Virus record (IMG/VR): IMGVR_UViG_3300037882_000654
Coordinates: 1 to 30,704 of that record
Reading direction: 5' to 3' (one strand)
Source of the DNA: a virus
DNA length: 30,704 nt
Below are positions 1 through 30,704 of this stretch, piece after piece; within the stretch, counting starts at the first letter, position 1, and each line of letters opens with the position of its first letter. The notes beneath the pieces are model-generated. The model was not told the origin of the DNA. It was given only the letters and a program-made list of their open reading frames with translations, and made no database searches. Made by a program: the position numbers and the translations under genes.

Positions 1-3000
1 ATACCAAACATATCTGCAAACTTAACTACAGCAGCGTTATAATCTCCAGGATGTTTCTTTTGGATCTTGTCCCAGTTATCATAAAGCATTGTCATAGTCA
101 TAAAGTTCATCTTGTTTTCAGGATTCTTAATCTTAACAAGAATTTCATTCATTGGTGTTGATGGAGATATACTCTGGAATAGACCACCCAAAACATTTAC
201 CCATCTAGAAATACCTTCTGCATCACTGAATAGTCGATTACGTTCAGCATCACTAGCAAGTGGATTATCTCCATACTTGCCAGTAGAGGCTAGGTAAGAT
301 GCCCAGTCCTTAACACCACGTTGAGTTGTAGCATCGTTACTAAAGAGTGCTGTTGTTGACTTCTTTAACCATGAAGGAAATACAAGATCGTTTAATGTCT
401 TAGGCTCACCAAATGGTGTTATGATATCTCGTACAATATCATCAACGGGACCAAATGTATTTGTTCTACCAGATACTGCGTAAGCAAGAACTGCTGCAGG
501 TCCGAAGCCTGGAACAAGTGGGCTTACAGCACCAAATGCAAGGTTAAGAGACTGTACAGGTGATTCTATCTGTAAAGCGTTACGCATATCAATGTTACGA
601 CCAGCAAGAGCACCTATAAAACTGCCAGCAAGTGGCATTTTAAACTTTAGATCCTGTGAGTTCTCATCACGATATAAGAAGCCTTGGTTGTCATCATATG
701 TCATTCCAGCAACATCATAGATTACATTTGTACCCTCTTTAGTAAGGGAATCAAATGCTTTACCAAATCTGTAAACTGGACGCGGATTAGACCAAGTAAG
801 TTCTGCCCATTTTCCAATAGTGTTATACTGTGCCTGAGCAAACGGTGCTACTAGACGAGCAGCATTAGCCCACTGCTTCTGCCTTGCTGCATCGTAGAAT
901 AGATTCTTAACATAGTTAGTTGCATCTTGTGCTGCCATTGAGTCAAGAGTTTTAAGTGTTGCCCCACCCTTATGAACATAATCAGGATTATTAAGACGCT
1001 TTTTAAGTGCTGACTCAATAGTACGAAGTCCTCCTGGTTTACGACCAAGGATCTTACGACCACCAATTAAATTAGGAGCAAATGCTTTTTGAGCGTTTCT
1101 TTGTAAAGTTTTTAATTCTGCAGTTGGTAGCATGTCTGCGTACCCTGCAATAAAGTCCCAATATGCAGCATCAAATTCAGGACCAAAATTAGTCTTGCTT
1201 TCTACAAACGCTGCAGCGTTAAAGAATGAATCTACAAATGCTCTTCCTTGGCTGGATACACCCTCACCTCTTAATGTTTCAACAACATTGGTTGCTCTAG
1301 AACCAGCCATCTGTTCTGGCTTAAATATAGAGGCAACTTGCTTAGTAAATACTTTTTCCGCAGCAAGAACCTGTTCGGTTGTTAGACCTTTTTGACGATA
1401 AGGTGTTCTTAATTTAATAACTTTACCGCTGCTGGTTGTAACAAGTGCTTCACCATTTTGAATTAAATCTAATGCTATGCTTCTTTGAGCACCTTGTCCT
1501 GCAATAAGGTTTAATTGACCAGCATAACTGTCTGGCTGTGTTTCATCGAATAACCAAGTTAAGATATTCTCTCGGTTCATGTTCTCTTTTACTACTCCAG
1601 CACCAGTTTCTTTGCCTGGGTTAAGGAGTAAAATCTCGCGCATGCCATCATTATCGTCATAAATAGCAGATGCAAAAGCACGAAGTTTATTGTTTGGCTC
1701 ATCAAATGTATTGATTAGGTTATCAACATACTCTGCTTTAGCCTCAGGAGTTCCTCTTTTTAGAACTGCTATGACATCAGATGCAAATCTATCTCCTGAG
1801 AATTGATTAATAGTATAAGATAATGACTTTAAATATTCAGGATGACCTGGTTCAACTACTTCATATGCTTTAAATACACTTAAACTACGTCCTGCTTTAC
1901 CATAATCTGCAGTAGATGATACACGATTAGTGATTGCGTCACGTGAAATTATTGATTGAGAAAATGCAACTTCTGCATCTGTTGATTTCATTAAATCACC
2001 AAGTGCATTTACGCTATATCTAGAACGACCAACAAGAGCCTTCTGGAAAGCATTACCCTCTGGATTTGCAATCATCATTGAGATGAATCCAATAGGACTA
2101 TTAAATAAACTGTTATGTCCAGAGAAGAATTGGCGCATCTGCATTTCTGCAACGTTGCGCAATATGTAAGATACACGGAATACTAACTGTGCTGTACGCC
2201 ATAGGTCTCCAAGTTCTTCAGAAAAAACTTTGAAAGACTTGGCGCTACCATAAAACGGAAGATTAGTTCTGTATCCAATTACCGCTTGGTTAATAGCGCG
2301 TGTATCTGGAAGATTGATGACATCTCTAACTAATTGTGCTTCGTAAATACCTTTTTCAAGGCGAACAGATTTACCACCAGCAACAATAAGACCAGCGCCT
2401 TTGTTCCCAATAACATTATCTAAAGAATAGTTTTTAAATACAACGTCATCTGAACCTTTAAGTTTAGTAAGTTCTTTAAGTTTTATAATATTTTCTGGTG
2501 TAATTGATAGCGTTTTACCAATTTCTCCAATAAGGTTATCAATTCCATTAGATACAGCAGCAGCACGTTCAGCGTTTGTAGTAGCAGCAAAAATGGCTCG
2601 TTGTGTATCGGCAATAATTGTTTCTTGAACGCCCTTTGGGAGAATACGTCTTAATCCAGCAGAACTAATCCAGTCTTCTACACCATTATTAAGACCAGTC
2701 AAATCATTTAGGTTTAATGCTGTTGAACGAATATAGAATCGACCAAATGCCTTGTTGATGTTTTCAGCATACTTAATGGCATCCATATTAACGCCAGGAA
2801 CCATACGAGCAACAGGATTAGTTGCAATCTTTACGCCTGTTGATAGACCCTGCTTTACGGCAAGAGGATCTGCACCTGGTGCAAATTGATTAAGGAATGC
2901 CTTAAATACTTCGTCCTTATTAGTTGCATCTGCAAGTTCTGAAATTAAGTTATCATCTAACTTACGATTAAATAAACGTCTAAGACGAACTTTATCAGTC

Positions 3001-5168
3001 TCTTTTGCAATCAATTCAGCGATAGGCTCAAATTGACGACCAAGAAGGAACTTTAATGGCTTAGAAAAGTCAGTACCAATATTACCCATAAAGTTGTCAG
3101 TTAAACCAACCTTAGATCGTAGTGCTTCTTTAAGGACATTGTTATTGGCAATTTCAAGTTCAAGTTCAAGAAGATTTTTAATACCAACATTATCTGGATC
3201 CTGAATAAGTTCCTTAAGAATCTCTGGATCTTGGTTTGCTTTTTCCTGAACTAATCTAAACCAGTTTTCTCTATCTTCTAGTTCAATTTGCTTAGTGATA
3301 AGATCATCTAATTCATTCCGACGAGCAGCAAGATTAGCCTTGGAATCGGAAAGCGACTGCATTAACTTAGCCATGTTTGGACCTAAGTCAGATGGATCAA
3401 GAATTTCCGCTGCTGCATTACCAATTTCAGCACGTGTGGCTGCAATTTTATTACCATTAGTAATTACAACTCCACCAGTCTCACCGTAAATAGAACGGAT
3501 GTTTGTGAAACCGTCAACTTTCCATATATCTTCGACTAGGCTAGCAATTTTGCTCATGACAATAGGATTATTTACAAGTGCAACTTCACCAATAAGAGTT
3601 CCTAGGCTTTTGCCAGCAACTAATTCGTCACCTACGCCAAATAGAGAGCCGACAAAACCATCTAGATTTGATACTTCATCACGTATATTAGTAGATAGTT
3701 GGTTGTATACTCTAAATTCTGGTTCGCTTACATTCTTGCCTAGTTTATCTAGTTCATCTGCAAGTTTTTGACGATTAGCGCTTTCTTTAAGACGAACTTC
3801 ATCTGATGCGTTAACAAATGTATCAGACATATCAAGAAGATTTAATTTTTCAGTGGAGTTGGCAGTTACTGCATATTCATCTGCCCCGTGTGCTCCAGCG
3901 CTTACCACACCATACTGAGGAATTTCATCAAGAATAGCGTGACCATCAAAGAATCCACCAGTATTCTTCATATCTGCACCAAGACGATCAACCGCTTGGC
4001 TTAATTCACCTGTTTGAGTCTTGGGATTATTAATAAACCAGTTAGCAATACCATTTGGTGATAATGTTTGTTTAACTGTATCGTCTGCAGCCTCAAGAGC
4101 AAAATATTTTGCCTCAGAATTAAGAAGTGTTTCAACGGTTTTAATTTGAGGATCAATTACTTTTTTCTCAGCAGCAATAATATCTCTTTGTTTTTTATTA
4201 ACTTTAGTTGCATAACGCTTAAACTCACTAGAAATCTTTTTATTCTGCTTATCAACTAGAATCTCTCCAGTTTTTTCAAGTTCAGCAATATTCTCATCGT
4301 TAATTCTTTTTGTGCTGGACTTAGTTAAACCCTCAAGTTCATTGGTAAATTTAGTAACTTGCTTACCCTGACCTATAATCTTTGTTACAGCACCAGGTCC
4401 AAACCAAGTTGATGGATCAGTAGCAACGTTAAGTGTTGCATCAAGTATACCGCTCATTGTGCGATAAGCGCTACTTTCAGGATTCATTCCTATGCCGCTG
4501 AATACTCCACGACCTATAGTGTATGATTTACCATTGATAAGTCCATACTCAGCCATTGAACGAGCCTGTGCTTTACCAACCTTGCTTTGAGGTGTGATAA
4601 AGAATCCTTCACCTTGTCCTTTAAGACCACCAGTAACAGATGCTCCACCACGTATGACTTGACCAAGTAAAGTGCTTTCGCTGGCTACACCTAAACCACT
4701 GATAATATCACCAGCGCTAATATCTTCACCACGACTTAATGCTGTTATATTACGTGCTGTTGTTGTAAGAGCGTCATATGGAGAGCGCAAGGCAGCAAAA
4801 GTTAAACGGGTAGCACCTTTAAATGGGTCATAAACAATCTCATCGAATGCATTCTGTACAGAGCCAAGAATACCGCGCTTAGGTTCAACCTTTTTCTTGA
4901 TTTTATCAACAGTAAATGCATCAGTCTTAAGTGCTGCAAGCCCGTCCATTGATGTAATTTTGCCAAGACCAGGAGTATTAACATCGTAGCCTTGGCGAAC
5001 CATTGCTATAACTAAGTCTTTTGACATGCCAGGGTACTTGTTTGAAATAGCGTTAAAGTTACCAAAAGTCTCTGGAGTTATGCTACCCATCTGTGCATCA
5101 ATAAGACGTTGTGCAGGAGTCTTACGAGTTGCAATGGAGTTGGCAATAATGTCTTTAATGTCCGCCAT
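1..5168 (-). CDS. Giant virion-associated protein, partial (C-terminus beyond left edge)
   Basis: The frame is open without a stop from the ATG at 5168 to the left edge, at least 1,722 codons, so the protein is incomplete here. I do not recognise a catalytic domain. It begins MADIKDIIANSIATRKTP, is mostly helical-looking and Ala/Leu/Lys-rich, and has charged coiled-coil-like stretches (for example around 3120-3340). A notable patch near 2110-2220 reads FRVSYILRNVAEMQMRQFF. The start overlaps the upstream stop as TAATG. Its place directly after portal and two small head genes suggests a structural protein: an internal/ejected protein, a MuF-like minor capsid fusion, or less likely a tape measure. 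The existence of the frame is certain; the role is inference. Confidence 0.85.
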   Translation of the reverse strand, partial: MADIKDIIANSIATRKTPAQRLIDAQMGSITPETFGNFNAISNKYPGMSKDLVIAMVRQGYDVNTPGLGKITSMDGLAALKTDAFTVDKIKKKVEPKRGILGSVQNAFDEIVYDPFKGATRLTFAALRSPYDALTTTARNITALSRGEDISAGDIISGLGVASESTLLGQVIRGGASVTGGLKGQGEGFFITPQSKVGKAQARSMAEYGLINGKSYTIGRGVFSGIGMNPESSAYRTMSGILDATLNVATDPSTWFGPGAVTKIIGQGKQVTKFTNELEGLTKSSTKRINDENIAELEKTGEILVDKQNKKISSEFKRYATKVNKKQRDIIAAEKKVIDPQIKTVETLLNSEAKYFALEAADDTVKQTLSPNGIANWFINNPKTQTGELSQAVDRLGADMKNTGGFFDGHAILDEIPQYGVVSAGAHGADEYAVTANSTEKLNLLDMSDTFVNASDEVRLKESANRQKLADELDKLGKNVSEPEFRVYNQLSTNIRDEVSNLDGFVGSLFGVGDELVAGKSLGTLIGEVALVNNPIVMSKIASLVEDIWKVDGFTNIRSIYGETGGVVITNGNKIAATRAEIGNAAAEILDPSDLGPNMAKLMQSLSDSKANLAARRNELDDLITKQIELEDRENWFRLVQEKANQDPEILKELIQDPDNVGIKNLLELELEIANNNVLKEALRSKVGLTDNFMGNIGTDFSKPLKFLLGRQFEPIAELIAKETDKVRLRRLFNRKLDDNLISELADATNKDEVFKAFLNQFAPGADPLAVKQGLSTGVKIATNPVARMVPGVNMDAIKYAENINKAFGRFYIRSTALNLNDLTGLNNGVEDWISSAGLRRILPKGVQETIIADTQRAIFAATTNAERAAAVSNGIDNLIGEIGKTLSITPENIIKLKELTKLKGSDDVVFKNYSLDNVIGNKGAGLIVAGGKSVRLEKGIYEAQLVRDVINLPDTRAINQAVIGYRTNLPFYGSAKSFKVFSEELGDLWRTAQLVFRVSYILRNVAEMQMRQFFSGHNSLFNSPIGFISMMIANPEGNAFQKALVGRSRYSVNALGDLMKSTDAEVAFSQSIISRDAITNRVSSTADYGKAGRSLSVFKAYEVVEPGHPEYLKSLSYTINQFSGDRFASDVIAVLKRGTPEAKAEYVDNLINTFDEPNNKLRAFASAIYDDNDGMREILLLNPGKETGAGVVKENMNRENILTWLFDETQPDSYAGQLNLIAGQGAQRSIALDLIQNGEALVTTSSGKVIKLRTPYRQKGLTTEQVLAAEKVFTKQVASIFKPEQMAGSRATNVVETLRGEGVSSQGRAFVDSFFNAAAFVESKTNFGPEFDAAYWDFIAGYADMLPTAELKTLQRNAQKAFAPNLIGGRKILGRKPGGLRTIESALKKRLNNPDYVHKGGATLKTLDSMAAQDATNYVKNLFYDAARQKQWANAARLVAPFAQAQYNTIGKWAELTWSNPRPVYRFGKAFDSLTKEGTNVIYDVAGMTYDDNQGFLYRDENSQDLKFKMPLAGSFIGALAGRNIDMRNALQIESPVQSLNLAFGAVSPLVPGFGPAAVLAYAVSGRTNTFGPVDDIVRDIITPFGEPKTLNDLVFPSWLKKSTTALFSNDATTQRGVKDWASYLASTGKYGDNPLASDAERNRLFSDAEGISRWVNVLGGLFQSISPSTPMNEILVKIKNPENKMNFMTMTMLYDNWDKIQKKHPGDYNAAVVKFADMFG

Positions 5169-5611
5169 TAATCGGCTTCCATCTCGTTGTATGCTTCTAC
5201 CATCATCATCAATTGACGAGACTCAGGGTTTGATGCTGCTAAAGCACGAACAAAGATAGAATCAGGGTTAGGTGTATTTACAGGAATTGGTTGTGCGCTA
5301 GCGTCACGTCCAGGTCCAAGTCTAGAACCATCAGATAATGGATTAACATCTCCTGTACCAGGAGCAAATGCATTTACAGAACGTGGTGCTGACCTAAGGG
5401 CGCCTGTAGGCATACCAGTAGGCATAGGACTAGATACAGTCGTAGATGCACCACTAGCAATACTTGTTAAGTCTGCACGGTTGCCATAGGCACCACCGCT
5501 TGCATTCTGTACGTTTGCTTCTCTTTGAATTTTTGCTACACGAGATGAGACGTTTTTATCTGTACGCTTTGCGCCAGCACCCATGCCTGAAACTACTTCA
5601 TTAACAGCCAT
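5168..5611 (-). CDS. Hypothetical head-region protein, 147 aa
   Basis: Unrecognised. The middle of the protein (about residues 35-110) is rich in Ser, Gly, Pro, Thr and Ala and looks disordered, with a repeated PMPTGMPTG patch. The ends are more helical: an N-terminal basic segment with RVAKIQREANVQ and a C-terminal SRQLMMMVEAYNEMEAD. Both ends are translationally coupled by TAATG overlaps, with the 79-residue gene upstream and the giant gene downstream. Location between portal and giant protein suggests a small virion or head-assembly component, perhaps a scaffold-like or linker protein; this is positional inference only. Confidence 0.75.
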   Translation of the reverse strand: MAVNEVVSGMGAGAKRTDKNVSSRVAKIQREANVQNASGGAYGNRADLTSIASGASTTVSSPMPTGMPTGALRSAPRSVNAFAPGTGDVNPLSDGSRLGPGRDASAQPIPVNTPNPDSIFVRALAASNPESRQLMMMVEAYNEMEAD

Positions 5612-5850
5612 TAGTCTTCGTCCTCATCTTCTAAATGTTGTAAGATATCTCTTTTAGTTGGTTTTTCTTGTAACCAATCAGGGAATGACTGTTTGGCTGA
5701 TAATAACCAAAGAGCATTATCACTAGTAAAGCCTGCTCTACGTAATGATTTATAAAATTCATGTAGTTCAATTGCGTATTGATCTAACTTAGAATAATTT
5801 TCATCAGCAACAGTCTTTACCTTTGCAGGTTGTTGTTTACGTGTTGCCAT
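5611..5850 (-). CDS. Hypothetical small head-region protein, 79 aa
   Basis: Unrecognised. A basic N-terminus (MATRKQQPAKVK) is followed by a helical, aromatic-containing centre (ELHEFYKSLRRAGFTSDNALWLL) and a strongly acidic C-terminus ending LEDEDED. The gene starts four bases after the portal stop and overlaps the next gene by TAATG, so it is co-translated with the head genes. The acidic tail and the fold-like centre would suit a small assembly factor or chaperone, but nothing in the sequence proves that. Confidence 0.75.
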   Translation of the reverse strand: MATRKQQPAKVKTVADENYSKLDQYAIELHEFYKSLRRAGFTSDNALWLLSAKQSFPDWLQEKPTKRDILQHLEDEDED

Positions 5851-5853
5851 GAT

Positions 5854-7593
5854 TTATCCCCCTAGTCCTGCTAACATTGTTGCTAAATCTACTGGTGCTG
5901 CTTGTTGAGGGGCCCCGCCAGAAGGTTGTCCAGGAACTGCTGGGGACGGGGGCGCTTGTTCAACTGGTCCTTGTGCGCCTGGCGGAGCCACTTCTGGCTG
6001 TGCTGGCTGTTCAGGTGTTTCCACCTTAAACACTGCCAACGCAGCAGACTCGATACTATCCCCTTTACGACGACGCTCAATGACGTCAGCAATATTCTGG
6101 ATGAGTTTAGATGGGTCTTGACCTTGCGCTGCCATAGCAGGAATTGCTTGTGCGCTTGCAGTAATTGCTGCAGTAAGGTTCTCTCGCATCTTTTCGATTT
6201 CAATTCGTTGTTCTTCCATTGTGACATTAACAGCCCAAGGTAATTCACGACGAATGAAGTCTTTTGATACTAGGTCTGCACCTAGTGCTTGTAGTGAGAA
6301 GATCAGAGCACGCGAAGGATCTAATCCAGCCATCAAGCCATATCGGACTTCTACCGAAGTATCGCCCTTAATGTCCTTGCTTGGCATGTACTTTAACTCG
6401 TACGGTGTGCCTTGCGCTACGCCTCTGACGCTCTTCTTAACATTGAAAAGGAGTTCATCCATTTCAAAACATAACTTGATAACATCTTCTAGAACCTCAG
6501 CAATAACTGTTTGACCAGCCTTGATCTGAGAATCAAATGCACCAAGTAATGCCTGGACACCTTGACCAGTGATAACACTAGCGTCAATGTTTCCAGTTCT
6601 ACCTTCAGGATATCGAGCACCAAGTCTTAATTCTGATTGGAGTGCTGATTGCTCCTGGAAAGTAGCAGCGGGAATGTCCAAACGGACACGCCCAACGCCA
6701 TTAGGTTGACTTGTACGAATGATTGCATCTGGGCCCATAGGCATATCCAGAACATCATCAGGTACAACCAACGGAGCCTGGATCGACTTTTCAGCCGCTT
6801 CCATGGCTAAGTTTGCAAAACGTGCACGAGCAAGTTGAACAAATACAACATCATCAAACTGTCCACGTGGCTGACCATCAATAGATGGACGTTCTGCAAT
6901 AAGAACTGTCATCTTACCCATTGGGTTCTTTGCTTGACTTAGGACTAGGTTTCTACGTGAAGGAACATACAAGATAATATTCTTTTTATCCATATAGCGG
7001 ATAAGTTCAACTTCTTGGTTAAGATTCTGCTCATATCCAAATACGCCTAGGATTACATTTGCGTGTTCAGGGAACTCGTTTGCTAGTTCACCGATTGATT
7101 TTGTATAACGCTTAGCGTATGCTACAACACGACCAAAACGGTCACGCTCATAATATGCACCAGTAGGATCTTCCACGCGAATACGTGGCATATCGTTTTC
7201 CCAGTCTGGCTCAATGTGGATTGGTAAGAATCCGTATGAGAAGTACTGGTCTGCACCTGGGTACATCTGAGTCTGTAGACGAGATGTGTAGACATAGTTG
7301 TTTGCAATCATGCTTCGCTTATCAGCAAAGGCACGTGCTCCATCTGATGTTACATTTGTAGTAGAACAGTTAATTGATGGCAGTGGGGCAAGTACTTCTG
7401 CTAGGTCGCGCGCTGCGACGTCAATGAAGTTTGCAACCATTGCGTGTGGCAAATCAGAAGGGAACATATCAGGAAAGACGTTTGCCATCTCACCTTTACG
7501 CACCATGAGAATCTTAGCCATGCTGTTATCGCGATCTGCAGCGCGATGCTTCATGGCATCTACACGCTGTGCGATAGCCTTAATATCTGCCAT
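5854..7593 (-). CDS. Portal protein, 579 aa
   Basis: Predicted dodecameric portal at the capsid vertex through which DNA is packaged and ejected. Support is the position immediately after the large terminase (two bases apart), a length typical of portals, and a portal-like architecture: an N-terminal helical part, a beta-rich region about residues 90-215 (GFLPIHIEPDWEND, YYERDRFGRVVAYAKRY), a long helical stem/crown region after residue 300, and a Pro/Gln/Ala-rich C-terminus (about 525-579) that is probably flexible. The segment around 345-375 (VITGQGVQALLGAFDSQIKA) fits the helical stem. Assignment comes from family resemblance and synteny; I cannot name a closer portal subfamily. Confidence 0.82.
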   Translation of the reverse strand: MADIKAIAQRVDAMKHRAADRDNSMAKILMVRKGEMANVFPDMFPSDLPHAMVANFIDVAARDLAEVLAPLPSINCSTTNVTSDGARAFADKRSMIANNYVYTSRLQTQMYPGADQYFSYGFLPIHIEPDWENDMPRIRVEDPTGAYYERDRFGRVVAYAKRYTKSIGELANEFPEHANVILGVFGYEQNLNQEVELIRYMDKKNIILYVPSRRNLVLSQAKNPMGKMTVLIAERPSIDGQPRGQFDDVVFVQLARARFANLAMEAAEKSIQAPLVVPDDVLDMPMGPDAIIRTSQPNGVGRVRLDIPAATFQEQSALQSELRLGARYPEGRTGNIDASVITGQGVQALLGAFDSQIKAGQTVIAEVLEDVIKLCFEMDELLFNVKKSVRGVAQGTPYELKYMPSKDIKGDTSVEVRYGLMAGLDPSRALIFSLQALGADLVSKDFIRRELPWAVNVTMEEQRIEIEKMRENLTAAITASAQAIPAMAAQGQDPSKLIQNIADVIERRRKGDSIESAALAVFKVETPEQPAQPEVAPPGAQGPVEQAPPSPAVPGQPSGGAPQQAAPVDLATMLAGLGG

Positions 7594-7594
7594 T

Positions 7595-9466
7595 TTATTC
7601 CTGTTCGCCTAATTCGTAATCATTAAGATTAACTATATATCGAGTATTCATTTGTCTTTCAGTTGCCCATTTGTTAGGCAAGTGGCTCTGACCCATACGG
7701 GTAGTACCAATGACTTCACGTGCTCTTAGTTCACAGAACCACAAAGCCATCACGCAGTCTGTCTTGCCTTTAGTATCAGGCTTCCAAGTAATTAACTGTT
7801 GGATCAAAGCCTTGATACCTTCGGAGCCATCCTGAGAGGGCATCTCGATTAAGTTATCATTTTGATGTGTATTGCCACGCATAGTCCCAAAGAGACCAGA
7901 CATAGCGGCTACACCAAAACTTGTATCCCACTTGTTCCTACCAGTGAACTGACTAGAGAACTTCACGCCAGAAGAGGCAAGGAAGGATCTGAGCACATCA
8001 TCTAAAGCGTATGCTTTCTGATGAGCGTTAGTTTCAATACGTAGTTCTTGTGGACGATACTTCTCAACCCAGTCCTCAATAAGATTCTGAATCTTTTGTG
8101 GAGTAGGTTCTTGCATATTCTCTACATCTAGGATGTATCGTTTTCTTGTCTGACGGTCAACCGTCATAATAACAGCAGCGGTATTACCAGTCATCGCTGG
8201 GTCTAAGCCCATGATGGTGTACCACTGACCTTTCTCACTGGGATGACCAGGAGTACCAGGCTTTAGAGGTCCGCGTTTTCGCATCCTGTTGACTGAACCT
8301 TGGACACATGAAGGCGGAAATATAGAATCCTCTTGGACATCTTGCTGTTGGTATACAAGTGCCCAAGCAGAAGGAGATACTTCTGAGCGTCTGCGAAAAA
8401 GTGCGGGTCCGTTCCATTTAGGATATAGACCGTCTTCATCGGGAAGGATATTTTCATCAGAGCCCTCCCATGGTATGTTTGCTTTCGGCCAAAGAGTAAC
8501 CCATTTCTCAGGGTCATCATTTACCTCAAGTACTGCAGGCATAGCCATGTACGTAAAAGGAGTCCTGCCACCCGTCCAGTGGTCAGGATTTCTAATCTCA
8601 CGGTATAAATCATTTGCAGCGATACGGGTTCCTACGATAAGTAGTTTGCCGTTATCACCAAGTCTTGTGACTACATCTCGCTGGAGCCAGAGAAGTTGCT
8701 TCTCCCACTCATGTGCGTTTGAGGTAGTAACTACGTCATCTAGGATAATCAGGTTAGAACGTGCACCAGTAATCTGACCTCCGACACCGAGTGCCTGAAC
8801 AGTCGGATCCTTTTCGGTGGAGTCACGGCTGAGATAGATTCGATCAGCCTTCCAGGTATCTGCATCTTCTTTCCAACCGCCAGAGGATCCGTAGACGGAT
8901 TGCATCTTAGCCCAGCGCTCATGAGACAGTCGCTGTTTGATTGAGTAGAGATACTCCTTGGCGCGTTCCTGCGTTTTGGAGACAATCGTAATCTTAATAT
9001 TCGGATCCATGGCTATCCGATAGACACAGTAGTTGACTGTGATGACGGTAGACTTGGCATGCTCAGGAGGAACGTTGAGTAGCAAGCGCTTAGGGCTGGC
9101 AGGCTCATAGACCATCGAGTCATGCATGTAGGATGGCTCACGGTTCTCAATGATGTCAATCCAGGAACGGTGATGAGGGAAGATCGGGCTGTCAAGGAAC
9201 TCTTTCGAGAACTCCTCAAAGCCTATCTTAAACTTGGCATCTCCTGTGACTATGGAGAGAACCTTCTCGCCTTCGCCACGTGCTTTGTCCAGAGCCTTCA
9301 TAAAGGCTTCGTCCTTGCGCCAGTCTTTCATGACATCTGGCTTGCGATCTGCCCTGGCTATGGCATCATCTAGGGATAGTCCCTGCTTAATAAACTCTAG
9401 CACTTTAGCCTTGGCTTCTCGCAGGGCAATCACATTGTGATGCTCCTTGCCGCTATTAGCAGCCAT
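7595..9466 (-). CDS. terL: Terminase large subunit with N-terminal HTH-like extension, 623 aa
   Basis: DNA-packaging motor: ATPase plus nuclease that docks on the portal. I start it at the ATG at 9466 because GGGGGAG lies about six bases upstream (9472-9478); a start at 9493 adds nine residues without a better site. Visible motifs: Walker A-like PPEHAKST (about residues 133-140), Walker B LIILDD (D243, D244), coupling motif VGTR (278-281), and RNase H-like nuclease acidic residues in GLDPAMTG (D422), RIETN (E478) and KTDC (D570). Residues about 18-60 (LEFIKQGLSLDDAIARAD followed by DVMKDWRKDEAF) look like a small-terminase-type helix-turn-helix. No separate small terminase is seen in the window. 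First gene of the leftward head operon. Confidence 0.95.
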   Translation of the reverse strand: MAANSGKEHHNVIALREAKAKVLEFIKQGLSLDDAIARADRKPDVMKDWRKDEAFMKALDKARGEGEKVLSIVTGDAKFKIGFEEFSKEFLDSPIFPHHRSWIDIIENREPSYMHDSMVYEPASPKRLLLNVPPEHAKSTVITVNYCVYRIAMDPNIKITIVSKTQERAKEYLYSIKQRLSHERWAKMQSVYGSSGGWKEDADTWKADRIYLSRDSTEKDPTVQALGVGGQITGARSNLIILDDVVTTSNAHEWEKQLLWLQRDVVTRLGDNGKLLIVGTRIAANDLYREIRNPDHWTGGRTPFTYMAMPAVLEVNDDPEKWVTLWPKANIPWEGSDENILPDEDGLYPKWNGPALFRRRSEVSPSAWALVYQQQDVQEDSIFPPSCVQGSVNRMRKRGPLKPGTPGHPSEKGQWYTIMGLDPAMTGNTAAVIMTVDRQTRKRYILDVENMQEPTPQKIQNLIEDWVEKYRPQELRIETNAHQKAYALDDVLRSFLASSGVKFSSQFTGRNKWDTSFGVAAMSGLFGTMRGNTHQNDNLIEMPSQDGSEGIKALIQQLITWKPDTKGKTDCVMALWFCELRAREVIGTTRMGQSHLPNKWATERQMNTRYIVNLNDYELGEQE

Positions 9467-9667
9467 TATAACTCCCCCTATTAATTCTAGCAAATCGGGG
9501 GTTATTATCCCCCTTCGCTCGCGCTAAAAGCGCGCTCGCTACCCCCGTGGTTCGTAGGCTGGCTTCAAGCCAGACTTACTATCGTTCGTCTGTCTCAGCC
9601 ATCTACTCACTGTAAGATAAACTCACTCTGTGCCAGTCGTTCGTTTATAGGTTACATATATACTAAC

Positions 9668-9692
9668 CCGTTCAAATACAAAAACCGAACGG
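9668..9692. repeat. Inverted repeat CCGTTC/GAACGG
   Basis: Arms CCGTTC (9668-9673) and GAACGG (9687-9692) flank a 13-base A-rich spacer. The right arm abuts the next, larger inverted repeat. Could be part of an operator or origin; only the dyad itself is observed. Confidence 0.6.
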
Positions 9693-9736
9693 TACTATAT
9701 TAGGAATGTGACTGAAGTCACATATATTATAGTACC
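9691..9736. repeat. 46-bp imperfect inverted repeat in AT-rich sequence
   Basis: Outer arms GGTACTATA (9691-9699) and TATAGTACC (9728-9736) pair over 9 bp, and inner arms ATGTGAC (9706-9712) and GTCACAT (9717-9723) pair over 7 bp around a TGAA loop, with short unpaired segments between. TATAAT-like hexamers occur on both strands inside it. It may be a regulatory dyad at a divergent promoter pair or an origin element. Confidence 0.7.
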
Positions 9737-9761
9737 ATAACGGACATATAGGTCACACTGA

Positions 9762-9934
9762 GCGCAAATACTGGTAAAATATTTTTGCGCGATAGTGTAA
9801 TACTATCCGGGACGGATATAACAAGCACTGGGGTCGCCCATGCGACCACGAAGTTTTTAGGCAGATAAGAGTGCGAGGAACGAGCACCATTCTGCCTTTA
9901 GTCTTCTATCCCGCCTGAAGGGCGGGCGGGTTTT
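9762..9934 (+). ncRNA. Candidate structured non-coding RNA with terminator
   Basis: Five hairpins follow each other on the + strand: GCGCAA/TTGCGC (9762-9790), GATAGT/ACTATC (9791-9807), GGTCGC/GCGACC with loop CCAT (9832-9847), AGGCAGA/TCTGCCT enclosing GTGC/GCAC (9859-9897), and CCCGCC/GGCGGG (9910-9926) followed by CGGGTTTT. No open reading frame fits. Successive perfect stems ending in an intrinsic terminator are what a short phage regulatory RNA or leader looks like. A tRNA was looked for and not found. No clear promoter for it was identified, so the 5' end is approximate. Confidence 0.4.
9910..9934 (+). terminator. Rho-independent terminator
   Basis: GC-rich stem CCCGCC (9910-9915) / GGCGGG (9921-9926) with loop TGAAG, then CGGG and four T. 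Orientation is rightward. It sits after the hairpin chain at 9762-9897 and before the promoter at 10168, so it isolates whatever is transcribed upstream from the 10250 gene. Confidence 0.6.
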
Positions 9935-10126
9935 AATCATGGCTTGAGTGATTTAATAACCCGCGAGGGTCTACCGCGAGCGACCGAAGGGAGCGAGCGC
10001 GCGTTTTTTTGTGTTGGGGGATATGCGTGGGTTTGTGTTGGGGGTGACTATCTGCGCGGGGCTTCGGGCTTCGGGTCTGTACGGGCTTCCTGTGGCTTTT
10101 TAGGGGTATCCCTGCGGGCTGGGTCT

Positions 10127-10141
10127 GTACGATTATCGTAC
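10127..10141. promoter_or_regulatory. Palindrome copy 1 (GTACGATTATCGTAC)
   Basis: Exact 15-base copy. It ends 26 bases upstream of the -35 box of the promoter at 10168, a position that would suit a regulator of the 10250 gene. Confidence 0.85.
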
Positions 10142-10167
10142 GCTTCAAGACTCGTAATGAAATGGAT

Positions 10168-10196
10168 TTGACTCTAGGGCGGGAAAATGCAATAAT
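10168..10196 (+). promoter_or_regulatory. Sigma-70-type promoter for the 10250 gene
   Basis: The -35 box TTGACT (10168-10173), a 17-bp spacer and the -10 box AATAAT (10191-10196) match the housekeeping consensus at five of six positions each. Transcription would start near 10203, leaving a leader of about 45 bases with AGGAAG before the ATG at 10250. Confidence 0.7.
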
Positions 10197-10249
10197 TCTC
10201 TTAGTGGATATCGGGCAAGGCGCTCGAAGCACTAGGAAGAAAAAACATC

Positions 10250-10864
10250 ATGACTAAGAACACAAGCAAGTCAGGCAAGGCAATTTCATCTCTAGACGCT
10301 GTGAACGTTTCTCTCGTGAAAGACTTTCAAGCGGTACTCAACTTCTCTGGTGAAGTGAACGTTTTCGAGAAGGCGCTCGGCATGTTGAAGGCTGGCACTA
10401 TCTCGGTTCGTGGCTTGAAGGCAACTATCGAGGAAGCAAGCGAGGCAGGTTCTCTGCCAACTATCAAGGCAAGCCACGCACAATACTTTTTACAAGCCGA
10501 GCAGGTTCGCGCTCTATCAGGTGGCAAGGATAAGGCGCTGAAGGATGTTCTTAACGCAACAATTCAAGCCAAGCGTGAGTTTGGCAAGGATTTCGGCAAG
10601 GCTATCGAGGACGCTTCATCCTTCGCGGATTTGGTCGCTAAGACTCCGAAGCAAGGCGAGAAGGCGAAGGCAGGGCGCAAGGCTTCAAGCGCCGAGCCAT
10701 TAGCCAACATGGATGCATATATCGCGCTCTTTCTAGGTGCGAAAGATTTGCAAGATATTCGACCAACTAACGAGGCTCAATGGGTCGAGTTTCTAAGTTT
10801 CGTCAAGGCGATTTCATCAAGCGTCAAGGCGTCACACCCTGCGGGCAAGGCTCTCGTAGGATAA
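10250..10864 (+). CDS. Hypothetical protein, 204 aa
   Basis: Unrecognised. The protein is basic, Ala/Lys/Ser-rich and predicted largely helical, with no CxxC motif, signal peptide or membrane segment. Residues about 130-150 form a Lys/Gly/Ala-rich linker (KQGEKAKAGRKASS) dividing an N-terminal helical domain from a C-terminal one starting near MDAYIALFLGAKDL. The start is set by AGGAAG ten bases upstream. It is monocistronic-looking: own promoter at 10168, 273 bases of gene-free sequence after it, and palindrome copies before the promoter and over its stop codon. High likely expression and basic charge would suit a nucleic-acid-binding protein, possibly one that recognises the palindrome, but no DNA-binding fold is evident. 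Confidence 0.8.
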   Translation: MTKNTSKSGKAISSLDAVNVSLVKDFQAVLNFSGEVNVFEKALGMLKAGTISVRGLKATIEEASEAGSLPTIKASHAQYFLQAEQVRALSGGKDKALKDVLNATIQAKREFGKDFGKAIEDASSFADLVAKTPKQGEKAKAGRKASSAEPLANMDAYIALFLGAKDLQDIRPTNEAQWVEFLSFVKAISSSVKASHPAGKALVG

Positions 10865-10870
10865 TCGTAC
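10856..10870. promoter_or_regulatory. Palindrome copy 2 (one mismatch)
   Basis: GTAGGATAATCGTAC matches the 15-base palindrome (A-centre form) at 14 positions. It covers the last two codons and the TAA stop of the 204-residue gene, so the mismatch may be due to coding constraint or decay. Confidence 0.6.
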
Positions 10871-11048
10871 ACGCGAGGCGCTCGACTCCTTCGGGGGTCG
10901 GGCGCTTTCGCATGTCCGCGCGCCGCGAAAAGTTTGTGTTTGGTTTGTGTCGGTAAAGTTTGTGTCGGGGTCGTAAGTTCAGCCGTAGTCGCCGTTATTA
11001 GTTTGTGTTGGGGGCAGGGGCACAGCCGTAGCCGTTGCCGTTGGGGGC

Positions 11049-11077
11049 TTGACTTAGGCAGCCACATCCCTTATTAT
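11049..11077 (+). promoter_or_regulatory. Sigma-70-type promoter for the amidoligase/WhiB block
   Basis: The -35 box TTGACT (11049-11054), a 17-bp spacer and the -10 box TATTAT (11072-11077). The -35 box is identical to that at 10168. Transcription would begin about 11084, and palindrome copy 3 (11109) lies in the 5' leader, 25 bases downstream. It would drive the gene chain 11138-14762 up to the terminator at 14781. Confidence 0.7.
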
Positions 11078-11108
11078 TAGATAGTGGACATCCTGCCCAC
11101 ACCTAGCC

Positions 11109-11123
11109 GTACGATTATCGTAC
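11109..11123. promoter_or_regulatory. Palindrome copy 3
   Basis: Exact GTACGATTATCGTAC. It lies between the promoter at 11049 and the start codon at 11138, inside the predicted 5' leader. Confidence 0.85.
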
Positions 11124-11137
11124 AGATTGGAAATACA

Positions 11138-11281
11138 ATGTACCTAACAACGTGGGACTTATTAGCAGTTATGATAGCCCTAATCACATCAGTAACACTC
11201 GTCATCACAACGGCTCTTGCTAACGCAAGGCTACAGAAGCGTATCGTTATGTTACGCCGTCAGATTAACGCTGGTCGCTAG
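11138..11281 (+). CDS. Small single-pass membrane protein, 47 aa
   Basis: MYLTTWDLLAVMIALITS begins a hydrophobic segment of about 22 residues (roughly 6-28), followed by a basic cytoplasmic-type tail ending LRRQINAGR. I choose the ATG at 11138, with GGAA about nine bases upstream, because an upstream frame start at 11084 would translate through the palindrome and add a non-hydrophobic extension beginning at the transcription start. It is the first gene after the promoter at 11049. Function unknown; a membrane anchor or phage exclusion-type peptide is possible. Confidence 0.6.
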   Translation: MYLTTWDLLAVMIALITSVTLVITTALANARLQKRIVMLRRQINAGR

Positions 11282-11283
11282 TC

Positions 11284-11430
11284 ATGAAGGCAAGATGTAA
11301 TGAGTGTAGCGTGGTGTTGCGAAGCAGAGAGATTATTGCCAGCAACGACTCAAACTTGCGCTATGAATTTTGCTTTGACTGTCTAGACAAGATGTACGAT
11401 TATCGTACAGTTGGGAAGTGCTACTCATGA
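11284..11430 (+). CDS. Small zinc-ribbon protein, 48 aa
   Basis: Short protein with two CxxC pairs: CNEC near the N-terminus (residues 5-8) and CFDC (about 30-33), spaced as in a zinc ribbon. The gene starts two bases after the previous stop and overlaps the amidoligase start as ATGA at 11427. Palindrome copy 4 is translated in this frame as MYDYRT. Coupling to the amidoligase suggests a shared role or simply shared expression; function unknown. Confidence 0.65.
   Translation: MKARCNECSVVLRSREIIASNDSNLRYEFCFDCLDKMYDYRTVGKCYS
11394..11408. promoter_or_regulatory. Palindrome copy 4
   Basis: Exact GTACGATTATCGTAC within the 3' end of the 48-residue gene and 18 bases before the amidoligase start codon. 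Confidence 0.85.
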
Positions 11431-12959
11431 TTAACCCATACTCATATGGTTGGGGATATGTCGGCATAGGTGACTGTGACAGATGTTGTAACCCTTCACA
11501 CATCTTCGCTCACTCGTACTACAATGAGGGTCATACAAGATGCGAAGGATGTATGGCATCCATGATACAACGCTCAGTTCAGTACAACTCTATTCCTGAG
11601 GAGATGCGTGAAAGCCTGTTGTTATCCGCTAACGACTTGCCTAGCCTATCTCCTGAGAAGTACCCATTTATTGCCGATACGCCTACCTGTGACGCATGCC
11701 AGCGCATGGAAGGTACTGGGCAATACCAGTTCGAAGAAGCACAAGTTATGAACGCAGACAGAACAGCAATACGTACGATTATCGTACACCGCAGATGCAC
11801 AACTGGTTGCTATGACTGTGACGGAGTAATAGCCACCACTAACAACAGGATGAATCCTTACCAAACAGATTGGAGAGTTGCCTACAATGACTTCATTGAC
11901 GTCACCAGAGTGGATGGAGATAATAGATGCGAACCTTGCGCCGTTGTTTACAGAGATGAACGCGGAGCAAGTGACTTCAGTTATTGTGAATCGTGCGATA
12001 GCCAATGGCATGATAGCGAAACACGCTACTATATGGGCGAAAGATACTGCGTTACCTGTATCGAGGAAAACGCGTTCGACTGTGACGACTGTGGTGACGA
12101 GTGCTGGAGTGGTGGCGACCACTACTGTTCTAATGAAGGTGACGACGACGGCTACCGAGAAAACTCACCTATCCACAGTTATTCCTACAGACCTAGCCCT
12201 GCTTTCTTTGGAAAAGGAAAGTATCATCTAGGCTTTGAGTTAGAAGTAGAATCTCGTAACTCACGCTATGAAGGTGCTGAGTTGGCTCAAGAGTTGTTCG
12301 GTGCTCACGTATATCTCAAGGATGACGGCTCACTCAATGACGGCTTCGAGATAGTCACGCATCCGCACACTCTTACGGAGTATCAGACCAACTTTAACTG
12401 GGCTGGTCTGAACAAGTTAAAGATTCAAGGTCTAAGGTCTTGGAATACAAGCACCTGTGGACTTCATGTTCACGTATCACGTGAAGCCTTTTCAGTAGAC
12501 AATGTACGATTATCGTACGACCAACGTATTCTGAAACGTCAGGCTCATGAGTTGCGGTTCATGAAACTTATCTACGACAACGAGCGACAAGTAGGTCGTA
12601 TCGCTGGTCGTAGTAACAACAACTACGCAACCTTCCAAGATAAGGGCAAACTGGTGCGTAAACTCAAGGAAGGTATTCAAGAAAATGGCAGGTACTCTGC
12701 TATCAACACCGAAAATGATGCGACACTAGAAGTGCGAGTATTTAAGGGTTCACTCAGACCTGAACGTGTACTCTCTGCTCTTGAGTTCGTTACTGCTTCG
12801 GTAGAATACACTCGCGACCTGCCTATCAACGGCAAGAATAATGCTCTCACATGGCTACGCTTTACAGGCTATGTTGCTGAGCATGCTGAAACCTATCCGA
12901 ATCTAGCACTCATTATGAACGAATCGTTCAATAGTGATTACCCAGCCCAGCAAGACTAA
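11427..12959 (+). CDS. Amidoligase-like protein with N-terminal zinc-ribbon array, 510 aa
   Basis: The C-terminal half resembles the putative amidoligase (COOH-NH2 ligase, glutamine-synthetase-like fold) family: GFELEVESR near residue 269, KDDGSLNDGFEIVTHP near 300, CGLHVHVSREAF near 343-354 and TLEVRVFKGSLR near 432. These correspond to the family's conserved acidic, His and Arg positions for ATP/metal and substrate binding. The first ~230 residues carry about eight Cys pairs (CDRCC, CEGC, CDAC, CYDC, CEPC, CESC, CVTC, CDDC), suggesting serial zinc ribbons or treble clefs. Start at the ATGA overlap (11427), with GGGAAG upstream. The next gene is a glutamine amidotransferase, the known partner type. 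Substrate unknown. Two palindrome copies lie inside. Confidence 0.78.
   Translation: MINPYSYGWGYVGIGDCDRCCNPSHIFAHSYYNEGHTRCEGCMASMIQRSVQYNSIPEEMRESLLLSANDLPSLSPEKYPFIADTPTCDACQRMEGTGQYQFEEAQVMNADRTAIRTIIVHRRCTTGCYDCDGVIATTNNRMNPYQTDWRVAYNDFIDVTRVDGDNRCEPCAVVYRDERGASDFSYCESCDSQWHDSETRYYMGERYCVTCIEENAFDCDDCGDECWSGGDHYCSNEGDDDGYRENSPIHSYSYRPSPAFFGKGKYHLGFELEVESRNSRYEGAELAQELFGAHVYLKDDGSLNDGFEIVTHPHTLTEYQTNFNWAGLNKLKIQGLRSWNTSTCGLHVHVSREAFSVDNVRLSYDQRILKRQAHELRFMKLIYDNERQVGRIAGRSNNNYATFQDKGKLVRKLKEGIQENGRYSAINTENDATLEVRVFKGSLRPERVLSALEFVTASVEYTRDLPINGKNNALTWLRFTGYVAEHAETYPNLALIMNESFNSDYPAQQD
11773..11787. promoter_or_regulatory. Palindrome copy 5 (inside amidoligase gene)
   Basis: Exact GTACGATTATCGTAC, read in the amidoligase frame as part of RTIIVH, in the zinc-ribbon region. 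Confidence 0.85.
12504..12518. promoter_or_regulatory. Palindrome copy 6 (inside amidoligase gene)
   Basis: Exact GTACGATTATCGTAC, read as VRLSY, a different reading phase from copy 5. It lies just after the HVHVS motif of the catalytic domain. Confidence 0.85.
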
Positions 12960-12961
12960 TC

Positions 12962-12976
12962 GTACGATAATCGTAC
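12962..12976. promoter_or_regulatory. Palindrome copy 7
   Basis: Exact A-centre form GTACGATAATCGTAC in the 33-base gap between the amidoligase stop and the amidotransferase start. Confidence 0.85.
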
Positions 12977-12992
12977 AGAAAGCAGGTATGTA

Positions 12993-13823
12993 ATGTGTAT
13001 GTTATGTGTAATTCCGCCAAATGTAATACCAAGTCGAGCAAAGTTAGAGAACAGCGCTCTGAATAATCCGCATGGCTTTGGCTTTGCGATAGTTATTCCT
13101 AACGAGAATCGTATCCACGCTGAACGCACTATGAACGCGGATACTTCTATCAACCGCTTCTTGGAAATGCGCGCGAAGTACCCTGAAGGTTACGCCATGT
13201 GGCATGCTCGTTGGGCTACTCATGGTGCAACAACTATCGAAAATTGCCATCCGTTCAAGGTTGGTGGTGACGACCAAACCTATCTAGCGCACAATGGCAT
13301 CTTGCCTATCCATGAGCCAAAGGGTGATACTCGTAGCGATACGCGTATCTTTGCTGAGGACTTGCTTCCTGCTATCGGTGGCGTTCCGTCACTAGATAAC
13401 GAGCAGGTAGTAAATCTAATCGAGGACTTCACATCAGGTTCTAAGGTGTGCGTACTCACAGTAGACCCACGCGCTAAGTACCAGTGCTACCTTATCCATG
13501 AGGAGAAAGGTAACGTAGATGAATCAGGTGTGTGGTGGTCTAATGACTCATGCGAGTTAGAACGCTACAACACATGGAAAACAGTTAGTCCACATGACTT
13601 TGGACTCTATGCCAAAGATGATGAGGAAAGTTATATTGACTGCGGTGTCTGTGACTTAGTGTTACCTGTTGAGGACATGCTTAACGAGTTCTGTCCACAA
13701 TGCGGGTCATGCTGGGACTGTCGTGCCTATGTGAGTGACTGTCTATGTTACTCAGGTGCTAACAAGGCGTACGATTATCGTACACCTACAACAACTTGGG
13801 AGAAAGGTGGGTGGGGCTGGTGA
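12993..13823 (+). CDS. Class-II glutamine amidotransferase (Ntn hydrolase) with C-terminal zinc ribbon, 276 aa
   Basis: Predicted to release ammonia from glutamine for a partner synthetase. The class-II features are visible: an N-terminal MC (Cys2 nucleophile after Met removal), NPHGFGFAI (about 25-33), the HARWATHG motif (71-78; Arg binds glutamine), NCHPF (84-88) and AHNGIL (99-104, Asn/Gly oxyanion hole). The start at 12993 is fixed by the need for Cys2 and by GCAGG six bases upstream. After the catalytic domain a C-terminal extension (about 211-247) holds CGVC, CPQC, CWDC and CLC, a zinc-binding domain not found in standard amidotransferases. The neighbour upstream is the amidoligase. The stop overlaps the next start as GTGA. 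Confidence 0.88.
   Translation: MCMLCVIPPNVIPSRAKLENSALNNPHGFGFAIVIPNENRIHAERTMNADTSINRFLEMRAKYPEGYAMWHARWATHGATTIENCHPFKVGGDDQTYLAHNGILPIHEPKGDTRSDTRIFAEDLLPAIGGVPSLDNEQVVNLIEDFTSGSKVCVLTVDPRAKYQCYLIHEEKGNVDESGVWWSNDSCELERYNTWKTVSPHDFGLYAKDDEESYIDCGVCDLVLPVEDMLNEFCPQCGSCWDCRAYVSDCLCYSGANKAYDYRTPTTTWEKGGWGW
13769..13783. promoter_or_regulatory. Palindrome copy 8 (inside amidotransferase gene)
   Basis: Exact GTACGATTATCGTAC near the 3' end of the amidotransferase, read as YDYRT, the same phase as copy 4. Confidence 0.85.
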
Positions 13824-14008
13824 TACACACAAGTGAAATCATGAACGCTCTTATCAGCGCAGGTCTAACGTATTCACCTGAAGCGGGAGACCCATATCCA
13901 ATGCGAGGAAAGCCATGTGCTGAAGTCGCTACTATCGTAGCCGAGTTCCTTGCTAGTCATGGTGTTGCTGTTTATCATGATGTACCAAACGAGGTGCGTC
14001 ATGGGTAA
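13820..14008 (+). CDS. Hypothetical protein, 62 aa
   Basis: Unrecognised small protein reading (M)IHTSEIMNALISAGLTY and ending PNEVRHG. I choose the GTG at 13820, which overlaps the amidotransferase stop as GTGA and is preceded by a G-rich ribosome site (GGTGGGTGGGG). An upstream start at 13796 would overlap the amidotransferase further. No membrane segment or Cys motif. It is followed by a CATGGGTAA overlap with the next gene, so the chain is translationally coupled. Confidence 0.55.
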   Translation: MIHTSEIMNALISAGLTYSPEAGDPYPMRGKPCAEVATIVAEFLASHGVAVYHDVPNEVRHG

Positions 14009-14192
14009 GCCAACTCCGTACTATTACGGCGTACGCGCCGAGTTATTCCTTCATGATGCTGAACGAGCATTAAGTGAGGGAAAGAAAGAAGAACACGCAA
14101 CCCTAATGCTGCGAGCCACGCAGTATCAGCAACTGGCAGGACAACTGCCACTAGAGGAAGGTCTACATGACCAAACACTACATAGAGCGTAA
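14001..14192 (+). CDS. Hypothetical protein, 63 aa
   Basis: Unrecognised helical protein (MGKPTPYYYGVRAELFLHDA at the start, then Glu/Lys-rich, ending LHDQTLHRA). I choose the ATG at 14001, with GAGGTG five bases upstream; the longer frame from 13950 would add an unlikely hydrophobic N-terminus lying wholly inside the previous gene. Overlaps its neighbours on both sides. The middle (LSEGKKEEHATLMLRATQYQ) looks like a helical hairpin. Function unknown. Confidence 0.55.
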   Translation: MGKPTPYYYGVRAELFLHDAERALSEGKKEEHATLMLRATQYQQLAGQLPLEEGLHDQTLHRA

Positions 14193-14328
14193 TTGCTACT
14201 CATGCGATATTGACCTAATGGTCGTATCACATGATGTTAGTGAGCGCTACTACTGTAATACTTGCGCATGGGCTAAGTTCTCTGTGCCGTACGATAATCG
14301 TACAGTTCAGGGGGCTTCCCATGAGTGA
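14167..14328 (+). CDS. Small zinc-ribbon protein, 53 aa
   Basis: Two CxxC pairs, CYSC (residues 10-13) and CNTC (about 30-33), give a zinc-ribbon pattern. AGGAAGG lies about six bases before the ATG. It overlaps the end of the previous gene and the start of WhiB. Palindrome copy 9 lies in its C-terminal codons (VPYDNRTV). Possibly a DNA- or protein-binding accessory; function unknown. Confidence 0.6.
   Translation: MTKHYIERNCYSCDIDLMVVSHDVSERYYCNTCAWAKFSVPYDNRTVQGASHE
14289..14303. promoter_or_regulatory. Palindrome copy 9
   Basis: Exact A-centre form GTACGATAATCGTAC, 17 bases before the WhiB start codon and inside the end of the 53-residue gene. Confidence 0.85.
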
Positions 14329-14650
14329 TTATTACCCTAGTTTCACTAATCCGTCTGCCTGTGCTGACCATGACCCAGACTTATGGTTTCCACAGGAAAA
14401 AAGCGGTACAAGAAACTGGACACGTACACCTGACGCCATCAGGGCACGAACAATATGTGCTTCATGCCCTGCTAGGCTTGAGTGCTATGACTATTCAATT
14501 AAGTTAAGAAACCTTTATGGTATCTGGGCTGGGTTGGATAAGTATGAGCGTCATGAAATACAAGATGAACAAGGAATAGAAACTACTGAGATGGTGAACA
14601 CCTTCACCTTCTCTGCCTTTCACGATAGGAACGCTAACCATGAAGAATAA
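14321..14650 (+). CDS. whiB: WhiB-family [4Fe-4S] transcriptional regulator, 109 aa
   Basis: WhiB-like proteins bind an iron-sulphur cluster and regulate transcription, commonly through the host primary sigma factor. The four cluster cysteines are present: C14, C46, C49 and C55, the last three as CASCPARLEC, and ACADHDPDLWFP and YGIWAGLD match the family. The turn motif usually written G[V/I]WGG is GIWAG here (67-71). The short, non-basic C-terminus lacks the usual Arg/Lys-rich DNA-binding tail, as in some phage members that act by competing for sigma. Start at 14321, with AGGGGG seven bases upstream. It strongly indicates an actinobacterial host. Confidence 0.93.
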   Translation: MSDYYPSFTNPSACADHDPDLWFPQEKSGTRNWTRTPDAIRARTICASCPARLECYDYSIKLRNLYGIWAGLDKYERHEIQDEQGIETTEMVNTFTFSAFHDRNANHEE

Positions 14651-14762
14651 AGACGAGTATGAATACTTTACCGAAAGTATCGGAGAGCAACTCATGCTTA
14701 TTCTTTGGACTAGCATAGGTACGCTTGCCGTTGTAGGCATGATACTATCGGTAGCAATGTAG
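14640..14762 (+). CDS. Small membrane protein, 40 aa
   Basis: MKNKDEYEYFTESIGEQLML is a charged N-terminus leading into a hydrophobic segment of about 22 residues to the end (LILWTSIGTLAVVGMILSVAM). It starts inside the end of WhiB and is the last gene before the terminator. A single C-terminal membrane anchor is the only visible feature. Function unknown. Confidence 0.5.
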   Translation: MKNKDEYEYFTESIGEQLMLILWTSIGTLAVVGMILSVAM

Positions 14763-14763
14763 T

Positions 14764-14778
14764 GTACGATTATCGTAC
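14764..14778. promoter_or_regulatory. Palindrome copy 10
   Basis: Exact GTACGATTATCGTAC between the last gene of the rightward block and the terminator, two bases before the terminator stem. Confidence 0.85.
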
Positions 14779-14780
14779 AG

Positions 14781-14812
14781 CCCCCTTACGCTTCGCGCGT
14801 AGGGGGGTTTTT
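14781..14812 (+). terminator. Strong rho-independent terminator of the rightward block
   Basis: Stem CCCCCTTACGC / GCGTAGGGGGG (11 bp with one G-T pair), loop TTCGC, then a run of six T or more. It ends transcription from the promoter at 11049. The convergent gene at 14786-14953 uses the stem sequence for its last codons, so the two blocks meet with no spacing. Confidence 0.88.
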
Positions 14813-14953
14813 TAATGCCTGTTTTTTATACCAATTATCGCCAGTCTTATGCTGGCACTCACATTTCGTACAACCTTGATGAAGCGTAATTGCTATACTG
14901 TAATCTCCAGCACTATTAGCAGTTCCTGCTGCTCGACAAGGTACGCAAATCAT
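14786..14953 (-). CDS. Small Cys-rich zinc-ribbon protein, 55 aa
   Basis: MICVPCRAAG opens with a CxxC and the middle has CTKCEC, giving a two-pair zinc-ribbon layout resembling recruitment-type ribbons. The start overlaps the upstream stop as ATGA. The last gene of the leftward replication operon, its final codons run through the stem of the oppositely oriented terminator. The unusual C-terminus (ALKNPPTREA) is therefore dictated by the hairpin. Confidence 0.6.
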   Translation of the reverse strand: MICVPCRAAGTANSAGDYSIAITLHQGCTKCECQHKTGDNWYKKQALKNPPTREA

Positions 14954-15270
14954 GCGTTGTCTACACCTTGAGGTTGAGCGGGAGCATGGTCGGGAGAAGT
15001 TTGTGTTGGATAGACATCGCCGTCGTCTGGATTATTCTGCGCATACTCGAGAGTGAAGATTGCATTGTCTTGAATAAGGTCAACATACTGGTGGAACAAG
15101 TCTATGAAAATACTTACCTGTGAAAGTAAGTTGAGTGTGACATCACGAGCATCAGTGACAAGTTTAATATCTGCTTCTGTGTGTGCATCAATCCAAATCT
15201 TGTCCTGCACTGTCGAGTCCAGAGTCTTGTAAATCTCCGTCACTTCTAGTATCTGCATTCTTCTGCTCAT
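14950..15270 (-). CDS. Hypothetical protein, 106 aa
   Basis: Unrecognised. The N-terminal two-thirds is helical (QILEVTEIYKTLD, LNLLSQVSIFIDLFHQYVDL) and the C-terminus is Pro/Asp/Gln-rich and flexible (NNPDDGDVYPTQTSPDHAPA). I choose the ATG at 15270, with GAGGA five bases upstream; it overlaps the end of the sigma-like gene by about 80 bases in another frame. A frame start at 15321 would extend the overlap without a better ribosome site. Function unknown. Confidence 0.6.
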   Translation of the reverse strand: MSRRMQILEVTEIYKTLDSTVQDKIWIDAHTEADIKLVTDARDVTLNLLSQVSIFIDLFHQYVDLIQDNAIFTLEYAQNNPDDGDVYPTQTSPDHAPAQPQGVDNA

Positions 15271-15901
15271 CTGCTTCCTCTTCCGTATAGTCACGTTCCT
15301 TGCGTGGACGAGATCCACCAAGAAAATTCAATAGATTATTTACTGCTCTGTTTACCCGCATTCGAGCAGCATCCTCAGAGATGTCTAGTTCTTTTGCTAG
15401 AGTAACATTATCACAGCCATCGCCGAAGCGCAGGTAGACGATAGTAAGTTGTTCTCTTGTTAAACGAGTCAAGGCTTTATCAATATCAGCCATCATGGCA
15501 AACCAATTGCCACCCTCTGATGCAACCTTCTTAGCCTTGGTAAATCCTAGTTCAGTCATAGCAGGTGCATTGAGGTCTCTACGCAACACTGCTGGCAATA
15601 ATAACTCAACAACCTCACGGTCATAGTAATAATTATCTTCTACTTTGTAACCCACAGCACGAGCCTTCTCACGTTGACAGTAATCCTTTGCAGCATTACG
15701 TAGTGAGCGAGCAATCAACTTGGTAGACTGTTTAATGTCTATGGCTTCCCATGTACTAACCTTGTTAGGGTGTTCCATGAACCATACCCATAGTTCTTGA
15801 CGAATATCATCAGCATCACACATGTGAAACTTACGCGAGTATTCGTAGGCAATAGAGCCTACCATGTTCTCGTACTTTAGTGGATCAATTATGTTTACCA
15901 T
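15188..15901 (-). CDS. Sigma-70-like RNA polymerase factor, 237 aa
   Basis: The N-terminal part (IAYEYSRKFHMCDADDIRQE through LIARSLRNAAKDYCQREKAR) resembles sigma region 2, the core-binding and -10 recognition segment. Residues about 150-190 (LTREQLTIVYLRFGDGCDNV, LAKELDISEDAARMRVNRAV) form a clear sigma region 4 helix-turn-helix. The C-terminal ~45 residues are acidic and disordered, the last ~80 bases overlapping the next gene. It starts in an ATGGTAA overlap with the upstream gene. It may direct transcription of late phage genes; it could also be a sigma-like DNA-binding protein without polymerase activity. Confidence 0.75.
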   Translation of the reverse strand: MVNIIDPLKYENMVGSIAYEYSRKFHMCDADDIRQELWVWFMEHPNKVSTWEAIDIKQSTKLIARSLRNAAKDYCQREKARAVGYKVEDNYYYDREVVELLLPAVLRRDLNAPAMTELGFTKAKKVASEGGNWFAMMADIDKALTRLTREQLTIVYLRFGDGCDNVTLAKELDISEDAARMRVNRAVNNLLNFLGGSRPRKERDYTEEEADEQKNADTRSDGDLQDSGLDSAGQDLD

Positions 15902-16032
15902 TCAATACTGAACCAAAAGAATCCTATAGTAAGATTGATACCATACTTGCCAATATCAAACCCAATGCCGAATAGATTTAATGATGCACCGAAATAGAAA
16001 CTAAAACGTTTAACGTATACTGTCTTTACCAT
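15895..16032 (-). CDS. Small aromatic/Gly-rich protein, 45 aa
   Basis: MVKTVYVKRFSFYFGASLNL continues as alternating hydrophobic and Gly residues to ...IGFFWFSIEW, which looks like beta strands rather than a transmembrane helix. Start and stop both use a seven-base ATGGTAA overlap with neighbours, a good reason to prefer the ATG at 16032 over 16137, which lies deep inside the phosphoesterase gene. Function unknown. Confidence 0.55.
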   Translation of the reverse strand: MVKTVYVKRFSFYFGASLNLFGIGFDIGKYGINLTIGFFWFSIEW

Positions 16033-16766
16033 TTGAATACTTTCCCGTCTACTGTAAATGAGTTGTTGATGATAGGAACTAACTGTGGTGTAACGTTCTT
16101 GCCATCTACATGCAGGATACCAAAGCCTTGTTGCCATGTGAACAACCCTGCCTTGATATATTTTGCATTCTTGTAATCCATAAGATTACCAAGTTCTAGA
16201 CCCCAGATAGTCTTAGGCTTACCACCACGATATGTCTGAGTCTGATGTAGCAGACCCATGCGGTGCGTGTGACCACAGACTACACTCATGCCTGAACGCT
16301 TCGCTAGACCCAATGCAGTAGCACCTGCAGTAGGTTGTACGTTGCCTTCATCACCATGCATAAGCAACCAGCCAGGGGCTAGTTCATACGGATCTTTGTG
16401 GTATTTAATCTCAAGTTCATCAAGACCGAGAAAGTTTTCTAATTGTAATTCAGGAAGTCCAAGAAGTCCTGGTGCTCTCATAGCAACTGTGTTAAATAAT
16501 CTATCTGTATGATTACTGCGCACCATGTGCTCAACAGTTAAGTCATACAGTAATTGGCGTGTAAGGTCACGGTCACGTCCGATAGAGCGTTCAAACTCTA
16601 ACTCAGTTCCCTTACTCCATTTCGAGATTGTCTGCATATCCATTTCATCACCACAGGACACTACAGTCTCAGGTTGATACCATTGAATGAACTTTGCCAC
16701 AGCCTTCGTGGCTTCTACATCGTGATATGGTACTTGAAGATCGGAGATGCAAACAATGTTTTTCAT
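16026..16766 (-). CDS. Calcineurin-like metallophosphoesterase, 246 aa
   Basis: The two-metal phosphoesterase motifs are in order: SDLQVPYHD (D9, H15), CGDEMD (D40, D43), SNHTD (N85, H86; the GNHE/D position), MHGDE (H137) and GHTH (165-168). It would hydrolyse a phosphomonoester or diester, possibly nucleic acid or a nucleotide. Close to phage exonuclease-type phosphoesterases found beside primase and DNA ligase genes, but the substrate cannot be read from sequence. It starts in an ATGA overlap with the HNH gene. Confidence 0.88.
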   Translation of the reverse strand: MKNIVCISDLQVPYHDVEATKAVAKFIQWYQPETVVSCGDEMDMQTISKWSKGTELEFERSIGRDRDLTRQLLYDLTVEHMVRSNHTDRLFNTVAMRAPGLLGLPELQLENFLGLDELEIKYHKDPYELAPGWLLMHGDEGNVQPTAGATALGLAKRSGMSVVCGHTHRMGLLHQTQTYRGGKPKTIWGLELGNLMDYKNAKYIKAGLFTWQQGFGILHVDGKNVTPQLVPIINNSFTVDGKVFKW

Positions 16767-17071
16767 TTCTTCTTTGTCGCTTTCTTAGTTGTCTTTTTAG
16801 CGCGACGTTTATTCTCTAGACCAACATTCTTTTTCTTAGAGATCGCACGAAGGTTAGAAATCTTATCGTCACCAGCACGACCTTTGTTGTTCTTATGGTC
16901 TACTTCTGTCCCACGTGGTAACTTCTTACCTGTGGCTTCTTCGTAATCAACTCTAGCCTTATTGCTAGAAGTCGTAACCACCGTGCCATCTTTCTTCTTT
17001 CTCTTAAAGACGTAGATTGGACGTCCACCATTGGCTTTACTGCCTTTGTAAGGTCCGAATATCTTTCTCAT
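16763..17071 (-). CDS. HNH endonuclease-like protein, 102 aa
   Basis: The HNH_3-type core is VDHKNNKGRAGDDKISNLRA (about 57-76), with D58/H59 as metal-binding and catalytic residues and N73 as the structural Asn; the final position is Asn (KKKN, 82) as in many HNH_3 members. It is preceded by a region (FKRKKKDGTVVTTSS) resembling the target-binding part, and followed by a very basic tail ending KKATKKK. It could be a free-standing homing or nicking endonuclease or serve recombination. ATGA coupling on both sides. Confidence 0.8.
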   Translation of the reverse strand: MRKIFGPYKGSKANGGRPIYVFKRKKKDGTVVTTSSNKARVDYEEATGKKLPRGTEVDHKNNKGRAGDDKISNLRAISKKKNVGLENKRRAKKTTKKATKKK

Positions 17072-17256
17072 TTCATTTCCTTTATCTTAACGTCAGATGG
17101 TCCAATAATGTAGACATCATAACCTTCTCCTTGTTCTGGAGTTTTTAACATGTCCATAACTTTCCAGTATGCACTCTCTTTTGAGTCAGCGTCTACCTCT
17201 GTAGAGACACGATTTCTTTGAGTTAAATGTACTTTGTATTTCATTCGTTGGGCCAT
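17068..17256 (-). CDS. Hypothetical protein, 62 aa
   Basis: Unrecognised. MKYKVHLTQRNRVSTEVDAD and KVKI/KEMK-type strands alternate with a helix (SKESAYWKVMDMLKT), a small alpha/beta layout. The start is uncertain: the ATG at 17256 has GAGAGG three bases upstream, whereas the ATG at 17244 gives the ATGA overlap seen at neighbouring junctions. It is followed by ATGA coupling to the HNH gene. Confidence 0.6.
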   Translation of the reverse strand: MAQRMKYKVHLTQRNRVSTEVDADSKESAYWKVMDMLKTPEQGEGYDVYIIGPSDVKIKEMK

Positions 17257-17561
17257 TGTCCTCTCAACACCATCAGTCCGATGAGTGCATAGTTAGCAAG
17301 GTCTTTGAATGAATCCTCTAAAGGTTCATGAAGACCATCTTGCTTGTTATCTACTAGGTTATTAATACGAGCCATCTTATCCCACATGCGTACACGTAGC
17401 CCATTGATTGGACCACCTGGTGCTAGTGCAATATTCTTTGGACCGTAATCTTTATGTTTGCTCAATAGTAAGTTAGCGAGTTCATCAAAGGTTTCCCAGA
17501 CATCTAGGTCAAACTTTGTTGGATCGCTAAAGTCAGTGCTAGACACTGCTTTTTCAGTCAT
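17241..17561 (-). CDS. DUF1599/Nmad1 nucleotide-modification-associated protein, 106 aa
   Basis: The pattern HKDYGPKNIA (about 35-45), GPINGLRVRMWDKMARINNL and EPLEDSFKDLANYALIGLMV is the DUF1599 family, named nucleotide modification-associated domain 1. The family is all-helical and common in phages near genes for modified bases or nucleotide pools. The acidic and Lys residues in those motifs are kept. No base-modifying enzyme is seen in this window, so the nucleotide acted on is unknown. Overlaps both neighbours. Confidence 0.82.
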   Translation of the reverse strand: MTEKAVSSTDFSDPTKFDLDVWETFDELANLLLSKHKDYGPKNIALAPGGPINGLRVRMWDKMARINNLVDNKQDGLHEPLEDSFKDLANYALIGLMVLRGQWPNE

Positions 17562-17898
17562 TTTCTTTCAACAGCCCCTCTATGCCATCCATGATAGATG
17601 ACATCTCCGATTGTACTACAGCCTCGTGGATGAATGCATCTAGGTCATCACCACTAGCATTGACCATCATCAGAGTTGCACTCTGTACGTGGTCGTAAGC
17701 ACCCTCTAAATCTCCATCATCAATAATCTCATTGAGTATGCAAAGGAACTCAAACAAGTCGAAAGAGTAACGCTTGTTCAAGCGAACTCCCCAACTGTAC
17801 TCAATACCACAATGGTCTAGGAATTCAAAGATGTCACACGTACCGAAGTCACAGTCAGACTGCTCACATATAAAGTGTCCGTCTTTAGGCATTAACAT
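17554..17898 (-). CDS. Hypothetical protein, 114 aa
   Basis: Unrecognised acidic protein with four N-terminal Cys (C11, C16, C21, C30; EQSDCDFGTCDIFEFLDHCG), then helices (RYSFDLFEFLCILNEIIDD). Acidic throughout, with MSSIMDGIEGLLKEND at the end. TAATG overlap with the primase gene upstream; ATG at 17898 precedes a second in-frame ATG two codons on. It may be a primase accessory by position only. Confidence 0.65.
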   Translation of the reverse strand: MLMPKDGHFICEQSDCDFGTCDIFEFLDHCGIEYSWGVRLNKRYSFDLFEFLCILNEIIDDGDLEGAYDHVQSATLMMVNASGDDLDAFIHEAVVQSEMSSIMDGIEGLLKEND

Positions 17899-18563
17899 TA
17901 TTGTGCGCTCTCAATCTTTTGTTTGAAGTAATCTGCTCCGTGTATTCTGTACATAGAGTTGACATCTTCACCCTCTGGCATCTGTACAACAACCAAATTC
18001 CCCAGTTCTCGAGAGAGTGACTTGCCAAATTCCGTACCTGCATTGTCTCCATCTGCAAATAGGAAAACTTTATCAAAGTCTGCTAGCAATCTACTGTAGT
18101 GTTTCTTCCAGTTGTTGACTCCTGGTACACCAACCGCAGGTATCCCGCAAACATTATCCAACGTGATCGTGTCAATTTCACCCTCGCATACAGAAATATA
18201 TGAGGTTGCGCGGAAGATCGACGCAACGTTATAGAGGTGCGTAGTCGCACCCGATAGTCCCATATATTTCGGTTCGGATAAGTCCATCGACCTGAATCGA
18301 AGGTCAACCACCCCCGAACGCGTGATGTAGGGAATAGATAAACGGTTGACATATTGTTCATGCCCCGTAAGAGGATCTAGCACGACGCCCAAGCGAACTT
18401 TCCGCGCCTGTTCCAGAGTTATCCCCCGTTCTGCGAGGTAGTCCTCCGCTTCGTGTATTGCTCCGTAATAATACTTCGCCGCGCGCGTTAAGGATTCCCT
18501 TTGCGATGTTGATTGCTTCATTAAACTTGACCCCCTCTTTTGCCATGATGATTGCGAATCCAT
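17898..18563 (-). CDS. Primase TOPRIM-domain protein (C-terminal half of split primase), 221 aa
   Basis: This is the catalytic part of a DnaG-type primase: an N-terminal linker domain (AAKYYYGAIHEAEDYLAERG, LEQARKVRLGVV), then TOPRIM with CEGEIDTITL (E127/E129) and FLFADGDNAG (D171, D173) for metal binding. The zinc-binding part is encoded upstream in another frame. Overlap with that gene is 206 bases and, relative to it, this frame is +1. The true start is uncertain: ATG 18563 has AAGGGCG close by, and an internal ATG near 18521 has GAGGGGG nine bases upstream. Either the halves are made separately or joined by frameshifting near 18480-18495. Confidence 0.85.
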   Translation of the reverse strand: MDSQSSWQKRGSSLMKQSTSQRESLTRAAKYYYGAIHEAEDYLAERGITLEQARKVRLGVVLDPLTGHEQYVNRLSIPYITRSGVVDLRFRSMDLSEPKYMGLSGATTHLYNVASIFRATSYISVCEGEIDTITLDNVCGIPAVGVPGVNNWKKHYSRLLADFDKVFLFADGDNAGTEFGKSLSRELGNLVVVQMPEGEDVNSMYRIHGADYFKQKIESAQ

Positions 18564-18738
18564 CGCCCTTCATCTGACATGCGAAACAACAAAATGCATT
18601 CTCTTCTGTGTTAGCAGAAGCAGACGCATGTGAATCTTCATGGAACGGACACTTCATAGAGAACCAACCATGTCTAGTAGGTACTCTTGCTCCATAGTGT
18701 TCTAATATTGCACTGATACTTGGCTTGTCATACTTCAT
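18358..18738 (-). CDS. Primase zinc-binding protein (N-terminal half of split primase), 126 aa
   Basis: CHC2-type primase zinc finger: CPFHEDSH (C30, H33), then CFAC (C51, C54) and KGDG, followed by the helix IIMAKEGVKFNEAINIAKGI that normally joins the finger to the TOPRIM core. After about residue 87 the sequence turns Arg/Ser/Gly-rich (RSNTRSGGLPRRTGDNSG) and no longer looks like primase, which is what reading past a frame change would give. It starts in an ATGA overlap with a tiny upstream frame. Confidence 0.85.
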   Translation of the reverse strand: MKYDKPSISAILEHYGARVPTRHGWFSMKCPFHEDSHASASANTEENAFCCFACQMKGDGFAIIMAKEGVKFNEAINIAKGILNARGEVLLRSNTRSGGLPRRTGDNSGTGAESSLGRRARSSYGA

Positions 18739-18797
18739 AGTAATAAAAGCAATTGAATGATTGCTAGTAATTCCATCAAGGATAACTGTAAAAACAT
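18735..18797 (-). CDS. Possible hydrophobic micro-peptide, 20 aa
   Basis: MFLQLSLMELLAIIQLLLLL is almost wholly hydrophobic. The reading frame fills the gap between the nuclease gene and the primase gene and ends in an ATGA overlap with the primase start. It may be a coupling leader rather than a functional protein. No clear ribosome site. Confidence 0.3.
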   Translation of the reverse strand: MFLQLSLMELLAIIQLLLLL

Positions 18798-18804
18798 TAA
18801 TAAG

Positions 18805-19146
18805 TTACTCACGTTCCATAGCCTTTCGTAGTAGTTCTACCCAGACAGATACTGGCATACTTGCATACCAATCCGCAGGTGAGCCTTTTCCTTTTCGTTT
18901 ATGAATTACTACACCAGTCCATGCCTTAGCATGCTTAGTTTCTAAAGTCATCTCTTCTATCCAGCCAGATAGAGCCATCTTTGCGTGATCTTTAATTTCA
19001 ATGCAGACACCATTGATACCAGCGATGTCACCTTTATCTTCCGTGGCTCCCGCAAGCCGACGTTCTGCATACGGGAACCACGTTTGAAGATAGTTAACTA
19101 CATCGCGTTCTGCTTTAGAGCCTTTGGCTTTAGCAGCACTGCTCAT
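18805..19146 (-). CDS. Holliday-junction-resolvase-like PD-(D/E)XK nuclease, 113 aa
   Basis: The layout matches small archaeal-type resolvases and related phage nucleases: KGSKAERDVVNYL (E13) at the N-terminus, RRLAGATEDKGDIAG (D40) and CIEIKDH (E50, K52), the E-D-ExK catalytic set. It would cut branched DNA during replication or packaging. I choose the ATG at 19146, a TAATG overlap with the transglycosylase-like gene, over a TTG three codons upstream. VRR-NUC-type or other PD-(D/E)XK nucleases are alternatives. Confidence 0.78.
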   Translation of the reverse strand: MSSAAKAKGSKAERDVVNYLQTWFPYAERRLAGATEDKGDIAGINGVCIEIKDHAKMALSGWIEEMTLETKHAKAWTGVVIHKRKGKGSPADWYASMPVSVWVELLRKAMERE

Positions 19147-19577
19147 TAGTACCAACCATTTCTGTTGTGAAAGGCTAGCGCCTTTGACGGAGACCCATAA
19201 CGAGCCTCGATGTATTTCAACCCAAGGTCAATTTGGCGAACCATAGGTGTATCCTCTGACATATTTAACATCTGAGGTATGCCATATGCTGATGAAGTAG
19301 GATTGTTCGCTGTATAATCCCAGCGAGATTCTCTACTCCAAAGAGTATAGAGTGATTTCCACTCATATTTACTCTCGTATATAGCCATAACTTTCACGCG
19401 TCCGATACGTTTCGCAGCCTTCTTCATATATCCAATCGATGTTTCGCATGGGTGCAGAGCACTCATATGAACCATCTCGTTTATACTCTTGGGCGAAAAC
19501 ATCGCACCCACAGTGTGTGGGAGTGTACCCACAAAGACTACAACTGCCATTATCCACGCGTACGTCGATAGTTTCAT
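19146..19577 (-). CDS. Secreted lytic-transglycosylase-like protein, 143 aa
   Basis: An N-terminal signal peptide (residues ~1-26, hydrophobic YAWIMAVVVFVGTLPHTVGA) precedes a short SLT-like domain: LWSRESRWDYTANNPTSSAY (catalytic Glu likely E83), AYGIPQM (97-103) and a C-terminal ALAFHNRNGWY. These match goose-lysozyme/SLT-type enzymes that cleave the MurNAc-GlcNAc bond. GAGGAG lies before the ATG. It lies in the replication operon, far from the endolysin and holins. It may act at lysis, in superinfection control or wall remodelling. Confidence 0.82.
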   Translation of the reverse strand: MKLSTYAWIMAVVVFVGTLPHTVGAMFSPKSINEMVHMSALHPCETSIGYMKKAAKRIGRVKVMAIYESKYEWKSLYTLWSRESRWDYTANNPTSSAYGIPQMLNMSEDTPMVRQIDLGLKYIEARYGSPSKALAFHNRNGWY

Positions 19578-19579
19578 TA

Positions 19580-19801
19580 CTACTCCTCAATTGGTGCGGT
19601 TGCCTGTGTTCCACAGTCAGCACACTCCATATCTCTGAAATACATCCCAATTGTACCATCCTCTGAGAACGATACCTTGAGATTCCATACGAAACTCCCG
19701 CAGATGCATATCGAGGTTGGCTCACCACGAATATCCATCGCCCTTGTATAATCGGGTTTTAATTCCGTTATACTTTTACTAGTCATCATCATCTTCGTCA
19801 T
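19580..19801 (-). CDS. Small CxC/CxxC protein, 73 aa
   Basis: Contains CICG (about 31-34) and CADCG (about 60-64), a zinc-ribbon pair, with beta-like strands between (FVWNLKVSFSEDGTIGMYFR). Several Met codons at the start (MTKMMMTSKS) leave the exact start unresolved. It overlaps the end of the acidic 29-residue frame and is followed two bases later by the transglycosylase-like gene. Function unknown. Confidence 0.6.
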   Translation of the reverse strand: MTKMMMTSKSITELKPDYTRAMDIRGEPTSICICGSFVWNLKVSFSEDGTIGMYFRDMECADCGTQATAPIEE

Positions 19802-19868
19802 CCTCGTACCAGTCTGGCTGAGGTTGAGTTGGACTTCCCCAATCGGGAAGCGGTATGATTGTTGACAT
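19779..19868 (-). CDS. Acidic micro-protein, 29 aa
   Basis: MSTIIPLPDWGSPTQPQPDW ends in an almost pure Asp/Glu tail (YEDDEDDDD). It starts three bases after the ATPase stop codon and fills the gap to the next gene. The acidic tail recalls those of single-strand-binding proteins that recruit partners, but the peptide is too short to judge. Confidence 0.4.
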   Translation of the reverse strand: MSTIIPLPDWGSPTQPQPDWYEDDEDDDD

Positions 19869-19870
19869 AA

Positions 19871-20659
19871 TCACGACCTTTCTGGAATGTCTGAGACATC
19901 CATTATTTCGGGATTAAATTGCAACCAAAAAGCCGTATCCCCTGTAGGATCTGCTTTGCCGTATCGGTTTTTTACTGGTGCTACTGCTATATAGCCAGGA
20001 GCATTAGTGCCGACCGTACAAATCAGAGCAGGAAGTTGTGCCACCATGCCTTGAAGAGCACTACGTGGTTGACAAGGATTTCCCATATACGACTCTTTGG
20101 TGTGATGCAATACAAGAACTGCAGCGTTGGTATCCCTTGCCAAGTACTTTAGTTCTTTGATTGTAGAACGCATGCTCGCAAACTCTTCCCCACCATCGTT
20201 AGCAACATCCATAAGGTTGTCGACAACGATGAGAGTTGGACCACACCCCCACAATTCCTCGAAAGCAAGTACCTCTTGGTCAATGTCTGCCAGCGTTGGC
20301 GCTGACTCGAAAGACCAAAAGATATGCCCCGAAGCCTCGTTGATTATCTTACGGCTACCTTCAACATCATCGTTTAGCAGAAGTTCTGCATCACTCTGAG
20401 GCTTACCAGTAATCATAGATAGTAGACGCATAGCCATTGTATGCGCGTTTGTGTCGGCACTCACGTACAGTGTCGGCACTTTAGAACGTAGAGCCAGTGC
20501 AAGAGCAAGAGTAGACTTACCAGCACCAGGAGTGCCAGCAATCATTGATATCTCTGCTCTACGAATAACAACTTTATTCGCTTCAAAGGTACGAAAGACA
20601 TTAGGTAGCGGTTCGCCACCGATATCTTTACTACCTACTGCACGGGCTAATGTTCTCAC
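19871..20659 (-). CDS. DnaB/RecA-like replicative ATPase, 262 aa
   Basis: A RecA-fold ATPase: Walker A GTPGAGKST (42-50), a beta strand ending YVSADTNAHTM, Walker B LIVVDNL (D147) and VLVLHHTKES (181-190), where His/Thr sit at the sensor position of DnaB-type helicases. At 262 residues it has only the C-terminal motor domain of DnaB; the N-terminal primase-interaction domain is absent. It may be the replicative helicase motor or a recombinase (UvsX/Sak4-type). GTG start at 20659 right after the upstream TAA. The primase halves lie downstream in the same operon. Confidence 0.85.
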   Translation of the reverse strand: MRTLARAVGSKDIGGEPLPNVFRTFEANKVVIRRAEISMIAGTPGAGKSTLALALALRSKVPTLYVSADTNAHTMAMRLLSMITGKPQSDAELLLNDDVEGSRKIINEASGHIFWSFESAPTLADIDQEVLAFEELWGCGPTLIVVDNLMDVANDGGEEFASMRSTIKELKYLARDTNAAVLVLHHTKESYMGNPCQPRSALQGMVAQLPALICTVGTNAPGYIAVAPVKNRYGKADPTGDTAFWLQFNPEIMDVSDIPERS

Positions 20660-21085
20660 TTAGAATGCACTCCACTCAGGATCGTTTCTACGTAACCAAA
20701 TTGGTTCGCATTGGTCAGGAGTTCCCTTAGGGGAAGGACACATGTATGCCTTCCAAGGACCCTTTGCACCACTACCTGTACGTGTGGACATCTGTCCATG
20801 CTTACAAGTACGACCACTAGGTGCATGCGTTGAGGCACCACCTGTTGGATGTGCTGTATGGTCTATCTGTGCACCTGGAAATGAATCCCGCACATTAGAC
20901 ACGGCTTGAACACCATTTGTTGGTGCTCCTGTGAGTGACTGAGCCATTGTAGTTAGCAGTCCTTCTGCATCTACATCGCCCAATGCAGCATTTAGATTGG
21001 CAGTAAATTCTGCAATCGATTCTCCAGCAATCACAAAGATGCGACCATCTGGAAGTTTGCTGCTTACCTGGAAGTTACCTGGCAT
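20660..21085 (-). CDS. Hypothetical zinc-finger-like protein, 141 aa
   Basis: Unrecognised as a family. The N-terminus (FQVSSKLPDGRIFVIAGESI) looks like beta strands; the middle is Ser/Gly/Ala/Pro-rich; the C-terminus (about 93-141) has CKHGQM, MCP and QCEP, with Cys/His spacing that could bind zinc. The position between a Cas4-like nuclease and the ATPase suits a single-strand DNA-binding or recombination-mediator role, inferred from context only. CGTTTT-free, ordinary composition. ATG at 21085 follows the nuclease stop by 11 bases with GGAGAG-type site. Confidence 0.65.
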   Translation of the reverse strand: MPGNFQVSSKLPDGRIFVIAGESIAEFTANLNAALGDVDAEGLLTTMAQSLTGAPTNGVQAVSNVRDSFPGAQIDHTAHPTGGASTHAPSGRTCKHGQMSTRTGSGAKGPWKAYMCPSPKGTPDQCEPIWLRRNDPEWSAF

Positions 21086-21096
21086 TTGTATCTCTC

Positions 21097-21837
21097 CTAT
21101 TCTGCTCTAGAGTTTACAAACTTGCATTTACTCATTACATCACATCTGCCACAGTTATTCAGATTAGGCAGGAAGATGTCGCTCTTGCGAGCGCGGTCAA
21201 AGGTATTGAGCATATCTTCTACTCTATCAGCAGTCAGATTAGTCAAGTTCCACAATGACACATGTCCAGTACGTGCATCCCAAAAGCCAGCGGAGTCGAC
21301 CAAAACTCCTTGCTTCGCAAGCGCCCACGCATAGACGGCTAACTGCAAAGGATGCCTTTGGGACGACGCACCAGTTTTGATATCGACGAGTACCCTTTTC
21401 CCGTCGGGATCAACCATAACACGGTCTATCGCCATTTTTACCGTGCTATCTTCGATAGGAATCTCATACTGCTTTTCAATAAAATCTTCGTAGACGTTCC
21501 AGCCTTTACGGAACTCAATCCAGCGGTCAAGCATCCAGATGCCTTCGCCATACCACCATGACATGTCTTCACGCTTAGCGAACTTCCATGTGCTCATGTC
21601 GCCGTTGATTTCTTCGTCGGCTTTTACTTGTTCAAACCAAGCACGGTTCCACAAGTCTTCCGACTTGCCACCTTCGAGGTCATAGTATTCAGTAGCCTTA
21701 TGAAGGGCAGAACCGCCAGTAAACCAGACGGCATGACCTTCTTCTACTTTGTCGACTTTTGTAAGTTTATATTTCCAACCGCACTCTTGCCATGTAGAAA
21801 ATGACGAGTACGATATATGTTCAGGTAAATTATTCAT
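21097..21837 (-). CDS. Cas4/RecB-like PD-(D/E)XK nuclease with Fe-S cluster ligands, 246 aa
   Basis: The nuclease residues are H46 (ALHKATE), D138 (AIDRV), D152 and K154 (VLVDIKTG) and Q165xxxY169, in the RecB/Cas4 order. Cysteines C19 (WQECGWKY), C229, C232 and C238 (CGRCDVMSKC) have the one-plus-three spacing that binds the [4Fe-4S] cluster in Cas4/AddB-type nucleases. No Cas1/Cas2 or CRISPR array is near, so this is likely a phage recombination exonuclease, working with the ATPase and the 141-residue protein. First gene of the leftward replication operon. Confidence 0.9.
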   Translation of the reverse strand: MNNLPEHISYSSFSTWQECGWKYKLTKVDKVEEGHAVWFTGGSALHKATEYYDLEGGKSEDLWNRAWFEQVKADEEINGDMSTWKFAKREDMSWWYGEGIWMLDRWIEFRKGWNVYEDFIEKQYEIPIEDSTVKMAIDRVMVDPDGKRVLVDIKTGASSQRHPLQLAVYAWALAKQGVLVDSAGFWDARTGHVSLWNLTNLTADRVEDMLNTFDRARKSDIFLPNLNNCGRCDVMSKCKFVNSRAE

Positions 21838-22052
21838 AGCGGTAACTTAACATACCCGTATCTGCTTCGCAGATAAGACTGCCCGAACCCTGATTTTAAG
21901 AAACGCCCCCCTACCCCCCAAAAAAAATTGGTGGTTCAGGGGAGCGATTCGAGCAACTGCCGTCACCCGTCATTTGAAGTTTCCGCCCCACGGTTACCCG
22001 CATGCGCAACTATACGCTATGTGCTAGACTTGCGCAGATGAGGGAGATAAAC
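21838..22052. other. 215-bp divergent intergenic region
   Basis: Gene-free stretch between the leftward replication operon and the small rightward operon. It contains a perfect TATCTGC/GCAGATA hairpin (21859-21875) and runs of C and A (about 21905-21928). A weak leftward promoter can be drawn with TAAAAT and a -35 TTGGGG 17 bp upstream, but it is below confidence. No tRNA. Confidence 0.5.
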
Positions 22053-22235
22053 ATGGAAACAACTATCAAGTACGCACTACAAGAGAAGTACGTCGAAGGC
22101 TACAATAATGCCAAAGAAATGATTGCTAGGCAGATAGAGTCTGGATGCATCGCTGATACAGGAGATCAGATTATAGTCTGTGAGCACTGTAAGAACTCAG
22201 CCAATATTGCTAGGGGCAAATATGGAAACATATGA
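22053..22235 (+). CDS. Small CxxC protein, 60 aa
   Basis: METTIKYALQEKYVEGYNNA is a helical start, followed by CEHCKNSANIARG (CxxC) near the C-terminus. I choose the ATG at 22053, preceded by AGGGAG seven bases upstream, rather than 22002. Head of a four-gene rightward operon. It overlaps the next gene. Function unknown. Confidence 0.6.
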   Translation: METTIKYALQEKYVEGYNNAKEMIARQIESGCIADTGDQIIVCEHCKNSANIARGKYGNI

Positions 22236-22338
22236 TGACTTGTCTCAGTGTACACGTTGTGAAGATATGGTCGGTACTGAGACCCTGGTCAAACTAGGAC
22301 CAGACGGCTTCTGCGAGATATGTTGGGATGATATGTAG
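22222..22338 (+). CDS. Small zinc-ribbon protein, 38 aa
   Basis: METYDDLSQCTRCEDMVGTE begins a 38-residue protein with CTRC (10-13) and CEIC (about 31-34), the two knuckles of a minimal zinc ribbon. AGGGGC lies before the ATG. The TAG stop shares its G with the next GTG start. Function unknown. Confidence 0.55.
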   Translation: METYDDLSQCTRCEDMVGTETLVKLGPDGFCEICWDDM

Positions 22339-22514
22339 TGGCAACATATGAGTATGAGTGCCCTGGAGACGGGGAACGAATAACTATCATGCGTCCAATG
22401 GACGAAGAGCCCAGAGTGTACTATTGTGGGGTGTGTACGGGTGTACTCCGACGTGTGTACAGTACACCTGCAGTACAGTTCAAAGGTTCAGGTTTCTACA
22501 GTACAGGGGGATAA
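22338..22514 (+). CDS. FmdB-like zinc-ribbon protein, 58 aa
   Basis: MATYEYECPGDGER at the N-terminus and VQFKGSGFYSTG at the C-terminus (about 46-57) are the signatures of the FmdB/CxxC_CXXC_SSSS small zinc-ribbon family. The Cys pair CGVC (30-33) is present, while the first knuckle has only C8. GTG start overlaps the previous TAG. Family members are small regulators or accessory factors of unknown target; a role in phage transcription is speculation. Confidence 0.65.
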   Translation: MATYEYECPGDGERITIMRPMDEEPRVYYCGVCTGVLRRVYSTPAVQFKGSGFYSTGG

Positions 22515-22515
22515 C

Positions 22516-22707
22516 ATGGCTACACCAAAGAAGGAACATCCATATAGGGATAACCCTGATGTGGAGAATATCAAAAGTACACTTATCAACTTTGGCTATC
22601 AGAAATTAGAGGCTCGCTACATAGCCCGTGAGATTGCCCAGAACTTGAAGAATTATCTGGCTGTACAAGAGGCTATGCGCTCGCGGATGGCTACTATTAG
22701 GCGGTAA
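22516..22707 (+). CDS. Hypothetical protein, 63 aa
   Basis: MATPKKEHPYRDNPDVENIK, then a helical segment (FGYQKLEARYIAREIAQNLK) and a short basic end (RSRMATIRR). Start at 22516 with GGGGGAT upstream; the longer frame from 22426 overlaps the FmdB-like gene. Last gene of the operon before the terminator. Function unknown. Confidence 0.55.
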   Translation: MATPKKEHPYRDNPDVENIKSTLINFGYQKLEARYIAREIAQNLKNYLAVQEAMRSRMATIRR

Positions 22708-22718
22708 AATGACAAAAG

Positions 22719-22756
22719 CACCCCCTACCCTAGTATTTCTACTCAGGTAAGGGGTG
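22719..22756. terminator. Convergent terminator between the small operon and the lysis operon
   Basis: Arms CACCCCCTACC (22719-22729) and GGTAAGGGGTG (22746-22756) pair with one mismatch. On the leftward strand the stem is followed by CTTTTG and then TTTT, so it fits best as the end of the lysis operon; on the rightward strand the U-run is weak but it probably also stops the small operon. Confidence 0.7.
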
Positions 22757-22771
22757 TTCTCGTCTCTACGG

Positions 22772-22805
22772 GGCTCCTAGAGGCTTTAAAAGCCTACTTA
22801 GAGCC
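22772..22805. terminator. Second hairpin at the lysis operon end
   Basis: Outer arms GGCTC (22772-22776) / GAGCC (22801-22805) enclose AGGCTTT (22781-22787) / AAAGCCT (22789-22795). It covers the stop codon of the 64-residue gene. It may back up the terminator beside it or stabilise the mRNA end. Confidence 0.45.
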
Positions 22806-22988
22806 ACGTCCAAACTCTGGTGCTGAGGCATCTAGTGCCTTCAAAACAGGTCCAACGAGACCTGCAAGGAACGCAGTAGCAAGGACCTTAGGGTCATGCT
22901 GACCAGCAGTATATAGCGCAATTGCAGCGGCTGCTGCGGCGCGAAGATATGAAAATGCGATTGATTGAAGTTTTGCTTTGTCGAACAT
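22794..22988 (-). CDS. Holin-like membrane protein, 64 aa
   Basis: Two hydrophobic segments, about residues 12-29 (FSYLRAAAAAAIALYTAG) and 34-50 (VLATAFLAGLVGPVLKAL), with short charged ends (MFDKAKLQS, EFGRGSK), the layout of a class II holin. It follows the endolysin gene by eight bases in the same operon. Other candidates for the holin are the 80- and 56-residue proteins upstream, so which one forms the lethal pore is open. Confidence 0.65.
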   Translation of the reverse strand: MFDKAKLQSIAFSYLRAAAAAAIALYTAGQHDPKVLATAFLAGLVGPVLKALDASAPEFGRGSK

Positions 22989-22996
22989 AGTTCTCC

Positions 22997-23509
22997 TTAT
23001 GACTTGAAGACTGGCTTACCGAATCCAACGATGGATACAGTTTGAGACCTTCTCAGTTTAGAGCCATTCTTTTTCTTAAACGCACGAACCTTGCGGCAAA
23101 CTTCTCCGCCGTTACGTTGATCACCCTTCTTATCTGGGGCAGTATTGCCTTCGATACAGGTAACAGTTCCGTCTCCATTGTCTTTTACAACAATCCCAAC
23201 ATGTGAGATACGGTCTACACCATCTCCAGGGAAATCAAAGAAAACAATATCTCCTGGAAGTGGCTGTGCTTCATCGCTTGCTTTCTCCCATTGATTCTTC
23301 TTCATGAAGGCTGAGGCTCCTGCTGGTGTGTACACACAGTTAGGAATCTTCAAGCCAACTTCATTGGCTACCCAGTTCACAAATGAGCCACACCAAGGTT
23401 GGAAGTTAGCCTTAGTAAAGGCTCCGTACTTGGTCTCATTGTCTTTAGGACCTTCGATTACTCCAAGTTCACCTTTTGCTACTGCAATAAAGTCTGCTCT
23501 TTGACCCAT
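22997..23509 (-). CDS. CHAP-domain endolysin, 170 aa
   Basis: Cysteine/histidine-dependent amidohydrolase/peptidase that cuts peptidoglycan at lysis. The catalytic Cys is C40 in FQPWCGSFVNWV, the His is H103 in RISHVGIVV, and the acidic/Asn partner is in CIEGNT (E120, N122). A single catalytic domain without a recognisable wall-binding domain, except a basic tail (RAFKKKNGSKLRRSQ) that may bind the wall. There is no signal peptide, so release needs a holin, and several holin-like genes flank it. TAATG overlap upstream. Confidence 0.9.
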   Translation of the reverse strand: MGQRADFIAVAKGELGVIEGPKDNETKYGAFTKANFQPWCGSFVNWVANEVGLKIPNCVYTPAGASAFMKKNQWEKASDEAQPLPGDIVFFDFPGDGVDRISHVGIVVKDNGDGTVTCIEGNTAPDKKGDQRNGGEVCRKVRAFKKKNGSKLRRSQTVSIVGFGKPVFKS

Positions 23510-23721
23510 TACTTTCCTGCTTTCTTGCGAGGTGTTGATTTCTTCGCTGTCTTTTTAACTGGATTTACTCGACGTTCAAATCTGGTTCCTTCTTGAATCC
23601 ATCCGTCACCATCTGAATCCTTGGCCTTTAATTTAAAACCAAGTCTTTTGAGGTCTGAAGCATATCCAACTGCAACAATGCTGAGTATGACTACTGCAAC
23701 AATTATGATTTCAATTGTCAT
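23509..23721 (-). CDS. Membrane protein with EF-hand-like loop, 70 aa
   Basis: One transmembrane helix (residues 3-20, IEIIIVAVVILSIVAVGY), then DSDGDGWIQEG (about 35-45), which matches the calcium-binding loop of EF-hand/dockerin type with acidic residues at positions 1, 3, 5 and 12-like, then a basic tail (KKTAKKSTPRKKAGK). It may be a lysis accessory or spanin-like link to the wall. TAATG couplings on both sides. Calcium binding is untested inference. Confidence 0.65.
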   Translation of the reverse strand: MTIEIIIVAVVILSIVAVGYASDLKRLGFKLKAKDSDGDGWIQEGTRFERRVNPVKKTAKKSTPRKKAGK

Positions 23722-23963
23722 TATTCAGTCACCTTCTTGTCAACCTTGGCAAATGCCTCGTTGATTTCTTCTGCTGATAGATGTCCATCTGCTAGGTAGA
23801 AGCGTGCAAGTGCTTCGATTACCTTCATAGCACCAAGTGCACCAGCAAGAACTCCTGCTTGCCACACTTCGATACCTACGAGGGAACCAGCACCAATTAC
23901 GCCTAGTGATTCTGCTGCAATGACTGCGAGAATTCGCATCATTACGCTTTTTAGTGTGTCCAT
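23721..23963 (-). CDS. Holin-like protein, 80 aa
   Basis: Two hydrophobic segments, about 8-28 (MRILAVIAAESLGVIGAGSL) and 31-48 (IEVWQAGVLAGALGAMKVI), with a charged C-terminal domain (HLSAEEINEAFAKVDKKVTE), the usual design of a phage holin. It lies upstream of the endolysin in the same coupled operon. Together with the 56- and 64-residue proteins there are at least three small membrane proteins that could act as holin or antiholin. Confidence 0.7.
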   Translation of the reverse strand: MDTLKSVMMRILAVIAAESLGVIGAGSLVGIEVWQAGVLAGALGAMKVIEALARFYLADGHLSAEEINEAFAKVDKKVTE

Positions 23964-24133
23964 TATTCGTCCTTAGGGTTACGTGCTTTGTACGAAACCG
24001 CCCATAGCACTGATGTGACTACAATTGCGTAGCCCACTACTGTCTTTGCTGAACCATCTAAAACTACCCATGCTACGAACATGCCTAGTAGGGTCCATGC
24101 TTGGTTCAGGATGTCTGAGAACCATTGCTTCAT
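23963..24133 (-). CDS. Two-helix membrane protein, 56 aa (holin/antiholin candidate)
   Basis: MKQWFSDILNQAW leads to helix 1 (TLLGMFVAWVVLDG), then helix 2 (VVGYAIVVTSVLWAVSY), and a charged tail KARNPKDE. Both ends are TAATG overlaps, with the Pro/Glu-rich secreted protein upstream and the 80-residue holin-like protein downstream. Below the common size cut-off for gene calling, so easily missed. Confidence 0.65.
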   Translation of the reverse strand: MKQWFSDILNQAWTLLGMFVAWVVLDGSAKTVVGYAIVVTSVLWAVSYKARNPKDE

Positions 24134-25365
24134 TAAGGTTTTCTCCTATACGTGGTTGAGGCTGCGGATGCTGCTGCTGCTACGGCTGACTGTGTTGCGA
24201 TTTGTCCCACGATCACTGCTGCCAAGATTGTCTCAGTTGATTCTTTTCTTTCTTCCTCAGACATATCGGCACCAATGTTAGATAATGCTGTTAATACCTG
24301 AGCAGGATTTGTAAATACTTCTGACAATAGTTCTGCTGGGTTATCAAACAACTCAAGTGCTGCCACAACACCTGCAGTTAGAACTACACCATTAGCCAAT
24401 TCAATTGGAGTATCTGCTGGCAGTTCAGATGCTTCTACATCTTCTGCTTGTAAAACTTCTTCTTCTACAGTAGGTTCAGGTGTTTGTTCCTCAACCACTG
24501 GCTCTTCTATAACCTCCACAGGTACCTCAGGTTCTGGTACAATTTCTGGCTCAGGCTCTACAACAGGAGGTTCAGGTGTTGGCTCTAATTCAGGTTCTGG
24601 CTGTGGTTCTGGTTCTACCACTGGTTGTTCTATTATTTCTGGCTCTAGTACAGGTGGAATCCAAGGTCGAGGCGCTGGAGGAGGAGTTACTGGAACTTCG
24701 GGAACGACAGGCTCAGGCTCTGGAACAACAGGCTCGGGTTCTGGAATGGGATCTACAGGGGTGGGCTCCAAAACAGGAGCCTCGTCAACCTGAATAATAT
24801 TTACTTCTTCTAGTGGAACAACTGTTCCATCAGTGAGTACAGCACCAGTACGTTCATTACCTGATAGTGGACCATCTACTGAATAACTATATGCAACGGT
24901 TCCATCTGTCTGAATCTGTGCGGTAATAATAATGCTGGTTGTATCACCAGTAAAAGTACCGTATGGACGATAGTTGCCATCTACCTGAAAGCCACCTTCA
25001 CTTACATTGATGATGAAGTGTGTATCTGGCATCTGCTGTGGTAGTACCCACCAGTCTTTAGACTCGATAGATACTGATGGAGTTGTTGGATATGTCCAGT
25101 ATGTTCCATCTGGTCTGCCAAAAGTAATGACTGAGTTGGTAGTTGCATAGACATTCTCGTATGTAACACCATCATAGACAACTGATACTGTCAGTGGAAT
25201 CTGATAAGAGACATCATCGCCACCAGGGGTAACAATAGTAGTTACTTCTGAGGTTACTTCTTCCCCATATGCAGGGGCAACAAGGAATAAAAAATTAAAT
25301 GCAATAAAGCAAACTGCTAAAAGGTTTCTACTCTTTCTCACAAAGGAGGATGTAGATTTGGTCAA
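24133..25365 (-). CDS. Secreted Pro/Glu-rich protein, 410 aa
   Basis: A Sec signal peptide (residues ~1-34, ending APAYG, cleavage before EE) is followed by a beta-rich domain (about 35-200), then a long Pro/Glu/Val-rich region (about 205-315) of repeats such as PEPEPVVPEPEPVVPEVPV, then a helical C-terminal part (about 325-410) with a hydrophobic stretch near ILAAVIVGQIATQSAVAAAA. The rigid Pro-rich stalk could span the cell wall or hold a domain off the surface. The start is unsure: TTG 25365 with GGAAG, or GTG 25341, which gives a shorter signal peptide. No family recognised; possibly a lysis, adhesion or superinfection protein. Confidence 0.7.
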   Translation of the reverse strand: MTKSTSSFVRKSRNLLAVCFIAFNFLFLVAPAYGEEVTSEVTTIVTPGGDDVSYQIPLTVSVVYDGVTYENVYATTNSVITFGRPDGTYWTYPTTPSVSIESKDWWVLPQQMPDTHFIINVSEGGFQVDGNYRPYGTFTGDTTSIIITAQIQTDGTVAYSYSVDGPLSGNERTGAVLTDGTVVPLEEVNIIQVDEAPVLEPTPVDPIPEPEPVVPEPEPVVPEVPVTPPPAPRPWIPPVLEPEIIEQPVVEPEPQPEPELEPTPEPPVVEPEPEIVPEPEVPVEVIEEPVVEEQTPEPTVEEEVLQAEDVEASELPADTPIELANGVVLTAGVVAALELFDNPAELLSEVFTNPAQVLTALSNIGADMSEEERKESTETILAAVIVGQIATQSAVAAAASAASTTYRRKP

Positions 25366-25525
25366 CGCGGGCTTCCAATCTATTGACTTGGTCTTTAACG
25401 GATCCGCCCCCGTTTGGTTTCAATTCTTCAAGATAGTGTTTAACCATCCATCGAACTGCACCTGCAAAACTTGCTATTATAGTTGCTACTGCTACGGCTA
25501 TTCCAGCCCAATCTGTAGGACTCAT
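25328..25525 (-). CDS. Small membrane-anchored coiled-coil protein, 65 aa
   Basis: MSPTDWAGIAVAVATIIASF opens a single transmembrane helix (about 5-28), followed by a Lys-rich loop (KHYLEELKPNGGGSVK) and a short coiled coil (DQVNRLEARVDQIYILLCEK). It resembles the DUF2746-type and haemolysin-XhlA-type small proteins found next to phage tail and lysis genes. TAATG overlap with the tail gene upstream; its end overlaps the start of the Pro/Glu-rich gene. Confidence 0.65.
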   Translation of the reverse strand: MSPTDWAGIAVAVATIIASFAGAVRWMVKHYLEELKPNGGGSVKDQVNRLEARVDQIYILLCEKE

Positions 25526-27738
25526 TATAAGACAGTCCTAACTGTGATAGAGAGAAGACCACCGAATCCATTAAAGTTTCCTGATGGTGGTGTCTTGCGA
25601 GAGAAGTTAATTCGTTCAATGACTGCCTGTACTCGTTCACCTGTAGTGAAGTCTTGTACGTTAACGATGTCACCTAACTTTTCAATCTGTTCAAGATTTT
25701 GAATACGCTCCCACGCACGGCCTTCATATCCAGTCTTAACATTGTTTCTGTCGGTTTCTACGTCGAAGCACCATACAGGGAACTGAATCACTCGTTGGCG
25801 CTCTGTGGCAGGTAGAGCCTTTGTTTGATAACCCTTAAATACGGGTCCTTTACTGGTATCGCTTGCGCTGCGTGAGAGCGTAAACTTATAGGAGAGGAAC
25901 TCCTGTGGTCCCTGTGGGCTTGTTGTGGCAGCCTCTGGGCTTCCTACTGCAGCGTTGTATGTAATAACTGTAAAAGTATTGTTTGATGGGTCTATTGTAA
26001 AGATATCCATAGCACCAAAAGAAAAGTCACCACGAGCACGAATGAACTTATAGTTCTTAGGCTCTAGTGTTCCATAGCGGATACCACCTGTAGTTACGTA
26101 TCCAGAAGACTTTAGTGTTGTTTCTGACTCTAGGTAGATGGCTCCATCTGTAGCCTCATAAGCAGTGCAAAAGGCAAGTCTGTTGGTTGTTCCAAGGAAT
26201 GCCACACCAGTGGTGTAATGCTCTGCAGTCTGAGCAAACTGTAAATCATTTGCCCAAGCAAAACGTAACTGCTCACCTTCGATACCTTGACCTAAGTCAA
26301 TACGAATGAGTCCCGCATCTAATGAACCAATTCCTGATGCACACCATACGAAACGGTCACGGGCAGTAAAGTCATACACTGGCTGTGAGGTTTCAACAAT
26401 AAGTGGTCCGTATGAGATAGAACCATCTTGATCGTTAACTACGGCAACTCGCATACCCTTAGAGGTACCAATCATCATGTAACCTAGGTAATAGAATAAC
26501 TTCTCGACTATTTCGCCAGGAGGAAACTCTGCAGCAACTATTGCCTGAGTCAATACCTGTATTGGACCACCAGTTGTTAGTATGTACTTCTGTACTGTAG
26601 AGTAAATTCCAGAGTGACCAGCAGTATAGATAGCAGCACCAGAGGCAGCCACGGATGTGTAGTGATAGTTTGTGTTGGGGTTGGTATAGGTTGCCGATGG
26701 AAGTGATGTAGCAGTAGTTGCTAATTCATAGACAGAGTTATTAACACATAGGATAATACGGTCTTTGACGAACTCCATAGCAGCATATGTGATAGTAATG
26801 CTGTTTGCAGTAAACATAGGTGACGGGATAGTTGTAGTATTATCAGTTAGTAACTTCTTATACATGTGAAGTCTTGGGGTACCTGCTACATCAGCATTAG
26901 TTACCCAGTATGCAAAAATACCATCATCACAGATAGCATAAACAGGTTCTGCTGTTCCAGAAATATAGTCAATAAAGTGAATTACTGGGTCAGTTACACC
27001 AGTACCAACTGGAGATACAGCAGTAGATGTTATCGTTCCGCTTGTTCCTGTTGTATAGGTAAATGTAGTAGTTGTAGGTACACCAGTGATGGTATATGTA
27101 CCGTTAAAGGTAGCATCCACACCAGTAATAGTTATACTTAGACCAGTAGATAGACCGTGTGCTGCCGATGTAGTCAATGTTGCTACGTTAGTAGTACGTG
27201 CCTTATTGGTGATAGATACAGTAATTGCTGGGTAAATCTTGTCAACATCATACTCATCGTGTAGCAATACGCCGTTTATACCAGACCATTGGATAGAACG
27301 AACATGTTGATTAGGATGTTGATGATCTGTACCAGTAACTGCACCAGTAGTGATATGTGTATCTACAACATCTTTAAGCAGTGATACTTCACCCTTAGTC
27401 CATACGTTTACACCTTGTGAGTCAGCAAAACGATACTTGCTTGCCTCACCTGATGAAGGGTCATAGAACTTAATACCGCTGCCATTGTGAAAGGATGACT
27501 GTGAACGAATCCACCAACCAGTCAATGACTGCTCACCTGGCTCTGCACCGTTGTCAAACTGTTCTTTTCTATAAGGAGCAGTCTCACGTTGGTATGGGGT
27601 TTGATCTGTAGGAGCCATGAAGAAAGGTTCTCCACCAATGGCAACGTCGTAATCTTCGGCGTTATTGGTCCAGAAACCTGAGACTCCAGGGTTACCGATG
27701 TTTAACGGTATATTGTCCGTAATATCTGGTGATGCCAC
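25525..27738 (-). CDS. Large tail/minor structural protein, 737 aa
   Basis: Beta-rich throughout. After an N-terminal domain (about 1-165) there is an insertion of Thr/Ser/Gly-rich strands (about 170-245; ITVSITNKARTTNVATLTTS) typical of Ig-like or adhesin-like domains in phage tails. Then a repetitive region with blades such as AICDDGIFAYWVTNADV and IYTAGHSGIYSTV suggests a beta-propeller-like fold. The C-terminus (VNVQDFTTGERVQAVIERIN) resembles tail-tip proteins of actinophages. The start is GTG at 27738 with AAGGAG seven bases upstream. It probably sits at the tail tip and binds the host. Confidence 0.75.
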   Translation of the reverse strand: MASPDITDNIPLNIGNPGVSGFWTNNAEDYDVAIGGEPFFMAPTDQTPYQRETAPYRKEQFDNGAEPGEQSLTGWWIRSQSSFHNGSGIKFYDPSSGEASKYRFADSQGVNVWTKGEVSLLKDVVDTHITTGAVTGTDHQHPNQHVRSIQWSGINGVLLHDEYDVDKIYPAITVSITNKARTTNVATLTTSAAHGLSTGLSITITGVDATFNGTYTITGVPTTTTFTYTTGTSGTITSTAVSPVGTGVTDPVIHFIDYISGTAEPVYAICDDGIFAYWVTNADVAGTPRLHMYKKLLTDNTTTIPSPMFTANSITITYAAMEFVKDRIILCVNNSVYELATTATSLPSATYTNPNTNYHYTSVAASGAAIYTAGHSGIYSTVQKYILTTGGPIQVLTQAIVAAEFPPGEIVEKLFYYLGYMMIGTSKGMRVAVVNDQDGSISYGPLIVETSQPVYDFTARDRFVWCASGIGSLDAGLIRIDLGQGIEGEQLRFAWANDLQFAQTAEHYTTGVAFLGTTNRLAFCTAYEATDGAIYLESETTLKSSGYVTTGGIRYGTLEPKNYKFIRARGDFSFGAMDIFTIDPSNNTFTVITYNAAVGSPEAATTSPQGPQEFLSYKFTLSRSASDTSKGPVFKGYQTKALPATERQRVIQFPVWCFDVETDRNNVKTGYEGRAWERIQNLEQIEKLGDIVNVQDFTTGERVQAVIERINFSRKTPPSGNFNGFGGLLSITVRTVL

Positions 27739-27746
27739 GTTGCTCC

Positions 27747-27836
27747 TTAAATAAATATACTTGCTTCTACAAAGTCTACTTCTGCTAGTGCATCGTAGTT
27801 GTGCTCTTTAGAACAGTTACCGCAGTCTTTACACAT
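27747..27836 (-). CDS. Cys-rich micro-protein, 29 aa
   Basis: MCKDCGNCSKEHNYDALAEV begins with CxxCxxC, then an acidic helix and a hydrophobic end (FVEASIFI). It starts in a TAATG overlap with the 72-residue gene and ends eight bases before the ribosome site and start of the tail protein. A metal-binding micro-protein is plausible; the tail gene's initiation may depend on its translation. Too short for ordinary gene finders. Confidence 0.5.
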   Translation of the reverse strand: MCKDCGNCSKEHNYDALAEVDFVEASIFI

Positions 27837-28054
27837 TAGCCGAGCAGTAGTTTTGCTTCGTCTGCTGTAATGCCTAGTCGCTCTAGTAGTGCTGCTTTCT
27901 CAGCAGCCTCGGCTGCTTCTGCTACAGCCTGTGCTGCGTATACTGCTTGGTCTGCTTCATATTGAGCAAATTCTGCATCGTTCATTTCGCGTGTTATTAC
28001 TTCGCCTGTTTCTGCATTATGGATTTGAATTTGTAACTTTGCTGATTTAGTCAT
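27836..28054 (-). CDS. Small helical tail-region protein, 72 aa
   Basis: A beta-like N-terminus (KLQIQIHNAETGEVITREMN) followed by an Ala/Glu-rich helix or coiled coil (YAAQAVAEAAEAAEKAALLE) and a short ERLGITADEAKLLLG end. The last motif (GLTADEAKLLL-like) is common in small phage proteins next to tail fibres. TAATG coupling on both sides. Possibly a fibre assembly chaperone; inference. Confidence 0.7.
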   Translation of the reverse strand: MTKSAKLQIQIHNAETGEVITREMNDAEFAQYEADQAVYAAQAVAEAAEAAEKAALLERLGITADEAKLLLG

Positions 28055-28812
28055 TATTTAACCCCATAAAGTGTGTATGTTCCGCCATTAAAAGTGTAAC
28101 CTGCATTTTCAAGAATTGTAATCGAAGTAACTGCGCTTGTGCTGCCTTTGTAGCCGCCCCAACAATTTAACGCGTTATTGCTTGTAGCCGCGCCTGTTGA
28201 GTTGATTACTTTATAGCCAGTAGTATTGGCGTATTCTGGCAGTGTTACAACGCATAATTGTTCGGTGCTTGTTGATGTTGTAAAACCAATAAAACAAGCA
28301 GATTGCGCGCTATCGCCTGAGAGAGTTGTGCTGCCACCACTTAAATAAGAATAAAAATAATTAGAAGCGCCGCTATCGCCATTTACTCTTAATCTAAAAA
28401 AACTGTTGGCGGTTGCGTTTTTTGCCCCTAAAATTACTAAAACTAAATCTCTATAAGAACCGCTAATGCTTGAAATTGTTACGCTCGTTCCTGATAAAGA
28501 ACCTGTTGCAAGTGAAGTCATGCCACCACCTGAAACTGCGGCCCATTTCAATCCAGTAGCCTCTGCGCTATCTGCAGTTAATACATGATTATTTGTTCCA
28601 ACTGCTAAACGAGCAACAGTATCGGCTGCGGTTGCAGCAACAATGTCGCCTTTAGCATCTACAATAGTAGGGTTAATTGCAGAGGCAGAACCAATCTTGC
28701 TATCTATCTGTGTCTGCACAGCAGAAGTTACGCCATCTAGGTAGCCTAACTCTGTTGCTGATACTGTAGTTAGGGCTGTACCTGCGTTGGCTAGATCACG
28801 GGCTTTACTCAT
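28054..28812 (-). CDS. Tail-fibre-like protein, 252 aa
   Basis: N-terminal MSKARDLANAGTALTTVSAT followed by ELGYLDGVTSAVQTQIDSK is a repeat seen widely in phage tail fibres, then DAKGDIVAATAADTVARLAV and VLTADSAEATGLKWA, a second fibre repeat. The C-terminal ~130 residues (SLATGSLSGTSVTISSISGS onward) form a beta-rich tip, ending YTFNGGTYTLYGVK, likely the receptor-binding or trimer-forming part. The same DAKGD module occurs in the gene at 29886. TAATG overlap with the 81-residue gene. Confidence 0.8.
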   Translation of the reverse strand: MSKARDLANAGTALTTVSATELGYLDGVTSAVQTQIDSKIGSASAINPTIVDAKGDIVAATAADTVARLAVGTNNHVLTADSAEATGLKWAAVSGGGMTSLATGSLSGTSVTISSISGSYRDLVLVILGAKNATANSFFRLRVNGDSGASNYFYSYLSGGSTTLSGDSAQSACFIGFTTSTSTEQLCVVTLPEYANTTGYKVINSTGAATSNNALNCWGGYKGSTSAVTSITILENAGYTFNGGTYTLYGVK

Positions 28813-29057
28813 TAGTTATCCTCCGATGGTGATTTGAATACATCTTCAACTGGGTCATAGATATCTCCTGAGCCAGCGTACTTACCTCTAAAAGTTGCAT
28901 TGTATGAAGTTTGTTTCCATTCCCCACCAAATGTGTCAGCGCAGAATTGTGCGCCAATAGATTCTTGTTCAACTCCATTCTCATCAAGAAGAACTTCATT
29001 GTTAACAACAATTATTTCTCTAACAATATTATTTTCTAAACGTGCAAAATGTGCCAT
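28812..29057 (-). CDS. Conserved small tail-associated protein, 81 aa
   Basis: MAHFARLENNIVREIIVVNN, then FGGEWKQTSYNATFRGKYAG and SGDIYDPVEDVFKSP. This layout (MAHFA.L....V..VIVV.N, GG.WKQTSYN..FR..YAG.G..YD) is widespread in phages of marine and freshwater bacteria, including cyanophages, near tail-fibre genes. The structure or function is not known to me. It lies between two fibre-like genes and is coupled by TAATG. Confidence 0.75.
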   Translation of the reverse strand: MAHFARLENNIVREIIVVNNEVLLDENGVEQESIGAQFCADTFGGEWKQTSYNATFRGKYAGSGDIYDPVEDVFKSPSEDN

Positions 29058-29059
29058 AG

Positions 29060-29875
29060 TTATCCAATCACCACCACTACGTATCCAGAACCACCAGCAC
29101 CAGGTGTGCCACCAGAACCTCCACCTCCGCCACCAGTATTGGCTGTACCAGCAGTAGCAGTTGAAGCAGAACCTGCTCCTCCACCGCCAGAACCACCAGC
29201 GCCTGCAGTGCCACCATCTGGACGTCCCCCGCCGCCACCGCCATAGGTTACAGATGTTCCAGTAATAGAGTTTGCTGTTCCAGCGCCACCTGCTCCACTG
29301 TTACCTAAGGAACCATTACTACCAGTTGCGCCCGCTCCACCGCCTCCACCACCAGTTGAATATGATGAATTTGTTGCAGTTCCACCAGAATTACCTTGTC
29401 CAGAAGTTCCACTTCCAGCAGCAATTGCTTGTCTACCTCCACCCCCAGAACCACCAACCATTCCTTCAACATATGTGCTGCCAGTACCTGCTTCGCTACT
29501 GCCACGTCCGCCACCAATACCGTAATAATTTCCTACGGAACTAGATACACCATTTAACGATTTTTTAGGGTTACCTCCACCGTTTGAACCTCCAGCACCA
29601 ACGGTTACAGTTAAAGTACTAGCAGGTAAATATGCAGAAGTATCATACAAAACACCACCCGCACCACCACCTCCATAAACACCACCAGCGCCACCTCCTC
29701 CAACTATAAGAAGTTCGCAAGTACCAGCAGTACCAACAGTAATAGAACCAGAACCAGTAAATTTATAAATAGTTTTACCAGCACGTGAAGATGTGTCAAC
29801 AGTAGGCGAACCAGTAGTAGCAGTTACTGTTGCCTTACCAATTCCGCCTCCACCAATAGGTGTAAATAATGGCAT
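29060..29875 (-). CDS. Glycine-rich tail-fibre/adhesin-type protein, 271 aa
   Basis: After a beta-rich N-terminal domain (FTGSGSITVGTAGTCELLIV at about 35-54), nearly the whole protein is Gly-rich loops (GGGGAGG, GGGGGGAGATGSNG, GGGGGGSGGTPGAGG), ending YVVVVIG. Such polyglycine-II-like architectures form the receptor-binding tips of phage fibre adhesins (T4 gp38-type). AAGGAGATATAA precedes the ATG. Repetitive DNA here could drive tip variation by recombination. Confidence 0.8.
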   Translation of the reverse strand: MPLFTPIGGGGIGKATVTATTGSPTVDTSSRAGKTIYKFTGSGSITVGTAGTCELLIVGGGGAGGVYGGGGAGGVLYDTSAYLPASTLTVTVGAGGSNGGGNPKKSLNGVSSSVGNYYGIGGGRGSSEAGTGSTYVEGMVGGSGGGGRQAIAAGSGTSGQGNSGGTATNSSYSTGGGGGGAGATGSNGSLGNSGAGGAGTANSITGTSVTYGGGGGGRPDGGTAGAGGSGGGGAGSASTATAGTANTGGGGGGSGGTPGAGGSGYVVVVIG

Positions 29876-29885
29876 TTATATCTCC

Positions 29886-30704
29886 TTAAGCGTACTTAAT
29901 CGGACCAGCACCAAGAACGGTGTAGGTTGCTGATGCTGTTTTAATAATTGTAAATGAGTAAGCATCAATTGCAGATGCGTTACCAGCAGATGGAGCAGTA
30001 CCACCAGACCACTTAACTGTCTGCGCTGAGCCATCAATTGTTAATGCTGAATGCTTATATGCAGTTCCACCATTAGTAACCAAGAATGCAACTGTCATTG
30101 AATCACCCGTAGCCAACTTAGAGTTAATTGTTGTTCCAGAAGAACCACGAACATTAAGTGTCCAATCAGCAGAAGCATTAGATGTATAGTAAAGAACACC
30201 TTGTGTATCAGCATCAAAGTTAATAGTTCCAGTTGCTGCCGTAGCAGATACTGTCATACGTTCTTCTGGGGATACTAAGACTGGAGCAGTTGATGTAGCA
30301 TTATTAATCGTTGGTGCAGTAAGAGTTAAACCAGCAATTGTAGTTACTGTTGCTCCAGAAGCAATTGATGTTGAACCAATCGTTGGGGCTGAATAAGTAT
30401 TGTCTGTAGCCCACTCTAAACCTGTAGCGGTTGCTGAGTTAGCCTTAAGTACTTGACCATTGCTTCCAACGGTAAGTTTACCTACGGTATCTGCAGCAGT
30501 TCCTACAAGAATGTCACCCTTTGCATCAAAGATTGTTTCTTCAATTGCGGAGGCAAGTTCAAATGATGTAAAGGTAATTACTTCTACAATATCGTTGGCA
30601 GCAAGGGCTGCAAGAGATGTAAGGCTTGTGCCGTTAGATGCTGTGTAATCTGTAGTACGGACTAGAAGAACACCATTGAGGTATACCTGCTCCTTACCTG
30701 GAAG
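29886..30704 (-). CDS. Tail-fibre-like protein, partial (start beyond right edge)
   Basis: The frame is open from the stop at 29886 to the right edge, at least 272 codons, so the N-terminus is outside the window. Visible: KEQVYLNGVLLVRTTDYTAS, a common fibre motif, then DAKGDILVGTAADTVGKLTV and VLKANSATATGLEWATDNT (the repeat shared with the 28054 gene), then a beta-rich C-terminal domain (TQGVLYYTSNASADWTLNVR) ending AGPIKYA. A start at 30257 inside it is only internal. Structural fibre protein. Confidence 0.8.
   Translation of the reverse strand, partial: LPGKEQVYLNGVLLVRTTDYTASNGTSLTSLAALAANDIVEVITFTSFELASAIEETIFDAKGDILVGTAADTVGKLTVGSNGQVLKANSATATGLEWATDNTYSAPTIGSTSIASGATVTTIAGLTLTAPTINNATSTAPVLVSPEERMTVSATAATGTINFDADTQGVLYYTSNASADWTLNVRGSSGTTINSKLATGDSMTVAFLVTNGGTAYKHSALTIDGSAQTVKWSGGTAPSAGNASAIDAYSFTIIKTASATYTVLGAGPIKYA

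Follow-up and report, generated by a model that had tools for sequence, protein, structure and literature searches.

Paired genes for an amidoligase and a class II glutamine amidotransferase are known from phages. In Marvin (gp105/gp106) and its cluster, the two genes are annotated side by side near one genome end, and in Marvin they are also co-oriented. In the OM43 phages MEP401 and MEP402, the amidoligase gene lies next to or near the amidotransferase gene, adjacent and co-oriented in MEP402 (PMC10580990). The same arrangement is found in the cassettes of LUZ24-like and phiEco32-like podoviruses (PMC3890496, PMC5498523), which add COOH-NH2 ligase, ATP-grasp and AIG2/GGCT proteins. Later papers trace the proposal that such genes modify the wall or peptides to Iyer et al. 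2009. Short repeated sites have been described in other phages. The stoperators of Cluster A mycobacteriophages, which are temperate, are 13-bp sites found in 20-30 copies genome-wide and mostly in one orientation (PMC6550527). The start-associated sequences of Cluster K phages are asymmetric 13-bp cores containing the Shine-Dalgarno sequence, and their cognate protein is not known (PMC3203893).

Here we analyzed a viral DNA of 30,704 nucleotides (IMG/VR record IMGVR_UViG_3300037882_000654; the window), in which the two enzyme genes are adjacent near one genome end, as in the Marvin cluster, and belong to an operon that spans positions 10127-14809. The phage group probably infects freshwater low-GC actinobacteria. 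The enzymes of the Marvin cluster share about 35% identity with those of the window, both in the ligase domain and across 92% of the amidotransferase, and both proteins likewise carry Cys-rich modules. The Marvin ligase has fewer Cys pairs than that of the window, and no repeated palindrome was found at the Marvin locus. The MEP401 and MEP402 amidoligases are 27-28% identical to that of the window, and the additional proteins of the podovirus cassettes were not seen among the window proteins scanned. The preliminary description of this DNA proposed a candidate undescribed modification system. Since Marvin gp105/gp106 and the OM43 phages have the same pair, the pair is not new, and the novelty of the locus lies in the palindromes and the regulator gene around it. 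A known but uncharacterised phage modification pair is now extended to a phage group with relatives among the phages of freshwater actinobacteria.

The amidoligase gene (11427-12959, plus strand, as are all genes below) starts with ATG at 11427, as described before, and encodes 510 aa. Re-reading the open frame located the reported motifs at residues 269 (GFELEVE), 344 (CGLHVHVSR) and 434 (LEVRVF). The N-terminal part (residues 17-222) contains exactly eight CxxC pairs, at residues 17, 39, 88, 128, 168, 187, 208 and 219, where about eight had been claimed, and is followed by a glutamine synthetase (GS)-fold ligase domain at about residues 250-505. The Pfam Amidoligase_2 profile matched the protein with an E value of 4.6e-5 (23.8 bits; cut-off, 22) and 39 of 40 amidoligase relatives at E<=0.01. 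In the predicted structure (pLDDT, 82.5), the amidoligase fold, whose absence would have argued against the assignment, is present. All 20 PDB matches of the model at E<=0.001 (probability, 0.99-1.00) were glutamine synthetases or proteins of the YbdK, GmaS or Dop type, with PafA also among the top ones and with glutamine synthetases and YbdK the best. Across 40 amidoligases, G269, E271, E273, D300, E308, G345, H347, H349, R352, E435 and R437 are invariant, and the ExE, GxHxHxS-type and ExR active-site motifs are all kept in the window protein. By profile, motifs and model, the protein is a GS-fold amidoligase of the Amidoligase_2 family, with ATP-dependent amide formation as its predicted activity.

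The amidotransferase gene (12993-13823) encodes 276 aa with MCMLC at residue 1, HARWATHG at residue 71, AHNGI at residue 99 and a Cys-rich tail at residues 217-252, as had been noted. The protein matched Pfam GATase_4 above the cut-off (E=4e-6) and stayed below the cut-off of GATase_6. All 38 amidotransferase relatives had a Pfam match, and the amidotransferase profile also matched GlmS and PurF. The nucleophile Cys2, directly after the initiator Met, is invariant in the 38 sequences, as are the glutamine-site residues R73, H77-G78, N101-G102 and D116. These residues and matches identify a class II (Ntn) glutamine amidotransferase, for which glutaminase activity is predicted. Extra zinc-type extensions had been proposed for both proteins, and both extensions are present. 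In the ligase, the N-terminal part resembles a tandem row of several zinc-ribbon or LIM-like modules more than one extra domain, with metal binding suggested by the Cys/His spacing.

We then compared the pair among relatives, all from uncultured contigs. The view that the two proteins form a pair held up well: 62 of 63 viral relatives have the genes adjacent and co-oriented, the remaining locus being cut by a contig end, and an amidotransferase gene lies beside the ligase gene in 23 of 31 bacterial-genome relatives. Two candidate natural fusions were set aside. In one locus (L048), the ligase frame reads through into the amidotransferase, but the amidotransferase N terminus with Cys2 is missing, so that the join is a deletion or an assembly artifact. 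In another (L122), an open frame runs through both genes, but a Met-Cys start lies inside it and the linker is doubtful, so that it was not counted as a fusion.

From the enzyme families, the intact catalytic residues and the conservation of the pair, we infer ammonia transfer and amidation. The amidotransferase would hydrolyze glutamine and hand the ammonia to the amidoligase, which would activate a carboxylate with ATP and convert it to an amide, so that the pair probably amidates a target in a glutamine-dependent, ATP-driven reaction. The Cys-rich modules of both proteins would probably dock the subunits together or onto a common macromolecular target. The most likely target would be a carboxylate on a peptide or protein encountered in the cytoplasm, with cell-wall precursors among the candidates.

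One tentative proposal is that the pair amidates peptidoglycan precursors at D-isoglutamate or meso-DAP carboxylates, altering the wall and excluding other phages. Such a role has been suggested in print for phage amidoligase and amidotransferase genes, including those of the phiEco32 type (PMC10580990, PMC5498523). Distant relatives encode a secreted-looking protein just upstream of the pair (no Pfam family was found in the two tested), and the operon of the window encodes two small membrane peptides. On the other hand, the Cys-rich modules seem to be intracellular, the data contain nothing specific to the wall, and the window proteins scanned (part of the open frames of a contig that is a fragment) did not include an ATP-grasp or gamma-glutamyl cyclotransferase partner, unlike the podovirus cassettes. 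Equally tentative is the proposal that the zinc modules grip a host or phage protein or a nucleic acid, which the pair then modifies, for example, a component of the transcription or translation machinery. The eight CxxC pairs of the ligase and the amidotransferase tail are conserved across the family, and two of the fold matches, PafA and Dop, have protein carboxylates as substrates. However, small-molecule ligases share the fold and provide the best matches, and the number of Cys modules varies in distant relatives, a Clostridium difficile phage relative having none.

The operon also has several small genes and a whiB gene. Upstream of the amidoligase gene are a predicted membrane peptide of 47 aa (11138-11281), whose hydrophobic stretch was read directly and which has no family match, and a Cys-rich protein of 48 aa (CNEC...CFDC; 11284-11430) with no family above the cut-off. 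Downstream of the amidotransferase gene are a small protein whose start overlaps the amidotransferase stop (13820-14008), a conserved protein of 63 aa without a Pfam match (14001-14192) and a conserved Cys-rich protein of 53 aa (CYSC...CNTC; 14167-14328), the latter two each with a homologue in 48 loci. These are followed by a WhiB-like transcription factor of 109 aa (14321-14650; Pfam Whib, 6.9e-15), a predicted membrane peptide of 40 aa (14640-14762) and a predicted intrinsic terminator for the rightward operon, a 13-pair stem followed by a T run (14779-14809, plus strand).

The palindrome GTACGAT-W-ATCGTAC occurs ten times in the window, against 0.44 sites expected, and all copies lie in this one operon, between 10127 and 14778. 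Operator 1 (GTACGATTATCGTAC, 10127-10141) is 108 nt before the start of the regulator gene, and operator 2 (10856-10870), which has one mismatch, overlaps the regulator stop codon. Operator 3 (11109-11123) lies 14 nt before the start of the first small membrane gene, operator 4 (11394-11408) 18 nt before that of the amidoligase, operator 7 (12962-12976) 16 nt before that of the amidotransferase and operator 9 (14289-14303) 17 nt before that of whiB. Operators 5 (11773-11787) and 6 (12504-12518) are within the amidoligase gene, operator 8 (13769-13783) is near the 3' end of the amidotransferase gene, and operator 10 (14764-14778) is between the last gene and the terminator. The array and the regulator gene are absent from the preliminary description.

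Relatives have sites at matching places, with a lineage-specific sequence (about a dozen forms) in which all copies changed together; the core switches between lineages and the flanks stay conserved. Operator 7 marks the most conserved position (a site in 37 of 46 loci), and the operator 9 position is occupied in 25 of 43 loci. The relatives' arrays consist of about 3-10 palindromes of 15-16 bp and are limited to the amidation cassette, in long relatives as well. Since the centre base is T in 166 sites and A in 99, the orientation of the operators is free. A role of the palindromes as -10 promoter elements was rejected, the TACGAT match being present only in some operator types.

Like the Cluster A sites, these palindromes occur in many copies along transcribed DNA, with a consensus that differs by lineage in step with a regulator, whose binding is here predicted. 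Unlike the Cluster A sites, they are perfect palindromes, are confined to one operon, have free orientation and go with an unrelated regulator, and no integration or partition gene was found in 17 records, which may be incomplete. Cluster K phages also have repeats just before start codons, and their inverted-repeat consensus differs between subclusters (PMC3203893). By comparison, the window palindromes precede the Shine-Dalgarno region without containing such a core, occur within genes too, and have an identified covarying protein.

We consider it improbable that the palindromes are RNA hairpins near start codons that control translation. Most loci have a site 13-22 nt ahead of the amidotransferase start, which would fit such hairpins, as would the start-associated repeats of Cluster K with inverted repeats upstream. 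However, the centre of the sense strand is T or A at the same site (19 versus 15 before the amidotransferase), one palindrome copy breaks the symmetry with no compensating change, and several sites lie within genes, upstream of the promoter or past the last gene. In addition, operator specificity follows a protein helix.

The first gene of the operon (10250-10864) encodes this putative regulator of 204 aa. The gene adjoins terL. No match to the protein was found in Pfam, PHROG, the PDB or the phage records searched, and its model had no PDB fold match. We describe it as a putative helix-turn-helix protein on account of two predicted helices (residues 53-66 and about 74-87, the latter the predicted recognition helix) and of its covariation with the operators. 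The family is present in 40 of 40 loci that hold the array and the region and in no locus without the array. Mapped on the regulator tree, the operator type needs 9 changes, the fewest that 10 types allow, compared with 14 on the amidotransferase tree; in the comparison with the terminase tree, the counts are 9 and 11.

Gln78 is the best single regulator column separating GTAC half-sites (44 of 47). All 18 GTACGAT regulators, including nine held-out ones, have the pair Gln78-Tyr79, at identities as low as 18%. In a relative (L008) whose terminase and amidotransferase are 86% and 83% like those of the window, the regulator is only 23% identical, and all eight operators are of the GTTAGGA type, including one at the place matching operator 6. 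The WhiB-like and small proteins were dismissed as the switching regulator; they are 58-92% like those of the window in L008 while the first gene is replaced. When overall protein distance was controlled, the correlation between helix and operator distance was modest, with a partial r of 0.17 that 4 of 2000 permutations reached. Some columns beyond the predicted helix scored higher.

It seems very unlikely that the first gene encodes a ParB-like partition or TerS-like packaging protein and that the palindromes are centromere or pac sites. In favor of such roles, the gene lies beside terL, and the centromeres of some plasmid-phages consist of several dispersed palindromes. However, no ParA-type ATPase was found in the 17 records, and the sites spread through one operon, often at gene starts, which neither role requires.

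From the confinement of the array, the conserved site positions and the regulator-operator covariation, we infer a dimeric, autoregulating DNA-binding protein with switching specificity. As a dimer, the first-gene protein would bind the 15-bp palindrome repeated about ten times along its own operon only and would therefore autoregulate the operon, with repression as a guess. The recognition helix and all operators would have changed together many times, producing distinct specificity groups. On balance, we favor the view that the enzyme pair is under a dedicated operon-encoded autoregulator whose specificity switched together with its operators. We give even chances to the broader proposal that the amidation operon is controlled, through its dispersed palindromes, by a family of phage DNA-binding regulators not recognised before, with repeated joint switching producing immunity-like groups in phages where no lysogeny genes were detected, and with a partly readable code. 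If so, regulator-operator recognition could be read in part from sequence, as with Gln78-Tyr79 and GTAC half-sites.

In the regulator-operator array, nature provides about a dozen operator specificities that occupy matching positions in related genomes. The evolution of protein-DNA specificity is therefore directly testable with unmodified natural proteins and short DNA, and so is that of immunity-like groups in phages that apparently do not integrate. The data do not support a classical lysogeny repressor, because no integrase, resolvase or ParA (PF00589, PF00239, PF13614) was found in the 17 records, several of about 40 kb though possibly incomplete.

Before the regulator gene is a predicted sigma-70-type promoter, TTGACT-17-AATAAT (10168-10196, plus strand; consensus scan, 10 of 12), and most relatives have a TTGAC-type -35 followed by an ATAAT/ATGAT-like -10 upstream of their regulator genes. 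Operator 1 is upstream of the -35 box and therefore suits activation as well as repression. A leader RNA hairpin preceded by the boxA-like ATTCTCTTA follows (10196-10241, plus strand). In the equivalent leaders of 14 relatives, 10 pairs have 97% of cells paired, 6 pairs changed on both sides, and none of 500 shuffles reached the covariation score. The leader of the window has a predicted fold similar to those of the relatives.

The preliminary description had placed an amidoligase gene beside a class II glutamine amidotransferase gene, and both were found. The amidoligase (11427-12959) and the amidotransferase (12993-13823) are on the plus strand, each matches Pfam above the curated cut-off, and almost all relatives support these assignments; the motifs listed earlier were also present, as were the eight CxxC pairs. 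The pair belongs to the window's only clear block of rightward genes (10127-14809), which has terL on one side and a sigma factor gene on the other, both leftward. The block runs from an unknown 204-aa gene through a membrane peptide, a Cys-rich peptide, the amidoligase and the amidotransferase to two small genes, a Cys-rich peptide, WhiB, a membrane peptide and a terminator.

A structure model of the amidoligase was built from 36 relatives (pLDDT 82.5). The model matched glutamine synthetases, YbdK-type ligases, GmaS, the Pup ligase PafA and the depupylase Dop (Foldseek probability 0.99-1.00), with low whole-chain TM-scores of about 0.25. Because the low scores reflect differences in the N-terminal Cys-rich part and in domain packing, we claim the fold for the ligase domain only. 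Residues E271, E273, E308, G345, H347, H349, R352, E435 and R437 were among those invariant in 40 amidoligase sequences; in glutamine synthetase, GxHxHxS-type and ExR motifs are signatures of the nucleotide and substrate sites. The amidotransferase relatives keep Cys2, R73, H77, N101-G102 and D116, and a profile search retrieved GlmS and PurF. With catalytic residues kept and family matches found, both enzymes look active from their sequences. The amidotransferase would hydrolyse glutamine and pass ammonia to the amidoligase, which would amidate a carboxylate in an ATP-driven reaction. The N-terminal Cys pairs of the ligase, like the Cys-rich tail of the amidotransferase, are conserved among relatives and, judging from their spacing alone, probably bind zinc.

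Of 63 viral relatives, 62 have these genes side by side, and the remaining locus stops at a contig edge. Bacterial genomes contain 31 more distant amidoligases, with a detectable amidotransferase beside the ligase in 23 of these loci. The pair had been put forward as a candidate undescribed modification system, but it is of a known kind: the same pair occurs in Marvin, as gp105/gp106, and in OM43 phages (PMC10580990). Wall modification has been suggested for such a pair and repeated in the literature (PMC5498523).

The block also carries ten copies of the palindrome GTACGAT-W-ATCGTAC, nine of them exact and one near-exact, all within 10127-14809 and none elsewhere in the window, against a chance expectation of 0.44 copies even with three mismatches allowed. 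In long relatives the array is likewise restricted to this cassette. Across the relatives, arrays use other half-sites (GTTAGGA, GGTCGGA, GTTCGGA, GTCTGAT, GTGCGAT, GTACGGA, GCAGGAT, GTAGGAT, GTTGGAT, GTTTGGA, GCTCGGA and GGTAGGA, and GTGGGGA in a later set), with one form per genome. A site lies 13-22 nt before the amidotransferase start in 37 of 46 loci (mode 16); the bases to the left and right of these sites are conserved, and the palindrome sequence varies between loci. On the sense strand the centre base is T in 166 cases and A in 99, so orientation is free; this is what a DNA-bound dimer would give, and not an RNA hairpin loop.

The first copy, operator 1 (10127-10141), is just upstream of the promoter of the 204-aa gene (10168-10196), whose product we term the regulator; its counterpart in other relatives is a leader site, 5' of the start codon. 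A regulator dimer would bind the array and lower expression of the operon, perhaps by bridging sites. It is also possible that the regulator activates the operon instead. Downstream of the promoter is a leader hairpin (10196-10241, with equivalents in related loci L006-L065) that shows covariation and has a conserved GCGAAYGUC loop region; boxA-like ATTCTCTTA precedes it, and the two could form a nut-like antitermination or attenuation element.

The regulator gene (10250-10864) had no match in Pfam, PHROG, PDB or phage records, and no solved structural relative of its fold was found. Its profile finds the family in 40 loci, window included. Wherever an array is accompanied by sufficient upstream sequence, the regulator is present; seven arrays lack it, all on contigs that end within 1 kb of the amidoligase on its upstream side, and no regulator was found in loci without an array. 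The gene has short G/T-rich repeats (GTTTGTGTTGGGG-like) on either side, at 10001-10044 and 10929-11014, as it does in related phages L032 and L047.

Two helices are confidently placed in the regulator model, 53-66 and 74-87, and residues of the second helix track operator type. Gln78-Tyr79 occurs in 18 of 18 GTACGAT regulators, among proteins as little as 18% identical; HAQD goes with G(T/C)AGGAT, HAPH with GTTGGAT, YANY with GTTAGGA and WRSY with GGTCGGA. The pattern was recognised without nine of the 18 GTACGAT proteins, one GTTAGGA protein and one GTACGGA protein, all of which were added by a later search (in one further regulator from that search the helix was not covered). Of all single columns, Gln78 predicted GTAC half-sites best, being correct for 44 of 47 proteins. 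In a stricter test with overall distance removed, the helix signal was modest (partial r 0.17; 4 of 2000 permutations as high), and some columns outside the helix scored higher. The regulator-operator association is thus strong; which residues make the contacts is less certain.

With 10 operator types at least 9 changes are needed, and the regulator tree takes exactly that number; for the same 32 taxa the amidotransferase tree takes 14. In the comparison with terminase on matched taxa, the counts are 11 for the terminase tree and 9 for the regulator tree. The close relatives are all uncultured contigs. One of them, L008, is 86% identical to the window in terminase and 83% in amidotransferase and 23% in regulator, and it carries eight GTTAGGA-type sites like the distant loci L017, L029 and L030. 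By these comparisons L008 is the clearest case of an apparent regulator/operator swap.

Tyrosine recombinase, serine recombinase and ParA genes were looked for and none was found. The nearest phage records by terminase (58%), OX376640.1 and OX376641.1, are unannotated, labelled Caudovirales sp. ct2KA10, and have no detectable amidoligase. From the nearest terminase relatives, whiB and G+C content, the presumed hosts are freshwater low-GC actinobacteria; two Planktophila phages are lytic (PMC10202952). Operator diversification of an immunity-like kind would be unexpected in such phages if they do not lysogenise.

Several other arrangements were observed. On the minus strand, an ORF of more than 1,700 codons (3-5168) runs off the contig start beside the portal and terminase genes, and perhaps encodes a large internal virion protein. 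A distant group of loci (L053, L054, L056, L058, L060, L062 and L063) is devoid of array and regulator; there a secreted-looking protein of ~145 aa, with no Pfam match in the two tested, directly precedes the pair, some 0.5 kb before the amidoligase. In relative L048 (2446-4026), the two genes are joined in frame with loss of the amidoligase C-terminus and of the amidotransferase N-terminus, catalytic Cys included, which is a deletion or an assembly error. Clostridioides phage AR1086-1 (L071:3671-5860) encodes an amidoligase relative without Cys modules, next to an RlaP-type RNA-repair nucleotidyltransferase in place of the amidotransferase.
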